64,000 bases of DNA from Paraprevotella sp. (lineage in GTDB: Bacteria > Bacteroidota > Bacteroidia > Bacteroidales > Bacteroidaceae). Below the pieces are notes generated by a model, which saw only the letters and a program-made list of their open reading frames with translations, was not told where the DNA came from and did no database searches. A program made the position numbers and the translations under genes. Below, piece after piece: positions 1 to 64,000 of this stretch (the first letter of the stretch is position 1; every line of letters begins with the position of its first letter). The stretch is from assembly GCA_017937925.1 (NCBI GenBank), contig JAGBCQ010000008.1, forward strand, positions 62,001 through 126,000. Reading direction: 5' to 3'.

Positions 1-366
1 TGAGACCGGCGTTGCAGGATTCAATGTCACACCCGCCTTCATACCATTTTCTTTTATCATCTGAATGACACGATGCAGATGAGGACAAGCCTCAACATGA
101 ACATTCATACTATACGCTCCCAAATCACGCACCTCATTGATAAACTTCTCCGGTTGCACAATCATCAGATGCACGTCCAATGGTTTCTTACATAATTGAG
201 CAACGTATTTCAACACCGGGAATCCGAAAGAAATATTCGGGACGAATACACCGTCCATAATGTCAATATGCAACCAATCGCACTCACTGTTATTTATCAT
301 TTCCATGTCCGATGCCAAATCGGCAAAATTAGCGGACAACAAGGAAGGAGCCACAAGATTTTTCAT
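1..366 (-). CDS. rpe: Ribulose-phosphate 3-epimerase, 3' part cut off by window edge
   Basis: The enzyme interconverts ribulose-5-phosphate and xylulose-5-phosphate in the pentose phosphate pathway, in the cytoplasm. The visible 122 codons read leftward from an ATG at 366. They carry the family's N-terminal landmarks: an APSLLSANFADL start, the metal and substrate strand WLHIDIMDGVFVPN with its conserved His-x-Asp, the FGFPVLK segment, KPLDVHLMI, and the GVTLNPATP strand. About 95 residues of the usual roughly 215 lie beyond base 1. No stop occurs inside the window and the frame is clean. The next gene upstream on the same strand is the 43-aa peptide gene at 468-599, 101 bases away, so co-transcription with it and the sigma factor is possible but unproven. 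Confidence 0.95.
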   Translation of the reverse strand, partial: MKNLVAPSLLSANFADLASDMEMINNSECDWLHIDIMDGVFVPNISFGFPVLKYVAQLCKKPLDVHLMIVQPEKFINEVRDLGAYSMNVHVEACPHLHRVIQMIKENGMKAGVTLNPATPVS

Positions 367-467
367 ATCACATAGAGATTAGTGGAACTACATAGCACAA
401 AGTTATATGAAAAATCCTACATGAACAAGCATGTAGGACTTAAAAAGTTAATTCGTCAAGGAAGGGT

Positions 468-599
468 TTAACCTAACATCATACGGGCAAACTCACCGTC
501 ACCGTACTCAAGTTCCTTATAATTTTGTGCAAACAAGCGCAAGAATGCCAATGTTTTGCGTGATGGTCCTTGAATTGTTTCGTGTAGTTTTATATCCAT
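468..599 (-). CDS. 43-residue hypothetical peptide downstream of ECF sigma factor
   Basis: A short leftward frame of 43 codons plus TAA, beginning MDIKLHETIQG and ending GEFARMMLG. It is preceded by AGGAGG three bases before the ATG. That is an unusually clear Shine-Dalgarno for a window where most starts have none, and it supports real translation. The product is a mix of basic and acidic residues with an amphipathic middle (RKTLAFLRLFAQNY), with no signal peptide and no cysteine. It follows the sigma-factor gene on the same strand by 75 bases. I do not recognise a family. It could be a small regulator or partner of the sigma factor, but that rests on position only. It could also be a non-functional frame. 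Confidence 0.55.
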   Translation of the reverse strand: MDIKLHETIQGPSRKTLAFLRLFAQNYKELEYGDGEFARMMLG

Positions 600-674
600 A
601 AGCCTCCTGTTTAAGTTTCTATTATAGAAACGCACAAGCAGACCTTTTAGTATATAAATCTTGAGATATTTTTA

Positions 675-1265
675 TCAGATGGCCAAGTGAAGTTCTTTCT
701 TTATTGCCAAACGGCGCAAATTGAGCAGAGCATAACGCATACGGCCCAATGCCGTATTGATGCTAACTCCCGTTACCTCAGCAATTTCTTTGAACGACAG
801 ACCTTGATAGTAACGCATGAATACAACTTCTTTTTGATTTTGAGGCAGATGTTCAATCAGCATCTTCACATCGTCAAGAACCTGTTCATGTACCATCTTC
901 GTTTCAACATTGGCTTCGGATAGTTTCATGTCATTGAACAAATCGTACTCCACATCGTCGTTTGACACACAGTTCTCATTTTTGTTTTGACGGAAATAGT
1001 CAATAATAAGATTGTGGGCTATACGAGTGAGCCATGCTTGGAACTTACCATTCTCTACGTAGCGACCTTGTTGAATGGTCACAATGGCTTTCATAAACGT
1101 ATCTTGAAAAATGTCGTCGGCAGCATCTTGATTGCGTACTACGAACAATATATAAGAGAAAAGTTTCTCTTGATACCTCTCTAATAAAACATTGAATGCG
1201 TTGTTATTGCCTTCCGCATAAAGTTTAACCAACACTTCGTCGGTAAACCGGACTAGATTATTCAT
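675..1265 (-). CDS. RNA polymerase sigma-70 factor, ECF type
   Basis: A 196-residue sigma factor with only regions 2 and 4, as in ECF sigmas. Region 2 spans roughly residues 20-95, with the core-binding and -10-melting segment DAADDIFQDTFMKA and the AWLTRIAHNLIIDYFR helix. Region 4 spans roughly 135-190, with LPQNQKEVVFMRYYQGLS followed by the helix-turn-helix FKEIAEVTGVSINTALGRMR. The linker is acidic. No FecR-like anti-sigma or SusC gene is adjacent, unlike the iron and polysaccharide ECFs of Bacteroidales, so it is more likely a stand-alone stress or housekeeping ECF. The only close partner is the 43-residue gene immediately downstream. No clear TAnnTTTG box was found in its upstream region. 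Confidence 0.93.
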   Translation of the reverse strand: MNNLVRFTDEVLVKLYAEGNNNAFNVLLERYQEKLFSYILFVVRNQDAADDIFQDTFMKAIVTIQQGRYVENGKFQAWLTRIAHNLIIDYFRQNKNENCVSNDDVEYDLFNDMKLSEANVETKMVHEQVLDDVKMLIEHLPQNQKEVVFMRYYQGLSFKEIAEVTGVSINTALGRMRYALLNLRRLAIKKELHLAI

Positions 1266-1450
1266 TCTTCCTTAATTTTATTCGTTAAGTAAGAGTGTTT
1301 CGATAGGCAATATACTTTTAATTGGTTAAATAAATTATACAAACTCGTTGCAAATAAAAGAACTTTTTGGCAAACTCACAAACTTTTTGGAGAAAAAGTG
1401 ACATAATGCCCCATCACAGGGGAAGAAAAAAGAACGATAAAGGAAGTGTT

Positions 1451-1485
1451 TTTGTTGTCTAAGACCATCAAAAAAATTATATTTG
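1451..1485 (+). promoter_or_regulatory. Bacteroidota-type promoter for GH43 gene
   Basis: A -33 TTTG at 1451-1454 and a perfect -7 TATATTTG at 1478-1485 match the Bacteroidota consensus TTTG/TAnnTTTG, although the 23-base spacer is longer than the usual 19-21. Predicted transcription would give a 5' leader of about 35 bases. Confidence 0.55.
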
Positions 1486-1528
1486 CAGACATAAACCGAT
1501 AAAAAACACGGAACTAATTCTAACCATT

Positions 1529-2617
1529 ATGAAAAAGACATTTTTACTTTTATGCTTCATTTTAAGCATTGCAAGTTTGGAAAGCTTGGCACAGAACGAA
1601 CAAAATCAAGACAACAAGGCAAAACGCAGATGGCGCCGACCCGCATCGGTCCTACACCCCGATGTTCACGACCCGGTCATGGCAAAGGGTGAGGACGGCA
1701 GATACTATATGTTTGCCACAGGTATGGGTGTAGGTGTGATGTCAAGCGCCGACATGAAAGAATGGAAATTTGAACCGTCAGTCTTGAAAGAGATTCCGCA
1801 ATGGGCCATGGACACCGTTCGTGGATACCGCGGTCACACTTGGGCTCCGGACATCAGCTACCATAAAGGGTTATGGCACTTGTACTACTCATGTTCCACA
1901 TTCGGTAAAAATGGTAGTGCAATAGGATTGGCTGTTAATAAAACATTAGACCCTCAATCACCGGATTTCGGTTGGGAAGACAAAGGTATGGTTATTGCAT
2001 CGCATCGCCATAAGGACAACTGGAATGCCATTGACCCCAACTTGATTGTAGATAAAAGAGGTAATCCCTACATGACATTCGGTTCATTCTGGGATGGCAT
2101 ACAGTTGATAAAACTATCAAAAAAAGATTTTCGAACCCCTGTAAGCAGGCCTGTTACTATCTCAAGACGTATTGGTCGCAAAATTTCAGTTGACGAGATT
2201 GACAAAGTGGAATTTTACACCATAGAAGGAAAGGACACCATTGAAGCCGGAGCGAATGCTGTAGAGGCACCATTCATATTCAAACATGGGAAATATTACT
2301 ATTTATTTGTGAGCTTCGATTATTGTTGCCGTGGCGAACGCTCAACATATAAAACGGTTTACGGACGCTCAAAGAAAATTACCGGTCCGTATTATGACCA
2401 AAAAGGACAACCTATGACAAAAGGCGGTGGTACTTACCTGTATGGACCAAACGAGGAGTTCTTCGGTGTAGGTCACTGCTCGGTATATGATTTTGACGGA
2501 CAGGTATATTTCATCTCACACGCCTACGAAAAGGACGAAAACGGACGCGCCAAATTGTTCATACGTCCGCTCACATTCGATGAAGAGGGATGGATTGTTA
2601 CTAAAGGAAAAGAATAA
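1529..2617 (+). CDS. Secreted GH43 family arabinanase-like glycoside hydrolase
   Basis: A 362-residue exported enzyme with a signal peptide ending near LESLAQ (residue 22). It has the five-bladed beta-propeller signature of glycoside hydrolase family 43. The three catalytic acids are visible: Asp48 in HDPVM (base), Asp169 in AIDPNL (pKa modulator) and Glu246 in VEAPFI (acid). The HTWAPDIS strand (about 103-110) and the late GVGHCSVY segment, whose His lies in the active-site pocket of endo-arabinanases, favour arabinan endo-1,5-alpha-L-arabinosidase activity over xylosidase. Substrate is inferred, not proven. The gene is monocistronic, with its own promoter and a strong terminator. It fits functionally with the rhamnogalacturonan genes elsewhere in the window, since arabinan forms side chains of that polymer. 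Confidence 0.85.
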   Translation: MKKTFLLLCFILSIASLESLAQNEQNQDNKAKRRWRRPASVLHPDVHDPVMAKGEDGRYYMFATGMGVGVMSSADMKEWKFEPSVLKEIPQWAMDTVRGYRGHTWAPDISYHKGLWHLYYSCSTFGKNGSAIGLAVNKTLDPQSPDFGWEDKGMVIASHRHKDNWNAIDPNLIVDKRGNPYMTFGSFWDGIQLIKLSKKDFRTPVSRPVTISRRIGRKISVDEIDKVEFYTIEGKDTIEAGANAVEAPFIFKHGKYYYLFVSFDYCCRGERSTYKTVYGRSKKITGPYYDQKGQPMTKGGGTYLYGPNEEFFGVGHCSVYDFDGQVYFISHAYEKDENGRAKLFIRPLTFDEEGWIVTKGKE

Positions 2618-2642
2618 TCCTAACTCATAATCTTGTTTATAC

Positions 2643-2688
2643 AGTAACGGGGACTCTACACTATCGTAAAGTCCCCGTTACTTTTTTT
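2643..2688 (+). terminator. Rho-independent terminator after GH43 gene
   Basis: A perfect 13-bp inverted repeat (AGTAACGGGGACT at 2643-2655 and its complement at 2670-2682) is followed by a T run to 2688. It separates the GH43 gene from the convergent DUF5606 gene. Confidence 0.9.
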
Positions 2689-2714
2689 ATATATTTTATA
2701 TATTATCAGCGATA

Positions 2715-3158
2715 TTATTCAGCCTTGCGGTCGTCAATATTCTCACCGTCTGTCGGTTCCAAAGCCTCATCAAAATCGGTTATGCCATTTTGTATCAAAA
2801 TATTGTACCAACTTACCAACTTCTTTATATCGGCAGCATAGACACGCTCGCGGTCGAAATTCGGAAGAATCTCAGCGAAATAAGCCTCCAGCTCGTTGCG
2901 TGATGCTTTCTTATAGTCAAAAGTGGAAACGGCACCATTCTCTTTCGCCTTAACACTGTTCAACACTTCGCGCAATGGCACTTCACCGGCATCAGTGTAC
3001 ATAGCAATATCAGCTAAAGAAATCACTTTATCAGCAGCAAATGCAGGCATTCTTTTCTTTTCTGCATCCAACGTTTCAACAATCAAACTACGGTTTCCTC
3101 GTGAAACCAACTTGTACAAACCGGGTTTCCCGGAAATGGCTAAAATAGTTTCTAACAT
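2715..3158 (-). CDS. DUF5606 family protein
   Basis: A 147-residue cytoplasmic protein that I match to DUF5606, a Bacteroidota-restricted family of unknown function. The matching features are the start MLETILAISGKPGLYKLVS, the ETLDAEKKRMPAF segment and the LREVLNS motif followed by a YFAEILPNFDRERVY region. Residues 1-60 look like a small beta-barrel and the rest is helical. The C-terminus is acidic. It is the last gene of the leftward nusB-yajC-ybbR-coaE block, 86 bases after coaE. Its biochemical role is unknown, and the neighbourhood hints at a general housekeeping role. Confidence 0.85.
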   Translation of the reverse strand: MLETILAISGKPGLYKLVSRGNRSLIVETLDAEKKRMPAFAADKVISLADIAMYTDAGEVPLREVLNSVKAKENGAVSTFDYKKASRNELEAYFAEILPNFDRERVYAADIKKLVSWYNILIQNGITDFDEALEPTDGENIDDRKAE

Positions 3159-3244
3159 ATCTTTTTTCTTTTAATTATTGTCTATACGGTTGCAAAGATA
3201 GGTTTTAAACATCCTACTTTCAAAAATCTTCATTCTAAAAAAAC

Positions 3245-3859
3245 TTAATACGACAAGAGTTCGTTCTCTATTGTATTCAAAATGGTCGAGAGCGCAATTT
3301 CAATATTACCGTCACCATCATTATTTAATATATAATCGGCTTTTTGGCTCCTCTCTTTATCTGACATTTGCGCTGCGATTCTCGCCAAAACTTGTTCGGC
3401 ACTGACATTGTCGCGCTTCATAACACGCTCAATACGTACTTGTTCCGGCGCTGTAACTAATAAAACTTTATCTACTAATGCATCAAAGCCCGACTCAAAA
3501 AGAATAGCACACTCCATCACTACTATTGGAGCATCTTGTTGTGATGACCAATGCAAAAAATCTTCCTTGACAACAGGATGTACTAATGCGTTTACCTGTT
3601 CAACGCGTTCGGACGATGCGAACATCCACTCAGCCAACAAAGTGCGATTTAATGTTCCATCAGAGCAATAAACATCAGAAGATACTAAAGAACACAAGCC
3701 TTCTCTTATAGTAGATGACACCATCATCAATCGTTTGGCCTCTGCATCACTATTATATATAGGTATATGTCTCTTTTTCAATAATGCGGTCACGTAGCTC
3801 TTACCGGATCCAATTCCTCCTGTAATAGCCAATTTCAATGTATTACGACTCGACATCAT
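3245..3859 (-). CDS. coaE: Dephospho-CoA kinase
   Basis: It catalyses the last step of coenzyme A synthesis, phosphorylating dephospho-CoA at the ribose 3' hydroxyl with ATP. The P-loop TGGIGSGKS lies near the N-terminus, followed by the family's IPIYNSDAEAKRLM segment, the HPVVKEDF region and the VLLVTAPEQVRIERVMKRD lid region. The frame stays open upstream to 3919, but that would give 20 non-homologous residues inside ybbR. I therefore start at the ATG at 3859 (a second ATG at 3856 is equally good), giving about 204 residues, the normal family length. The start overlaps the end of ybbR by 17 bases, which suggests translational coupling in the leftward operon. Confidence 0.93.
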   Translation of the reverse strand: MMSSRNTLKLAITGGIGSGKSYVTALLKKRHIPIYNSDAEAKRLMMVSSTIREGLCSLVSSDVYCSDGTLNRTLLAEWMFASSERVEQVNALVHPVVKEDFLHWSSQQDAPIVVMECAILFESGFDALVDKVLLVTAPEQVRIERVMKRDNVSAEQVLARIAAQMSDKERSQKADYILNNDGDGNIEIALSTILNTIENELLSY

Positions 3860-4850
3860 CTTGCAATTGTTCCAATAAGTAGTCCACCTCTTGCGGAAGA
3901 ATCCTAATGTTTGTGACATCCTGTGGATATGACTGTAAGTTGAGTTTCAGCTTTTTAGATTTATTACTAAGCACCTCATCATAAGGAATGGAAATAACAA
4001 AATCGTCCTCACTGATGTCTTTGAAACGACTCATACCGACACGGAACACCACCTTTGCCTTTGAAGGAAAAGTTCGTAAAATCTTATTTCCAGGGAAATT
4101 GGTTCCCACAATCGGGACTTCTACTGTTTTCTCAGTAAACATATCCACTTCAACATTCATTTCAACCGCATCCGGAATAAATTTTCCACCTCTCACATTA
4201 CGCAATTCTTCAGTGGAATGATGTGCTGACGACAACTCGGTATAATTAGATGTCACTACATACGCAGCAGTAATCGTATCAAGAACGGTTGGAGGCGCAA
4301 AGATATCAACAGAATCGGGACTGAACGTTACGCTTTTTATATAATACTCCGGCTCACTTGACACCACTCCTATATATTTCACAGGAACGCGCTTACTCGC
4401 TCCGCGATTGAAAAAGTATTCCAACGTATCGGGTTTAATAGAGACAATTTGCGTGGATGCCAAAAACTGAGACTGTACTCTTTTTTGAATCGTACTCATA
4501 TCCACCAAAACATGCCCAGAGGGAAGACCTGTATCGTAAGTATTATAATCTACATCTACCGGTGGTACTTCAACACCATACAAATAGCGTGACAGCACTG
4601 TTCCTTTGTCGCGAACCACCACTTTCAACTCTTCAGGCAGTTCGGAAGTAATAACAACATTTTTAGGGACATTGACTTGGTTTAAAGGCACACTAATCTC
4701 AACTTCATACGTCTCATTTAAGGCCTGTAACAACCAAAAAGCAGAAGAAATCAATAAAAAAATCAAAAAGGTCAAAAACTCCCTATTGGCATTCCCCAAT
4801 AAGAAGTCCTTGACCTGAACGTAATATTTTCGGATTTTTACATAGTCCAT
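3843..4850 (-). CDS. YbbR-like domain protein (CdaR-like), membrane anchored
   Basis: A 335-residue protein with a short cytoplasmic N-terminus, one membrane helix at about residues 24-42 (FLTFLIFLLISSAFWLLQAL), and an extracytoplasmic part made of YbbR-type beta repeats. In Firmicutes, YbbR (CdaR) regulates the diadenylate cyclase CdaA. In Bacteroidales the family sits beside nusB, yajC and coaE, and its role is not established. No cyclase gene is adjacent here. It begins 6 bases after yajC and its end overlaps coaE, so the genes are almost certainly one transcript. Confidence 0.85.
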   Translation of the reverse strand: MDYVKIRKYYVQVKDFLLGNANREFLTFLIFLLISSAFWLLQALNETYEVEISVPLNQVNVPKNVVITSELPEELKVVVRDKGTVLSRYLYGVEVPPVDVDYNTYDTGLPSGHVLVDMSTIQKRVQSQFLASTQIVSIKPDTLEYFFNRGASKRVPVKYIGVVSSEPEYYIKSVTFSPDSVDIFAPPTVLDTITAAYVVTSNYTELSSAHHSTEELRNVRGGKFIPDAVEMNVEVDMFTEKTVEVPIVGTNFPGNKILRTFPSKAKVVFRVGMSRFKDISEDDFVISIPYDEVLSNKSKKLKLNLQSYPQDVTNIRILPQEVDYLLEQLQDDVES

Positions 4851-4856
4851 TGACTA

Positions 4857-5177
4857 TTATTTACCGGTTGCCGGATCAACAGGAACACTCGCATAAACAG
4901 AGTTCTTTGCGACTTTGATTTTTACACCGTTCGCAACTTCTACCATCAAAGTGTTATCCATATCATTCACTTCCTTTACTTTTCCATAAATACCACCGGC
5001 GGTTACAATGTCTGTTCCTGCAGTAATACTATTTCTGAAGTTCTGGATTTCTTTTTGTTTCTTGTTCTGCGGACGAATCATAAAGAAGTACATGATGGCA
5101 AAGATAACTACCATCATAATAATCATAGACATTCCGCCACCTTGTTGTGATTGCAATAATACTGTTAAAAAATTCAT
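4857..5177 (-). CDS. yajC: Sec translocon accessory subunit YajC
   Basis: A 106-residue inner-membrane protein with one N-terminal helix (MSMIIMMVVIFAIMYFFMI) followed at once by the family hallmark RPQNKKQKE. It then has the soluble domain with AGTDIVTAGGIYGKVKEV and NSVYASV. YajC associates with SecDF and SecYEG in protein export. The hydrophobic segment is preceded by a short Gln/Gly-rich stretch. The size is typical. It lies between nusB (22 bases) and the ybbR-type gene (6 bases), a conserved Bacteroidales order. Confidence 0.95.
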   Translation of the reverse strand: MNFLTVLLQSQQGGGMSMIIMMVVIFAIMYFFMIRPQNKKQKEIQNFRNSITAGTDIVTAGGIYGKVKEVNDMDNTLMVEVANGVKIKVAKNSVYASVPVDPATGK

Positions 5178-5199
5178 GACTTAAAGATATTTTTGATTA

Positions 5200-6132
5200 C
5201 TAGTTCGTTTCCTTTTTTAATTTACCTTCCTGAATAAGTTTCTTGGATATGGCATCCAACAATCCATTGACATAAAGACCGCTACGGGGCGTACTGTATA
5301 TTTTCGCTATATCCACATATTCATTCAACGAAACGTTCAACGGGATATTTGGGAAAGTCAAAATTTCAGCCAACGCAATTTGCATAATCACCAAATCCAT
5401 CAATGCGATACGATTGAATTCCCAATTCTTTGTATTGTCGCTCACTAACTTGCGATAATAATCAGCGTTAAGCAATGTGTTGCGGAACAAACGATGTGCA
5501 AACTCGCGATCTTCTTCATCCTTAAACTCAGGTAACAAGTCTTGTTCAGCCCCATTTTCAACCTCGAAGCGCTTAATGGTCTTCAACACAAATGTATCAA
5601 CAATATATTTGTCATCATTCCAATAAAGGCTCATGTCCTCAAGTAGAGAGTCCAAACGCTCGTTATTGAAGATGACGTTTTTATATATTTTGCGCCACAA
5701 TTCACGGTCTTCCGCATAAGATGATTCTGCAGACGCCATATATTCATTATAATAATCTGACTCAATGATTTGTTTGTACAGAGAGCGTACAAACTCTTCT
5801 TCATCAGTCCAATTCTTCTTCTGGTTCTCACGAAAATCAAGAAGTTGCTTATTCTCTTCCAATTGAAGTATAAAACGATTGTCTATAAATTTACGACTTG
5901 GAGGTAAGCCTTCATGAATACGTTCGTAACGACTTTGGGCTGTCTCTACAGCACGGACTGCAATCCTATTTATTTCTACCATTAACAATAATAGGTAGTT
6001 ATATAAATCATAAGCTTTTGACAAGCTAAAAAACAATTCTTTCTCTGCTGTATCTATATTTTTGCCGTCGTTCTGATAATATGCATATACAATCTGAACA
6101 ACCTTAAGGCGAATCAATTCTCTATTTATCAT
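5200..6132 (-). CDS. nusB: Transcription antitermination factor NusB, long Bacteroidota form
   Basis: A 310-residue protein, about twice the length of E. coli NusB, as is usual in Bacteroidota. The conserved all-helical NusB domain is C-terminal (about residues 170-305), including NRIALMDLVIMQIALAE, FPNIPLNVSLNEYVDIAKIYST and GLYVNGLLDAISKKL. The N-terminal half (INRELIRLKVVQIVYAYYQN onward) is a related helical extension. NusB binds boxA RNA with NusE/S10 in rRNA antitermination. It heads the leftward operon with yajC, ybbR and coaE. Confidence 0.95.
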   Translation of the reverse strand: MINRELIRLKVVQIVYAYYQNDGKNIDTAEKELFFSLSKAYDLYNYLLLLMVEINRIAVRAVETAQSRYERIHEGLPPSRKFIDNRFILQLEENKQLLDFRENQKKNWTDEEEFVRSLYKQIIESDYYNEYMASAESSYAEDRELWRKIYKNVIFNNERLDSLLEDMSLYWNDDKYIVDTFVLKTIKRFEVENGAEQDLLPEFKDEEDREFAHRLFRNTLLNADYYRKLVSDNTKNWEFNRIALMDLVIMQIALAEILTFPNIPLNVSLNEYVDIAKIYSTPRSGLYVNGLLDAISKKLIQEGKLKKETN

Positions 6133-6156
6133 ACCTCTGTAATACTAAATTCGACA

Positions 6157-6164
6157 CAAATTTA
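6157..6164 (-). promoter_or_regulatory. -7 element for the nusB operon
   Basis: On the minus strand the sequence reads TAAATTTG, a full match to TAnnTTTG, 25 bases upstream of the nusB start codon. No good TTTG -33 element was seen at the expected spacing, so the call is moderate. Confidence 0.45.
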
Positions 6165-6264
6165 CAGCTTTTATAGAGAATTTTAGCATCTTTGTGCTGT
6201 TTTTTTTGGAAGTTTTGAAAAATATATCCAATTTTGAGGATGAATAATCATTAACAATAACAAG

Positions 6265-6603
6265 ATGGAAGATTTTAAAGGTAATTCCGAGATGGAGAAA
6301 GACATCGTTTTTTCAAAAGCCGTAAAAGCAGGAAAACGAATCTACTATGTTGACGTAAAAAGGAATAGAAAAGGGGAACTCTTTTTAGCTGTGACTGAAA
6401 GCAAGAAAATCGTCAGTGGCGATTCTAACAACCCTACCTTTAATTACGAGAAACACAAAATATTTTTGTATCAAGAAGACTTCGACAACTTCTTAACCGG
6501 ACTGAATGAAGCAGTAGGATATATTCGCGACAATCAAGAACCCATCGAAAGAAAGAAACCGACAGAAGTCAACGAAGATATTAAATTCGATATTGAATTT
6601 TAA
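6265..6603 (+). CDS. DUF3276 / PUR-family nucleic-acid-binding protein
   Basis: A 112-residue protein matching the DUF3276 (bacterial PUR-alpha-like) family, whose Borrelia member BpuR binds DNA and RNA. Landmarks are IVFSKAVKAGKRIYYVDVKRNRKG, the LFLAVTESKK strand and the HKIFLYQEDFDNFLTGLNEAV helix, a single PUR repeat fold (beta-beta-beta-beta-alpha). An internal Met at residue 10 is a possible alternative start. I keep the first because it adds only an acidic nine-residue leader. It is transcribed divergently from nusB, with 132 bases between. Confidence 0.87.
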   Translation: MEDFKGNSEMEKDIVFSKAVKAGKRIYYVDVKRNRKGELFLAVTESKKIVSGDSNNPTFNYEKHKIFLYQEDFDNFLTGLNEAVGYIRDNQEPIERKKPTEVNEDIKFDIEF

Positions 6604-6624
6604 TCAAAGAAATATAGCAAAATC

Positions 6625-6656
6625 TTTGTGTATTTAAACGAAAAGCCGTACTTTTG
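6625..6656 (+). promoter_or_regulatory. Strong Bacteroidota promoter for rplY
   Basis: TTTG at 6625-6628, a 20-base spacer and TACTTTTG at 6649-6656 match both consensus boxes. The transcript would carry a leader of roughly 90 bases containing GC-rich segments around 6661-6705. Ribosomal-protein leader control is possible, but no known leader structure was recognised. Confidence 0.8.
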
Positions 6657-6753
6657 CACCGCTTTTCAGCGCAGTCGTATGGTGCAGCGCATCGTGTGAT
6701 GGCGAATTAAGCAAGAACTTAATTTAGAGTAACACAAAAAAAATTATTAAAAA

Positions 6754-7350
6754 ATGAAAGAAATCAATGTAAAAGGTACGGTAAGAACCGCACTTGGAAA
6801 GAAAGCCGCTCGCGACATTCGCAAGGCAAACGCAGTTCCTTGTAACTTGTATGGTGAAGCTAAGAACGAAAACGGAGCACCTCAAGCATTATCATTTACT
6901 GCAACAAACGATGAGTTGCGTAATTTGATTTATTCTCCGGACATCTACGCCGTAAATTTGAACATCGACGGTAAAGAATGTAAGGCTGTTCTAAAGGAAA
7001 TTCAATTCCACCCTGTAAAAGACAACGTTTTGCACGTTGACTTCTATGAAATCACTGAGAACAAACCTATCGTAATGGAAGTTCCTATCAAGTTGAACGG
7101 TTTGGCTGAAGGTGTTAAGGCCGGTGGTCGTTTGGCTGCATCTGTTCGTAAATTGAAAGTTAAGGCTCTTTACACAAACATTCCTGAGCGTTTGAACATC
7201 GACGTAACTCACTTAGGTTTAGGTAAGACTATCAAAGTTGGCGAATTGAGCTTCGAAGGTTTGGAATTGATTACAAGCAAGGAAGTTGTCGTATGTCAAG
7301 TTAAGATGACACGTAGCGCAAGATCTGCTGCTGCCGCATCTGAGAAATAA
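6754..7350 (+). CDS. rplY: 50S ribosomal protein L25 / Ctc family
   Basis: A 198-residue member of the long (TL5/Ctc) L25 group. Residues 1-95 form the 5S-rRNA-binding L25 domain (VKGTVRTALGKKAARDIRKANAVPCNLYG, LKEIQFHPVKDNVLHVDFYEI), and the rest is the Ctc C-terminal beta domain (IPIKLNGLAEGVKAGG-like, DVTHLGLGKTIKVGEL). The tail is rich in Ala, Arg and Ser. The gene has its own strong promoter and is followed after 17 bases by pth, a common pairing of translation genes. Confidence 0.96.
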   Translation: MKEINVKGTVRTALGKKAARDIRKANAVPCNLYGEAKNENGAPQALSFTATNDELRNLIYSPDIYAVNLNIDGKECKAVLKEIQFHPVKDNVLHVDFYEITENKPIVMEVPIKLNGLAEGVKAGGRLAASVRKLKVKALYTNIPERLNIDVTHLGLGKTIKVGELSFEGLELITSKEVVVCQVKMTRSARSAAAASEK

Positions 7351-7367
7351 TTAAGAGAACTATTTGA

Positions 7368-7931
7368 ATGAAATATCTGATAGTTGGACTGGGCAACATC
7401 GGAAGTGAATACGATGGAACCCGGCACAATATAGGATTCAGAGTGTTGGACGCCCTTGCTAAGGCGTCCAATCTCGTTTTTGAGGACAAGCGCTACGGTG
7501 CAGTCACTACCCTATCGGTCAAAGGGCAACAACTCGTATTACTCAAGCCATCTACTTATATGAATTTGAGTGGAAACGCTGTAAGATATTGGATGACTAA
7601 AGAGAACATTCCACTAGAAAGGGTTTTAATTATCGTAGATGACTTGGCATTGCCTTTTGGTGCGCTTCGCATGAAACCCAATGGTAGTGACGCCGGGCAT
7701 AACGGGTTGAAACACATCGCAGCAACATTAGGCACTCAAGGTTATGCCAGACTACGTTTCGGAATTGGCAACGAATTTCCAAGAGGAGGGCAAATAGACT
7801 TCGTTTTGGGACAATTCACTGAAGAAGATTTAAAAACGATGGATGAGCGTGTGGATTTGGCTTGCCAGATGATAAAGAGCTTTTGCCTTGCCGGTATTCA
7901 AATCACCATGAACCAATTCAACAAAAAATAA
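7368..7931 (+). CDS. pth: Peptidyl-tRNA hydrolase
   Basis: It releases peptides from peptidyl-tRNA that has dropped off ribosomes. At 187 residues it is of standard length. Conserved residues are Asn10 in VGLGNIG, the catalytic His20 in [12 protein letters not shown], the [12 protein letters not shown] loop, Asp93 in IIVDDLALP and the GHNGLKHI segment. It lies between rplY and an S4-domain gene (2-base gap) in one rightward operon. Confidence 0.97.
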
Positions 7932-7933
7932 AC

Positions 7934-8359
7934 ATGGGAGAAGCAAGAATAGACAAGTGGCTTTGGGCTGCACGCATCTACAAAACACGTACTATAGCTG
8001 CTGCCGCCTGTAAGAAAGGGCAAATTTCTTTGAATGGCAACCAACTTAAACCTTCTAGAATGATTAAAGTTGGTGATGTAATTAGTGTCAAAAAGCCTCC
8101 TGTCACTTACTCTTTTCTTGTAAAGCAGACCATAGAGAAACGTGTCGGTGCAAAACTTATTCCGGAAGTCCTTGAAAACGTTACTCCACCGGAACAATAT
8201 GAACTTTTAGAAATGAACCGTATCAGCGGATTCATTGACCGAGCGCGCGGGACAGGACGTCCGACCAAAAAAGAAAGAAGGTCGTTGGACGAATTTACAG
8301 CACCCGAATTTCTGGACGACCTCCTATTTGATTTTGATGACGAGGAGGACGAAGAATAA
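7934..8359 (+). CDS. S4-domain RNA-binding protein (Hsp15-like)
   Basis: A 141-residue protein beginning with an S4 RNA-binding domain: MGEARIDKWLWAARIYKTRT, then AAACKKGQISLNGNQLKPS and VGDVISVKK. It corresponds to the Hsp15 (HslR) family, which in E. coli rescues stalled 50S subunits carrying nascent chains. The C-terminus is a basic linker with the GTGRPTKKERR motif, then a strongly acidic tail (DDLLFDFDDEEDEE). The reading frame is open upstream, but the S4 domain starts at the ATG at 7934, two bases after pth, so that is the start. Confidence 0.9.
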   Translation: MGEARIDKWLWAARIYKTRTIAAAACKKGQISLNGNQLKPSRMIKVGDVISVKKPPVTYSFLVKQTIEKRVGAKLIPEVLENVTPPEQYELLEMNRISGFIDRARGTGRPTKKERRSLDEFTAPEFLDDLLFDFDDEEDEE

Positions 8360-8391
8360 AAAACTACGTAACGTAATACAATAAGCGCTAT

Positions 8392-8455
8392 AAAGTAAGT
8401 CCTATCTGAAAGTTCTATAAACAGAACGTCTAAACAAAGATAGGGCTTACTTTTT
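8392..8455. terminator. Bidirectional terminator between S4-protein gene and pepT
   Basis: A long inverted repeat pairs 8392-8407 (AAAGTAAGTCCTATCT) with 8439-8455 with one mismatch. A small internal hairpin (GTTCT/AGAAC) lies in between, with a T run on the right and an A-rich left side. It serves both convergent genes. Confidence 0.75.
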
Positions 8456-8461
8456 ATACAA

Positions 8462-9685
8462 TTATCTTAATGCTGTCAATTCGGCTATTTTCACAATAGT
8501 CATCATAGCCTTTTCCATACTTTGAATTGGGACAAACTCGTTACGTCCATGGAAGTTCAACCCTCCTGCAAAAATATTAGGACAAGGCAAGCCCTTGAAT
8601 GACAATTGAGCGCCATCAGTACCTCCACGTATAGCCTTTACTTTACACTCAATCCCCACACTTTCCATTGCTGCACGAGCGATATCAATAACATGCATCA
8701 TAGGTTCTACCTTTTCGCGCATATTGTAATATTGATCATGAATGTCCGCTGTCACAGTCCCTTCACCATATTGAGCATTGAACCTGTCAGTCAATTCATG
8801 CACAAAAGACTTACGCTGTTCAAATCTCTGTCTATCGTGATCACGGATGATATATGACAATACTGTCTCTTCAACAGAACCCTTGATACCAACGAGATGA
8901 TAAAAACCTTCATAACCCTCAGTCTGTTCCGGTGTTTCTGTCTTAGGCATAGATGAAATAAACTCAGAGGCGATGTACATAGAATTTACCATTTTCCCTT
9001 TTGCATAACCAGGGTGTACATTCAAGCCTTTTACCGTTACTTTTGCTCCGGCTGCATTGAAATTCTCAAACTCCAATTCACCCACTTCACTTCCGTCCAT
9101 GGTGTACGCCCATTCACAACCAAAGTTCTCAACATCAAACAAGTGCGCACCCATACCTATTTCCTCGTCAGGATTAAAACCGACACGTATCTTACCATGT
9201 TTGATTTCCGGATGTTGTTTCAAATAAATCATGGCTTGAACAATCTCAGCTATGCCAGCCTTATCATCGGCACCTAACAGTGTGTGCCCATCAGTCACTA
9301 TAAGGTCTTCCCCTATATGGTCTAGGAGTTCTGGGAACTGATGTGGAGAAGTTATAATGTTATCTTCCTCAGACAATACAATATCCGTACCATCGTAATT
9401 ATTCACAATGCGAGGCTTAACATCTTTCCCTGAATAGTCTGGCGATGTATCCATATGGGCGATAAACCCTATCACCGGCACTTGACTATCAACATTTGAT
9501 GGCAATGTTGCAAACAGATAACCATTATCATCCAATGTTACTTCTTCCAGTCCTATTGACTCCAATTCGCTTTTCAAATATTCAGCAAAAAACATTTGTT
9601 CTGCCGTACTTGGGCAACCACTGCCTTCTTCACTCGACTGAGTATCAAAAGCCACATACTTTAAGAAACGCTCTATCAAATTCAT
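8462..9685 (-). CDS. pepT: Peptidase T (tripeptide aminopeptidase)
   Basis: A 407-residue M20-family zinc aminopeptidase that removes the N-terminal residue of tripeptides in the cytoplasm. Metal-site and catalytic motifs are present in order: [14 protein letters not shown] (His and Asp), [13 protein letters not shown] (bridging Asp), [11 protein letters not shown] (catalytic Glu pair), [11 protein letters not shown] and the C-terminal [21 protein letters not shown]. The length is standard. A 6-bp inverted repeat (TGCGTA/TACGCA, 9704-9719) lies just upstream in its leader. No TAnnTTTG box was found there. Confidence 0.97.
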
Positions 9686-9792
9686 TCTTTATACTTTTAA
9701 TTCTGCGTAAAAATACGCATTCTTATTCTATTCCGCAACATACACGAGCAATTAAATATTTCAACTTAATTGTAAATTAAACGTTTATAAAT

Positions 9793-9823
9793 TTTGCGCC
9801 CGTCCTCTTTTCTCGTATCTTTG
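9793..9823 (+). promoter_or_regulatory. Bacteroidota promoter for the 1439-aa secreted protein
   Basis: TTTG at 9793-9796, a 19-base spacer and TATCTTTG at 9816-9823 match both consensus boxes. The box lies downstream of an open-frame ATG at 9794, which rules that codon out and supports the start at 9848. Confidence 0.8.
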
Positions 9824-9847
9824 ACGGCAGAACTAAATTTAATAGCC

Positions 9848-12800
9848 ATGACAACTATAAAAAAACTAGCCCTTGTAGTTTACGGAGTATGCCTATTCTG
9901 CTTTTCAGGATATGCTCAAGAGAATGTAACAGAAACTTATTTCAGTAATCCTTCATTTGAAGATGACGCTTCATCATGTACATCAACATCAAGTAACATA
10001 GTGAACAATGGAGGTTCGGATTTACGTGGTTGGAATGTAAGTCCTAAAGGGTGGACTGCAACCAATCCGGGTGTTGCACTGCTCATCAGCGCAGACTGTA
10101 ACACCGACAATAATTTCGGAAAAACAAGCATGAAAGACGGAAGCTACGCCTATTACCAACGCGTAGGATGGACTACAGCTAGTTCTGAACTTAAACAAAC
10201 ATCGCTCACGCCTCTAACTGCGGGAGAATATAAAATCACGTTCTACACAAAAGCATTTTATGCCAACTCAGCTACATCAAATGCGTATGTAACTATTAAA
10301 GATAGCAAATCAGCAACACTCGCAGATGCAACTATCTCATACGTAAGCGGAAGTACAGGTATTATGACGAGTTCAGCATGGAGCGAACAAAGTCTACAAT
10401 TCATTCTTAAAGAAGAGAGTTCTATCACGATTTCTTCAGTCATGACTTGGCTGAGTGGCGGTAGTTGTATCGCATACGACCACTTCACACTAACAAAATT
10501 ACCTAATGGAACTATCAATCCTGACAAACCAAACATAGAAGGTGGAACTGAAGACGAATTGGCATCACCTACCGAAGGAACTATTACGCACGATTTTGTC
10601 AATGAAGCCACGATGCAGAATGATTTACTTCAAATGATAGCCAACTCTATGCGATACGCAAAGAATATATGGTACAACTGCGTCGCCACCAACAGTGTAA
10701 ATGAAGCGTGTGGATATTTCCAAGCCAACAGCGCAGGACAAAACAATGAAGATGGTGTACGTACCAATGCAGACTTCTCCATGCTGTGCGCCTTCTTATA
10801 TAAATATGGTCAAGGCAAAGTCACACTTCCAAGTGGCATAACATGGACCGACGTAAAGGACATGGCAATGAAATCACTTGTTTTTGGTTACTCAACTCAC
10901 AAAGCCAACAAGCTAAAAATCACTTCAAACAACGCATATTGGGGTTCTTTAAGCACAAGCGATGCCGTATGGGAAAGTTCATTATGGGCCATGTCATTGG
11001 CATATTCATCATATTTTCTTGATGCCGAACTTAGCGACACCCAAAAGCAATACATCTACAATATGATTAAAGCGGAATGTAATTACGAATTAGGTCGTAG
11101 CATTCCAACGGGTTTCAATGGCGACACCAAATCAGAAGAAAATGGTTGGGAAGCTTGCGTACTAGCATGTGCATTAGGCTTGTACCCAAATGATGCTCTT
11201 GCGCCACAGTGGTACAAACGATTACGCGAGTTCGCCATCAATTCTTATTCACAAGTCAATGATGCCAACGACAATACTATTATTGACCCCGACTACGACG
11301 CAACAACAATAAGTGATTTATATGTTGGGCCTAACTTATATAATGACTATACCTTACAAAACCACAATTATTTCCACACATCATACCAAAATGTCGTTAT
11401 TCAAGAATTAGGAGAAGCGAACCTTGCGCTCCTAATGTTCCAAGGCGAGAATCCTAAATGGAAGACCAATGCCTTAATGCATAACAACCAAAATGTCATG
11501 GACCACGTATTGCGTCATCTGGCACTTGCAGATGGAGAATTGGCCATGCCAAACGGCAATGACTGGAGTATGTTTCTTTATGACCAAATAACAAGTTACT
11601 CAACATTGGCTTGTTTCTTACGCGACCCGGATGCGTTGATGCTAGAGAATATGGCATACAAACATATCAAGGCACGCCAATCAACCACAACCGATGGCAG
11701 TTGGTTGCTCAATAGTGATATTGGTCCGCGCCGAATGGGTGTGGAAGGACATCGTGTAATGATGACTTATTTGATGCACGAATTAGCTTCGACAGAGGAC
11801 ATGACACCTACCACATGGAAAGATTTCAGCAAAGCTAATGAACAGGCACATCTTTTTACGACACAAAACATTGTCCGCGCAAACACACCAGACCGTTTCA
11901 GCGTATTCTCATGGAGTACAGGATTAGGAAGTTATACCGGGTATGTGGCATCCAACCGTCCGGATATGAATAAAATTATTGTACCTTATAAAGCAAATAA
12001 TACGGGAAATATTCTCGGCTGGTACACTGTGAGTGGCAAAGGGACCAATGCCACACCCACAGCGAATGGTATTTATGAGTTGAATGGTAATAGTTATACG
12101 ATGAATGGTCGATTGGACGTCAATGACAAAACTATAGATAACAATTTCAGTATCTACTCAACACCGGGTAACGCGTTTATCTATATGGATTACGTCAAAG
12201 GCAAGACAAATGGTACTATCACCGGAGAATATGGTGGTTTGATGGCTATCAGTGTCGATCCATTCACTAAAGAGCAACGTACTTTATATTACAATAAAGG
12301 TCGTATCCAGACTAACGGGGCTTCTCTCAAGACATTCAACAGCAATTGGGTGAATATTGACAATCAGATAGGTATCGTTTCAACCAAGGGCGGAAACAAA
12401 ATGGCATTTGGCGACAGACAACTGAGCAATTCAGTTTACATCGCTCGCATATACCCGGCATATTCTAATACTGCTCGCTCGTTTACATCAACAAGCGTTA
12501 TAGATAAACGACACATTATATATTATAATAATGTAGATTCAGCAACTACCGCACAACTATCTACACAAGTAATTTCGCTTGCAGAAACGGTGCCTACGGG
12601 ATGGAACGGAGTTATCGTAAGCGATCCCGACAGTGTAAGATATATACTAGTTAGTAATTTCCTTGGGACAGAGACTTGTACCCTTAATAACATTATAACA
12701 ACAGATGGAGCACCGGTATTTACCAATTCTACCAACATCAGCACTAACGGTTCATCTACAACATTGACATGCGCTCAAAAACGTAGTTTCGCCAATACAT

Positions 12801-14167
12801 TGCGTGTGTACGCAAAGGCTGATAACGTAACAGCATACCAAGCTGAGGACGACTCATGTGCAGTATATATAAACAACATGAAAGAAGAAATTCAAAATGT
12901 CGATATTGTCATTTACGCCAATGGTCAACGATTGACTAAAACTATATCCGTCAATGCCAATGCGTGGATATTTGTACATGTAGCCAACAACGAAATCGTA
13001 TGGGAAGAGACACAAGTGGGGAAAAATGTTAACCCATTATCACCCGACGAATTCTCAAATAAAATTATTGATGCCGGTTTTGAGAATAGCAACAGCGGAA
13101 GTGCGTGGAAAGGTACTCCTGCAATTGGTGGTTATGCCAATAATCTTTGTGCAGAAAAATGGAATACAACTTTTAACGTTTATCAAAAACTCACAGGACT
13201 GCCCAACGGACGCTATAAAGTTGTCATGCAAGGATTCTATCGATGCGGTGGATATGCTGATGCCGCTAACCTACGCAAAAACGGAAATGAAAAATTAAAT
13301 GCCCTACTTTACGCTAACGATGTGACACAGCCCCTTGTTTCAATTTTTGAAGAAGCAAGTTCAAAAGAAATGAATGGTCCTTCATGTGTCAACACCATTC
13401 ATGGATTGATTCCCAACCAGATGACAGATGCATCTGTTGCATTTGCAAACGGACTTTACACACAAGAACTTGAATTTGACGTTACTGACGGTACGGCAAC
13501 TATAGGAGTAAAAAAGACGACATCTGTCACCAATGATTGGTGTATCTTTGATCATTTTAGATTGTATCGCTTAACAAAAGAGTTTTCTTTGAACGTATCT
13601 GAATGTGGTTGCGCGACTTTCATGCTCCCTTTTGATTATGAAATACCGAGTCAACTAAAATTCAATTCTTGCTCCGACATCAATGGCGACCGACTCAATT
13701 TGACTCAAGTAAATAGCATAGAAGCTAACACACCGTACATAGTGAATGGTAAAAGTGGCGAATACACTTTCTCTGGAGTACCGGAAGACACTGAAAATAT
13801 GTCATATACATCCGGATTGCTTACAGGAACATTTTGTGACATCTACGCCCCAGTTGATTCTTATGTATTGCAATGCCAAGAAAGCCAAACAGGATTTTAT
13901 AGAGTGGACACTGCTGAAGACATTTCTGTAACTGCCAATCATGCTTATTTGAATGAAGAAGCAGCACAAAGCAATAAGAACATCTTACTATTCCCTAATG
14001 ACTTGAATAGCATAAAAGAAGTTACAAACAACAATAAAGAAGTAAATGTTTACGACCTCAACGGAGTTTTGGTACGTAAAAACGTCAGAAAAGAAAATGC
14101 TCTACAAGGGTTGGAAAACAATCCAAACCGTGTTTACATTGTAGATGGTGAGAAAGTTTTGAAATAA
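9848..14167 (+). CDS. Large secreted multidomain protein, putative polysaccharide-active enzyme
   Basis: A 1439-residue exported protein with a signal peptide MTTIKKLALVVYGVCLFCFSGYAQ. Reading by eye: residues 25-220 are a CBM-like jelly roll (NPSFED start, AYDHFTL end). About 260-690 is a helical, Trp- and Tyr-rich region resembling an alpha/alpha toroid, with NHNYFHTSYQN and GPRRMGVEGHRVMMTYLMHE as likely pocket motifs. About 690-1040 is beta-rich. About 1045-1240 is a second CBM-like domain (DAGFENSNSG, CIFDHFRLYRL). The end (VYDLNGVLVRK ... RVYIVDGEKVLK) resembles a type IX sorting tail. The architecture recalls PL8 or heparinase-type lyases, but the diagnostic motifs I know are not evident, so I assign no reaction. 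It is single-gene, with its own promoter and terminator. Confidence 0.7.
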   Translation: MTTIKKLALVVYGVCLFCFSGYAQENVTETYFSNPSFEDDASSCTSTSSNIVNNGGSDLRGWNVSPKGWTATNPGVALLISADCNTDNNFGKTSMKDGSYAYYQRVGWTTASSELKQTSLTPLTAGEYKITFYTKAFYANSATSNAYVTIKDSKSATLADATISYVSGSTGIMTSSAWSEQSLQFILKEESSITISSVMTWLSGGSCIAYDHFTLTKLPNGTINPDKPNIEGGTEDELASPTEGTITHDFVNEATMQNDLLQMIANSMRYAKNIWYNCVATNSVNEACGYFQANSAGQNNEDGVRTNADFSMLCAFLYKYGQGKVTLPSGITWTDVKDMAMKSLVFGYSTHKANKLKITSNNAYWGSLSTSDAVWESSLWAMSLAYSSYFLDAELSDTQKQYIYNMIKAECNYELGRSIPTGFNGDTKSEENGWEACVLACALGLYPNDALAPQWYKRLREFAINSYSQVNDANDNTIIDPDYDATTISDLYVGPNLYNDYTLQNHNYFHTSYQNVVIQELGEANLALLMFQGENPKWKTNALMHNNQNVMDHVLRHLALADGELAMPNGNDWSMFLYDQITSYSTLACFLRDPDALMLENMAYKHIKARQSTTTDGSWLLNSDIGPRRMGVEGHRVMMTYLMHELASTEDMTPTTWKDFSKANEQAHLFTTQNIVRANTPDRFSVFSWSTGLGSYTGYVASNRPDMNKIIVPYKANNTGNILGWYTVSGKGTNATPTANGIYELNGNSYTMNGRLDVNDKTIDNNFSIYSTPGNAFIYMDYVKGKTNGTITGEYGGLMAISVDPFTKEQRTLYYNKGRIQTNGASLKTFNSNWVNIDNQIGIVSTKGGNKMAFGDRQLSNSVYIARIYPAYSNTARSFTSTSVIDKRHIIYYNNVDSATTAQLSTQVISLAETVPTGWNGVIVSDPDSVRYILVSNFLGTETCTLNNIITTDGAPVFTNSTNISTNGSSTTLTCAQKRSFANTLRVYAKADNVTAYQAEDDSCAVYINNMKEEIQNVDIVIYANGQRLTKTISVNANAWIFVHVANNEIVWEETQVGKNVNPLSPDEFSNKIIDAGFENSNSGSAWKGTPAIGGYANNLCAEKWNTTFNVYQKLTGLPNGRYKVVMQGFYRCGGYADAANLRKNGNEKLNALLYANDVTQPLVSIFEEASSKEMNGPSCVNTIHGLIPNQMTDASVAFANGLYTQELEFDVTDGTATIGVKKTTSVTNDWCIFDHFRLYRLTKEFSLNVSECGCATFMLPFDYEIPSQLKFNSCSDINGDRLNLTQVNSIEANTPYIVNGKSGEYTFSGVPEDTENMSYTSGLLTGTFCDIYAPVDSYVLQCQESQTGFYRVDTAEDISVTANHAYLNEEAAQSNKNILLFPNDLNSIKEVTNNNKEVNVYDLNGVLVRKNVRKENALQGLENNPNRVYIVDGEKVLK

Positions 14168-14198
14168 GACAATTAATATAGAAGCATTATAAAAAGGT

Positions 14199-14237
14199 AA
14201 ATCTCACAAACCAATGCTGAAAGAGTTTGTGAGATTT
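14199..14237. terminator. Terminator between the 1439-aa gene and tRNA-Arg
   Basis: A 13-bp perfect inverted repeat AAATCTCACAAAC (14199-14211) pairs with GTTTGTGAGATTT (14225-14237), followed by a T-rich stretch. It can serve both the rightward gene and the leftward tRNA. Confidence 0.8.
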
Positions 14238-14246
14238 ATTCTTTTG

Positions 14247-14320
14247 TGACCCCGGAGGGATTCTAACCCTCGACCTTCAGAACCGGAATCTGACGCTCTA
14301 TACAACTAAGCTACGGAGCC
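14247..14320 (-). tRNA. tRNA-Arg (anticodon CCG)
   Basis: On the minus strand a 74-nt cloverleaf is readable. It has acceptor GGCTCCG paired with CGGGGTC (G-U pairs included), a D-arm beginning GCTTAG, the anticodon stem TCAGA/TCTGA with loop TTCCGGT (CCG at positions 34-36), and the T-arm GAGGG/CCCTC with loop TTAGAAT. CCA is not encoded. The anticodon reads CGG codons for arginine. Confidence 0.93.
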
Positions 14321-14447
14321 TTAAAGTGATGCAAAAGTAAGAAAAAAAAGATACATGCCCAAGAGTAGACTTTAAAAAGATAAAGATGATTCTTATCATA
14401 TAGACAGAAAAATAAGACGCCTCACTTTCATCATAATAAAAATATAC

Positions 14448-14455
14448 TATCTTTG
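14448..14455 (+). promoter_or_regulatory. -7 element for asnA
   Basis: TATCTTTG is a perfect TAnnTTTG match 38 bases before the asnA ATG. A TTTC at 14426-14429 could serve as a weak -33 with an 18-base spacer. Confidence 0.55.
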
Positions 14456-14493
14456 TAGCGCAATTTGAAAGTAAACAAGAAAACGACAAAACA

Positions 14494-15534
14494 ATGAGTC
14501 AACTGATTATTCCTAAAAACTATAAAGCCGCACTTGACTTACAACAAACAGAGATTGCCATCAAAAAGATTAAAGACTTTTTTTTGAGTAGCATTTCTAC
14601 AGAACTACGCTTACGACGCGTCACTGCGCCACTTTTTGTCCTCAAAGGATTGGGAATGAATGACGATTTAAGTGGTATTGAAAGACCTGTAACTTTCCCT
14701 ATCAAAGATTTGAATGAGGCTCAAGCTGAAGTGGTACACTCCTTAGCGAAATGGAAACGCGTAACACTTGCTGAATACAATGTGGCTCCCGGCTATGGTA
14801 TTATTACGGATATGAATGCCATCAGAGCAGATGAGGAAATGGACAATTTACATTCACTCTACGTAGACCAATGGGATTGGGAAAGGGTCATGCCGGAAGG
14901 ATGCAGAAATACTGAATACTTAAAAAAGATTGTTAGCAGAATATACAATGCTATATTACGTACAGAATATTACATATGTGAGACATATCCTCAATTAAAA
15001 CCATTCTTACCGGAAGATATACATTTTATACATTCTGAGGAATTACTACAAAAATACCCTAATCTGTCTCCAAAAGAAAGAGAAAATGCTATTTGTAAGG
15101 AGTACGGTGCTGTATTTATAATTGGTATAGGTGGGAAATTAAGCAATGGTGAAGAGCATGATATGCGCGCTCCTGATTATGATGATTACACAACCATTTC
15201 TGAGGTTAATGGCCTTGCCGGTTTGAATGGCGACTTACTCATTTGGTATCCTATATTGGAACGCGCTATTGAATTATCATCTATGGGCATCAGAGTTGAT
15301 AAAGAAACTCTCAACAGACAGTTAGCACTGAGCGGTAAGGAAGACCGTAAAAAATTATATTTCCATAGTAGATTATTGGAAGGTTCACTTCCCCAATCAA
15401 TTGGTGGCGGCATCGGGCAAAGTCGGTTGTGCATGATTTTACTACATAAAGCTCATGTAGGAGAAACACAATCTAGCATTTGGCCCGACGATATGAGAAA
15501 AAGGTGTAAAGAAGAAGGAATGCCTCTTATCTAG
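14494..15534 (+). CDS. asnA: Aspartate-ammonia ligase (AsnA type)
   Basis: A 346-residue ammonia-dependent asparagine synthetase, structurally related to class II aminoacyl-tRNA synthetases. It makes asparagine from aspartate, ATP and NH4+ in the cytoplasm. Landmarks are the N-terminal QQTEIAIKKIKDFF, PLFVLKGLGMNDDLSGIERPV, YNVAPGYGIITDMNAIRADEE, LHSLYVDQWDWE, and the C-terminal motif-3-like GGGIGQSRLCMILLHKAHVGE. The length is standard. It is monocistronic, between a tRNA gene and a very strong terminator. Confidence 0.97.
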   Translation: MSQLIIPKNYKAALDLQQTEIAIKKIKDFFLSSISTELRLRRVTAPLFVLKGLGMNDDLSGIERPVTFPIKDLNEAQAEVVHSLAKWKRVTLAEYNVAPGYGIITDMNAIRADEEMDNLHSLYVDQWDWERVMPEGCRNTEYLKKIVSRIYNAILRTEYYICETYPQLKPFLPEDIHFIHSEELLQKYPNLSPKERENAICKEYGAVFIIGIGGKLSNGEEHDMRAPDYDDYTTISEVNGLAGLNGDLLIWYPILERAIELSSMGIRVDKETLNRQLALSGKEDRKKLYFHSRLLEGSLPQSIGGGIGQSRLCMILLHKAHVGETQSSIWPDDMRKRCKEEGMPLI

Positions 15535-15543
15535 ATTTTAATA

Positions 15544-15586
15544 ATATAAGAAGAAGGAACTCAAACAGAGTTCCTTCTTCTTATAT
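15544..15586. terminator. 19-bp perfect hairpin terminator
   Basis: ATATAAGAAGAAGGAACTC (15544-15562) pairs perfectly with its complement at 15568-15586 around a 5-base loop. The purine/pyrimidine-asymmetric arms give T-rich tails on both strands. It separates asnA from the convergent GH97 gene. Confidence 0.85.
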
Positions 15587-15595
15587 CTAACTATT

Positions 15596-17623
15596 TTACT
15601 CAACCTTCCCTTTTAATATAGCTCCTCCATTTTTCTGTAACGTTAGTTTAAACTTACCATTCTTACTAACTTTTACTTCTTGCATTGTCGGAGTGCTACC
15701 ATTCTTACCATCATGATAATATGTCACGGCCTTTCCTGCAAACATTGGTAACTCTACTGTAATCTTTTTCATTTCTTGTTCTGCATTTATAGCAGCGACA
15801 TACCAATCGGCACCACTTCTTCGTGCCAATACAATATATCTCCCTGGATAACCATCAATAAAACGTACTTCGTCCCATGTAGTCGGCACTTGCTTCATAA
15901 AGTCAATTTCAAAATTAGGTTGTTCCTTAAGATTGTTCGGTGTCAGAGCAAAGTTTTGTACACTACTTTGGAATAAAACCGCTGTTGCCAACTCAAATAT
16001 ATCCGTAGTCCTACGGATTGTTCCGCCATCATTGTTACGGTTCATTCGTTTGTTTAAGAACGTTCCTCCGAAATCCATACTTCCGACGGTATTTCTAATA
16101 AACGGATGCAAGCACGCATTAAATGCTTCTTCATCACAGAAATGCTGTTGGAATACTATATTCTCACTTGCTAAAACAGCTTCACTTGCACAATAATTGG
16201 GATACATGCGTTCCCACCCACGTGGCAAAGTGCATCCATGAAATATGATTTGCAAACCATAATCATTTGCATCACTCAATATGGCCTCATATAGTTTAAT
16301 TGTCTCTTGCTTGTCGCCTCCGAAAAAGTCTACTTTCAATCCTTTTATTCCTTGCTCTTTCAACCATTTCATCTCAGCTTTTCGACTAATAGGATTATCC
16401 ATACAATGTTTCATGCCTTGAGGGGCATCATTCCAACCTCCGTTGGAATTGTACCACAAGAATACATCTACGCCTTTGTTCTGTGCATATTTAAAAAGTT
16501 CTTCCATACGCGTACGACCGACTTGTGTATCCCACAATGCGTCCATTAAAATATACTCCCAACCCATATCAGCTGCCAAATCTATAAAGGTCTTCTGATC
16601 ATCGTAACACATACTTGCATCTTGCCAGACAATCCATGACCAACTTGCACGTCCGGGCTTATAATCAATCATAGGTTCATACAAAGGTTTTACTACATCA
16701 AATGGAATTGTTGTTTCTACAATTGGATGTAATGTTTCACCTAAAGTAATGGTTCTCCAAGGAGTAGAACCAGGCAAACCCATTTGAGCAGTTGTACTAC
16801 CAAAACCATTATTCTCACCTTCCATTGGGAACTCTATAATATAAACTCCCTCTAATGAAGCATCACTTAAACGTGAGCCACAATATTTTCCTGTCAATCC
16901 GGTTTCGCTCACTAGGACCCAACCATCTTCTCCCTCATGGAAAAGACATGGGAATGTATAACCAAATCCATATTGTGAACGACTCGTTATTGGGGCATCA
17001 GCCTTATATTCTTCCTCATAACTCGGTTTTGTTCTTTTCCATCCGATTTGTGCAGATGACTGAGGAGACAAGAATGTAGTTGTATGGGCCGGGAAATTAA
17101 ATCCCGTCATTTCCTTTTCTACAACCAAACATGCCGTCTCACCATGCATAGGAATATTATATCTAAATGCTATGTTATTATTCTCTATTACAAATTCAAC
17201 TTCAATCCTTTGTTTATTAGCATTTACCATTTGAACAAAAAGCTCCTTTGCCTTTATATCAACTTGACTCTTTTTGCTACGTGAGAGTTCATACTTAATC
17301 TGTCGTTCTCCTACTCGTGTTTTCAATACCTTCATATTACTACTAAAGTCACCAATATTAGTAATCAATCCTAATGGAGATTGTTCAAGCATCAATACTT
17401 CATGTTTCCCATTATCACCCTGCTTAAGATACCCAGCTTCAAAGTAAGGCTTACCACCTACAAGCCCAAATCTTAAAAAAGTCATACTATCAGGACTAAG
17501 CACTTCTGTCTTTGAATCAAATTTAACTGATTCCGACACCATATAACAAGTACTCAACGCAGTTTTATTATGTGCTAAAAACATTGAAAACAATGCAATA
17601 ATCAATAACGTTTGTTTCTTCAT
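15596..17623 (-). CDS. Secreted GH97 family glycoside hydrolase
   Basis: A 675-residue exported enzyme of family GH97, with three parts: an N-terminal beta-sandwich (about 35-290), a catalytic TIM barrel (about 300-580) and a C-terminal beta domain. Barrel motifs include WSWIVWQDASMCYDDQ, EYILMDALWD, DVFLWYNSNGGWND and GIKGLKVDFFGGDKQ. The Asp in KVDFF is where retaining GH97 enzymes carry their nucleophile, which points to the alpha-galactosidase-like subgroup rather than the inverting SusB alpha-glucosidases. That subgroup call is inference. It lies 26 bases after the PL11 lyase gene, so the two are probably co-transcribed, and a role in trimming pectin side chains is plausible. The signal peptide is MKKQTLLIIALFSMFLAHNKTALS. 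Confidence 0.9.
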   Translation of the reverse strand: MKKQTLLIIALFSMFLAHNKTALSTCYMVSESVKFDSKTEVLSPDSMTFLRFGLVGGKPYFEAGYLKQGDNGKHEVLMLEQSPLGLITNIGDFSSNMKVLKTRVGERQIKYELSRSKKSQVDIKAKELFVQMVNANKQRIEVEFVIENNNIAFRYNIPMHGETACLVVEKEMTGFNFPAHTTTFLSPQSSAQIGWKRTKPSYEEEYKADAPITSRSQYGFGYTFPCLFHEGEDGWVLVSETGLTGKYCGSRLSDASLEGVYIIEFPMEGENNGFGSTTAQMGLPGSTPWRTITLGETLHPIVETTIPFDVVKPLYEPMIDYKPGRASWSWIVWQDASMCYDDQKTFIDLAADMGWEYILMDALWDTQVGRTRMEELFKYAQNKGVDVFLWYNSNGGWNDAPQGMKHCMDNPISRKAEMKWLKEQGIKGLKVDFFGGDKQETIKLYEAILSDANDYGLQIIFHGCTLPRGWERMYPNYCASEAVLASENIVFQQHFCDEEAFNACLHPFIRNTVGSMDFGGTFLNKRMNRNNDGGTIRRTTDIFELATAVLFQSSVQNFALTPNNLKEQPNFEIDFMKQVPTTWDEVRFIDGYPGRYIVLARRSGADWYVAAINAEQEMKKITVELPMFAGKAVTYYHDGKNGSTPTMQEVKVSKNGKFKLTLQKNGGAILKGKVE

Positions 17624-17649
17624 ATTCTTTATTTATTTTAAAATTAATA

Positions 17650-19542
17650 TCACTTTTTGAACTTGTAGCCACGGAATGTTATTCCGCTTCCTTCTAGGTC
17701 TGCTCCAAAATAAAAACCAGGTTGGGTTGGCTGATTGTAAGCCACATTTTGTGTCGTTATACTGAAACGATATGTCCTATCTTCCAAAAACGTATGGAAA
17801 CGATATTTTGTAGGATGTGGAGAAATATATATGCGTAAAGAAGAACTATCTTCGGTTCGCACTATCACCTCTTCACGCCAATCACCTAATATATCACCTT
17901 GTAAACACGGATTACTTTTTGTACCATTATTGAAAGAACATCCTTCAAATCTTGTTATGATATTGCATTCTTTTTTTAACCAATCGTATTTACTTATACA
18001 TTCTTTATCCAACATTTCTCGGAGTAAGTCACCATCCCACCAAACAGCCATATTGACGGGCAAGGCCTTGGGACGTTCTGCTATCGTTTCTCCTTTAATA
18101 TTTCGTATTCCCCTTGAATCGGACGACCACATTTCAAGACCTACATTTACGGGGTCTATATCAGATGCCATACATCTGCCGACGTCTATATTGGAAGGTA
18201 TCTGAAATATTATTTCACCGGTAGCCGCATCCCGAAACGTAGAGCCATCACGCCTATTTTCATGACAATCCCAAACTTGTAACCCTTTGCTATCTAATGA
18301 AAATGAAGTAAGATGAATCGCATCTCCATGTCCTAAACCTGTATTATAAAGACCTTTCCCATCATGGTCAATAGCACACGAACCATATATAATCTCATCA
18401 AAACCATCATTATCAACATCAGCAACACGGAGATTATGATTGCCTTGACCTGCATAACTACGCCATTCTAAAGAATCCGTATCAAACACCCATCTTGGTT
18501 TTAAGACATCTCCATCCCAATCATAAGCTGCTAAAACAGAACGCGTGTAATAACCTCTACACATCACAACACTGGGATGTTTCCCGCCTAAATAGGCAAC
18601 TGCTGCTAAATAACGCTCACTCCTATTTCCATAATTATCCCCCCAATGACGCATGATTCCTCGTGATGGAATATAATCAACCGTTGACATTGCAGCCCCC
18701 GTTTGCCCATTAAAAACAGTTAGATATTCGGGCCCATAAGCAATGTAACCGTAGCGATTATTTTTATTTTTTTGATACTTCATACGATGATCCGCTAATG
18801 AATCACCTACAAACTGTCCACAACCATCAATAGTGCCATCCGACGTTTTCGCCACGATTTCTGCCTTACCGTCTCCATTCAAATCATAAACCATAAACTG
18901 GGTATAGTGTGCACCTGCCCTAATATTACGGCCTAAATTAATACGCCACATAAAAGTTCCATCTATTTTATAGGCATCTAGAAAAGCCGTACCCGTATAA
19001 CCATTATGCGAATTATCCTTAGAATTGGAAGGATCCCATTTCAATATTATCTCCAATCTTCCATCACCATCCAAATCAGCGACAGAGGCATCATTTGCCG
19101 AATAGTTACAGATTCTACCATCAGGACACATCTGTGCTTCTGGTTTTAGTAATGGTATATTTATATAACCGCTAGGTGCATTAGAAGGCAAACAATAGGA
19201 ACCGTATCCATTCGTCAGTTCTTTTTTCCTTACCACAGGGCGCACTTCATAAACAGTCGCTTTTTTAGAAGTGTTTCTATCGTAAAATTGTGTTGATATT
19301 TGTACCGGTTCACTATTTACTTTACATCCATCCCTATAAACATTAAAAGCAATACGAGACACATCAGAAGACAAATAACGCCAACTAACCAACACTGTAT
19401 CCGGATTTATACGTACTGCTACCACCCCTCTATCTAATGTCTCATATGTCTTAGCCGCTTCCTTTCCGAAAACATTTGTTGACAAACATAAACTTATCAA
19501 CATAACAATCACTAACAAATGCCGAAATGATATATTTTTCAT
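17650..19542 (-). CDS. Secreted rhamnogalacturonan lyase, PL11 family
   Basis: A 630-residue exported lyase that cleaves the rhamnose-galacturonate backbone of rhamnogalacturonan-I by beta-elimination. A signal peptide ends near NVFGKE. Residues 30-125 match the N-terminal PL11 beta domain (LDRGVVAVRINPDTVLVSWRYLSSD, FNVYRDG). The rest is the eight-bladed propeller with repeated calcium-binding DLDGDGR, DLNGDGKAEI, DVDNDGFDEI and DWRE motifs and the typical GAHYTQFMVYD. The C-terminus (YFGADLEG, GYKFKK) is as in YesW/YesX. The length is normal for single-domain PL11. It is the first gene of a two-gene leftward unit with GH97. Confidence 0.94.
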   Translation of the reverse strand: MKNISFRHLLVIVMLISLCLSTNVFGKEAAKTYETLDRGVVAVRINPDTVLVSWRYLSSDVSRIAFNVYRDGCKVNSEPVQISTQFYDRNTSKKATVYEVRPVVRKKELTNGYGSYCLPSNAPSGYINIPLLKPEAQMCPDGRICNYSANDASVADLDGDGRLEIILKWDPSNSKDNSHNGYTGTAFLDAYKIDGTFMWRINLGRNIRAGAHYTQFMVYDLNGDGKAEIVAKTSDGTIDGCGQFVGDSLADHRMKYQKNKNNRYGYIAYGPEYLTVFNGQTGAAMSTVDYIPSRGIMRHWGDNYGNRSERYLAAVAYLGGKHPSVVMCRGYYTRSVLAAYDWDGDVLKPRWVFDTDSLEWRSYAGQGNHNLRVADVDNDGFDEIIYGSCAIDHDGKGLYNTGLGHGDAIHLTSFSLDSKGLQVWDCHENRRDGSTFRDAATGEIIFQIPSNIDVGRCMASDIDPVNVGLEMWSSDSRGIRNIKGETIAERPKALPVNMAVWWDGDLLREMLDKECISKYDWLKKECNIITRFEGCSFNNGTKSNPCLQGDILGDWREEVIVRTEDSSSLRIYISPHPTKYRFHTFLEDRTYRFSITTQNVAYNQPTQPGFYFGADLEGSGITFRGYKFKK

Positions 19543-19564
19543 AAATATTATAATTAAGGTAACG

Positions 19565-19572
19565 CAAATATA
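19565..19572 (-). promoter_or_regulatory. -7 element for the PL11-GH97 unit
   Basis: The minus strand reads TATATTTG 22 bases before the lyase start codon, a perfect TAnnTTTG. No matching -33 was evident, as is common for regulated Bacteroidales polysaccharide genes. Confidence 0.5.
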
Positions 19573-19680
19573 CTCAAAAGAGAGTAAGAAGCTTGCTATT
19601 TCCTCCTATAAAATCCATTATTTATGAGATTTTATCCATAGAAAAGCAGATTAAACGAATTTTGTTTTGACAAAAAACAC

Positions 19681-19688
19681 TATCTTTG
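19681..19688 (+). promoter_or_regulatory. -7 element overlapping the amidase start region
   Basis: TATCTTTG ends only 2 bases before the ATG at 19691. An upstream in-frame ATG at 19667 lies before this box and would be untranscribed from it. If this box is used, the mRNA has almost no leader. Confidence 0.5.
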
Positions 19689-19690
19689 CA

Positions 19691-20872
19691 ATGAAAATGA
19701 GACGAATAAATACAAAAAGGGTTCTAATTACAATCTGCTTATTCTTCTTTGCATATTGCGGAAGAATCCAATTTTTACATGCCAATACCCAAACGAATAA
19801 GTATGAGAAATTCACAATCGTTATTGACGCTGGGCACGGTGGGAAAGACCCAGGTGCAATAGGCCGCTTCTCTAAAGAAAAGAATATCAATCTATCTGTA
19901 GCAAAAGCTTTCGGGCAACTAATAGAAAACAATTTCTCGGATGTAAAAGTTATATACACAAGAAAAACTGACGTATTTTTAACTTTAGGTAAACGAGCCG
20001 AAATCGCAAACAAGGCCTCTGCCGATTTATTTGTTTCCATACACACAAACGCCCTACCTAAAAAGAAAATAGGACGCGGAGCTGAGACCTACACATTGGG
20101 TATGGCAAGAGCAAATGAGAATTTAGAAGTCGCAAAGCGAGAAAATGCCGTCATATTAGTCGAAAACGACTATGAAGAAAGGTATCAAGGTTTTGATCCA
20201 AACTCTTCTGAAAGTTACATCATTTTTGAGTTTATGCAAGACAAAAACATGGAACATAGCGTTGATTTTGCCAAACACATTCAGAAAGAGTTCAAATCAA
20301 CAGCCGGTAGAATTGACAAAGGAGTCCATCAAGCAGGTTTCCTTGTTCTTAGAGAAACCAGTATGCCAAGTGTCCTCGTTGAATTGGGATATATTTCAAC
20401 ACCAGATGAAGAAAAATTCCTCAACTCAAAAAGCGGTATCAAAAAAATGAGCCAAAGCCTTTATAATGCTTTTAAAGCATATAAGAAACGACACTCCAAA
20501 TTAATGCAGCCTTATAATAATTCAGGAAGTACATCCAACAACACAACACAAAAAGAAAAGGGGAACAATAAGGTTGCACAAACTTCTCAACACAAAGATA
20601 GTAATAAACCTATATTCAAAGTCCAATTAATGGCAAGTTCAAAAAGCATCCCAACAACAAGTTCACAATTTAAGGGAATAAGTCCGGTAGATTATTATAA
20701 AGAGAGCGGATTATATAAGTACACATATGGAGCAACAACAAACTATAATGAGGCTTTAAAATTGAAAAACAAAGCGAACAAAGTTTTTAAAGGTGCTTTC
20801 ATTATAGCATTCAAGAATGGGAAAAAAATAGACGTAAATAAAGCTATTGAAGAATTTAAAAAGAATAAATAA
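19691..20872 (+). CDS. N-acetylmuramoyl-L-alanine amidase with C-terminal SPOR-like domain
   Basis: A cell-wall hydrolase that cuts the bond between N-acetylmuramic acid and the stem peptide. After an N-terminal hydrophobic segment (RVLITICLFFFAYCG), the Amidase_3 domain runs from about residue 40 to 265. Its zinc ligands are visible in IDAGHGGKDPGAIG, GAETYTLG (Glu) and SIHTNA (His), and the catalytic Glu is in LVELGYIST. A low-complexity Ser/Asn/Gln linker leads to a terminal region (FKVQLMASSKSIP ... GAFIIAFKNGKKID) with SPOR-like character, probably binding denuded glycan at the division site. The start at 19691 (or 19697) is chosen because the promoter box lies immediately before it. An MCE-family gene follows after 7 bases. 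Confidence 0.9.
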   Translation: MKMRRINTKRVLITICLFFFAYCGRIQFLHANTQTNKYEKFTIVIDAGHGGKDPGAIGRFSKEKNINLSVAKAFGQLIENNFSDVKVIYTRKTDVFLTLGKRAEIANKASADLFVSIHTNALPKKKIGRGAETYTLGMARANENLEVAKRENAVILVENDYEERYQGFDPNSSESYIIFEFMQDKNMEHSVDFAKHIQKEFKSTAGRIDKGVHQAGFLVLRETSMPSVLVELGYISTPDEEKFLNSKSGIKKMSQSLYNAFKAYKKRHSKLMQPYNNSGSTSNNTTQKEKGNNKVAQTSQHKDSNKPIFKVQLMASSKSIPTTSSQFKGISPVDYYKESGLYKYTYGATTNYNEALKLKNKANKVFKGAFIIAFKNGKKIDVNKAIEEFKKNK

Positions 20873-20879
20873 TAAGATT

Positions 20880-21770
20880 ATGAAATACTTTACAAAAGAA
20901 GCCAAAATAGGTTTGATAGGAATTATAGCTATTGTTATTTTCTTTATGGGACTAAACTTTCTTAGAGGCATCAATCTCTTTAAAAACAGTAATTCATACT
21001 ATATTGAGTTTGCTGACATAAAGGGATTAGCAAAATCTAGTCCGGTTTTTGCAAACGGTTATAAAACAGGAGTTGTTAGCGACATTATATACAACTACAA
21101 AAATCCCGGGCACGTTCTTATAGAAATAAGCGTTGACGAAAATATGAGAATTCCGAAAGGAACTGAAGCCCGATTAGTTACCGGTATGTTAGGAGGATGT
21201 GATTTACATTTGGACCTAGCTTTTAAATCCAATGAATGCTATTCAATAGGTGATACCATCAAGGGAAAAGATGAAGTTGGACTAATGGATAAAGCAGGCG
21301 ATATGGTTCCTCAAATGGAACAAATATTAGGAAAGGTTGATACATTGCTGACTACTTTAAACACATTGGTAGCTAACCCCAACATTCCGGAAATTTTGCA
21401 AGATGCAAAACACATCACAGAGAATCTCAATGAAAGTAGCAAGCAACTAAATATCCTTATGAAAAACGACTTACCCAAATTAACGGGCAAATTGAACACC
21501 GTAGGAGATAACGTCATTACACTTACTGAGAATATCAATCAACTCAACTTACAAGCAACAATGAGTAAAGTTGATACCACATTAAATTACGTACAACTAA
21601 TGACTGAGAAGATGAACAGAACGGACAACTCACTAGGTCTACTTCTCAACGATAGTGCTTTGTATAACAATTTAAGTAACACTGCAGGAAACGCAAATAA
21701 TCTACTAATTGATTTGAAGGAAAATCCAAAACGATATGTTCACTTCTCACTTTTTGGAAGGAAAGAATAA
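20880..21770 (+). CDS. MlaD/MCE family lipid-transport protein
   Basis: A 296-residue protein with one N-terminal membrane helix (IGLIGIIAIVIFFMGLNFLRG). A single MCE domain (about 35-115) follows, including the FADIKGLAKSSPVFANGYKTGVV core and IPKGTEARLVTGMLGGCDLHLDL. The C-terminal tail (about 130-290) is a helical coiled-coil-like segment. MCE proteins form hexameric rings that move phospholipids between membranes, with an Mla-type ABC transporter. No ABC subunits are next to it here. The frame is open further upstream, but the MKYFTKEAKIG start at 20880 gives the standard N-terminus. It follows the amidase gene by 7 bases, a familiar Bacteroidales pair. Confidence 0.9.
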   Translation: MKYFTKEAKIGLIGIIAIVIFFMGLNFLRGINLFKNSNSYYIEFADIKGLAKSSPVFANGYKTGVVSDIIYNYKNPGHVLIEISVDENMRIPKGTEARLVTGMLGGCDLHLDLAFKSNECYSIGDTIKGKDEVGLMDKAGDMVPQMEQILGKVDTLLTTLNTLVANPNIPEILQDAKHITENLNESSKQLNILMKNDLPKLTGKLNTVGDNVITLTENINQLNLQATMSKVDTTLNYVQLMTEKMNRTDNSLGLLLNDSALYNNLSNTAGNANNLLIDLKENPKRYVHFSLFGRKE

Positions 21771-21790
21771 CACCTTATTATATTATAAAG

Positions 21791-21828
21791 ATAAAAATGA
21801 AGTCTGGTGCGCCTGACTTCATTTTTAT
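21791..21828 (+). terminator. Terminator after the MCE gene
   Basis: ATAAAAATGAAGTC (21791-21804) pairs with GACTTCATTTTTAT (21815-21828) around a 10-base loop, with a T-rich right arm. Confidence 0.8.
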
Positions 21829-22019
21829 TTCCTAAGCTCACTCACAATTCTATTATAGGATAATCAAGACGTTATATTAATGCAAGAAAAATTGAAATAA
21901 TATTTTTATTCTTATCTTTCTGAAACAAAGGATTTTAGAAATTATCTTACTCATTTGTCTTATTTGTGGTCTTGTTTTTATGACATAATATTACGAAATT
22001 TGCAAACGAGAAGCATATT

Positions 22020-22028
22020 TTATTCACA
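22020..22028 (+). promoter_or_regulatory. Candidate DnaA box upstream of dnaA
   Basis: TTATTCACA fits the DnaA-box consensus TTATNCACA and sits 18 bases before the dnaA ATG, suggesting autoregulation. Only one good match was found in the 276-base intergenic region, so this alone does not mark an origin. Confidence 0.4.
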
Positions 22029-22046
22029 GTACATAAATTTGAGTTA

Positions 22047-23447
22047 ATGGTAGAGTCACCCCATCAATTATGGGAAAATTGTTTGCGCATTATTCGCAAC
22101 AATATTGATGAGAACAACTATAAGACGTGGTTTGTTCCCATTCAAATTGTATCATACTGTGAAGATAAACTTACTTTCGGCCTACCAAGCAAATTTTTCT
22201 ACGATTATCTTGACGAACACTTCGGCAAACTTATAATTGCTGCAGTCAAACGCATATTTGGTTCAGAAATTCAATTAGGGTATTGCATTCTTGACAATAA
22301 CAAAGGAATGCAAATTAATGAAAAGGCCGAACAAACTGACGAGCGACAAAGAAATACAAAAAAACAGAGCAACACTGCAAATAAAGAAGGAGCTAAAGTA
22401 GTTGAAGAATATCAAGATTTAAACCCACAACTAAATTACAATTATAGTTTTGATAATTTTGTTGAAGGTATCAGCAATAAATTACCACGTTCTGTGGGAC
22501 AAGCCATAGCTGAACATCCTAAACAATCGACATTTAATCCTTTATTTATATATGGGCCTTCTGGTGTCGGAAAGACGCATTTAGTCAATGCCATTGGAGC
22601 AAAAATAAAAGAATTACACCCGACGAAACGTGTTTTGTACGTAGCTGCACATTTATTTCAAGTGCAATATACAGATTCAGTGAGAAAGAATACTGTCAAC
22701 GATTTTATCAACTTCTATCAAACTATTGACGTTTTGATTATAGATGACGTTCAAGAATTCGCTTCATTAAATAAAACTCAAAATACTTTTTTTCATATTT
22801 TCAATCATTTACATCAAAACGGAAGACAACTTATTCTAACATCTGACCGGCCTCCACATGAATTACAGGGTATGGAGGAAAGACTTTTGACACGTTTTAA
22901 ATGGGGGTTGCTAGCAGAATTAGAAAAGCCTAACCAAGAGCTAAGACATGACATTTTGGAAAGTAAAATACGTAGAGAAGGTTTGAAGATTCCCAAGGAG
23001 GTCATCAATTATATTTCAGAGAACGTAAATGATAGTGTCAGAGAATTAGAAGGCGTTATCAACTCTCTCATGGCGCATTCCGTTGTACTTAACAAAGATA
23101 TTGATTTAAATTTAGCCAAGCAGATTTTAAAACGTTCGGTAAAAACAGACAAAGAACCAATCACTATAGAATCTATTTTAAAAATTGTTTGTGATTACAC
23201 TGGAATCTGTCTTGAAGACATATTAAGTCAATCACGCAAACAGCCGATTGTTCAAGCTCGACAGATTGCAATGTACCTAGCTTCAAAACACACTAAGATG
23301 TCATATGCACGCATCGGTGTTATAATTGGAAATAGGAATCATGCCACCGTATTACACTCATGCCGTACCGTAGAAGATTGTATTCATGTTGACAAAGCAT
23401 TCAAAGCAAAAGTTGAAGAAATAGAACGGTTACTAAAAAAGGCATAA
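22047..23447 (+). CDS. dnaA: Chromosomal replication initiator DnaA
   Basis: A 466-residue initiator. Domain I is at about 1-80 (LWENCLRIIRNNIDENNYKTWF), followed by a short charged linker. The AAA+ domain III runs from about 125 to 340, with Walker A GPSGVGKTH, Walker B VLIIDDVQ, sensor 1 LILTSDRPP and the sensor 2 region VNDSVRELEGVINSL. Domain IV is at about 370-460, with SRKQPIVQARQIAMYL and the DNA-contact signature GNRNHATVLHSCRTV. The family norm in that signature is GGRDHTTVLHA, so the base-contacting Asp is Asn here and the next Thr is Ala. No dnaN or recF lies downstream, as is typical for Bacteroidota. Confidence 0.97.
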   Translation: MVESPHQLWENCLRIIRNNIDENNYKTWFVPIQIVSYCEDKLTFGLPSKFFYDYLDEHFGKLIIAAVKRIFGSEIQLGYCILDNNKGMQINEKAEQTDERQRNTKKQSNTANKEGAKVVEEYQDLNPQLNYNYSFDNFVEGISNKLPRSVGQAIAEHPKQSTFNPLFIYGPSGVGKTHLVNAIGAKIKELHPTKRVLYVAAHLFQVQYTDSVRKNTVNDFINFYQTIDVLIIDDVQEFASLNKTQNTFFHIFNHLHQNGRQLILTSDRPPHELQGMEERLLTRFKWGLLAELEKPNQELRHDILESKIRREGLKIPKEVINYISENVNDSVRELEGVINSLMAHSVVLNKDIDLNLAKQILKRSVKTDKEPITIESILKIVCDYTGICLEDILSQSRKQPIVQARQIAMYLASKHTKMSYARIGVIIGNRNHATVLHSCRTVEDCIHVDKAFKAKVEEIERLLKKA

Positions 23448-23475
23448 GTATCTGATATACTCATGCCTTTATCTT
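23438..23475 (+). terminator. Terminator overlapping the dnaA stop codon
   Basis: AAAGGCAT (23438 onward) pairs with ATGCCTTT (ending at 23470), with additional internal pairing of AGTAT/ATACT. A short AT-rich tail follows. The TAA of dnaA lies inside the left arm. Confidence 0.6.
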
Positions 23476-23501
23476 CTAAATCTGTATTACTAATTACACA
23501 T

Positions 23502-24239
23502 TTAAAGAAATCCTTGTTGCTTCAAAGCTTCAATAAGAGTACCGCTAATCATCTCATTGTCATTTTTTGAATACCTTATATCAGTAAATATTTGTGCTAA
23601 GGTTTCTTTATTATTTATTTCTATAAAACGTTTATTCTCAGGCAAGTTCTCCTTATAATTATATAAGTCATCAATAGTTGATTCTGTATAATCGTGATAT
23701 ACCTCATTGTGTATTATAGCAGAAAGTGGCAGCCTATCTGTCTGATTGGGATTTTCTGCCGGCCATCCAACCGCTAAAGTAGCTATAGGAAATACCAGAC
23801 GAGGCAATTTTAGTATTTCTATGATTTGAGAAGATGAATAGAGTGTTGTCCCGAGATAACATATACCCAATCCTTCCGCTTCAGCTAAATTACAAAACGT
23901 TTGCGTATATAACAATGCGTCACTTACTGCATTCATAAAAGAAAGAAAATTATCATAACCGGGATGTGCTTTTCTATATTCCGCCCATTTAACAGTACGA
24001 TTAAAATCAGCACAAACCGTCAATAATACAGGAGCCTGCACAACCATCGGCTGATTAAAGTGCAATGGCGATAATTTTTGTTTATTTTTTTCATCTTGCG
24101 TTATCACTACACTGTACAACTGTAAATTCCCCATAGTTTGAGTTCTTGCTGAGGCATCTAATAAGGTGTTTAATAACGTACTATCTACAGGCCTTTCTGC
24201 AAACTTTCTTATACTTTTTCTACTTATAACTGTCTTCAT
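23502..24239 (-). CDS. NfsA/Frp-like NAD(P)H-dependent flavin oxidoreductase
   Basis: A 245-residue nitroreductase-family protein, expected to bind FMN and reduce nitro compounds or quinones with NAD(P)H. Family motifs are SRKSIRKF near the N-terminus (phosphate-binding Arg and Ser), ASARTQTMGNLQLYSVVI (flavin contact), NAVSDALLYTQTFCNLAEAEGLGICYLGT and the LPRLVFPIATLAVGWPAE segment. The C-terminal 60 residues are charged and helical, as in NfsA-type enzymes. The physiological substrate is not evident. It is monocistronic and convergent with dnaA. Confidence 0.85.
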   Translation of the reverse strand: MKTVISRKSIRKFAERPVDSTLLNTLLDASARTQTMGNLQLYSVVITQDEKNKQKLSPLHFNQPMVVQAPVLLTVCADFNRTVKWAEYRKAHPGYDNFLSFMNAVSDALLYTQTFCNLAEAEGLGICYLGTTLYSSSQIIEILKLPRLVFPIATLAVGWPAENPNQTDRLPLSAIIHNEVYHDYTESTIDDLYNYKENLPENKRFIEINNKETLAQIFTDIRYSKNDNEMISGTLIEALKQQGFL

Positions 24240-24264
24240 TATTTTTTTTAACTTTTACCTAATA

Positions 24265-24272
24265 CAAAGATA
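24265..24272 (-). promoter_or_regulatory. -7 element for the nitroreductase gene
   Basis: The minus strand reads TATCTTTG 25 bases upstream of the start codon, a perfect TAnnTTTG. The rest of the 313-base gap to nrdJ is AT-rich and holds the nrdJ promoter. No riboswitch or repeat was seen in it. Confidence 0.5.
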
Positions 24273-24438
24273 ATCAAAATCACCACAATAGATAACCATT
24301 CAACACTTTTTCTTTTAATAAAAATTTATTTTGGAAAACTTTTACACATACATAAAACATCTTTTAGATTGATTACTAGTTGCTTACATTTTAAAAACGG
24401 AAAACTTTTTATTTAATGCAAACTTTTTAAGTTTTTCT

Positions 24439-24469
24439 TTTGTATATACCAAAAAGATATATAACTTTG
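24439..24469 (+). promoter_or_regulatory. Strong promoter for nrdJ-folB
   Basis: TTTG at 24439-24442, a 19-base spacer and TAACTTTG at 24462-24469 match both consensus boxes. The leader would be about 75 bases long. It shows no cobalamin-riboswitch core. Confidence 0.8.
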
Positions 24470-24552
24470 CACTGCTCTATCACAAAGGACGCCTTAATCT
24501 ACATAGATATAACATAGAAAAACTAATAATAACCACTTAAAAAATTAAAGCA

Positions 24553-27090
24553 GTGAAGGAAAAAATTTACAGCTACGAGGAGGCTTTTGATGCGTCTCTA
24601 AAGTATTTCAAAGGTGACGAATTGGCAGCTAGAGTATGGGTAAACAAGTACTCAATGAAAGATTCTTTTGGTAATATTTATGAACAATCACCAGAAGATA
24701 TGCATTGGCGTATTGCTAATGAGATTGCGCGTATTGAAAACAAATACGAGAACCCACTTAAATCTGAAGAAATTTTTGAATTACTTGACCACTTTAAGTA
24801 TATCATCCCTGCTGGAAGTCCAATGACAGGAATCGGAAACAATCATCAAGTAGCATCACTTTCTAACTGCTTTGTTATAGGATTAGACGGGGAAGCTGAT
24901 TCGTATGGTGGTGTCATTCGTATTGATGAAGAGCAAGTACAACTAATGAAACGACGTGGCGGCGTTGGACACGATTTGTCACACATTCGCCCGAAAGGTT
25001 CCCCTGTAAAGAACTCAGCATTAACATCGACAGGTCTTGTTCCGTTCATGGAGCGATACAGCAACTCTACTCGTGAAGTAGCACAAGACGGCCGTCGTGG
25101 TGCACTGATGCTATCAGTAAGTATCAAGCACCCTGATGCAGAGTCCTTCATTGATGCCAAGATGACTGAAGGTAAGGTTACAGGTGCAAATGTATCAGTA
25201 AAAATAGATGACGCATTTATGAAAGCTGCAACTGAAGGTACACCATACAAGCAACAATATCCTGTTAATAGCGACAACCCAATCGTATCAAATGATATAG
25301 ACGCACAAGCTTTATGGAAGAAAATTGTTCATAATGCATGGAAGAGCGCAGAGCCTGGAGTATTGTTCTGGGATACAATTCTACGTGAATCTGTACCTGA
25401 TTGCTATGCAGATTTAGGATACCGTACAGTCAGCACAAACCCATGTGGAGAGATACCACTCTGCCCATACGATAGTTGCCGTCTATTAGCTATAAATCTA
25501 TATGCATACGTCGTTAATCCATTTACACCTGAAGCATATTTTGACTTTGATTTGTTCAAAAAACACGTACGTTTAGCACAACGTTTAATGGACGACATCA
25601 TTGATTTAGAGTTGGAAAAGATTGAAATGATTATGAAAAAAATCGAATCCGACCCTGAATCAGACGAAGTTAAAGGTACTGAACGTCACTTGTGGGAAAA
25701 AATTTATAAAAAGAGTGGACAAGGTCGCCGTACAGGTGTCGGTATCACAGCTGAAGGTGACATGCTTGCTGCTTTAGGTTTACGTTATGGAACACAGGAA
25801 GCTACAGACTTCTCTGTAGAGGTACATAAAACTGTTGCATTACAAGCATACGGTTCGTCTGTTCAGATGGCTAAAGAACGTGGCTCATTTGAAGTATTCG
25901 ATGCGGAACGCGAAAAGAACAATCCGTTCATCAGCCGCTTGCGTGAAGCCGATCCAGAATTGTACGAAAATATGGTAAAATACGGTCGTCGCAACATCGC
26001 ATGTCTAACCATTGCCCCCACAGGAACTACTAGTTTGATGACACAAACTACCTCCGGAATTGAACCGGTATTCTTACCGGTATACAAACGCCGTCGCAAG
26101 GTTAATCCTAACGACCCCGAAGTACGAGTAGATTTTATTGACGAGACCGGTGATGCATTTGAAGAATATATCGTATATCACCACAAATTCCTCACTTGGA
26201 TGGAAGCCAACGGGTATGACACCAATAAAAACTACACACAAGAAGAAATTGATGAATTAGTCGCTAAATCACCTTATTATAAAGCTACAGCAAATGACGT
26301 AGATTGGTTAATGAAGGTTAAGATGCAAGGTGCAATTCAAAAATGGGTGGATCATAGTATCAGTGTAACTGTCAATCTCCCTAATGATGTTGACGAAGAA
26401 TTGGTAAACCGCTTATATGTAGAAGCATGGCGCTCAGGTTGTAAAGGATGTACAATCTACCGCGATGGTTCTCGTTCTGGCGTGATGATTTCAGTTAAGA
26501 ATGAAAAGAAAGAAGCAGAAGTTCCTTGCAAACGTCCGGAAGTAACTGAAAAACGTCCTCAAATACTTGATTGTGATGTAGTAAGATTCCAAAACAACAA
26601 AGAAAAGTGGGTTGCATTCGTTGGCTTGCTAGATGGTTATCCTTATGAAATATTCACAGGTATCCAAGACGATGACGAAGGTATCATGCTCCCAAAAAGT
26701 GTTATGAAAGGACGTATCATCAAGAATATTGATGAGGAGGGCAACAAACGATATGACTTCCAATTCGAGAACAAGAAAGGATACAAGACTACAGTCGAGG
26801 GCTTATCCGAAAAGTTTAACAAAGAATATTGGAACTATGCAAAGTTGATTTCCGGCGTATTACGTTATCGTATGCCACTTGATCACGTTATCAAACTTGT
26901 CGGTTCACTTCAATTGGAAAGCGAAAGTATCAACACATGGAAAAACGGAGTAGAACGCGCCTTGAAAAAATACATATCCGACGGCACTGAAGCAAAAGGT
27001 ATTAAATGCCCTAATTGCGGTCATGAGACCTTAGTTTACCAAGAAGGTTGCCTTATATGTAAACACTGTGGAGCGTCAAGATGTGGATAA
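24553..27090 (+). CDS. nrdJ: Adenosylcobalamin-dependent (class II) ribonucleotide reductase
   Basis: An 845-residue enzyme that reduces ribonucleotides to deoxyribonucleotides using adenosylcobalamin, independent of oxygen. The N-terminal barrel carries SPMTGIGNNHQVASLSNCFV (first active-site Cys), the RRGGVGHDLSHIRPKGSP loop, the STNPCGEIPLCPYDSCRL radical-site stretch (NPCGE Cys with the Asn and Glu) and APTGTTSLMTQTTSGIEPVF (phosphate site). The C-terminus ends in a zinc-ribbon-like tail (IKCPNCGHETLV, CLICKHCGASRCG) that holds the reducing cysteines. The start is GTG at 24553, since no ATG lies nearby in frame. folB follows after 4 bases. Confidence 0.96.
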   Translation: MKEKIYSYEEAFDASLKYFKGDELAARVWVNKYSMKDSFGNIYEQSPEDMHWRIANEIARIENKYENPLKSEEIFELLDHFKYIIPAGSPMTGIGNNHQVASLSNCFVIGLDGEADSYGGVIRIDEEQVQLMKRRGGVGHDLSHIRPKGSPVKNSALTSTGLVPFMERYSNSTREVAQDGRRGALMLSVSIKHPDAESFIDAKMTEGKVTGANVSVKIDDAFMKAATEGTPYKQQYPVNSDNPIVSNDIDAQALWKKIVHNAWKSAEPGVLFWDTILRESVPDCYADLGYRTVSTNPCGEIPLCPYDSCRLLAINLYAYVVNPFTPEAYFDFDLFKKHVRLAQRLMDDIIDLELEKIEMIMKKIESDPESDEVKGTERHLWEKIYKKSGQGRRTGVGITAEGDMLAALGLRYGTQEATDFSVEVHKTVALQAYGSSVQMAKERGSFEVFDAEREKNNPFISRLREADPELYENMVKYGRRNIACLTIAPTGTTSLMTQTTSGIEPVFLPVYKRRRKVNPNDPEVRVDFIDETGDAFEEYIVYHHKFLTWMEANGYDTNKNYTQEEIDELVAKSPYYKATANDVDWLMKVKMQGAIQKWVDHSISVTVNLPNDVDEELVNRLYVEAWRSGCKGCTIYRDGSRSGVMISVKNEKKEAEVPCKRPEVTEKRPQILDCDVVRFQNNKEKWVAFVGLLDGYPYEIFTGIQDDDEGIMLPKSVMKGRIIKNIDEEGNKRYDFQFENKKGYKTTVEGLSEKFNKEYWNYAKLISGVLRYRMPLDHVIKLVGSLQLESESINTWKNGVERALKKYISDGTEAKGIKCPNCGHETLVYQEGCLICKHCGASRCG

Positions 27091-27094
27091 TATT

Positions 27095-27463
27095 ATGCAA
27101 ATAACAAAGAGTATCATTACATTACAGCAATTGCGGATTTACGCTTACCATGGCGTAGATCCGCAAGAGCGTTTAGTTGGAGCCCATTTTTATTTAGATT
27201 TACAAGCCGATGTTAATTTTCGCGATGCAATTTTAACTGATGATTTATCCAACACGGTCAGTTATGCAGACATTGTCAAAGTTATTACTAATGAAATGGC
27301 GATTCCATCAAGATTATTAGAACATGTAGGAGGCAGAATAGCAAATAGCCTTTTTGAAAAATTTCCACTAATAAATAAAATAACCCTTTCACTTTGTAAA
27401 GAGAGCCCTCCTATGGGAGTTGATTGTCCGCAAGCTGGAATCACGATAGAGGCAGTAAGATAG
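27095..27463 (+). CDS. folB: Dihydroneopterin aldolase
   Basis: A 122-residue folate-pathway enzyme converting dihydroneopterin to hydroxymethyl-dihydropterin plus glycolaldehyde. Conserved parts are IITLQQLRIYAYHGVDPQER (substrate-binding Tyr and His), VGAHFYLDL, the LSNTVSYADIVKVI helix with its catalytic Tyr region, LLEHVGGRIAN (Glu anchor) and KESPPMG near the C-terminus. The frame extends upstream into nrdJ, but the family start aligns with ATG 27095, four bases after the nrdJ stop, so the two are co-transcribed. Confidence 0.95.
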   Translation: MQITKSIITLQQLRIYAYHGVDPQERLVGAHFYLDLQADVNFRDAILTDDLSNTVSYADIVKVITNEMAIPSRLLEHVGGRIANSLFEKFPLINKITLSLCKESPPMGVDCPQAGITIEAVR

Positions 27464-27467
27464 AAAG

Positions 27468-27511
27468 GAAACGCATGAATTCAAAACTAAAATTTTCATG
27501 CGTTTCTTTTT
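27468..27511 (+). terminator. Terminator after folB
   Basis: GAAACGCATGAA (27468-27479) pairs with TTCATGCGTTTC (27495-27506), followed by a T run to 27511. Confidence 0.85.
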
Positions 27512-27736
27512 CGTATATTTAAGTTTACATAATTTTATTGTGAACAAGAAAAAACAAGTCTATTTATTTTTTATAGTTTTATAACCATTAGCAATTTACT
27601 TGTCGGTCATAGCATTTTTTAAGTATTTTTCTCGCCCTAAGTATTTATTTCGAAAGTAATTCTTAGTAAATTCGCACACTGAAAAATCAAACTAAACATT
27701 TAAATAGTCATTTAATAACAATTTATCATATATCAA

Positions 27737-28000
27737 ATGGAGAATATAGGAATTGCATTACAGCTAATGGCTGTGGGTATGATTACAGTTTTTGTCATCT
27801 TAATGGTAGTCATTCAACTTAGCAAGGGACTCATTTGGATAGTTAACAAACTAGTTCCCGAAGAAAGCGTAATCGAGAAAAACAAATCAACCAAAAGCGC
27901 TCCACAAACAATAGATACTCAAACTATGTCTATTATCCAAGCCACCGTAACAAAATTGACTAACGGCAAAGGACAAATTAAGAACATAACACGTATCTAA
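27737..28000 (+). CDS. oadG: OadG-family subunit of a sodium-pumping decarboxylase
   Basis: An 87-residue membrane protein with one N-terminal helix (IALQLMAVGMITVFVILMVVIQL) and a short polar C-terminal tail ending GQIKNITRI. This is the layout of the gamma subunit that anchors the alpha subunit to the membrane beta subunit in Na+-translocating decarboxylases. It is the first gene of the oadG-oadA-oadB unit, with 43 bases to the next gene. A weak promoter-like TAAATTCG lies at 27667-27674, one mismatch from consensus. The 273 bases before this gene are otherwise AT-rich and featureless. Confidence 0.85.
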   Translation: MENIGIALQLMAVGMITVFVILMVVIQLSKGLIWIVNKLVPEESVIEKNKSTKSAPQTIDTQTMSIIQATVTKLTNGKGQIKNITRI

Positions 28001-28043
28001 ATAGAAATCTAGTAACAAAAACAACAAATACAATAAATACACA

Positions 28044-29894
28044 ATGGGAAATAGAGAAGTAAAATTCAGCTTGGTATTCCGCGACATGTGGCAAAGTGCC
28101 GGTAAATACGTACCAAGAGTTGACCAACTTATCAAAGTTGCTCCAGCCATCATCAGAATGGGATGTTTCGACCGTGTTGAGACCAATGGTGGTGGATTCG
28201 AGCAAGTCAATTTACTTTTTGGAGAGAATCCAAATAATGCAGTACGCCAATGGACTAAACCATTCCATGAAGTGGGCATCCAAACTCATATGCTTGACCG
28301 TGCCCTTAACGGACTTCGTATGAGTCCGGTACCTGCGGATGTACGTCGTTTATTCTATAAAGTTAAGAAAGCACAAGGTACAGACATCGCTCGCACTTTC
28401 TGTGGATTAAATGACATTCGTAACATTGCACCAAGCATCCAATATGCCAAAGATGCAGGTATGATATCTCAATGTAGTATGTGCATCACACACTCCCCCA
28501 TCCACACCGTTGAGTACTATGTCAATATGGCAAAACAACTTATTGACTTGGGCGCTGACGAAATCTGCCTAAAAGATATGGCCGGCATTGGTCGTCCTGA
28601 AACATTGGGTAAAATTTGCGCTGGCATCAAAGCATATAAAGAAGATATTGTAATCCAATACCACTCACACGCAGGACCGGGATTCAATATGGCATCCATC
28701 CTTGAAGTTTGTAAGAATGGTTGCGATTATATTGACACAGCCGTAGCACCCCTATCCTGGGGAACCGGTCATGCTGATATCCTCGCAGTCCAAGCAATGT
28801 TGAAAGATGCCGGATTCAAGGTAAAGGAAATCAATATGGCAGCCTACATGGAAGTACGTACACAAATTCAGGAAATGATGGACGACTTCCTAGGCTTTTA
28901 CTGCAATCCATTAAATAGAATCAATAATTCATTGCTCATTGCTCCAGGCTTACCTGGTGGCATGATGGGTTCACTCATGGCTGATTTAGAGACAAACCTT
29001 GAGTCACTTAATAAATGGAAAAACAAACATGGGCAACCAGAGCTTAGCGAAGATGATTTGCTTGTTAAGTTGTTTGATGAAGTCGCTTACATCTGGCCTA
29101 AAGTAGGTTATCCTTGCTTGGTAACTCCTTTTAGTCAATATGTAAAGAACCTTGCATTGATGAATGTTATTCAAATGGAAAAAGGCAAAGAGCGTTGGAG
29201 CATGATTGCCGATGATATTTGGGATATGATACTTGGAAAGGCTGGTCGTTTACCGGGAGAAGTTGCACCGGAAATCAAGAAACTTGCGGAGCAACAAGGT
29301 CGTATCTTCTCTGATACAGATCCACAAACTAACTATCCAGATGAATTGGACAAGTACAAAAAGTTAATGATGGAGAAAGGTTGGGATTTAGGTCAAGACG
29401 ACGAAGAACTTTTCGAATATGCCATGCACCCATCACAATATGAGGCATATAAAAGTGGCAAGGCAAAGGATGACTTTATTGCCGATTTGGAAAAACGTCG
29501 CAACGAAACTAACCAACCGACCAAAGACAGTGTTCCTCAACCGGAAACTATTACCGTAACTGTAAACGGACAATCATTTAAAGTTGATATTGCCTATGGT
29601 GAAGTTCCTGCAGAAAGCACGACTGACAATGTAAACTCTCCAATCGCACAAAGCGGTGAAGGCGAAGAAATATTAGCCCCATTGGAAGGAAAGTTCTATC
29701 TGACTAAGAACACTCAAGAAACACCAAAAAAAGTCGGTGATAAAGTTTCTGTAGGTGACACTTTAGGGTATATTGAAGCTATGAAAACTTACAATGCCAT
29801 TCGTGCAGAGTTTGACGGTGTCATTACCGCAATTATAGCCACACCCGGAGATTCCATAGAAGAAGACGACGTAATCATGAAAATCGCTAAATAA
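28044..29894 (+). CDS. oadA: Biotin-dependent carboxyltransferase/decarboxylase alpha subunit (OadA-like)
   Basis: A 616-residue protein. The N-terminal TIM-barrel carboxyltransferase domain (about 1-290) has the metal motif YHSHAGPG (His-x-His) and FRDMWQSAGKY in place of the usual RDAHQS. The helical PYC/OADA domain is at about 300-470. After a linker comes a C-terminal biotin domain (about 540-616) with the biotinyl-lysine motif EAMKTYN. It transfers CO2 from a carboxylic acid, probably oxaloacetate, to biotin in the cytoplasm, for decarboxylation by the membrane beta subunit with Na+ export. The barrel motifs diverge from classical OadA, so the substrate is less certain. oadB follows after 5 bases. 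Confidence 0.88.
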   Translation: MGNREVKFSLVFRDMWQSAGKYVPRVDQLIKVAPAIIRMGCFDRVETNGGGFEQVNLLFGENPNNAVRQWTKPFHEVGIQTHMLDRALNGLRMSPVPADVRRLFYKVKKAQGTDIARTFCGLNDIRNIAPSIQYAKDAGMISQCSMCITHSPIHTVEYYVNMAKQLIDLGADEICLKDMAGIGRPETLGKICAGIKAYKEDIVIQYHSHAGPGFNMASILEVCKNGCDYIDTAVAPLSWGTGHADILAVQAMLKDAGFKVKEINMAAYMEVRTQIQEMMDDFLGFYCNPLNRINNSLLIAPGLPGGMMGSLMADLETNLESLNKWKNKHGQPELSEDDLLVKLFDEVAYIWPKVGYPCLVTPFSQYVKNLALMNVIQMEKGKERWSMIADDIWDMILGKAGRLPGEVAPEIKKLAEQQGRIFSDTDPQTNYPDELDKYKKLMMEKGWDLGQDDEELFEYAMHPSQYEAYKSGKAKDDFIADLEKRRNETNQPTKDSVPQPETITVTVNGQSFKVDIAYGEVPAESTTDNVNSPIAQSGEGEEILAPLEGKFYLTKNTQETPKKVGDKVSVGDTLGYIEAMKTYNAIRAEFDGVITAIIATPGDSIEEDDVIMKIAK

Positions 29895-29899
29895 CGAAC

Positions 29900-31147
29900 A
29901 TGGAACAATTATTGGAAATACTGAAAAAATTGTATGAAATGACGGCATTCAGCAACATCGTAGCTGACCCTTCATTTCTGATTATGTACGCATTGGCATT
30001 TATCCTACTTTATTTAGGTATTGTAAAGAAATACGAACCATTACTACTTGTTCCCATTGCATTCGGTGTACTCCTTGCCAATTTCCCCGGTGGTGAAATG
30101 GGTGTTATCCAAGCTGACTCTGATGGATACGTTACGTTAGCGAATGGTAGTAAGAAAATTATATGGGACATGCCTTTGCATGACATCGCCCACGAATTGG
30201 GATTGATGAATTTCTTATATTATATGCTCATTAAGACCGGATTCCTACCGCCTATTATTTTTATGGGAGTCGGCGCATTAACCGATTTCGGACCGATGCT
30301 ACGCAATCTTCGATTATCCATATTCGGTGCCGCTGCTCAATTCGGCATTTTTGCAGTTCTATTGGTAGCTATTTTAATGGGATTTACGCCTCAAGAAGCT
30401 GCATCATTAGGTATCATTGGGGGCGCAGATGGACCTACCGCCATCTTTACAACTATCAAGTTGGCTCCTCATCTTTTAGGACCCATAGCGATAGCTGCAT
30501 ACTCATATATGGCATTAGTGCCGGTTATCATACCATTAGTGGTTAGAATGACTTGTACAAAGAAAGAGTTGATGATTAACATGAAAGAGCAGGAAAAACT
30601 TAATCCATCAACCACCGAGATAAAGAATTTGCGTGTTCTGAAAATTGTTTTCCCAATAGCTGTAACAACAGTGGTTGCTCTTTTCGTGCCATCGGCTGTG
30701 CCTTTGGTTGGAATGTTAATGTTTGGAAATCTCATTAAGGAAATCGGTGCGGACACCAGTCGTTTGTTTGACGCAGCGTCCAATTCAATCATGAATGCTG
30801 CTACCATATTCCTCGGTATTTGTGTGGGCGGTACCATGACAGCAGATGCTTTCTTAAATATTCAAACCATCGGAATTGTCATTGGCGGTTTCCTTGCATT
30901 CGCATTATCAATTACATCCGGAATTTTTATGGTGAAAACATTCAACCTATTCTCCAAGAAAAAAATCAATCCACTTATTGGAGCTACCGGATTAAGTGCT
31001 GTCCCTATGGCCAGCCGTGTTTGTAATGAGATTGCAACAAAGTACGACGTTAAGAACCATGTACTCAACTACTGCATGGCATCCAATATTTCTGGCGTTA
31101 TTGGTTCTGCTGTTGCAGCCGGTGTACTTATTTCATTTTTAAGTTAA
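29900..31147 (+). CDS. oadB: Sodium-translocating decarboxylase beta subunit
   Basis: A 415-residue polytopic membrane protein with about 9-11 helices. It decarboxylates carboxybiotin and couples this to Na+ export. Family signatures are PLLLVPIAFGVLLANFPGG, FMGVGALTDFGPML (with the functional Asp), the GIIGGADGPTAIFTT loop (Asp of the ion path), PLVGMLMFGNLIKEIG, and the late GATGLSAVPMASRV with essential Ser and Arg. The length is standard. Together with OadG and OadA it forms a complete pump that can create a sodium gradient for transporters such as the NhaC-type antiporter at 40.9-42.3 kb. Confidence 0.95.
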   Translation: MEQLLEILKKLYEMTAFSNIVADPSFLIMYALAFILLYLGIVKKYEPLLLVPIAFGVLLANFPGGEMGVIQADSDGYVTLANGSKKIIWDMPLHDIAHELGLMNFLYYMLIKTGFLPPIIFMGVGALTDFGPMLRNLRLSIFGAAAQFGIFAVLLVAILMGFTPQEAASLGIIGGADGPTAIFTTIKLAPHLLGPIAIAAYSYMALVPVIIPLVVRMTCTKKELMINMKEQEKLNPSTTEIKNLRVLKIVFPIAVTTVVALFVPSAVPLVGMLMFGNLIKEIGADTSRLFDAASNSIMNAATIFLGICVGGTMTADAFLNIQTIGIVIGGFLAFALSITSGIFMVKTFNLFSKKKINPLIGATGLSAVPMASRVCNEIATKYDVKNHVLNYCMASNISGVIGSAVAAGVLISFLS

Positions 31148-31169
31148 AACATATTTGGCATATATAAGC

Positions 31170-31206
31170 AAACCGCTGGTGATTGAATCATCAGCGGTTT
31201 CTTTTT
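31170..31206. terminator. Terminator between oadB and murF-alr
   Basis: AACCGCTGGTGAT pairs with ATCATCAGCGGTT (31171-31199) around a 3-base loop, with one internal G-T pair. T-rich sequence follows on the plus strand. Confidence 0.8.
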
Positions 31207-31219
31207 ACATGTTGCCCAT

Positions 31220-33694
31220 TTAATCTTGAAAATATATTCTTTTTACTCGGTTACTTACACCCGTAAGTATTTCATAAGGAATAGTTCCTACTGCATCACT
31301 CAGTATCGTGACAGGCAAATCGTCTCCGAATATAACAACAGTATCACCCTCTTTACATTCTATATCCGTCACATCTACCATACAAACATCCATACAGATA
31401 TTACCCACATAAGGTGCTTTTTCCCCATTCACCATACAATAACCAACACCACAACCTAATTTTCGATCCAGACCATCGGCATATCCTATTGGCAATGCAG
31501 CAACTCGACTATTTCTTTTCAGAACACCCTTACGACTATATCCTACAGTCTCACCAGCTTTGACTTCATGAATTTGGAGAATAGTCGTACGTAACGTACT
31601 GACATTACTCAACATCTCATTATTACGCGGATTTACGCCATACAAACCAAGTCCCAATCGCACCATATCCATTTGAAGCTGAGAAAAATGTTCAATACCC
31701 GCACTATTACAAATATGACGTAATATGGTATGACTATAAGCTTTTCTCAACTCTTCGCTACCTTTCATAAATAAATCATATTGTCGAATTGAGAAGTCAT
31801 CAAACTCATCATTATCGCTTCCTACGAAATGAGAAAAAATCGAACGCGGCAATACCGTTGTTTGCCTTTTAAGTTTCTCAACCAAGAGCGACATTTCTGA
31901 TTCTGGATTAAACCCAAGTCTGTGCATTCCGGTATCTAATTTAATATGTATAGGAAAATCCGTTACTCCCTCACGTTCACCTTCTCTTATCAAAGCATCC
32001 AGAAGTCGAAAACTATACACCTCCGGTTCTAGGTCATATTCAAACAATGTCTTAAAACACCCCATTTCGGGATTCATTATCATAATATTTGCAGTAATAC
32101 CGGCCTTACGGAGTTCTACACCCTCATCAGCTACTGCAACTGCTAAATAATCCACTTGATGTTCTTGCAATGTTTTCGCGATCTCTACCGCACCCGTACC
32201 ATAAGCAGACGCCTTTACCATACATACCACCTTGGTCGTCGGTTTAAGGAATCCACGATAATAATTCAAATTGGCAACAACCGAATTCAAATTGACCTCC
32301 AAAATAGTCTCATGCACCTTTTGTGACAAATAATCTGCAATCGCATCAAACCGATAACTTCTTGCACCTTTTATCAAGACAACTTCATTACGCACCTGAT
32401 TCAATATTTGCGCCGCAAACAATTCATCTACTGATGTATAAAAATACGCCTCCATTTCAAACAAATGATGCACGGAACTTAAATGCTGGCCAACACCAAT
32501 AAACTTTTCGACACCTCTACTTTTGACCATGCGTGCTACCTTACTATAAAAAGTCGTTACATCCTCACCCGTTTGTTCTACATCACTTAATATCAATGTT
32601 CGCTTCCGATTATTAACATCAGAGCGCCTATTCATAAAGTCTAGGGCTATATCCAGAGAATTCAAATCCGAATTATAACTATCATTTATCAGCGTACAAC
32701 CAGAACGTCCTTCTTTAACTTCCAAACGCATAGCTACAGGTTCAAACATCGCCATTCTCTCGGCTATGTTATTAGGTGTTAATCCTAAAAGCAAGCACAC
32801 TGCTAAACAAGTTATAGAATTCACTTTAGACGCTTCATCTATAAATGGGATGCTATACCTATGGGATGTCCCTTTGAAAATATAGGTTATCTCTGTTCTA
32901 TTATTACAAACTTTTGATGAAGACACATATAAAGTTGCGTTTTCATCCTTAAAGGACCAATCAAAAGTATTTCCTTTAAACGCAACTGATGAAAGGACCT
33001 TTGTCAAACGTATATCATCCTTACAATAAACCAAAGTGTTAGAATCCTTAAACAACTTTAGTTTCTCTGTTACCTTTTGTTCTAACGATTCAAAATTTTC
33101 CTGATGCGCTTCTCCCAAATAAGTAAACACTCCTATTGTAGGTTGTATAATGGACTGCAATGCATCCATTTCATGAGGCTGAGAAATACCGGCTTCGAAA
33201 ATGCCTATTTCCGTTTGTTCTGTCAATGCCCAAACAGACAAAGGTACGCCTATTTGGGAATTGTAGCTGCGCGGCGAACGTGTTACAACACTATCTTTTG
33301 ACAATAGCTGATAAAGCCATTCTTTCACTACGGTCTTGCCATTGCTTCCTGTTATTCCAATAATGGGAATGTCAAATGACTCACGGTGTCGCTCAGCTAA
33401 TCTTTGCAATGCTCTAATCGGACTGACCACTTGTAAAAATGTTGCATCTGTTAACGTTGTCCATTCATCTTGCAACCTACTGACCACAAAAGCACGGACA
33501 CCTCGTTTGTACAAATCGTTGATGTATTTATGTCCGTCATTTCGCTCCGTTTCCAACGCAAAGAACAATGTACTTTCAGGGAAACACAACGAACGACTAT
33601 CAGTCAACAATCTGCCAATCTTCATTGCTTTGTTTTGGCATCCGCACAAGCGAGCGCCTACAAACGAAGCTATCTGTTCTAATGTATATGCCAT
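31220..33694 (-). CDS. Bifunctional MurF ligase / alanine racemase
   Basis: An 824-residue fusion found in Bacteroidota. Residues 1-450 are MurF, which adds D-Ala-D-Ala to UDP-MurNAc-tripeptide. They carry the ATP loop GITGSNGKTVVKEW, the NSQIGVPLSVW segment, the EAGISQPHEMD motif and NDSYNSDLNSLDIAL. Residues 455-824 are a fold-III alanine racemase with the PLP lysine in CMVKASAYGTG (about residue 490), KLDTGMHRLGF, and the catalytic Tyr in TVGYSRKG with the AALPIGYADG loop. The racemase makes the D-Ala that, once joined as D-Ala-D-Ala, the MurF half consumes. I start at the second of two adjacent ATGs because AGGAG lies 5 bases before it. It follows the GSCFA gene by 16 bases. Confidence 0.95.
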   Translation of the reverse strand: MAYTLEQIASFVGARLCGCQNKAMKIGRLLTDSRSLCFPESTLFFALETERNDGHKYINDLYKRGVRAFVVSRLQDEWTTLTDATFLQVVSPIRALQRLAERHRESFDIPIIGITGSNGKTVVKEWLYQLLSKDSVVTRSPRSYNSQIGVPLSVWALTEQTEIGIFEAGISQPHEMDALQSIIQPTIGVFTYLGEAHQENFESLEQKVTEKLKLFKDSNTLVYCKDDIRLTKVLSSVAFKGNTFDWSFKDENATLYVSSSKVCNNRTEITYIFKGTSHRYSIPFIDEASKVNSITCLAVCLLLGLTPNNIAERMAMFEPVAMRLEVKEGRSGCTLINDSYNSDLNSLDIALDFMNRRSDVNNRKRTLILSDVEQTGEDVTTFYSKVARMVKSRGVEKFIGVGQHLSSVHHLFEMEAYFYTSVDELFAAQILNQVRNEVVLIKGARSYRFDAIADYLSQKVHETILEVNLNSVVANLNYYRGFLKPTTKVVCMVKASAYGTGAVEIAKTLQEHQVDYLAVAVADEGVELRKAGITANIMIMNPEMGCFKTLFEYDLEPEVYSFRLLDALIREGEREGVTDFPIHIKLDTGMHRLGFNPESEMSLLVEKLKRQTTVLPRSIFSHFVGSDNDEFDDFSIRQYDLFMKGSEELRKAYSHTILRHICNSAGIEHFSQLQMDMVRLGLGLYGVNPRNNEMLSNVSTLRTTILQIHEVKAGETVGYSRKGVLKRNSRVAALPIGYADGLDRKLGCGVGYCMVNGEKAPYVGNICMDVCMVDVTDIECKEGDTVVIFGDDLPVTILSDAVGTIPYEILTGVSNRVKRIYFQD

Positions 33695-33710
33695 CATCAC
33701 TCCTAATCTT

Positions 33711-34685
33711 TTATTCAAAAACTTGATATGTTGTCAATTCCTCTACATGCGGATATTTCTCCTTTAGCTGTTTGAGTTCCGCCATTGCCTTTTCTTTAAA
33801 TTTTTGATATGCTTCCGACTCCGGATGAAGCGGTCGATGAGACAAAGCCTTACGTATATTAAGCCATTGACTCATGTAGTCTATTGTCCTTTCTGAGAAA
33901 CAAACCTCTTGAAATCTCTCCCATATATAGTTCACGGCTACGTCGGAGGGGTGCAACATATCTTCCGCATAAAATCTATAATCTCTCAGTTCATCTAGTA
34001 ATATTTCATAGGCAGGGAAATACATACATTTACCTTGATTACGACGACAGAGTTCATCAACAGCCAATAGTAGTACAGCTTTTCCTAATTGACTTTCGTG
34101 AAAACCATATTTAGCATACCGATAAGGGCTTACAGTTATGACGACTTTCAGTAATGGTAAAACACTCCATAATTTATTCAGCGATTGCTGCAAAACGTTC
34201 ACCACTTCATCTACTGTCATCTGTTTCTCAACAAATTTTCTATCGGGTTGCTTATGACAATTGCTTACGACGAGTCCGGAACCAATCAACTCATAGTATC
34301 GATTAGTCCCCAATGTGATGAATAGATAATCTAGAGTTTTCAAACGTTCGTGTTCTTTTCGACAAACTTTCTCTACATTCGCCAAAGCAGACTCTAATGA
34401 TTCGGATGAAAAAGAACTATCATTCAACCAACTATGCCACATTCCATTATCCTCAAAAAAAGAATCTTTTGAAATGGTATGCCGACCGGACATCAAATCA
34501 CAAGCCACTGCCACACTTATTGGATTATATAATACACCGAAAGGATTTACATGAGCATTCAATCCTACTTCCATCATCCGTGTTCCTATATGAGTTGCAA
34601 AGCAAGAACCTAAGAAACACATCTTGCTATCCGGTCGGATTAAAACTCCCATTTTATCGATATTTACCTTTGTCTGCAACTTCAT
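33711..34685 (-). CDS. GSCFA domain protein
   Basis: A 324-residue protein named for its GSCFA motif. Here KMCFLGSCFATHIG begins the domain, followed by NPFGVLYNPISVA, the DYLFITLGTNRYYEL strand, VITVSPYRY and the DMLHPSDVAVNYIWERF C-terminal block. The family has an SGNH-hydrolase-like fold (Ser in GSCFA, Asp/His in the HPSD block), but its substrate is unknown. No signal peptide is visible, so it probably acts in the cytoplasm. It sits upstream of murF-alr on the same strand, which suggests an envelope-related role. Confidence 0.9.
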   Translation of the reverse strand: MKLQTKVNIDKMGVLIRPDSKMCFLGSCFATHIGTRMMEVGLNAHVNPFGVLYNPISVAVACDLMSGRHTISKDSFFEDNGMWHSWLNDSSFSSESLESALANVEKVCRKEHERLKTLDYLFITLGTNRYYELIGSGLVVSNCHKQPDRKFVEKQMTVDEVVNVLQQSLNKLWSVLPLLKVVITVSPYRYAKYGFHESQLGKAVLLLAVDELCRRNQGKCMYFPAYEILLDELRDYRFYAEDMLHPSDVAVNYIWERFQEVCFSERTIDYMSQWLNIRKALSHRPLHPESEAYQKFKEKAMAELKQLKEKYPHVEELTTYQVFE

Positions 34686-34724
34686 CTATGGCGTACTTCA
34701 ATTTATTAGCGGTAATTTTTCTTG

Positions 34725-34732
34725 CAAAAATA
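34725..34732 (-). promoter_or_regulatory. -7 element for GSCFA-murF-alr
   Basis: The minus strand reads TATTTTTG 39 bases before the GSCFA gene start. It fits TAnnTTTG, with no clear -33. Confidence 0.4.
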
Positions 34733-34754
34733 AGCAAGATATATGAATTTGTAC

Positions 34755-34762
34755 TAATTTTG
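34755..34762 (+). promoter_or_regulatory. -7 element for dxs-trkA
   Basis: TAATTTTG fits TAnnTTTG and ends 19 bases before the dxs ATG. It lies back to back with the leftward GSCFA promoter. Confidence 0.45.
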
Positions 34763-34781
34763 CATAGATTAAATCAAGTTA

Positions 34782-36713
34782 ATGAGTCACAAAAATACAT
34801 ACGAGTTACTCACGCAAATCAAACTCCCTAAAGATTTGCGAAAGATTCCCATTGAGCAATTGCCACAAGTGTGCGACGAATTGCGCCAAAACATCATTGA
34901 CGAATTAGCTGACAACCCCGGTCATTTTGCCTCAAGTCTAGGAGTTGTAGAACTCACGGTGGCGCTTCATTATGTTTACGACACGCCATACGACCGCATC
35001 GTTTGGGACGTTGGTCACCAAGCATACGGTCATAAAATACTGACCGGACGAAGAGAAATGTTCCATACCAATAGAAAACTGAATGGTTTGAAACCTTTTC
35101 CCTCTCCTTCGGAAAGTGAATATGATACATTTACTTGCGGACATGCATCCAACTCTATCTCCGCTGCATTGGGAATGGCCATTGCAGCTGCCAACAAAGG
35201 TGAAACGCAACGTCACATTGTGGCAGTCATTGGAGATGGTTCAATGAGTGGAGGATTGGCTTTTGAAGGATTAAACAATGCCTCATCAAGTCCCAATGAC
35301 ATACTTATCATATTGAACGACAACAATATGAGTATCGACCGCAGTGTAGGTGGGATGAATCATTACTTTCACCAATTACACACCAGCAGTTTTTACAACC
35401 GATTGCGATTCAAGGTTTCAAGGAAATTATATAACTGGGGATGGCTCAATGACGACAGGCGCAAAAAACTGATTCGTTTCAACAATTCACTTAAATCGCT
35501 CATCAGTAATCAGCAGAATGTTTTTGAGGGGATGAATATCCGTTACTTCGGTCCTAGCGATGGACACAATGTCATTGACTTAGTGCATACTTTGCAGACC
35601 TTAAAAGACATGAAAGGGCCAAAGTTGTTACACATACACACTACAAAAGGCAAGGGATTTGAACCAGCAGAAAAAGCTGCTACTATTTGGCATGCTCCGG
35701 GTAAGTTTGACAAAGAAACAGGCGAACGGAAAGAAACCGACACAACCAACTTACCTCCAAGATACCAAGACGTTTTTGGTGAGACGTTACTTGAATTAGC
35801 GCAAAATAACCCTCGAATCATCGGCGTAACACCGGCAATGCCTTCGGGCTGCTCTTTGAACATTTTAATGAAAGCTATGCCAGAAAGGGCTTTTGACGTA
35901 GGTATCGCCGAAGGACATGCCGTCACTTTTTCCGGTGGAATGGCACAAGATGGGTTGATCCCGTTTTGTAACATCTACTCATCCTTTGCCCAACGAGCCT
36001 ATGACAATATTATTCATGATGTCGCCATTGAACGACTGAATGTGGTCTTCTGCTTTGACAGAGCCGGTATTGTTGGCGAGGATGGTCCTACCCATCATGG
36101 CGCATTTGACTTAGCCGCTTTACGACCAATTCCTAATTTAACCATTTCCTCTCCGTATGACGAAATGGAGTTGCGTCGTCTGATGTACACAGCCCAACTA
36201 CCAAATCAAGGCCCGTTTGTCATCCGCTACCCACGTGGAAGAGGAACACATACCGAATGGAAATGTCCAATGGAAGAAGTCAAAATAGGGAAAGGACGAA
36301 AATTAAAAGATGGTAAGGATATTGCTATTCTTTCACTTGGTCCCATCGGAGCTAATGCAGCTAAAGCCATTGAGATGTTTGAAAAGGAAGAAGCCGACAA
36401 TGGTAAATCAACTTCCGTCGCACATTACGATATGAGATTCTTGAAACCTATTGATACAGACATTCTTCATGAAGTAGGGAATAAATTCAAAAAGATAATC
36501 ACTATTGAGGACGGCGTCATCTGTGGTGGTTTGGGCTCAACTGTTCTAGAATATATGTCCGATAACGGATTTGCACCACAAATGATACGTTTAGGCTTGC
36601 CGGACAGCTTTATCGAGCATGGTTCTGTGCAACAATTACAACAAATGGTGGGAATTGATTGCAACACAATCGTAAACAGACTTCGTTCCATTATATCAAC
36701 CGAAACAACATGA
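34782..36713 (+). CDS. dxs: 1-deoxy-D-xylulose-5-phosphate synthase
   Basis: A 643-residue thiamine-diphosphate enzyme that makes DXP from pyruvate and glyceraldehyde-3-phosphate, the first step of the MEP isoprenoid pathway. Motifs are [37 protein letters not shown], the ThDP/metal motif [19 protein letters not shown] with [22 protein letters not shown], and in the pyrimidine domain [16 protein letters not shown] plus [19 protein letters not shown]. The C-terminal transketolase domain ends with [10 protein letters not shown]. The length is standard. Its stop codon overlaps the trkA start in an ATGA. Confidence 0.97.
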
Positions 36714-38053
36714 AAATAATCATTGCCGGTGCCGGTGCGGTGGGTACTCACTTGGCACAACTACTTGCCAAAGAAAATCAGGATATAACGCTGATTGACG
36801 AGAGCGAAGAAAAATTGTCAAAAGTCGCCGATAATGTTGACCTTCTGACACTCAATGCCAAACCTAATTCCATCCATGGACTTAAAGATGCCGGCACTAA
36901 GCATGCGGACTTATTCATAGCTGTCACACCCGACGAAATGAAAAACATCACTTGCTGTATGTTGGCACATTCTCTCGGAGCAAAAAAAACAGTCGCACGA
37001 ATTGACAATGCCGAATATTTAAATCCTGAATACAAAGAAGTGTTCAAAAATTTTGGAATCAATTCACTTATTTTTCCCGAAATACTTGCGGCTCGCGATA
37101 TTGCTGAGAATATTGAACACAGTTGGGTACGACAATGGTGGGAAGTACACGATGGCGCACTTATCATGCTAGGTATCAAATTACGCGAGACGGCAGAAAT
37201 ATTAAATATCCCCCTCAAATCTTTATGCGGCCCGAACACTTGCTATCATATCGTGGCTATCAAAAGAGGAGACGAAACAATTATCCCAAATGGCGACACA
37301 ACATTGCAACTCAATGACGTGGCGTACTTCATGACGACCAAGAAGCATATTGAATTTATCCGAAAAATCGTAGGGAAAGAAGAATACGAAGATGTTGAGA
37401 ATGTCATGATTATGGGCGGTGGTCGCACTGCGTTCCACACCGCATTGTTTACAGCCGACCACATGGATGTAAAAATCATTGAAAGTGATGCACAAAGATG
37501 CATAGAACTGAACGAGACACTTACCAACAATGAAGCGATGGTTATACATGGCGATGCACGCGACTCTTCCTTACTTTTGGCTGAAGGCATACAACGTACC
37601 CAAGCATTTGTCGCTCTAACCCGACAGAGTGAGAGCAATATATTGGCATGCCTCACGGCTAAACGTTTAGGTGTGCGTAAGACAGTTGCGTTGGTCGATA
37701 ACCTTGAATACGTATCTATGGCCGAAAAATTAGATATAGGGACTATTATCAATAAAAAAACGATTGCTGCAAGCCACATCTACCAAATGATGTTAGACTC
37801 TGACGTGACAAACGTCAAATGTTTGACTGTTGCCGATGCCGACGTAGCAGAGTTTGAAGTCAAGGAAGGGGCTAAGGTAACTCGTAAACCGGTAAAAGAT
37901 TTAGGATTGCCTTCCGGTGTCACCATAGGAGGTTTAGTCCGTGACGGCGAGGGAATGCAAGTGAACGGTATGACACAAATACAAGCCGGTGACAGCGTAG
38001 TCGTTTTCTGTCAGAATATGTTTATCAAGAAATTGGATAAGTATTTCTCTTAA
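36710..38053 (+). CDS. trkA: Trk potassium transport regulator TrkA
   Basis: A 447-residue cytoplasmic gating subunit of a Trk/Ktr K+ channel. It has two tandem RCK units. The first NAD-binding Rossmann fold is at 1-120 ([19 protein letters not shown], with DLLTLNAK), then a TrkA-C domain. The second Rossmann fold is at about 229-345 ([28 protein letters not shown]), then a second TrkA-C. The frame is open upstream inside dxs, but the Rossmann start fixes the ATG at 36710. A TrkH partner often follows trkA in Bacteroidales. Here the next genes are the convergent DUF4435/ATPase pair instead, and no trkH is in the window. Confidence 0.95.
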
Positions 38054-39060
38054 CTTTCTTTATTCTCCAACTGGTCTAGAAAATTTTGAATATCCCGCTT
38101 TAACAGGGCATAGGGCGGTGCATTCTTGAAACCTTCATTCTTCTGTAACATCTCTTGTACTGAAGTTTGATTGTGCATATAACAAGACAATTCGTTCTGA
38201 CGCTGAACATCATGCCCTGCAAGCACTTTTATTTCACGTTCGCGTTCTTTCCTAAGAAGTGTACAAATAGGTTCTAGCAATGGGGTAACCACATTGTCAA
38301 ACAACGTATGCCCTTGTATATATAAATAAGTAGTTTCCGGAGTTACACCCAAAGAAATAATTTCTTCCTTTAATGCGACGTAATCTTTTTTTGCCTGCGG
38401 ATAACGATGCTGCAACCATGCCACCTTCCTATTGACTTTGCGACGAACCGCTTCTAATGTATTCTCTGGATGATACACATTGACTTCGTTAAAACCGACA
38501 TGATTGCCGAACTCTGTCAAAGTAAACTCACGATAGCGATTCTTTCTATACATCCAAACGGACCAAACAAACAAGGGCCAAATAATAAGAGAATACTCAC
38601 GCATAAAACCCTCCAAATCGACCAACTGTCTGTCGTTCAGGGTTGCCATAACACAAACTCTATGCAAACTCTCCGAGTAACACAAATAATTCTCTATCGC
38701 ATAAGCGTACGTATGAAATACGAAAGGATGATTGATAATCATTTCCGACATGGACGTGGCACCTTGCAACATATAGTCGTAATCAGCATCGACACAAGCT
38801 ATCATATAACTACCCAAGTGAGGCCCCAACTGGTTCATCAAAGCAAGTTTTTTACCCTTCCCTAAAGAATTGCGCGATGGTAGCATTACCTCAAAATAGC
38901 GTTCGTCATTCTCAAACTCATCGAGCACGGCACGCCAAAAGAAGATATCGGCATAACTTTCTACGTATGCCACAATTTTACGACGTGCTGTTTTAGGTTT
39001 TAATTTATTCGCAGCACCGATGTACAAGGAGTTCAGATTGTCGGATAATCTTTTAGCCAT
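38050..39060 (-). CDS. DUF4435 protein, predicted TOPRIM nuclease (AriB-like)
   Basis: A 336-residue protein of the DUF4435 family, which has a TOPRIM-type nuclease fold. The N-terminal strand VAYVESYADIFFWR supplies the catalytic Glu and ACVDADYDY the metal-binding Asp-x-Asp. TYAYAIENYLCY and YIQGHTLFDNVV are family-typical later motifs. It follows the AAA ATPase by 18 bases. This pair matches the layout of PARIS anti-phage systems, in which AriA (ATPase) holds AriB (DUF4435 effector) until a phage anti-restriction protein triggers release and toxicity. Whether this pair is PARIS proper or a relative is open. Its stop codon overlaps the trkA stop on the other strand. Confidence 0.8.
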   Translation of the reverse strand: MAKRLSDNLNSLYIGAANKLKPKTARRKIVAYVESYADIFFWRAVLDEFENDERYFEVMLPSRNSLGKGKKLALMNQLGPHLGSYMIACVDADYDYMLQGATSMSEMIINHPFVFHTYAYAIENYLCYSESLHRVCVMATLNDRQLVDLEGFMREYSLIIWPLFVWSVWMYRKNRYREFTLTEFGNHVGFNEVNVYHPENTLEAVRRKVNRKVAWLQHRYPQAKKDYVALKEEIISLGVTPETTYLYIQGHTLFDNVVTPLLEPICTLLRKEREREIKVLAGHDVQRQNELSCYMHNQTSVQEMLQKNEGFKNAPPYALLKRDIQNFLDQLENKES

Positions 39061-39078
39061 ACTCCGCTCATATTTCGT

Positions 39079-39897
39079 TTACCGGGTTATATCCGTCACC
39101 TCAGTTACCGCATCTAACCAACCGTTCATGATTAAAGCAGGCGAATGTGTCGTCAATATAACCTGCACGTTCGGATTCAACTGACGAACCAAACAGATGA
39201 GTTTCTGCTGCCACTCAACATGCAAACTGATTTCCGGTTCATCCATAAACAATACATATGGTTGTCTGTCTTGAACCAATACGGTCAAAAGAATCACAAG
39301 TATCTGTTTCTCACCGGACGATAATTTGTACGGCGGAAGTATCTCTCCGCATTGCTCTAATTGTATTTCGTTACTGGTACGAACTATCTTTTTTCCGGTC
39401 TCGCTGAACAAGTCATCCACCATATCCTGAAATTGCACCCTCGCAATAGCGGCTTGTTGTGCCATTTCACGAGCCTCAGCATTTCCACTCGTAAGCATTT
39501 CAATCATGCGATTACCTATATTCACTTGATAATCCAGAAAACGTCTTTGCAATAAATAGAGTTGCCAATCAAGTTCTGTTGATACGCGGTCATCCGCTAA
39601 TTTCTCCAACAAACCACTTTGTATCAACGGACGATCGAAACTGCGGATAACATCAAAACGTATAGAAGTGGCATCCTTCGGATAATATGTTATTTTAACC
39701 TCATTTTTCATGGGTACATCGTCTTTATTTGCTTGTAAAAGACGCGAAACGACACGATTCAGTATCGTACTTTTACCCACTCCGTTTACACCACTCAATA
39801 TATTGACTTTACGGTGCAAATCCCAAACGATGTGCTTCTGACCACTCCATAATGAGTCTATCTCTATACGTTGAATGTATTCGCCAATCTTGTCCAT
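39079..39897 (-). CDS. Compact AAA/ABC-type ATPase paired with DUF4435 (AriA-like)
   Basis: A 272-residue ATPase of the AAA_15/AAA_21 (ABC-like, SMC-like) group. Walker A GVNGVGKST is at residues 36-44, the signature motif LSSGEKQ near 196, Walker B YVLFMDEPEISLHVEWQQ near 215, and the switch His in ILTTHSPALIM near 250. Between Walker A and the signature lies a roughly 150-residue helical insert, short for this group. The frame extends to 39957, but the promoter box lies at 39927-39934, so translation starts at ATG 39897 (MDKIGEYIQRI). It is the first gene of a two-gene operon with the TOPRIM partner, transcribed divergently from the nitroreductase gene. Confidence 0.85.
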   Translation of the reverse strand: MDKIGEYIQRIEIDSLWSGQKHIVWDLHRKVNILSGVNGVGKSTILNRVVSRLLQANKDDVPMKNEVKITYYPKDATSIRFDVIRSFDRPLIQSGLLEKLADDRVSTELDWQLYLLQRRFLDYQVNIGNRMIEMLTSGNAEAREMAQQAAIARVQFQDMVDDLFSETGKKIVRTSNEIQLEQCGEILPPYKLSSGEKQILVILLTVLVQDRQPYVLFMDEPEISLHVEWQQKLICLVRQLNPNVQVILTTHSPALIMNGWLDAVTEVTDITR

Positions 39898-39926
39898 GAC
39901 CTGTGTTTTTCTATTTGCTATATCCA

Positions 39927-39958
39927 CAAAGATAGACTTTCCGCAAGAAAATAACAAC
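39927..39958 (-). promoter_or_regulatory. Promoter for the ATPase-DUF4435 operon
   Basis: On the minus strand TATCTTTG (39927-39934) is a perfect -7 box, with GTTG, one mismatch from TTTG, 20 bases upstream at 39955-39958. It fixes the ATPase start downstream of 39927. Confidence 0.6.
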
Positions 39959-40063
39959 GAAATAGCACGAAAATTTATATCTCAAACTAATAACTTGCTC
40001 TCCTTTTAAAATTCTGTCATCAAGTTTTTCTCAAGGTAAGCATATTCTTTACTATATTTTACG

Positions 40064-40071
40064 TACATTTG
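40064..40071 (+). promoter_or_regulatory. -7 element for the 169-aa nitroreductase gene
   Basis: TACATTTG is a perfect TAnnTTTG 27 bases before the ATG. The -33 is weak. Confidence 0.5.
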
Positions 40072-40098
40072 CTTATCAAACTTTAAAACTGAGTAAAC

Positions 40099-40608
40099 AT
40101 GAATTTCAAAGAACTTTGCCAAATGCGCTATTCGGTACGCGCATATAAGCCGGACGCTATCCCTGCCGAAAAAATGGAATATATAAAAGAATGTGCACGA
40201 CTTGCCCCATCGGCTGTCAATAAGCAACCATGGCAATTTATCACATTCACGAACGAAGAAGACAGACAGCGTTTACAGCAATGTTATGACAGAGAATGGT
40301 TCAAGGAAGCACCGGCATATATTTTAGTGTGTGAGAATCAAGGCGAGGCATGGACTAGACGTTACGATGGTAAGAACCATGCTGATATTGACGCTGCCAT
40401 AGCCATTGAACACATTTGTTTGGCAGCAGCAGAACAAGGTTTGGGTACATGCTGGGTCTGCAACTTCAGAGTACAACTTTGCCAAGAGTTATTTCAAATT
40501 CCGGAACATTTATATCCTGTTGCCATTATTCCTATCGGATTTCCTGCAGATGATGTAATCCCCGAAAAAACACGCAAAGAAATAAGTGAAATCTGGGAAG
40601 AAAAATAA
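40099..40608 (+). CDS. Small nitroreductase family protein
   Basis: A 169-residue FMN-dependent oxidoreductase of the short nitroreductase group. Motifs are RYSVRAYKPDAIP at the N-terminus (FMN phosphate binding), LAPSAVNKQPWQFI (flavin pocket), IDAAIAIEHICLAAAEQGLGTCWVCNF (dimer helix) and LYPVAIIPIGFPAD. The length is typical of the minimal fold. The natural substrate is unknown. It lies divergent from the ATPase-DUF4435 operon, 201 bases away, and ahead of a double hairpin. Confidence 0.9.
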   Translation: MNFKELCQMRYSVRAYKPDAIPAEKMEYIKECARLAPSAVNKQPWQFITFTNEEDRQRLQQCYDREWFKEAPAYILVCENQGEAWTRRYDGKNHADIDAAIAIEHICLAAAEQGLGTCWVCNFRVQLCQELFQIPEHLYPVAIIPIGFPADDVIPEKTRKEISEIWEEK

Positions 40609-40673
40609 TATTGAAAACCTTTTACAAAACTAATTATATGCTTTTCACAAATAAACGTGTTCAGTAGAAAAGA

Positions 40674-40719
40674 AAAATTTCGGACTGAGATCGTCATGAC
40701 GCACTCAGTCCGAAATTTT
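40674..40719. terminator. First hairpin of a double terminator
   Basis: AAAATTTCGGACTGAG (40674-40689) pairs with CTCAGTCCGAAATTTT (40704-40719), 16 bp perfect, followed by a T-rich stretch. It terminates the nitroreductase gene and probably the convergent nhaC transcript. Confidence 0.8.
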
Positions 40720-40720
40720 A

Positions 40721-40760
40721 TTTTTGGACGTCCGGAAATTTAACGCCGGACGTCCAAAAA
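40721..40760. terminator. Second hairpin, perfect 15-bp repeat
   Basis: TTTTTGGACGTCCGG (40721-40735) pairs with CCGGACGTCCAAAAA (40746-40760). The arms start and end with T and A runs, so the structure terminates in both directions. The core GGACGTCC is itself a palindrome. It begins two bases after the first hairpin. Confidence 0.7.
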
Positions 40761-40853
40761 ATTCATCTTGATAATCAATTACTTAGATAGCATCATTTCG
40801 CCCCACAAAACATAGTTGTATGATTTTGACTTACCTGACTTTATAGTAAAGAA

Positions 40854-42305
40854 TCATGACAATTTCTCCTCACAATGTCTTCTTTTAATCTTATAACCAA
40901 GTGCAGCTATAAGCAACGAAAAGCAAGGACTCAGATAATTAAAAAAGCAGAAAGGCAAATATACCAATGTTGACACACCGAGAACCATGGACTGTGTCAT
41001 TCCGCATGAATTCCATGGTATAAGAACGGAAGTGACTGTAACTGCATCCTCTGTGGTACGACTTAAAAGACGGCTTTCATACCCCATCCTTTTATATACA
41101 TCACGAAACATATTACCGGTCAATATGAGTGACAGGTATTGATCTGCGCAAACTATATTCATAAACAATCCGACACCGACCGTCGAACCAACTAACGAGA
41201 ACGCATTATGTGCCAAACGGATGAACATTCGCATAATACTCTCAATCATGCCCGAAGCGCTCATCGAGGCTCCGAATATCATAGCACAAAATATCAGCCA
41301 TACGGTACTCATCATCCCGGCCATACCTCTTGTTGCAACCAATTCATTAAGTTCGGGCACACCGGTTTCTAGTCCAGTACTACCATAAACTAAAATCATC
41401 ACGCCACGAAAACGATTCATCAACGTCACCGAATCGCCTCCTGCAATTTTATCTACTAAATCTGTTTGTAAAAAAATAGCCGCAAAACAAGCCATCAGCG
41501 TGGCACAAAATAAAATAACTACTGCCGGCAAACGTTTAGCAATCATCATTGCTGTAATCAAAGGAACCAGCATCAACCATGGTGACAGGTTGAAAACGGT
41601 TTTCAGTCCGGTGGAAAAAGTTTCCATAGTCTGCTCAGACGATGGTGTAAATATCAAACCGGCGATTGTAAATACGACCAAACCTGTTACAAATGCCGGA
41701 ATGGTAGAATACATCATATATCTGATGTGCGTAAACAAAGGCGTTCTTGTTGTTGAGGATGCCAAAACTGTTGTCTCACTCATCGGCGAGATTTTATCCC
41801 CAAAATAGGCTCCTGAGATAATAGCTCCGGCTATCCAACCCTCACTAAAACCTTGTGCTTTACCTATGCCCAATAGAGCAATTCCGATAGTTGCTATCGT
41901 GGTCCACGAACTACCCGTCATAACCGATACTAACGCACAAATAACACAAGACGAAACTAAGAACCAATTAGGGTCGATGACATGCATACCATAATATATC
42001 ATCGTAGGAACAATGCCACTTACCATCCATGAACCGCCAACTGCTCCTATCAATAAAAGTATCAAAATAGCTTGCGCCACGCCACTGACATTCTCATTCA
42101 CGGCATGCTCAAAATCCTCCCATTTCATCGTCTTCTGTAAAAATCCCAATATAACGCAAACAGCCGATGCAACCAACAAGGCAATCTGACTTCCACCAGC
42201 CAACGCATCGCTACCGAATGCCGTGATGACACAAACCAACATTCCTATCAAAACAGCCAAAGGGACAAATGAGAACCAAACTGAGGGGACCTTCTTTTCT
42301 ATCAT
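40854..42305 (-). CDS. nhaC: NhaC-family Na+/H+ antiporter
   Basis: A 483-residue polytopic membrane protein with about 11-12 helices. NhaC-type features include the VPSVWFSFVPLAVLIGMLV start, ILILLLIGAVGGSWMVSGIVPTMIYYG, MTGSSWTTIATIGIALLGIG, GAIISGAYFGDKISPMSETTVLASS, ADQYLSLILTGNMFRDVYKR and PWNSCGMTQSMVLGV. It should exchange cytoplasmic Na+ for external protons, or Na+/lactate-malate in some relatives, so the exact substrate is inferred. It follows the peptide transporter gene on the same strand, with a GC-rich hairpin between. Confidence 0.9.
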   Translation of the reverse strand: MIEKKVPSVWFSFVPLAVLIGMLVCVITAFGSDALAGGSQIALLVASAVCVILGFLQKTMKWEDFEHAVNENVSGVAQAILILLLIGAVGGSWMVSGIVPTMIYYGMHVIDPNWFLVSSCVICALVSVMTGSSWTTIATIGIALLGIGKAQGFSEGWIAGAIISGAYFGDKISPMSETTVLASSTTRTPLFTHIRYMMYSTIPAFVTGLVVFTIAGLIFTPSSEQTMETFSTGLKTVFNLSPWLMLVPLITAMMIAKRLPAVVILFCATLMACFAAIFLQTDLVDKIAGGDSVTLMNRFRGVMILVYGSTGLETGVPELNELVATRGMAGMMSTVWLIFCAMIFGASMSASGMIESIMRMFIRLAHNAFSLVGSTVGVGLFMNIVCADQYLSLILTGNMFRDVYKRMGYESRLLSRTTEDAVTVTSVLIPWNSCGMTQSMVLGVSTLVYLPFCFFNYLSPCFSLLIAALGYKIKRRHCEEKLS

Positions 42306-42325
42306 ATTTACTTTACATTACAAAC

Positions 42326-42357
42326 GGTGCGCCTCCGTTCTCGGACAGCGGCGCACC
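42326..42357 (-). terminator. Hairpin between POT transporter and nhaC genes
   Basis: GGTGCGCC (42326-42333) pairs with GGCGCACC (42350-42357). On the minus strand the downstream tail is only GTTTGT, so this is a weak or attenuating terminator between two same-strand genes. Confidence 0.45.
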
Positions 42358-42380
42358 TTATATCTGAATTATTATTTTGT

Positions 42381-43892
42381 TTACGCAACCTTTTCAAGAC
42401 GCTTCATCATAGCAAACATGAAGATAGCAGAAAGTAAACAAAGGACAATAAATACGGTCCAAACAATCCACAAAGGAATGTTGCCCCATAGGAAACCACC
42501 AACGCTTACTAACATATTACCTACTGCCGTAGCTACGAACCAACCTCCCATCATCATTCCTTTTAATTTCGGAGGTGCAACCTTTGACACGAATGAGATA
42601 CCCATCGGGCTGAGCAACAACTCAGCAAAAGTCAATACTAGGTAAGTACTGATTAACCAATTGGGCGAAACAAACATTGCAGCATCACCTGCTTCCTTTT
42701 GCGCATCGGGTGTAAGCAAACCAAAAGAACCGAATGCCATAATAGCGAAACCTGCAGCTGCCACAATCATACCATAAGCAATCTTACGAGGTGCTGACGG
42801 CTCCTTCTTCTTAGCAGCCAAAGAACCAAATATTGCTAAACTGACCGGAGTTAATGCCACCACATAGAAAGGATTAAATTGCTGATAAATCGGCGCACTA
42901 ACATCGATAGAGCCGCTTACTTGCGTGTATTTCCATCCTAAGAACGCAGCTCCAGCCAAAACCAACAGACCTGAAATAAGTTTCGCTTTAGCTGTCTTGC
43001 TTTGGAAACATGAGAAACCAGCATAAACCATGATAATGATTGTAACCAAATTCCAAACGTCAAATGCCATGCTTTGTACTCCCTCTGACGTTTTTGCAGA
43101 GAATTCATCGGCAAAATATGTCAAAGTTAATCCGTTTTGATGGAAAGCCATCCAGAAGAATATTACAACGGCAAATACCAAACACAAAGCAACCACACGC
43201 GCCTTTGTTTCCTCCGGTGTCAACTCCTCTTCTTTTATATCAGTTCCAGCTTTACGCTCGCCACCTTCTACATGTTTGAACGTACTACGGAATGCATAAT
43301 ATATAGCCATTGATACAATCAGTGAAGCACAAGCTACAGCAAATGAGAAATGATAAGCGTCGTTAGAACTATATCCTAAAGCTGTTTCTGCGTATTCTTT
43401 AATCTTTACGGCTGCAGTCGGAGCAAAAAGCGCACCGATATTGATTGCCATATAGAATATAGAAAAGGCTGAGTCGCGTTTGTCTGCATACTTAGGGTCA
43501 TCATAAAGATTACCAACCATTACCTGCAAGTTACCCTTGAATAATCCTGTACCTAAACTGATAAACAGCAATGCGCTTAACATACATACCATTGCCAAAG
43601 TATCTCCGCCCAACGGCAACGACAATAGCAGATAACCGAAAAACATAATAGTGATACCGATTGTCACCATTTTGCCAAATCCGAATTTGTCTGCCAATAT
43701 ACCTCCTACCAACGGCAAGAAATAAACTAAGCCGAGAAATGTACTGTAAATAGCTCCGGCAGTACCGGCATCCAAACCAAAGTTTGCTCTCAAAAACAGA
43801 GCGAACACTGCCAACATCGTGTAATAACCGAAACGTTCACCGGTGTTGGCCAAAGCTAAGGCATATAAACCTTTAGGTTGTCCTTCAAACAT
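42381..43892 (-). CDS. Proton-coupled peptide transporter (POT/PTR family)
   Basis: A 503-residue, roughly 14-helix MFS transporter for di- and tripeptides. Family signatures are ANTGERFGYYTMLAVFALFL at the first helix, GIYSTFLGLVYFLPLVGGILADKFGFG-type sequence in the second region, and FSIFYMAINIGALFAP (the FYxxINxG PTR2 motif) near residue 145. The canonical ExxERFxYY motif is altered: the first Glu is Asn (NTGERF), so proton coupling may rely on other residues. A charged cytoplasmic loop (VEGGERKAGTDIKEEELTPEE) splits the halves. It works naturally with pepT and other peptidases in a peptide-using organism. Confidence 0.92.
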   Translation of the reverse strand: MFEGQPKGLYALALANTGERFGYYTMLAVFALFLRANFGLDAGTAGAIYSTFLGLVYFLPLVGGILADKFGFGKMVTIGITIMFFGYLLLSLPLGGDTLAMVCMLSALLFISLGTGLFKGNLQVMVGNLYDDPKYADKRDSAFSIFYMAINIGALFAPTAAVKIKEYAETALGYSSNDAYHFSFAVACASLIVSMAIYYAFRSTFKHVEGGERKAGTDIKEEELTPEETKARVVALCLVFAVVIFFWMAFHQNGLTLTYFADEFSAKTSEGVQSMAFDVWNLVTIIIMVYAGFSCFQSKTAKAKLISGLLVLAGAAFLGWKYTQVSGSIDVSAPIYQQFNPFYVVALTPVSLAIFGSLAAKKKEPSAPRKIAYGMIVAAAGFAIMAFGSFGLLTPDAQKEAGDAAMFVSPNWLISTYLVLTFAELLLSPMGISFVSKVAPPKLKGMMMGGWFVATAVGNMLVSVGGFLWGNIPLWIVWTVFIVLCLLSAIFMFAMMKRLEKVA

Positions 43893-43934
43893 AAGATAAT
43901 TGTTTTTAGTATTAAATAATTAATGAATTTTCGG

Positions 43935-43942
43935 CAAAGATA
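43935..43942 (-). promoter_or_regulatory. -7 element for the POT transporter gene
   Basis: The minus strand reads TATCTTTG, a perfect TAnnTTTG, 42 bases before the start codon. Confidence 0.5.
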
Positions 43943-44051
43943 ACACTTAAATTCCATACTGCGAGTAAAAACACTGAATAGTGTTATAAAAACCATGATA
44001 AAGTACCCACTTCTTTTAAGAATCAAAAGAAATAAAAACATTTTTTAGCAT

Positions 44052-44086
44052 TTTGCACTCATTTTAAAGTTGAATGTTATAACTTT
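44052..44086 (+). promoter_or_regulatory. Promoter for the SulP gene
   Basis: TTTG at 44052-44055 and TAACTTTG at 44079-44086, spacer 23. The -7 is a perfect match and the spacing is slightly long. Confidence 0.55.
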
Positions 44087-44123
44087 GCACACTGAAAAAG
44101 AAAGGTATTTAAAATAGATTGTT

Positions 44124-45815
44124 ATGATTAAGTCTTTAGGTAAATTTGTTTTCAAGCCGAAGTTGTTTGACGACCTCAAACAATACGACAAAGCCACGTT
44201 CACAGCCGACGTCATGGCAGGCATCATTGTCGGCATCGTTGCACTTCCATTAGCCATTGCGTTCGGTATCGCATCGGGCGTTACCCCCGAGAAAGGTATC
44301 ATCACCGCCATCATCGCAGGATTAGCCATCTCATTGTTTGGCGGAAGCCGAGTTCAAATTGGCGGTCCGACAGGCGCATTTATCATCATTATTTATGGTA
44401 TCATACAACAATACGGAGAAAAAGGGCTACTCATTGCGACCATATTGGCAGGTATTTTCCTCGTTCTCCTAGGTGTATTCAAATTAGGGACAATTATTAA
44501 GTACATCCCCTATCCCATTGTCGTTGGATTTACAAGCGGTATCGCACTGACTATTTTCACGACCCAGATTAAAGACCTATTCGGATTGAGCATCAGCGAA
44601 GTTCCTGCCGATTTCATCGAGAAATGGATAGTTTACGTTAAACATTTCCACACTATCGATTGGTGGTCGGCCGGTGTTGGCTTGCTCAGTGTCATTATCA
44701 TCGCCTTGTCACCTAAGGTTACTCGAAAAATACCGGGTTCGCTCATCGCCATCATCATTATGACTGTAGGCATTTATTTCCTCAAACAATATGGTTGGGC
44801 AACGAGCGTTGAGACTATCGGCGACCGTTTTAAGATTAACGCAGAACTTCCGGGCATGAATGTCCCTGACTTAAATTGGGAAACCATCAAGCAATTGGTG
44901 TCTCCTGCCATTACTATAGCGATACTCGGTGCTATTGAATCATTACTTTCAGCAACAGTCGCTGATGGCGTTATCGGTGACAAACACGACTCTAACCAGG
45001 AACTTGTCGGACAGGGTATTGCAAATATTCTGTGTCCTATTTTCGGTGGTATCCCCGCAACGGGCGCTATTGCTCGTACTATGACAAATATCAACAATGG
45101 TGGTCGTACACCGGTTGCCGGCATCATACATGCTATCGTCCTTTTACTTATATTCCTATTACTCATGCCTTTGGCTCAATACATTCCTATGGCATGTTTG
45201 GCAGGCGTCCTAGTCATCGTAAGCTATAACATGAGTGGTTGGCGCACATTTAAAGGTTTGATGAAAAATCCAAAAGCGGACGTTGCTGTCCTTATCACGA
45301 CTTTCTTATTGACTGTCATCTTTGATTTAACAATCGCCATTGAGATTGGTTTGGTGCTTGCTTGTATTATTTTCATTGAGCGTGTTATGGAAACAACCGA
45401 AGTCAACTTGTTCAAGGATGAAATCATTCCCACCGATACAGATGGTACTGTCTTTACAAAAGAAGAGCATCTCACTATTCCGGCACAGACTGAGGTTTAC
45501 GAAATTGACGGGCCATACTTCTTCGGTATCGCAACACGATTTGAGGAGGTCATCACTCAAACCAAGGATAATCCGAAAGTACGCATCATCCGCATGAGAA
45601 AGGTTCCATTTATCGATTCCACCGGTATTCATAACTTAACAAACCTATGCGAGATGAGCCATAAAGACGGCGTACACATCATATTGTCCGGCGTAAATCC
45701 AAAAGTACACCAAACGCTAAAGAAAAGCGGATTCTACAATATAATCGGTAGAGATAACATTTGTGACAACATTCAAGAAGCGTTGAATGTTGCAAAAAAT
45801 TACGTAGAAAAATAA
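44124..45815 (+). CDS. SulP-family anion transporter with STAS domain
   Basis: A 563-residue SLC26/SulP transporter. The membrane domain (about 25-420) has the first-helix motif DVMAGIIVGIVALPLAIAFGIASG, GGSRVQIGGPTGAFIIIIYGI, KYIPYPIVVGFTSGIAL, GIANILCPIFGGIPATGAIARTMTNINNGGRTPVAGI and the helix-14 region. A cytoplasmic STAS domain (about 455-555) follows, with YEIDGPYFFGIATRFEEVI and RMRKVPFIDSTGIHNL. Transported anions may be sulfate, bicarbonate or others, and nothing in the sequence or neighbourhood decides. It is monocistronic. Confidence 0.93.
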   Translation: MIKSLGKFVFKPKLFDDLKQYDKATFTADVMAGIIVGIVALPLAIAFGIASGVTPEKGIITAIIAGLAISLFGGSRVQIGGPTGAFIIIIYGIIQQYGEKGLLIATILAGIFLVLLGVFKLGTIIKYIPYPIVVGFTSGIALTIFTTQIKDLFGLSISEVPADFIEKWIVYVKHFHTIDWWSAGVGLLSVIIIALSPKVTRKIPGSLIAIIIMTVGIYFLKQYGWATSVETIGDRFKINAELPGMNVPDLNWETIKQLVSPAITIAILGAIESLLSATVADGVIGDKHDSNQELVGQGIANILCPIFGGIPATGAIARTMTNINNGGRTPVAGIIHAIVLLLIFLLLMPLAQYIPMACLAGVLVIVSYNMSGWRTFKGLMKNPKADVAVLITTFLLTVIFDLTIAIEIGLVLACIIFIERVMETTEVNLFKDEIIPTDTDGTVFTKEEHLTIPAQTEVYEIDGPYFFGIATRFEEVITQTKDNPKVRIIRMRKVPFIDSTGIHNLTNLCEMSHKDGVHIILSGVNPKVHQTLKKSGFYNIIGRDNICDNIQEALNVAKNYVEK

Positions 45816-45823
45816 AAATGAGT

Positions 45824-45860
45824 GAGCCTCCTTTACAAAAGACAGTAAAGGAGGCTCGTT
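45824..45860. terminator. Terminator between sulP and bcp
   Basis: GAGCCTCCTTTAC (45824-45836) pairs with GTAAAGGAGGCTC (45845-45857), 13 bp perfect, between convergent genes. Confidence 0.75.
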
Positions 45861-45868
45861 CGTTTTAC

Positions 45869-46330
45869 TTACTTATAAAGGTCAAATATTTGATTTCCGT
45901 GTTGTGACGTCTTTATTTCTTTGGATGAAAATATTTTCTCAACTATCCCATTTTCATCTATAATGAATGTTGTTCGCATGGTTCCCATATATTTGCGCCC
46001 GTACATTGACTTTTCACCCCATACTCCCATTTCCTGTACCAACTCTTTATCGGTATCAGCAATCAATGTAAAAGGCAATGCATACTTATCTATAAACTTT
46101 TGGTGAGAAGTTGCACTATCAACGCTCACACCAACGACCTCGAAACCTGCTGCTTTTAAATTTGTATAGTTATCACGTAAGCTGCACGCCTCAGCAGCAC
46201 ATCCCGATGTATTATCTTTTGGGTAAAAATACAACACAACTTTCTTTCCATTAAATGCGCTCATGGATATAACTTCTCCTTTCTCGTTCCGCCCCAAGAA
46301 ATCGGGCATTTTATCTCCTACTTTTATCAT
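45869..46330 (-). CDS. bcp: Peroxiredoxin Bcp (thioredoxin-dependent thiol peroxidase)
   Basis: A 153-residue PrxQ/BCP-type peroxiredoxin that reduces hydrogen and organic peroxides, recycled by thioredoxin. The active site reads YFYPKDNTSGCAAEACSLRDNY. The first Cys is peroxidatic and the second, five residues on, is the resolving Cys, the two-Cys BCP arrangement. The VVGVSVDSATSHQKFIDKYALPFTLIAD segment and the late Arg in MRTTFIID complete the site. The length is standard. Confidence 0.96.
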   Translation of the reverse strand: MIKVGDKMPDFLGRNEKGEVISMSAFNGKKVVLYFYPKDNTSGCAAEACSLRDNYTNLKAAGFEVVGVSVDSATSHQKFIDKYALPFTLIADTDKELVQEMGVWGEKSMYGRKYMGTMRTTFIIDENGIVEKIFSSKEIKTSQHGNQIFDLYK

Positions 46331-46375
46331 GATAAATATTTAATTTGTACAATCTGTTTATTCAATTCAAGACTT

Positions 46376-46383
46376 CAAATATA
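46376..46383 (-). promoter_or_regulatory. -7 element for bcp
   Basis: The minus strand reads TATATTTG 45 bases before the bcp start, a perfect TAnnTTTG. Confidence 0.45.
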
Positions 46384-46478
46384 ATATTATGACTGCATTT
46401 GACAAATCATTTACCACTTAAAAAGATAAAAAATCCACTATATTCTGAACAAATATTCTTCTTATCACATTTTATTCT

Positions 46479-46486
46479 TACTTTTG
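46479..46486 (+). promoter_or_regulatory. -7 element for the CE12 esterase gene
   Basis: TACTTTTG is a perfect TAnnTTTG 26 bases before the ATG at 46513. It lies downstream of in-frame ATG 46399 and so argues for the shorter product. Confidence 0.5.
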
Positions 46487-46512
46487 TTCTCAAACTATTA
46501 GCACATTTTTAT

Positions 46513-48156
46513 ATGAAACGAACATCTTTTCTTTTATACTGTTTATTAACTCTCAGCTACTCTTTAACTGCGCAAAACGCAGAAAAGTTCAAGCCTATGG
46601 AAGACATCAACAATGTTGTTGACCTTACACTTGACAGTCTTGAAAAGGCTAATACGATGCGCCCCATTTCAGGAAGTTCACGTCATGGCAATAACCCCGT
46701 ACTTTTCCTTGTTGGAAATTCTACCATGCGAACAGGAACCAAAGGTAATGGCGACAACGGTCAATGGGGTTGGGGATTTCATGCTTCCAAATACTTTGAC
46801 AAAGACAAGATAACGGTAGAGAATCATGCCTTAGGCGGGACTAGTAGTCGTACATTCTATCGGAAATTATGGCCGGATGTAAAGAAAGGTATTCGGAAAG
46901 GCGATTACGTCATAATAGAGTTAGGGCATAATGATAATGGACCTTTTGACAGAGGACGTGCTCGAGCCACCATAAAAGGTATAAGTCCTACTGATTCTCT
47001 CAATGTTACAATACAAGAAACCGGCGAGAAAGAGACAGTATATAGTTTTGGTGAGTATATGCGTCGTTTTATCAAAGAATGTAAAGATCTCGGAGCACAT
47101 CCTATTTTAGTGTCGCTAACACCTCGTAATGCTTGGGATGAAAAGAACCCGGGACATATTGCACGTGTCAACAATACATTTGGTTTATGGTCCAAACAAA
47201 TTGCAGAAGAACAAGACATTCCTTTCCTTGATTTGAACGAAACCTCAGCGACAAAGCTTGAAAGTTTTTCGACATGGAAGGTTAATTATCATTTCTATTT
47301 GGACAAGATACACACAAGTGATTTCGGTGCTCGCATGAACGCTCATTCTGCCGTTGAAACCTTACAAAAATGCACGCATCCAAGTCTAAAGGGTTTGCAA
47401 GATTGTTTAATCAACATCACCCCATCCCGATGTGACGCATCCCGTCCAAAAGGGAAACCTGCTGTATTTATTACCGGCGATTCAACCGTAAAGAATGAGG
47501 ATAAAGCCACGGATGGCATGTGGGGTTGGGGCAGTCAGGCATCTACCATCTTTGATACTGATAAAATCTGCGTATTCAACGAAGCAAAAGCCGGTAGAAG
47601 TACGCGAACATATTTAGAAGAAAATCGGTGGGAAAAGATTTACAACTCCATCCTCCCGGGTGATTTCGTTCTGATTCAATTCGGACATAATGATATTGGC
47701 GACATTGACAAAGGAAAAGCACGTGGAACTATCGCTTGCGCCCAGGACACGAGTCATGTTTACAGAGTTAAGACCAAAGACAAGGTTCAAAACCAAGTCA
47801 TATACTCATTTGGTTGGTATCTTAAGAAATTCATTGATGACGTCCGTGAAAAAGGCGGTATTCCAATCTTACTGTCACTTACTCCACGTAACGAATGGCC
47901 TAACGGGAAAATAGAACGCAGAAACAACAGTTATGGGAAATGGTATCGTCAAGTCGTTGCCGAAACAGCAGTAGAATTCGTAGATGTTCATAACATCAGT
48001 GCAGATGCACTTGATGCTATTGGTAAAGAAAAAGCAAATGAATACTACAAACGTGATCACACCCATACATCACTAAAAGGCGCACAGCTGAATGCTCAAA
48101 GTGTAGCCAAAGGACTTCGAGAAATTGATAGCCCTTTAGCAGAATATCTAAAATAA
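46513..48156 (+). CDS. Secreted tandem CE12 rhamnogalacturonan acetylesterase
   Basis: A 547-residue exported protein with a signal peptide MKRTSFLLYCLLTLSYSLTAQ and two consecutive SGNH/CE12 esterase domains. Domain 1 (about 60-300) has block I VGNSTMRTG, GGTSSRTFYR, VIIELGHNDNG and the terminal LDKIHTSDFG. Domain 2 (about 312-540) has ITGDSTVKN, KAGRSTRTYLE, VLIQFGHNDIGD and RDHTHTSLKGA. Both keep the nucleophile Ser, the oxyanion Gly and Asn, and the Asp/Lys-x-x-His end block. They differ at GNS versus GDS. CE12 enzymes remove acetyl groups from rhamnogalacturonan galacturonate, clearing the way for PL11 lyases such as the one at 17.7 kb. The start is set by the signal peptide and promoter. 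Confidence 0.9.
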   Translation: MKRTSFLLYCLLTLSYSLTAQNAEKFKPMEDINNVVDLTLDSLEKANTMRPISGSSRHGNNPVLFLVGNSTMRTGTKGNGDNGQWGWGFHASKYFDKDKITVENHALGGTSSRTFYRKLWPDVKKGIRKGDYVIIELGHNDNGPFDRGRARATIKGISPTDSLNVTIQETGEKETVYSFGEYMRRFIKECKDLGAHPILVSLTPRNAWDEKNPGHIARVNNTFGLWSKQIAEEQDIPFLDLNETSATKLESFSTWKVNYHFYLDKIHTSDFGARMNAHSAVETLQKCTHPSLKGLQDCLINITPSRCDASRPKGKPAVFITGDSTVKNEDKATDGMWGWGSQASTIFDTDKICVFNEAKAGRSTRTYLEENRWEKIYNSILPGDFVLIQFGHNDIGDIDKGKARGTIACAQDTSHVYRVKTKDKVQNQVIYSFGWYLKKFIDDVREKGGIPILLSLTPRNEWPNGKIERRNNSYGKWYRQVVAETAVEFVDVHNISADALDAIGKEKANEYYKRDHTHTSLKGAQLNAQSVAKGLREIDSPLAEYLK

Positions 48157-48178
48157 GAAAACACTACGTCATCACATT

Positions 48179-48208
48179 AAAGCCGGGTTCACTAACACCC
48201 GGCTTTTT
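48179..48208 (+). terminator. Terminator after the CE12 gene
   Basis: AAAGCCGGGT pairs with ACCCGGCTTT around an 8-base loop, followed by T residues. Confidence 0.85.
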
Positions 48209-48322
48209 CATTCCATTATAGTCCATCTACAAGAATAAAAAGGCAAAAAACTTCACGCACGCACAATAAAGAGGTAAAGAATGCGTTTAAAGATAGTATT
48301 ATACACGCATAAGAATACTGAT

Positions 48323-48925
48323 ATGATAGAATACGTAAAAGGGCAACTAACAGATTTAACACCTACATTAGCGGTCATAGAATGTCACGGTGTAGGCTAT
48401 GGACTGAACATTTCATTAAACACATTCTCTGCTCTTCAAGGCAAACAAGAAGCCAAACTCTATGTTCACGAATCTATTCGCGAAGACGCATATACTTTGT
48501 TTGGATTCTCTACACGTCAAGAACGTTCTTTATTCCTTCTCCTCATCACAGTATCAGGCATCGGTGGTAACACTGCACGCATGATTTTGTCAGCCCTCAC
48601 TCCTGCCGAATTAGTTGATGTTATCGGCAGTGGCAATGACAAATTGCTAAAAACAGTGAAAGGCATCGGACTGAAAACTGCACAACGCATTATTGTGGAT
48701 TTAAAAGATAAGATTACCGGTATTGACATTGAAGGAACGACAAGCAAACCTAACGGACAGACAATAGCGCCCGAACACAAAGAAATCATGGAAGAGGCTA
48801 TCGCTGCGTTGACGATGTTGGGTTTTTCGCCTGCACCATCACAAAAAGTTGTTATGGCTATTCTGAAAGAAGAGCCGGACGCCACAGTAGAACGCGTCAT
48901 CAAACTCGCACTCAAAAGACTATAA
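48323..48925 (+). CDS. ruvA: Holliday junction DNA helicase subunit RuvA
   Basis: A 200-residue protein that binds four-way DNA junctions as a tetramer and loads the RuvB motor. The OB domain is at 1-65 ([46 protein letters not shown]). Two helix-hairpin-helix motifs follow: [17 protein letters not shown] and [23 protein letters not shown]. The flexible linker leads to the RuvB-binding domain III ([16 protein letters not shown]). The frame is open 14 codons upstream, but the domain starts at ATG 48323. sprA follows after 35 bases, a linkage I recall in other Bacteroidota. Confidence 0.96.
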
Positions 48926-48960
48926 GTTTCTAAAAATTAGCAACTCACCGTAACAATAGA

Positions 48961-51900
48961 ATGAAGGGAGCCTCCAAACATATTATTTGTTCTTTACTGA
49001 TGATTATCGGCATCTGCACATGGGCTAGTGCCGGCGTTGGCTCGTTTCAAGAATTTCAATCTACAAGAACAGCTGTTCAAGACGAAAAAGACACCATTAA
49101 ACCACGTTATAGTGTACGTCGCACAGCAACCAACACTGAAGATGACTTCAAAAAGCGCAGCATGGATTTGCGCGAACCGGAGAATCTTAAAACCGATACG
49201 GTTTACGACACGAAGACCGGGACTTACACCATTGGTACAAAATTAGGCGATAGTTACTTAAACGCCCCATACTTGATGACTGACAAAGAGTATCAAGAAT
49301 GGAGCTTACAAAAATCTCTTCAAAGTTATTATCGCCAACGCAACGCTGAAGAATTTGAGACTTCCGGGAAGAAAAAATTTGATTTCACCGATATGCAATT
49401 CGATTTAGGACCGGCAGAAAAAATATTCGGTCCCGGTGGCGTACGTCTGAAAACACAAGGCTCCGCAGAACTGAAAATCGGTGCAAACATGAAGAAAACC
49501 GACAACCCAAGCATCTCAGAAAGTCGTCGTAAGACTTTCGGCTTTGATTTTGACGAAAAAATCAACATCAGCATGAATGGTAAGGTCGGTGACAAAATAA
49601 ACCTAAACTTGAACTATAATACCGACGCAACCTTTGATTTTGATGCTCAAAGCATGAAATTGAAATACGAAGGAAAAGAGGATGAAATCGTAAAGTTAAT
49701 TGAAGCGGGAAACGTCTCGTTGCCGACCAACTCTTCCCTTATAAGAGGAGCATCCTCATTATTCGGTCTGCGCACGGACTTGCAATTTGGAAAACTTAAA
49801 TTGCAAACCGTTGTTTCACAAAAGAAATCTTCATCGAAAAGCGTATCTTCAAAAGGTGGTGTTCAACTACATCCTTACGAGTTTTCCGTAACTGAATACG
49901 AAGAAAACCGCCACTTCTTCCTCGCCCATTTCTTCCGCGACCGTTATGATGCTAATATGAGTAAATTACCGACTATCACTTCCGGTGTTACCATCAAACG
50001 CATTGAATTATGGGTAACGAACAAGACCGGTAGTTACGAAAGTAACAGAAACATTGTAGCATTTACGGACCTAGGCGAATCTGAGCATATCTCCAACACA
50101 TTATGGAGTCAAAGTGGATTGAATGTAGCGAGCAATAAAGCCAATAATTTGTATGCCTCTATGGCAGGACAGTATGTAGCAGCGCGCGACATTAGTCAAA
50201 CGTCTAACGTATTGGATGCCATTCCCGGTTTTGAAGGAAGTATCGATTACGAGAAATTGCAAAGTGCTCGTAAGTTATCATCATCAGAATATACGCTTAA
50301 CTCAACTTTAGGTTACGTTTCATTGAACTTTAACCTTCAGCCTGATGAAGTATTGGCAGTAGCTTTTGAATACACCTACAACGGAACAACCTATCAAGTA
50401 GGAGAATTATCATCCGACTTGACGGACAACACTCAGGCACTTTTTGTCAAAACATTAAAAAACACATCAAATACTCCCCAAATGGGTAACTGGGATTTGA
50501 TGATGAAGAACGTATATAGTCTTAACGCGACAACAACACAAAAAGATAAATTCAAATTAGACATCAAATACCAAAGTGACTCTGCAGGTGTATATGTTTC
50601 CTATCTTCCTGAAGCACAATTCAAAAATACTAAATTACTGAAAGTGATGAACCTCGACCGTTTGGATGCCAACAATCGTCCTAATCCCAATGGCCAGTTC
50701 GACTATGTAGAAGGTTACACCATCAGTAAGGGACGTATATTCTTCCCAGTCACAGAACCTTTCGGCTCACATTTAAGAAAATACCTAAAGGACGACGCAT
50801 TGGCTGAGAAATATTGCTTTGATGCCCTATACGACTCTACGAAAACCATTGCCAAACAGATTGCCGAGAAAAACAAATACATGATTACCGGTGAGTACAA
50901 AGGCAATAATGGTGCAGAAATAAGTTTGGGAGCAATGAATGTCCCTCAAGGGTCTGTCGTTGTTACAGCCGGCGGTGTCACATTGACGGAAAATACAGAT
51001 TATACTGTAGATTATTCTATGGGCGTAGTTACCATCATCAATCAAAGCATCATCGATGCCGGTACAAACGTGAATGTAAGTCTTGAAAGTAACGATTATT
51101 ACGGCATGCAACGCAAGACGCTTGTCGGCTTCAACATGCAATATGATGTCAGCAAAGACCTTTCCATCGGTGGTACTTTTATGTTCTTGAATGAACATCC
51201 GCTCACAACCAAAGTCAATATGGGTGAAGAACCCTTGAAGAATACTTTATGGGGCATCAATCTATCATGGAAAAAAGAAAGCCAATGGCTGACGAACTTA
51301 TTGGACAAGATTCCCTTCGTTGATGTAACCGCTCCATCTCAAATCAGTTTTGACGGAGAATTTGCTCAACTTATCGCCGGACAAAATAAAAAGATTCAAG
51401 GGGCTGCTTCGTACATCGACGACTTTGAAAATACCAAAAACGGCATCAGCGTGATGCAACCTACAAGTTGGATGATGTCAAGTGTTCCGTCGGATTTTGA
51501 TGAAAGTAAATTAGTAAACGACATTCGCTCAGGCTATAACAGGGCCCTACTCAGTTGGTACTATGTTGACCCTCTATTCACCCGACAAAGTTCATCACTG
51601 ACCCCGGCTCATATCAAGAGTGACTTGAACCAACTTTCAAACCATTACGTAAGAGAGGTCTTTGAAAGGGAACTATACCCGAACAAGACCCAAACCAGTT
51701 ATAACTCTGCAAGCTCTCTGCCGGTGATGAACTTGGCGTTCTACCCTACTGAGAGAGGAGCTTACAACCTTAACCCTAACATCACACAGGAAGGCCGACT
51801 TGACAATCCTATGAAGAAATGGGGTGGCATGATGCGTAAGCTTGACACCAATGACTTTGAAATGGCAAACATTGAGTATGTTGAGTTCTGGTTGCTTGAT

Positions 51901-54900
51901 CCGTTCATCTATCTGCGAGAGCAAGGCGGAAACTACGGCGGCGATTTCTACATCAACTTAGGTGAAGTCAGCGAAGACATTTTGCACGATGGCAAAAAAT
52001 ATTTTGAAAGCGGTATGCCTATAGATGGCAACTCAACATACTATACTGAGACTGCATGGGGACGAGTGCCTAATACCACAAGCGTAGTGTATGCCTTCAA
52101 TAATCAAAGCGGATCGCGCGAACGACAAGACATCGGTTTGGACGGTTTGAATAGCGAAGAGGAAAAGACTTATGGTGCATACAAAGAGTTCCTTATGGCT
52201 GTTCAAGGCAAAGTCAATCCGGCAGTATATGACTCATTACTCCTTGACCCGGCAAACGATAATTATCATTATTTCAGAGGTTCTGACTACGATGCTCAAC
52301 AGCGTAGCATCCTTGATAGATACAAGTACATTAACCTACCTGAAGGAAATTCACGCTCAAATGAGAATGAAAACGAATCGTATGACACTTCCTACAAAAC
52401 AACACCGGACGTAGAAGATATTAACCAAGACTACACACTGAACGAATACGAGAAATACTACCAGTACAAAATCAGTATCCGCCCGGAGGATTTCGTAGTT
52501 GGACGTAATTACATTGTTGACAAACGAACTGCAAGTGTCAAACTACGCAATGGTAATACGGAGGAAGTCAATTGGTACCAATTCCGTGTACCTGTAGATG
52601 AATATCAAAAGAAGGTAGGAAACATCAACGACTTTACAAGCATCCGTTTCATGCGTATGTTCTTGACTAATTTTGAGTTGCCTATCGTTCTACGTTTTGC
52701 CACTTTGGATTTGGTGAAAGCAGAATGGCGTTCTTACGAACAAGCTCTCTATCAAGGAGAAATGCCGACAACAAATGGAAGTATTGAGATTTCCGCAGTC
52801 AATATCGAGGAAAATAATGACAAGACACCTGTGAACTATGTTCTTCCTCCGGGAGTGAGTCGCGTGGTGGACCCTGCACAAAGTCAGTTGGCAGAAGAAA
52901 ATGAGCAAGCTTTGGCCTTAACAGTAAAGAATTTAGCTCCCGGAGACGCTAGAGCCGTATATAAAAACACAAACATTGACATGAGACAATACAAACATAT
53001 CCAAATGTTCGTTCATGCCAATGCTCTCGCTGAGAATGTGACTGAAACAGAGAACAACCAAACAAGTCTTTTCATCCGCTTAGGCTCTGACTACAAAAAC
53101 AACTTCTACGAGTACGAAATACCACTTCAATTGACTCCGGAAGGACATTATGACACATATTCGGCAGATCAGTGTCGCGCTGTTTGGCCTGAAGAAAACA
53201 TGATAGACATAGACCTATCAATATTTACCGATGTCAAGCAGTCACGCAATAAAGAAAAGAGTTTAGGCAGAACCAACCTCACCACTCTTTATTCTGTATA
53301 TGATTCGAAGCGTCCGAACAATCGAATCAGCGTTATGGGTAATCCTACTCTTGGCGAAGTAAAGACCATTATGATAGGTATCCGTAATAATGCCCGAGAA
53401 ACCAAATCTGTCGAAGTTTGGGCTAACGAGCTCCGTTTGCAAGAATATACAAATGACGGCGGATGGGCGGCACAAGGAAACTTGAATATCCAACTTTCCG
53501 ATTTGGGTTCTGTCAACCTTACCGGACACATTGAGACTGCCGGATTTGGTGGTATCGAGGATGCTGTTAGCGACCGTAATCAAGAAGACATGTACAATTA
53601 CAGCATCACGACCAACTTTGAACTAGGAAAATTATTACCAGAGAAAGTCCGCCTATCTGCACCTATATATTACTCTTATAATAAGGAGATCATCCGTCCG
53701 AAATACAACCCTCTAGATACGGACATGCTTCTGAAAGATGCGCTTGATGCTTGTGCTACTGACGAAGAGCGCGACTCGCTGGAAAGTCTGACTACAACAA
53801 AGACAACCAACAAAAACTTCAGCTTGAGCAATGTAAAATTCAATATTGCCACACCGAAGCATCCGATGCCATACGACCCTGCAAACTTCTCGTTCAGTTA
53901 TTCACACAGCGAATCTAACAAGACCGGCGAGACTACGGCTTGGGAAACCGACAAACAATGGAACGGAGCTTTCAATTATAGCTATTCTCCCAATTATAAA
54001 CCGTTCGAGCCATTCAAGAAAGTCATCAAGAGCAAGAGTAAATGGTTAGACATTATTCGCGACCAAAACTTCAATTACCTACCACAGAGTTTGACTTTCA
54101 ACACCAATATTATACGAAATTATTACGAATTCCAGGAGAGAGACATTGACAACTTGGAGGATGCTACCTCGCTACCTCTATCCTACTCCAAAGAATTCTT
54201 GTGGAATCGCGATTTCAGTATCAGATGGGACTTGACCAAAGCGCTCCGGTTCTCTTTCTCTTCAGCTACGCACGCTGAAATTGAAGAACCTAACGTGCCT
54301 GTTAATAAAGACTTATATGCAGACCAATACACAGCATGGAAGGACTCGGTAAAACATAGCATCTTGAGTTTCGGTACGCCTATCAGTTACCAACAAGACT
54401 TCACAGCCTCATACAAAGTACCTCTTGAAAAGATACCATGTTTTGCATGGATGAGCCTAGATGGAAACTACACTGCCAACTACTCATGGAACAAAGGTAT
54501 GGAAGTGGAAGATGGTACGAATTATGGCAATACCATCAATAATCAACGTTCTATTAACGTGAATGGCAAGTTCAATTTGGAAACGCTCTACAATATGTCT
54601 CCTTATTTAAAAGAGGTGAACAAGAAATTCTCTGCCGGAGAACGTAAAAAGGCAAAGGACAAGAGCAATCGCGAGAAAAGCCAGGCTAAAGCCAAAGCAA
54701 AAGCCGCAAGAGAAAAAGCAGAAGCGGAAGGCAAAGATGGTGACGAAGCAGAAAAGAAAGCATTGGCAGATAATGCCAAAGGTAAAGCTAACGCCAAATT
54801 AAAGAATACCCGATTTAAAGGATTCGCCGGAGAAATCAAACTGAAACCTGATACCTCCGTTGTTCTGACACACAATCAAAAAAGTAAGAAAATCCGCGTT

Positions 54901-56547
54901 ACGGCGGTTGATCCGAAAGGAAAGAAGTATCCTATCAAGTTTAAGAAAATTGACGAGAATAAGATTCAGATTCTTAACATGGACACGATGAAGCTACGTG
55001 TTAATGTCATGGCAAAACCAAAGGCTAGTGAGAAAGCATGGTACCCCTACGCACAAGGTCTTACTCGTTTCTTGATGATGGTTCGTAACGTAAGCGTCAG
55101 CTACAGGAACACATACGCCATGTCATTGCCGGGATTCATGCCAAACGTTGGAGACATGTTAGGGCAACGTACCGGTGGCGGTATGCAACCCGGTCTTGAT
55201 TTTGCCTTCGGTTTCGTTGGTGACAGCTACATCGACAAGGCTAACGAACGAGGATGGTTGCTCAACAATGATAGTATCAGCACGCCAGCTACAACTAACG
55301 CAATGGAGGATTTGCAAATCAAAGCCACTTTAGAGCCTATACCCGATTTGAAAATAGACTTGAACGCCAGTCGTACAGTCAATAGTAACAAAAGCATCCA
55401 ATATATGTATGCCGGAATGCCTACGACACAAAGCGGAAGTTTCAATATGACAACCATTTCCATCAAATCAGCATTCGAAAGTCGTGGCAATGCTGAAAAC
55501 GGATATAGTAGCAAGACTTTCCAACGCTTCCAGCAATATCTCAACACATTCCAGCAAAGAGTTGAAAGCCGGTATGCCAACGCTACTTATCCTGCAGCAA
55601 CAGGACTCAGTGGTAAGTTCAACCCCGAAAATGGCACGGTCAACAAATACTCATCAGACGTCATGATACCGGCATTCCTTGCAGCATACACAGGTGGTAG
55701 CGACATCAATTCGCCATTGGACATCTTCCCGAAGATTACCCGAATGTTGCCCAACTGGAGTATCTCATACAAAGGACTTGGATACTTACCATGGCTACGC
55801 GACCACTTCAAGAGTGTAACGCTTAACCACTCATACAAGAGCATCTATTCGGTTGGTTCATACAACACTTACAGCAGTTGGATGGAGTATATGGGTGATA
55901 TGGGATTCATTCAAAACACAACGGATAATGCCATCGTACCGAGCAGTATGTACGACATCAGCAGCGTGTCTATCAATGAGTCTTTCTCCCCATTGGCAGG
56001 ATTGGATTTTACCCTCAACAACAATATGACTTTCAAGGTAGAGTACCGCAAAACTCGTGTCTTGACATTAAGTATGACTGCAGCTCAACTCAACGAATCA
56101 AGCAGTGATGACTTTGTTATTGGTTGGGGATATAAAATCAATGACTTCAAGTTCTCTTCTTTATTTGGTAGCAAACGTAAAAGAGCGGCCAACAAAGCTA
56201 ATCGCAATACAAGCAAAAATGCAACTAACAATCGTAACGTAAGCCGTAATACAAATCAAAAGACGAGCAAGAGTCGCGCTATCAGTCACGACCTGAACTT
56301 ACGTTTCGACTTCTCGTTCCGCAACCAAGATGCAATCACTCGCAACATACAAACGTCGCTTTCTGAAGCTACTAGCGGAAACAAAGCCATCAAAGCCTCT
56401 TTCAGTGCCGACTATACCATCAGTCGTTACGTCACGCTCAGTTTATACTACGACCGTCAGCGCAATCAACCGCTATTGTCATCGAATGCCTACCCTACCA
56501 TTACACAGGACTTCGGTTTCAACCTTCGCTTCTCATTGACGCGATAA
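48961..56547 (+). CDS. sprA: Type IX secretion outer-membrane translocon SprA (Sov)
   Basis: A 2528-residue outer-membrane protein. SprA forms the very large 36-strand barrel through which type IX cargo crosses. It has a signal-type N-terminus (HIICSLLMIIGICTWASAG). SprA-N-type segments follow from about 150, including the FDFTDMQFDLGPAEKIFGPGGVRLKTQGSAELK stretch, KINLNLNYNTDATFDFD and LRTDLQFGKLKLQTVVSQK. Many alternating beta stretches follow, ending in the C-terminal strand DFGFNLRFSLTR. Two basic low-complexity insertions interrupt barrel loops, at about 1888-1945 (Ala/Lys/Glu-rich) and 2404-2440 (Asn/Lys/Arg-rich). The length is near the family norm. Its last 75 bases recur at 61651-61725. 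Other type IX components are not in this window. Confidence 0.95.
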   Translation: MKGASKHIICSLLMIIGICTWASAGVGSFQEFQSTRTAVQDEKDTIKPRYSVRRTATNTEDDFKKRSMDLREPENLKTDTVYDTKTGTYTIGTKLGDSYLNAPYLMTDKEYQEWSLQKSLQSYYRQRNAEEFETSGKKKFDFTDMQFDLGPAEKIFGPGGVRLKTQGSAELKIGANMKKTDNPSISESRRKTFGFDFDEKINISMNGKVGDKINLNLNYNTDATFDFDAQSMKLKYEGKEDEIVKLIEAGNVSLPTNSSLIRGASSLFGLRTDLQFGKLKLQTVVSQKKSSSKSVSSKGGVQLHPYEFSVTEYEENRHFFLAHFFRDRYDANMSKLPTITSGVTIKRIELWVTNKTGSYESNRNIVAFTDLGESEHISNTLWSQSGLNVASNKANNLYASMAGQYVAARDISQTSNVLDAIPGFEGSIDYEKLQSARKLSSSEYTLNSTLGYVSLNFNLQPDEVLAVAFEYTYNGTTYQVGELSSDLTDNTQALFVKTLKNTSNTPQMGNWDLMMKNVYSLNATTTQKDKFKLDIKYQSDSAGVYVSYLPEAQFKNTKLLKVMNLDRLDANNRPNPNGQFDYVEGYTISKGRIFFPVTEPFGSHLRKYLKDDALAEKYCFDALYDSTKTIAKQIAEKNKYMITGEYKGNNGAEISLGAMNVPQGSVVVTAGGVTLTENTDYTVDYSMGVVTIINQSIIDAGTNVNVSLESNDYYGMQRKTLVGFNMQYDVSKDLSIGGTFMFLNEHPLTTKVNMGEEPLKNTLWGINLSWKKESQWLTNLLDKIPFVDVTAPSQISFDGEFAQLIAGQNKKIQGAASYIDDFENTKNGISVMQPTSWMMSSVPSDFDESKLVNDIRSGYNRALLSWYYVDPLFTRQSSSLTPAHIKSDLNQLSNHYVREVFERELYPNKTQTSYNSASSLPVMNLAFYPTERGAYNLNPNITQEGRLDNPMKKWGGMMRKLDTNDFEMANIEYVEFWLLDPFIYLREQGGNYGGDFYINLGEVSEDILHDGKKYFESGMPIDGNSTYYTETAWGRVPNTTSVVYAFNNQSGSRERQDIGLDGLNSEEEKTYGAYKEFLMAVQGKVNPAVYDSLLLDPANDNYHYFRGSDYDAQQRSILDRYKYINLPEGNSRSNENENESYDTSYKTTPDVEDINQDYTLNEYEKYYQYKISIRPEDFVVGRNYIVDKRTASVKLRNGNTEEVNWYQFRVPVDEYQKKVGNINDFTSIRFMRMFLTNFELPIVLRFATLDLVKAEWRSYEQALYQGEMPTTNGSIEISAVNIEENNDKTPVNYVLPPGVSRVVDPAQSQLAEENEQALALTVKNLAPGDARAVYKNTNIDMRQYKHIQMFVHANALAENVTETENNQTSLFIRLGSDYKNNFYEYEIPLQLTPEGHYDTYSADQCRAVWPEENMIDIDLSIFTDVKQSRNKEKSLGRTNLTTLYSVYDSKRPNNRISVMGNPTLGEVKTIMIGIRNNARETKSVEVWANELRLQEYTNDGGWAAQGNLNIQLSDLGSVNLTGHIETAGFGGIEDAVSDRNQEDMYNYSITTNFELGKLLPEKVRLSAPIYYSYNKEIIRPKYNPLDTDMLLKDALDACATDEERDSLESLTTTKTTNKNFSLSNVKFNIATPKHPMPYDPANFSFSYSHSESNKTGETTAWETDKQWNGAFNYSYSPNYKPFEPFKKVIKSKSKWLDIIRDQNFNYLPQSLTFNTNIIRNYYEFQERDIDNLEDATSLPLSYSKEFLWNRDFSIRWDLTKALRFSFSSATHAEIEEPNVPVNKDLYADQYTAWKDSVKHSILSFGTPISYQQDFTASYKVPLEKIPCFAWMSLDGNYTANYSWNKGMEVEDGTNYGNTINNQRSINVNGKFNLETLYNMSPYLKEVNKKFSAGERKKAKDKSNREKSQAKAKAKAAREKAEAEGKDGDEAEKKALADNAKGKANAKLKNTRFKGFAGEIKLKPDTSVVLTHNQKSKKIRVTAVDPKGKKYPIKFKKIDENKIQILNMDTMKLRVNVMAKPKASEKAWYPYAQGLTRFLMMVRNVSVSYRNTYAMSLPGFMPNVGDMLGQRTGGGMQPGLDFAFGFVGDSYIDKANERGWLLNNDSISTPATTNAMEDLQIKATLEPIPDLKIDLNASRTVNSNKSIQYMYAGMPTTQSGSFNMTTISIKSAFESRGNAENGYSSKTFQRFQQYLNTFQQRVESRYANATYPAATGLSGKFNPENGTVNKYSSDVMIPAFLAAYTGGSDINSPLDIFPKITRMLPNWSISYKGLGYLPWLRDHFKSVTLNHSYKSIYSVGSYNTYSSWMEYMGDMGFIQNTTDNAIVPSSMYDISSVSINESFSPLAGLDFTLNNNMTFKVEYRKTRVLTLSMTAAQLNESSSDDFVIGWGYKINDFKFSSLFGSKRKRAANKANRNTSKNATNNRNVSRNTNQKTSKSRAISHDLNLRFDFSFRNQDAITRNIQTSLSEATSGNKAIKASFSADYTISRYVTLSLYYDRQRNQPLLSSNAYPTITQDFGFNLRFSLTR
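56473..56547 (+). repeat. Intact copy of a 75-bp direct repeat (3' end of sprA)
   Basis: These 75 bases, ending exactly with the sprA stop codon, align without gaps to 61651-61725 with 65 identities (87%) by direct comparison. The copies flank four genes. Confidence 0.9.
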
Positions 56548-56592
56548 TGAATTCTATTGGACATCTATTGTTATCCGATAATTGCTTAAATA

Positions 56593-56640
56593 AAAAGTGT
56601 GAGTCCCAAAGTCTTTGTACAAACTTCGGGACTCACTTTT
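56593..56640. terminator. Terminator between sprA and the convergent secreted-protein gene
   Basis: AAAAGTGTGAGTCCCAAAG pairs with CTTCGGGACTCACTTTT (ending 56640) with one mismatch and a slight offset around a loop. T-rich and A-rich flanks allow bidirectional use. Confidence 0.75.
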
Positions 56641-56673
56641 ATAACCGTTTTATTGTTATAACAAAATTTCAAC

Positions 56674-58404
56674 TTACAAATCTAAGAACCACTTTGTCAA
56701 TTTGTTGTTCTTGAAATAGAAACGTCCGGTTTCTTTTGAGCCTAACTGATAATTATAATCATCCTCACCGTACCAATAATATTTCTTGTCCATCTTGGCT
56801 CCAACAAGTTGATATACTTTTGTATCACCATTACTTTCTATTAATTTCAGTGGCATCATAGAATTTTTAAATTCCAAGAGGAACTCATCCTCAGTCATAC
56901 CCTCATAGAAACTTTGAGTAATATTGCCACCACTAACATTTGCTGACCAAGAGGTATTACCATTCACAGGAACCTTCACTAAAGCTATAGGGAATTTCAA
57001 ATTAGGTCCATAAACAATTCCGCCATTCTCTCTATGTTCAATCAGTTTCACATTCTTTCCAGATGTAGAGAAACACATTGCTTGGACGGTACTTTCATCA
57101 TATTTTATATAAACATAAAGAGCCATGGTTTTCCCTTGTGCACCAAAATCGTAAGTTTTCAGTACTGCAACGGCTTTTTCTAGACCTTTTAATGGATAAG
57201 ATGTTCCTTCAAGAATAAAACCATCAATATTGACTTTCATATTAGGATAGGAATAAGCCTTTTCACAAATGACTTTAATTGCCTGATTCTTATTTTTGGC
57301 GGCATCGGCCTTCGCTTTCATTACTGCGGCTTGTCTCTGTTCTTCAGCCTTACGCTCCTCTTCGGCTTTTCTATTCAGTTCTTCTATCTCTGCCAAAGTT
57401 AGTCCATTCTTATATTCTATATTTTCGCCATTTTTGACCATGATACCGGTAACCGGACAGATTTTCATACTCTCAAGAGAAGGCGCTTTCATCACATCAT
57501 TAATTATCCTCTCCGAACTATATGAATCTATACCAACAAGTCCTTTAGCATCGTTTATGCCATGATCATAAAACAATCTAACTGTTCCTTTATAATTCGC
57601 TCCATCCGCATAGGCAATGTTTGCTTCCTTATTATGACTATTATAGTCCAAAACTCCATCAGGGCATGTTTTACGAAGCACTAGTTCTTCACCTTTTTTC
57701 CTCAAGAAATCTCCATTGGCATATTCAATATCAAAATTATATTGGTCATAAATAGTTACTTTTGTTCCGTCGGCATAAACTGGTTTTGGTGTGATTTCCC
57801 CCTTTCTCAACTCCCATTGATTGTTCAATACGTACTCTTGAACTTGGTACACTTCTTTTATCTCACCAATTGATTGATAAAAACGGCTGTAATTAGAACT
57901 TTGAATATTTCCCCCCTTGGTTTTATAACATAAAGGTTCGGATTTTGTTTCACACCCCTCGAACGAAGGGATACGTGTAATGACTAATGGATTATCACGA
58001 CTGATGGTATAATCACAATGGTCTGAGGAAGTAAAAGTACCTTCCAATAAAGTATATTTCACACTGTTGTTGTCTAGTATCTCATAGTCAAGTTCACCTT
58101 TGAAAGTTGCAGTATTCAACCATAAAGGACCGTTGTATCTTGCGAATTGCACTTTGGCATCAACGACTTTCCCCTGAGAGAATTTTCCTTGCAAAACATC
58201 CTTGTTCACTTCTTTCTTTGTTCCATACTCCGTCATTCTTTCAACTTTGTACTCTGTAATCAGTTTTCCCTTACCTTCAGGATTCTTTGAAGCATCAACC
58301 TTACCATCATATGTAACAAATCTCCCGTACTTAATTTCTTCCGCAAGCGTTCCCTTGGGAAACAAGCACATAAAAAACACCAATAAGCTAAAAATCTTCT
58401 TCAT
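56674..58404 (-). CDS. Secreted hypothetical protein with MORN-like repeats
   Basis: A 576-residue protein with a signal peptide (MKKIFSLLVFFMCLFPKGTLAEE). The first 340 residues contain repeated short beta units of the type YGRFVTYDGKV, LQGKFSQGKV, ATFKGELDYEI, ADGTKVTIYDQYN and YANGDFLRKKGEE, resembling degenerate MORN repeats. A Lys/Glu/Ala-rich helical linker is at about 345-375 (LAEIEELNRKAEEERKAEEQRQ). A C-terminal domain (about 380-576) follows with no match I recognise. No lipobox, so it is periplasmic or exported. It ends the leftward two-gene unit after the lipoprotein gene (17 bases between). The function is unknown. It lies inside the repeat-bounded block. Confidence 0.75.
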   Translation of the reverse strand: MKKIFSLLVFFMCLFPKGTLAEEIKYGRFVTYDGKVDASKNPEGKGKLITEYKVERMTEYGTKKEVNKDVLQGKFSQGKVVDAKVQFARYNGPLWLNTATFKGELDYEILDNNSVKYTLLEGTFTSSDHCDYTISRDNPLVITRIPSFEGCETKSEPLCYKTKGGNIQSSNYSRFYQSIGEIKEVYQVQEYVLNNQWELRKGEITPKPVYADGTKVTIYDQYNFDIEYANGDFLRKKGEELVLRKTCPDGVLDYNSHNKEANIAYADGANYKGTVRLFYDHGINDAKGLVGIDSYSSERIINDVMKAPSLESMKICPVTGIMVKNGENIEYKNGLTLAEIEELNRKAEEERKAEEQRQAAVMKAKADAAKNKNQAIKVICEKAYSYPNMKVNIDGFILEGTSYPLKGLEKAVAVLKTYDFGAQGKTMALYVYIKYDESTVQAMCFSTSGKNVKLIEHRENGGIVYGPNLKFPIALVKVPVNGNTSWSANVSGGNITQSFYEGMTEDEFLLEFKNSMMPLKLIESNGDTKVYQLVGAKMDKKYYWYGEDDYNYQLGSKETGRFYFKNNKLTKWFLDL

Positions 58405-58421
58405 ATTCTTATTTTTATGAG

Positions 58422-59408
58422 TTATACATTCTCGGTTTCAATACTATCTGATTCTTCCTCTTCAGTCGCCTCCTCTGCTTCAATCATTTTGAGTTCATCT
58501 ATACAATTGTCATATTCTGTTCCGTCAAAAGCAATCACATTATTATTCATTACAGCTTCAACTGGCACCTCTACTCTTGCTGTTGCCACATAGTTATAAT
58601 AGTAACGTCCATCCCATGTTTTATTTCTTTTTATAGAATTCGGTATGTTCATATTATAGCGATTCGTAGAATAAGGAAGTAACTTTGCTGATTCAGAACC
58701 ATAGAAAGCACTAGTTTCACCCATATACTCGTCATTACCCAAAGATTTTAGTCCCAAATGAACATTGAATCCGGTACAAGAGTATTGCGTATTATTTTGA
58801 ATTGTAAAGTATGCCTTATTGTCATCACCAATTTTCGCCTTCCCATTATAAAAATTCTTATATCCCCTTATCCTGGCATTCGTTTCAATCATATAAGCTA
58901 TTTCCGCAGCTTTGTTTACATATATCTTGTACGCATAACCACAGCGTTCCTTATATTCCAAATCGGTATATTTCTTGTTCTTTATCGCTCCACAGGCAGA
59001 AACATAATATGGTAACAATCCCGGGTTGATAAGTCCTGTACTATTAATAATAATGTATGGGAAAGCCAGACTATCCTTCGGTTCAGTAGCTTTGTAAGTC
59101 AAAGTCAGTAACGACTTTTCTACATCATTCAACGAATTGTTCTCACTAAAGGTACGTACCAAAGATACTTGATACAAATCATCTTCCAAATCTTTAAATT
59201 CTGTCACCTCAATGTTGTCAAATGCCAACTCGGCATATTTCAGTTCAAGGTCAGGATAAAGCATCTGTAACGAATCAAAAGATTCCTCATTGTAGTAATT
59301 GAAAAACTTATGCGTCAGTTCGGTCATTTGATCTTCTTTGCTCACACAAGAATACACTGACAACAAAGTAACTAAAAGCAACAAGTGCCATAAAAAGGTC
59401 TTTTTCAT
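58422..59408 (-). CDS. Hypothetical lipoprotein
   Basis: A 328-residue predicted lipoprotein. The signal peptide ends in the lipobox SVYSC (Cys21), followed by SKEDQM. The body mixes helical N-terminal sequence (ELTHKFFNYYNEESFDSLQML) with a beta-rich C-terminal half. The latter resembles a small beta-sandwich domain (IQNNTQYSCTGFNVHLGL, RVEVPVEAVMNNNVIAF). The tail is very acidic (EAEEATEEEESDSIETE). I recognise no family. It is the first gene of a leftward pair with the MORN-like secreted protein and is preceded by an unusually long untranslated stretch. Confidence 0.75.
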   Translation of the reverse strand: MKKTFLWHLLLLVTLLSVYSCVSKEDQMTELTHKFFNYYNEESFDSLQMLYPDLELKYAELAFDNIEVTEFKDLEDDLYQVSLVRTFSENNSLNDVEKSLLTLTYKATEPKDSLAFPYIIINSTGLINPGLLPYYVSACGAIKNKKYTDLEYKERCGYAYKIYVNKAAEIAYMIETNARIRGYKNFYNGKAKIGDDNKAYFTIQNNTQYSCTGFNVHLGLKSLGNDEYMGETSAFYGSESAKLLPYSTNRYNMNIPNSIKRNKTWDGRYYYNYVATARVEVPVEAVMNNNVIAFDGTEYDNCIDELKMIEAEEATEEEESDSIETENV

Positions 59409-59732
59409 AATTAAATAATTTATAGTTAATACTCATTTCTTTCCTTTCACGCCCTCACACTCCATGGAACAAAGAGTGTGAGCCTTCTTGACATTCTTAG
59501 TCTGAAGGTTCTGGAAATACCCGTGAATGTAAGAATGAAATATCAGCTCACACTTGTAGGTATAATCATACTGTACACCCTATGAAAAGACATACTGTCA
59601 TCACATACACCACAAGAGGAACAACTTTCAAACTTATCACTCATTCACTTGTATGAAATTTTCCAGATTTCAGACGGATCAAAGTTCAACGTTATTCTCA
59701 AAGTAGCAGTCCTTATTATTAAGAACCATGCA
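59409..59732 (-). other. Long leader region upstream of the lipoprotein gene
   Basis: The 455-base gap to the kinase gene contains no convincing gene. Leftward transcription from the -7 box at 59733-59740 would give a leader of about 320 bases. It holds a 9-bp inverted repeat (CTCACACTC 59454-59462 with GAGTGTGAG 59474-59482) and a 33-codon frame at 59543-59644 on the minus strand with a CxxCxxC motif. A regulatory leader is possible but unproven. Confidence 0.35.
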
Positions 59733-59740
59733 CAAAGATA
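59733..59740 (-). promoter_or_regulatory. -7 element for the lipoprotein operon
   Basis: The minus strand reads TATCTTTG, a perfect TAnnTTTG, but 325 bases before the start codon. No strong -33 was found. Confidence 0.4.
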
Positions 59741-59858
59741 CATTTTTTTTGAAAGCTTTTCCATTGTGAACTGATTTTTTTTGCAAATTAAGTTAAATAA
59801 GGATGAACGACTGCAGTCCAAATTAGTCCTTTTTATCAAAAATGTATAAGTTTCAGAA

Positions 59859-59874
59859 TAACTTTGTATTTTTG
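59859..59874 (+). promoter_or_regulatory. Two abutting -7 elements at the kinase gene start
   Basis: TAACTTTG (59859-59866) and TATTTTTG (59867-59874) are both perfect TAnnTTTG matches. The second ends 4 bases before the kinase ATG, so the mRNA would have a leader of about 0-10 bases. An ATG at 59864 is excluded. Confidence 0.6.
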
Positions 59875-59878
59875 CAGT

Positions 59879-61090
59879 ATGATGGAACCAGATAAATTAG
59901 AAACTTCTATATCAGGCTATATTGTAGATGCGGTAGAAGACGTGAACCGTGAATTTACGGATATAAAGATTTTGCAAACCTCGGATGTTAATATCGTAGC
60001 TAAAGGGAAACGCTATGGTAGATGGTGGATTTTAAAATGTTTGACCGGTGCAGTTGCCGACCAATCAGCCTACCGAATGCGGTTGCGGAAAGAAATGGAA
60101 CTGCTTATGGAATCGCAACACCCGAATATCGTGAACGTACATGGCTTTGAGAAAGTAGAGACTTTAGGCGAGTGCATCGTAATGGAATATATCGACGGCA
60201 CGACACTCACCGAATGGCTGAAAGGAAAAACGAAAAAGACGGAAAGAATCAGAGTGGCTAACGAAATTATGAATGCCATCGCTTATATACATGCCAAGGG
60301 AGTTGTACATCGGGACCTAAAACCGGGAAATATTCTGATTTCAAGATTGGGAGAACATGTAAAGGTGATAGACTTCGGATTAGCAGATTCCAAAGATTAT
60401 GCCGTTCTGAAACAACCGGCAGGAACAGTCAAGTATATGTCACCGGAACAAATGAACACTAATGTTCCGGACGTACGAAATGACATTTACAGTTTGGGCA
60501 TCATACTTCAACAAATGGATTTGGGTACTAACTTTGCCCCGACTATTAACAAATGCCTGTCGCCCATCAATGAACGTTACACGAACATCAGTGAACTACT
60601 GGAGGAACTTCAAAAAAGAACCAAACGACGCAAGCGGATACTCATTGGTTGTTTCATAGGATTAGCATTGATAATAGCCCTATTGGCAATGACGCAAATG
60701 ACAGGCATTCAGACGGAATTGAAAGTGACAAACCATCAGTTAATGGAAATACAAGAGCAACAAGAACAACAAGACGAAAAGAACAAACGTATAGATGAAG
60801 CCATTAGCAAAGGGAAGTTACTCATTGATGAGAAGATTGAACAAACAGGTCTCGGGCAACATCTGGATACACTGAGCAATGTGATATACATGCGTGGTGA
60901 ACTGTTTGACAGACTACACGAAAGCACACATGCCATCACTAAATATATGGAAACATTGCCTGCGGATTTTGAGAAAAACGAAAAAGAAGAAATCTACAAG
61001 GCGTTAATGTCATATAATGGGCAGAGACAACAAGTATTGATTGACAAGTTCAATAAATTGATGGAGGAATATGCGCAACAGATTATGTAA
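59879..61090 (+). CDS. Hanks-type Ser/Thr protein kinase with membrane anchor
   Basis: A protein of about 403 residues. The cytoplasmic kinase domain (about 25-240) has the VAIK-type Lys in WWILKC, the C-helix Glu region RLRKEMELL, catalytic loop VVHRDLKPGNIL, metal motif VIDFGLAD, the activation-segment end TVKYMSPEQM and DIYSLGIIL. The Gly-rich loop is degenerate (TSDVNIVAKGKRYG lacks GxGxxG). One membrane helix (ILIGCFIGLALIIALLAM, about 256-274) leads to an extracytoplasmic Gln/Glu/Lys coiled-coil-like part without PASTA repeats. The substrate is unknown. The final 20 bases overlap the next gene. It starts at ATG 59879 or 59882, just after two promoter boxes. Confidence 0.9.
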   Translation: MMEPDKLETSISGYIVDAVEDVNREFTDIKILQTSDVNIVAKGKRYGRWWILKCLTGAVADQSAYRMRLRKEMELLMESQHPNIVNVHGFEKVETLGECIVMEYIDGTTLTEWLKGKTKKTERIRVANEIMNAIAYIHAKGVVHRDLKPGNILISRLGEHVKVIDFGLADSKDYAVLKQPAGTVKYMSPEQMNTNVPDVRNDIYSLGIILQQMDLGTNFAPTINKCLSPINERYTNISELLEELQKRTKRRKRILIGCFIGLALIIALLAMTQMTGIQTELKVTNHQLMEIQEQQEQQDEKNKRIDEAISKGKLLIDEKIEQTGLGQHLDTLSNVIYMRGELFDRLHESTHAITKYMETLPADFEKNEKEEIYKALMSYNGQRQQVLIDKFNKLMEEYAQQIM

Positions 61091-61634
61091 AGAAATCGAG
61101 TCAGCTATAGGACAACGTCTGAGAACTCCAAAAGATTTCGACTATCTTCGGAAATGTATCTACGCTCGTTTACGCATTATCGTAAGTAGCACAACCTTAA
61201 AAAGATTATGGGGCTACCTGAACGATGGCGGAGAACCTCGCGAAGCCACGCTCACAACACTATGCCGTTTTTTGGGTTACCGAGATTGGGAAAATTTTGT
61301 CCAATCACAAGGTCAGACAGAAGACCTACCGAGTTCGCCTGTTCTCTGCAGGCGACTAAATGTAAGCACCGAGTTGAAGAAAAACGATTGTCTGCGACTG
61401 ACATGGCAACCTAAAAGATGGTGTGACGTCATCTACTTAGGCAATCTACAATTTCTTGTGACGGCATCAGAAAACACGCGACTGAAACAAGGCGATACAT
61501 TTCAATGCAGTCTCATCATCGAGGGTGAGCCTCTCTATCTGGATGGTCTTCGACAGGGCTCACTACCTCCTGTTGCCTACGTATGTGGTAAAAAAAACGG
61601 AGTAAGATTTGAGAAACTGATTAACCACCATTGA
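61071..61634 (+). CDS. Hypothetical protein with possible DNA-binding N-terminal domain
   Basis: A 187-residue protein whose N-terminal 85 residues are helical: LCKEIESAIGQRLRTPKDF, SSTTLKRLWGYL, and EATLTTLCRFLGYRDWENFV. The TLKRLWGYL ... TLCRFLGYRDWENF pattern recurs in many Bacteroidota proteins and looks like a compact helix-turn-helix or interaction domain. The C-terminal half is beta-rich (LRLTWQPKRWCDVIYLGNLQFLV, FQCSLIIEGEPLYLDGL). No signal or membrane helix. Its start lies inside the kinase gene end, so the two are translationally coupled, and it may act as the kinase's cytoplasmic partner or target. This is inference from layout. Confidence 0.75.
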   Translation: MRNRLCKEIESAIGQRLRTPKDFDYLRKCIYARLRIIVSSTTLKRLWGYLNDGGEPREATLTTLCRFLGYRDWENFVQSQGQTEDLPSSPVLCRRLNVSTELKKNDCLRLTWQPKRWCDVIYLGNLQFLVTASENTRLKQGDTFQCSLIIEGEPLYLDGLRQGSLPPVAYVCGKKNGVRFEKLINHH

Positions 61635-61650
61635 AAGGGTTCTTAAACTA

Positions 61651-61725
61651 CTTTTGCCATTGAATGCCTACTCTACCATCACACAGAACTTCGGTTTAAA
61701 CCTTTGCTTCTCATTAACGCAATAA
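61651..61725 (+). pseudogene. Decayed 3' fragment of sprA
   Basis: It aligns base for base with the last 75 bases of sprA (10 mismatches, no gap). In the matching frame it reads NAYSTITQNFGLNLCFSLTQ then TAA, against NAYPTITQDFGFNLRFSLTR in the intact gene. Several changes are nonconservative (Arg to Cys, Phe to Leu), and most mismatches trade G/C in sprA for A/T in the copy, as expected of unselected sequence. There is no start and no upstream sprA sequence, so it is a remnant. Confidence 0.9.
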
Positions 61726-61782
61726 CTTTGGACGCTGACTGTAGCCATTTTGGCAACAATCTGAAAGAAAAAGAGAGAAGTT

Positions 61783-61814
61783 CTTGTCTAAATAGAAAAA
61801 CTTACATACATTTG
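61783..61814 (+). promoter_or_regulatory. Promoter for the 282-aa lipoprotein gene
   Basis: CTTG at 61783-61786, a 20-base spacer and TACATTTG at 61807-61814. The -7 is perfect and the -33 has one mismatch. A small hairpin (AGTCC/GGACT) lies in the leader. Confidence 0.6.
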
Positions 61815-61867
61815 GGGAGTCCATAAGGGACTTCTTATTATAATTATATAAATTAAACCTAAGTATC

Positions 61868-62716
61868 ATGAAAAAGAAAAATTATGTAAGTCTTTTGGGT
61901 TTTATGGCCTTTGGACTAGTTAGTCTCTCCTCATGCGGTGGGAATGACGGTGAATTTACGAAGAGTGCAGCAGAAGACGCTCTTGAAGAAATGGACGTAT
62001 TCGAAGAGAATGCCCATACTGTGAAGTTTGAAACCGGTTACTACGAGATGAACGACGCAGACTACCGCCTGAAATTATTAAAGTTGGCTGCCAACGAAGT
62101 GATAACCTACAAAGCAGAACAAATCAACGAATATATTCCAGCAACACGTTGGAGAAGTGCAAGAGTTAAGGAACACGTGTTTGTAACTGTTCAACTTACA
62201 GATAAAGGCGAAAAATACGTTATAGAGAAACCAAGTCAAACAGAAGAAGAGGCTGAACTCGTGGCAGCTGTCGATACTAAAGAATATCCTGAGGACAAAG
62301 TTCTTCAAGAAGGTCCCATTCCTGTTATAAATCCACAAGCTAACGAAAATGCAGAGGCTCCTGTTGAAGAATTTGAGGAAAATTTTGACGATGCATTCCA
62401 ACCGGACGATTCTCCAATGAATAACAATACGGGAACAACGGAAGCTAATGAGTACCAAAAGGCTTTGGCTAAAATAAATATTAACTCAGTGTACGTACTA
62501 ACTCAGGAAATCGGGATTTATAAAGTAATGAATCTTGTATGCAATGACGAGATGAAGAAATCAGGCACAGCATCGTGTGACTTCATCATTGAAGCTACTG
62601 ATGTTACACCATTTGGTAGAATCCTAAAAGGCGTAAAGAAAGGTACACGCGAGAAAGGCAGTGCCACTTTCAAATATTACATAGATAAGGGCTGGCATGT
62701 AGAAAGATATATGTAA
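61868..62716 (+). CDS. Hypothetical lipoprotein
   Basis: A 282-residue predicted lipoprotein with the signal MKKKNYVSLLGFMAFGLVSLSSC and lipobox LSSC (Cys23). Residues 30-135 form one mixed alpha/beta region (EDALEEMDVFEENAHTVKFETGYYEMND). A low-complexity acidic and Asn/Pro-rich linker runs from about 160 to 195. The C-terminal part (IYKVMNLVCNDEMKKSGTASCDFII ... KYYIDKGWHVERYM) resembles a small domain of related length. No family recognised. Its position just after the sprA fragment suggests it was the gene originally following sprA. It has its own promoter and terminator. Confidence 0.75.
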   Translation: MKKKNYVSLLGFMAFGLVSLSSCGGNDGEFTKSAAEDALEEMDVFEENAHTVKFETGYYEMNDADYRLKLLKLAANEVITYKAEQINEYIPATRWRSARVKEHVFVTVQLTDKGEKYVIEKPSQTEEEAELVAAVDTKEYPEDKVLQEGPIPVINPQANENAEAPVEEFEENFDDAFQPDDSPMNNNTGTTEANEYQKALAKININSVYVLTQEIGIYKVMNLVCNDEMKKSGTASCDFIIEATDVTPFGRILKGVKKGTREKGSATFKYYIDKGWHVERYM

Positions 62717-62729
62717 GCATCTTATTATA

Positions 62730-62770
62730 AAAGCGGACGTATTGCAGTTTGTGATACGTCCGCTTTTTTT
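62730..62770 (+). terminator. Terminator after the 282-aa lipoprotein gene
   Basis: AAAGCGGACGTAT (62730-62742) pairs with ATACGTCCGCTTT (62754-62766), followed by T residues to 62770. Confidence 0.9.
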
Positions 62771-62928
62771 ATACCTCAAAACGGTTGCTGTTTGTCCAAT
62801 AGAGTTACTACTTTTCACTTTTTTCTTCAAATCCAATAACACATCAACAGAATGACGTGCAACGCACTCAGTCCGTGCGCCGCACGTCTTACCTATGCCC
62901 TTCTCTCTGTTAAAAGAGTTTAAATTAT

Positions 62929-62951
62929 AGTACTATGCGATACATAGTACT
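62929..62951 (+). promoter_or_regulatory. Candidate PadR operator palindrome
   Basis: AGTACTATG (62929-62937) and its exact complement CATAGTACT (62943-62951) around a 5-base spacer. It lies where the -33 element of the padR promoter should be, 12 bases before the -7 box, and has no adjacent T run. It is best explained as a dimeric repressor site. Confidence 0.65.
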
Positions 62952-62962
62952 GATATAATACA

Positions 62963-62970
62963 TATATTTG
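62963..62970 (+). promoter_or_regulatory. -7 element for padR-pspC
   Basis: TATATTTG is a perfect TAnnTTTG. No TTTG -33 is present and the palindrome occupies its position. The leader to the padR ATG is about 105 bases. Upstream, 62771-62928 holds only a 7-bp inverted repeat (GACGTGC 62854-62860 with GCACGTC 62882-62888). Confidence 0.6.
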
Positions 62971-63083
62971 TGCAGTCACAGAAGCTTGAAGGAGTGGTTC
63001 GTCCTACTTGCAAGACTCTTTCAATGGCCATAAGTTCCTGATGACTAACAAGAAACAGAGTGTTATAAATAATTTAGAAAGGT

Positions 63084-63443
63084 ATGAATGTTGACAATGC
63101 AAAATCCCAAATGCGGAAAGGAATGTTGGAATATTGCGTTCTTCTACTTCTTAGCAAGGAACCATCGTATGCCTCCGACATTATCATCCGACTGAAGGAA
63201 GCCAAACTGATTGTGGTTGAGGGTACACTCTACCCACTACTCACGCGACTGAAAAACGATGGGCTACTCAGTTACGAATGGCGCGAGTCCACACAAGGGC
63301 CACCGCGCAAGTATTATGCCCTCACCTCCGAAGGGGAACTCTTTCTAACGGGGCTCGACAGCGCATGGAATGAGTTGTCCACAACTGTAAAGCATCTCAA
63401 GACCAAAGGTAATGAGGAAAACGAAACATCAACGACTAATTAA
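63084..63443 (+). CDS. PadR-family transcriptional regulator
   Basis: A 119-residue winged-helix repressor of the PadR group. Landmarks are QMRKGMLEYCVLLLLSKEPSYASDIIIRLKEA (helices 1-3), VEGTLYPLLTRLKNDGLLSYEW (recognition helix with the conserved GTLYPLL), RESTQGPPRKYYALTSEGE (wing) and a short dimerisation helix LDSAWNELSTTVKHL. PadR proteins repress their own operon and release on ligand or stress. Here the gene is followed 9 bases later by a PspC-type membrane protein and preceded by a palindrome in the promoter, a typical autoregulated envelope-stress cassette. Confidence 0.95.
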   Translation: MNVDNAKSQMRKGMLEYCVLLLLSKEPSYASDIIIRLKEAKLIVVEGTLYPLLTRLKNDGLLSYEWRESTQGPPRKYYALTSEGELFLTGLDSAWNELSTTVKHLKTKGNEENETSTTN

Positions 63444-63452
63444 ATCTACACA

Positions 63453-64000
63453 ATGAAAAAGAATATCAATATCAACTTCTTTGGCACACTATATGCCATT
63501 GATGAGGACGCATACGAATTGCTCAATCGTTACATCAACGATATCAAGAAGTATTTTTCAGGCAAAGAAGGCGGTGAAGAAATCTCCGATGATATAGAGC
63601 ATCGTATAGCCGAAGTAATGCAAGAGCTAAAGGCAGAAGGTAAAGAGCCGATAAGCATCGAGCTGGTAAAGGAAATTATCGCACGAATAGGGAAACCCGA
63701 AGAACTCTGCAATGCGACAGACGAGGAAGAAGGGGAAAACAGTAGCAAGGCACATCGCGGAAAGGATTGGTTCACTAAACACATCAGCAAGAAGAAATTA
63801 TATCGCAATCCCGACGACAAGATGCTGTGTGGCGTGCTATCCGGTATTGGCTGCTATGCGGGCATTGATCCGCTTTGGTTACGTTTAGCTATAATCATAC
63901 TAACCATTGTACCTCTCCCATTTATCTCCGTATCATTATTTTCCGCATTATTAGTATATTTCCTATTTGCCTTAATTATACCGGAGGCCAACACGCCCGA
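63453..64000 (+). CDS. PspC domain membrane protein, 3' end beyond the window
   Basis: The first 182 codons of a protein that runs off the window. Residues 1-105 are a soluble helical region (MKKNININFFGTLYAIDEDAY, ISDDIEHRIAEVMQELKAEGKEPISIELVKEIIARIGKPEEL), the N-terminal part usual for Bacteroidota PspC proteins. A PspC domain then follows: KKLYRNPDDKMLCGVLSGIGCYAGIDPLWLRLAIIILTIV with a first membrane helix and the start of a second. PspC relatives sense or protect the cytoplasmic membrane under stress. It is co-transcribed with padR. Confidence 0.92.
   Translation, partial: MKKNININFFGTLYAIDEDAYELLNRYINDIKKYFSGKEGGEEISDDIEHRIAEVMQELKAEGKEPISIELVKEIIARIGKPEELCNATDEEEGENSSKAHRGKDWFTKHISKKKLYRNPDDKMLCGVLSGIGCYAGIDPLWLRLAIIILTIVPLPFISVSLFSALLVYFLFALIIPEANTP

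What the first reader, a model, noticed from the sequence alone, without database searches (positions are those of the whole stretch)
56473..61725. 75-bp direct repeat of the sprA 3' end brackets a four-gene islet
The last 75 bases of sprA, stop codon included, recur at 61651-61725 with 65/75 identities and no gaps. The copy is a frame remnant without start or upstream sprA sequence. The block between (56548-61650) holds two leftward exported-protein genes and a rightward kinase/regulator pair. This is the pattern left when an element integrates at the 3' end of a gene and restores it, or when a sprA-end duplication accompanies an insertion. No integrase or transposase remains, so the mechanism is open. 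The copies have diverged about 13%, so the event is old.
Basis: partly seen in the sequence, partly recalled or inferred. Interest (0 to 1): 0.75.

Follow-up and report, generated by a model that had tools for sequence, protein, structure and literature searches.

The report
Leftover sprA gene tail beside insert
A gut bacterium carries a decayed second copy of the last 75-80 bases of its sprA gene about 5 kb past the real one, probably a scar left when extra genes were slipped in behind sprA; it is a tidy example of a known kind of scar.

Summary
The repeat is real: 65/75 identities; the next best place in the window scores 35-36. The genome is a Paraprevotella MAG. Copy B (61651-61725) is a dead copy of this lineage's own sprA tail: its changes fit neutral decay (3 silent, 7 replacement; 3.7 silent expected). 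None of 80 sprA ends fetched from other genomes shows a second copy; 58 of them are long enough to show one at this distance. Of the islet's genes, only a fragment of the first is found behind sprA elsewhere, in the nearest relative, G007. So an insertion behind sprA that duplicated its tail is likely. Two corrections. In 5 of 16 same-genus sprA loci a CCA-adding-enzyme gene, not the 61868 lipoprotein gene, follows sprA; measured against these the extra DNA is about 11.2 kb and B lies inside it. And nothing found supports an integrase. Instead, the last ~85 sprA codons and the DNA behind them are about 96% identical between G000 and G007, against 72-80% in the long matches elsewhere: a sign of recent exchange anchored in sprA. 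I favour homology-anchored insertion. How B was made is inferred, and the G007 evidence is one short MAG contig.

The parts
48961..56547 (+). sprA, intact (2528 aa)
   Evidence: SprA_N, E 4.8e-247
56473..56547 (+). copy A: the functional last 75 bases of sprA
56290..56821 (+). stretch unusually alike in G007 (about 96%): sprA end, intergenic DNA and the end of the first islet gene; left edge between about 56290 and 56380, right edge is the end of the G007 contig
56674..58404 (-). exported 576-aa protein, no Pfam or NCBIfam family
58422..59408 (-). 328-aa lipoprotein-like exported protein; found in no other of 301 family genomes
59879..61090 (+). Ser/Thr protein kinase with a hydrophobic (membrane-like) stretch after the kinase domain
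   Evidence: Pkinase E 2.4e-38; the hydrophobic stretch is read from the translation
61071..61634 (+). 187-aa partner of the kinase, no family match; relatives stand beside kinases in 8 of 10 loci read
61651..61725 (+). copy B: decayed duplicate of the sprA tail
61868..62716 (+). lipoprotein gene right of B, in none of 17 same-genus genomes and in 4 others of 301 family genomes; part of the 11.2 kb not seen in the relatives with sprA followed by the CCA-adding-enzyme gene
63084..63443 (+). PadR regulator gene, found elsewhere in the genomes of other Paraprevotella; first of a pair that runs past the window

Best explanation
Copy B is a scar. DNA carrying the kinase, its partner and two exported genes entered behind sprA. 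One side joined by homology in the sprA 3' end, so sprA stayed whole; the other side joined within the old sprA tail without long homology, or the DNA came as a circle carrying about 80 bp of sprA tail and went in by single crossover. Either way the last 75-80 bases of the old tail were pushed 5.1 kb downstream and have since decayed. Shown: the repeat, its origin from this lineage's sprA tail, its neutral-looking decay, and an unusually alike G000-G007 stretch that begins inside sprA. Inferred: that the islet came in at the event that made B, and how the ends were joined.
For: B carries the Asn codon shared by A and G007 where the 18 other sprA ends compared read Ser, so it comes from this lineage's tail. 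B's changes: 3 silent, 7 replacement, 3.7 silent expected. No second tail in 80 fetched sprA ends, 58 of them with at least 5178 bases behind sprA. sprA followed closely by a CCA-adding-enzyme gene in 5 of 16 same-genus loci, with no islet, and 1.0 kb behind in L143. G000-G007 divergence at 4-fold sites drops from 61/87 to 7/38 in the last 85 codons, the lowest ratio of 105 well-diverged pairs; long matches elsewhere are 72-80% identical. The order intact gene, cargo, displaced tail is described for single crossover of circles beside homology-facilitated illegitimate recombination in PMC3240628 (abstract and passages), and a shifted-back 3' end is proposed in PMC5361080 (passages).
Against: No genome shows the state just before the insertion (sprA followed by the DNA now right of B). 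In three same-genus genomes (L101, L106, L107) the CCA-adding-enzyme gene lies on the other side of sprA, and what follows sprA differs from species to species, so gene order is shuffled and the empty site is not clean. Described insertions by homology-facilitated illegitimate recombination are about 1 kb with deletions of like size and 3-10 bp of microhomology; here the block is 5.1 kb and only 'AAC' is shared at the junction. The G007 exchange is younger than B, so it shows the anchor at work but is not the event that made B. G007 is a MAG and its 3140-base contig may be chimeric. Nothing shows that the islet and B arose in one event.
Confidence: 0.5

Rival explanations
1. Site-specific integration. 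An integrative element used the sprA 3' end as attachment site, brought a replacement tail (A), pushed the old tail to its far end (B) and later lost its integrase or used one in trans.
For: Same order of parts. The match ends exactly at the stop codon, as expected of a replacement tail that need only encode the protein end.
Against: No recombinase among the islet genes. No second tail in 80 other sprA ends. Sprawl of different genes behind sprA, with no recombinase among the 25 of 99 Pfam families shown for 81 of 139 neighbouring ORFs (the other 74 families were not seen). No viral contig with an exact match to the tail pattern.
Confidence: 0.2
2. Local copying. A short piece of the sprA end was copied 5 kb away by tandem duplication with later deletion, or as filler DNA during break repair, independent of the islet's arrival.
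For: B derives from the same lineage's tail, and no step linking B to the islet is shown.
Against: A tandem duplication should repeat the DNA behind the tail too, but the stretches after A and after B share no repeat. It does not explain why the copy stops at the stop codon.
Confidence: 0.2
3. Assembly artefact of a MAG.
For: G000 is a 78.6% complete MAG.
Against: A and B differ at 10 of 75 sites, both lie in one 204-kb contig, and G007 carries the sprA-islet junction with about 4% differences.
Confidence: 0.05
4. B is a conserved functional RNA or peptide.
For: Little; it keeps 87% identity.
Against: Changes fall as expected without coding selection, no Rfam match at gathering scores, and it is not seen in the other sprA loci.
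Confidence: 0.03

Closest known systems
Homology-facilitated illegitimate recombination, and the single-crossover duplications seen beside it (PMC3240628, abstract and passages read)
   Same: Foreign DNA enters beside a gene with homology on one side only; the single-crossover form leaves a truncated copy of the gene's end beyond the insert.
   Different: Larger block, only three shared bases at the junction, and the donor and the pre-insertion state are unknown.
Displaced effector 3' ends and orphan immunity genes in Vibrio cholerae T6SS clusters (PMC5361080, passages read)
   Same: New genes arrive behind a conserved anchor and older 3' ends are pushed back.
   Different: sprA is a secretion/motility gene whose encoded end is kept, not swapped; one displaced tail only, no array.
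Integrative elements at the 3' ends of conserved genes (recalled)
   Same: Intact gene, cargo, displaced 3' fragment as a direct repeat.
   Different: No recombinase, no second occupied site and no element elsewhere with the tail was found.

Membership tests
Homology-facilitated illegitimate recombination | Homologous join on one side | tested here: inconclusive
   A G000-G007 tract starts inside sprA, but it is younger than B
Homology-facilitated illegitimate recombination | Non-homologous join with short microhomology on the other side, with a deletion of similar size | tested here: inconclusive
   'AAC' shared left of B; no pre-insertion sequence to measure a deletion
Integrative element at a gene's 3' end | Direct repeat of the gene's end at both sides, gene kept whole | tested here: met
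Integrative element at a gene's 3' end | Site-specific recombinase | tested here: not met
   None among the four islet genes or the lipoprotein, PadR and 789-aa proteins scanned
Integrative element at a gene's 3' end | Same site occupied or empty in relatives, or element at other sites | tested here: inconclusive
   No tail repeat in 80 sprA ends; islet's 328-aa protein in no other of 301 genomes; clean empty site not seen
IS or transposon insertion | Terminal inverted repeats, short target duplication, transposase | tested here: not met
   No inverted pair at the block's ends, 75-80 bp repeat, no transposase among the islet genes

The most novel reading that the evidence does not exclude
In Paraprevotella the conserved 3' end of sprA acts as a standing homology anchor through which species trade whatever lies behind it: kinase and surface-protein cassettes arrive there, and displaced sprA tails are the fossil record of arrivals.
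Probability: 0.2. Interest if true: 0.5.

Novelty: new member of a known kind. Interest (0 to 1): 0.32.

Why it matters
A decayed gene tail can mark and roughly date an insertion when no integrase remains. Together with the G000-G007 tract it hints that long conserved genes can serve as anchors for swapping accessory genes between gut Bacteroidales species, which strain collections can test.

Tried and rejected
Rejected as chance and as functional RNA or peptide. No tRNA in L058, window 54973-65500. The idea that B is the native tail and A a distant donor's was dropped: A and B share silent states and the Asn codon. The idea that the G000-G007 exchange itself made B was dropped because B has more changes than that exchange allows (10/75 against 5/126; Fisher P 0.024, Poisson P 0.001). 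Plasmid records gave no match and phage records one 45-base match. The 576-aa protein was found in 7 of 399 family genomes, G000 and G007 included, the other five by partial matches at 32-49% identity. PDB gave nothing significant for the 187-aa protein. Literature: a search for Paraprevotella with sprA listed 10 of 338 papers, none by title about this gene; listings gave nothing used here.

Full report
Observation. The two copies are present as stated: 65 of 75 identities, no gap, stop codon included. With A as query no other place in the window exceeds 36; the best of 40 simulated windows gave 41. The match can be carried five bases further left (68/80) and stops at the stop codon on the right. 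No third copy lies in the following 16 kb. Searches of the own genome gave no further copy but are not sensitive, since each of the two copies was missed by the search with the other.

Setting. The window is bases 62001-126000 of contig C1 (204 kb) of a 2.06-Mb, 78.6% complete MAG. Named records of its nearest relatives place it in Paraprevotella; G007 is Paraprevotella sp. RGIG9451 from yak cecum.

What B is. At 8 of the 10 sites where A and B differ, A has the state of most relatives; sites 3 and 30, both silent, are unclear. At one codon A, B and G007 read Asn where the 18 other sprA ends compared read Ser. So B is a copy of this lineage's sprA tail. Its changes are 3 silent and 7 replacement, against 3.7 silent expected when the same base changes are placed at random: it looks like decay without coding selection.

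What same-genus relatives show. The sprA C-terminus was found in 48 of 61 genomes, G000 included. Of 16 same-genus genomes with a sprA locus besides G000, five (G002, G008, G013, G014, G015) have a CCA-adding-enzyme gene 0.26-1.6 kb behind the sprA stop (domains; name of the enzyme inferred from the domains). In G000 it lies about 11.2 kb behind, at L057:3727-5163. In eight others no such gene lies in the roughly 15 kb read, and three (G007, G010, G017) end within 1.8 kb. L143, a Prevotellaceae MAG, also has it 1.0 kb behind sprA, but in L101, L106 and L107 (the same contigs as G010, G016, G011) and in L116 it lies 8 kb or more on the other side, in the other orientation. So the DNA behind sprA changes from species to species, and measured against the five the extra DNA is 56548 to about 67700, not 56548-61650. 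The 61868 lipoprotein gene is in none of the 17 same-genus genomes and in 4 others of 301 family genomes. The PadR pair at 63084 stands in different neighbourhoods in the four species read.

Named sprA ends. Of 168 relatives the best 80 were kept; they overlap the genomes above. None has a second tail copy in the DNA held (best secondary score 41/75, chance level). 58 of the 80 hold at least the 5178 bases behind sprA in which this copy lies; G007 (L098) holds 293. Of the genes between A and B, only the end of the first was matched, in G007, there in two frames.

A stretch shared with G007. Over the last 900 codons of sprA G000 and G007 differ at 19% of bases. Of 39.7 kb of other window DNA searched in G007 about 26 kb aligned, the long matches at 72-80% identity. 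In the last 85 codons divergence at 4-fold sites falls from 61/87 to 7/38. The ratio, 0.26, is the lowest of the 105 pairs with body divergence above one half; the next are 0.51 and 0.53, so this end is somewhat conserved in general. Among all 136 pairs one near-identical pair (G010-G017) is lower. The change sets in between about 56290 and 56380, and 126 non-coding bases behind the stop differ at 5 places. I read this as recent exchange by recombination in sprA, direction unknown. A chimeric contig is not excluded. B, with 10 of 75 changes, looks older than this exchange (Fisher P 0.024, Poisson P 0.001).

The cargo. Kinase relatives are in 35 of 61 genomes, G000 included. I read ten kinase loci from the upper part of that list; in 8 of 10 a relative of the 187-aa gene stands beside the kinase; one (L083) ends soon after the kinase and in one (L085) it lies 5 kb away. 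Exported-protein genes point away from the pair in G006 and G009, as here, but not in G004. In G333, of another genus, a relative of the partner's first 80 residues stands opposite exported genes, one a relative of the end of the 576-aa protein; no kinase was matched there. So the four genes look like one cassette of a recurring type.

Mechanism. The order intact sprA, new genes, old tail results when incoming DNA joins by homology in a gene's end on one side and without it on the other, or when a circle with a piece of the gene's end goes in by single crossover (both described in PMC3240628, abstract and passages; a shifted-back 3' end by the same route is proposed in PMC5361080, passages). 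An integrase would leave the same order, but no recombinase was found in the islet, no second occupied site, no viral contig with the tail pattern, and no plasmid or phage home for the islet. I put homology-anchored insertion at 0.5, integrase at 0.2, local copying at 0.2, artefact at 0.05 and function at 0.03.

Verdict. The right boundary and the predicted empty site are not borne out, and the integrase reading has no support beyond the order of parts. It is a new member of a known kind.

Noticed in passing
56290-56821 (G007:C189 = L044): sprA's last ~85 codons and the DNA behind are about 96% identical between G000 and G007 while sprA's body differs by about 20%: a likely recent exchange between species.
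   Followed up: partly
59879-61634; L078-L087, L186: Kinase and 187-aa partner recur side by side in Bacteroidaceae (8 of 10 loci read), sometimes with divergent exported-protein genes: a module without a family name in Pfam or NCBIfam for the partner.
   Followed up: partly
63084-64000 and L057:1-1123: PadR gene and the 556-aa gene behind it stand in different neighbourhoods in each of four Paraprevotella species read (L086, L088, L089, L090).
   Followed up: partly
61868-62716: Lipoprotein gene missing from 17 same-genus genomes; relatives in 4 other genomes of 301 from the family.
   Followed up: partly
L101, L106, L107, L116 compared with L099, L100, L103, L119, L143: The CCA-adding-enzyme gene lies behind sprA in some species and on the far side of sprA, turned round, in others, as if the sprA block had been inverted or moved.
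   Followed up: no
56599-56636: Strong 16-pair stem with a T-run on the minus strand between sprA and the first islet gene, fit to end transcription of the leftward exported genes.
   Followed up: no
L108-L139 (several loci): In many rumen Bacteroidaceae/Bacteroidales MAGs an adenylosuccinate-lyase-like gene follows sprA, unlike the varied neighbours in Paraprevotella.
   Followed up: no
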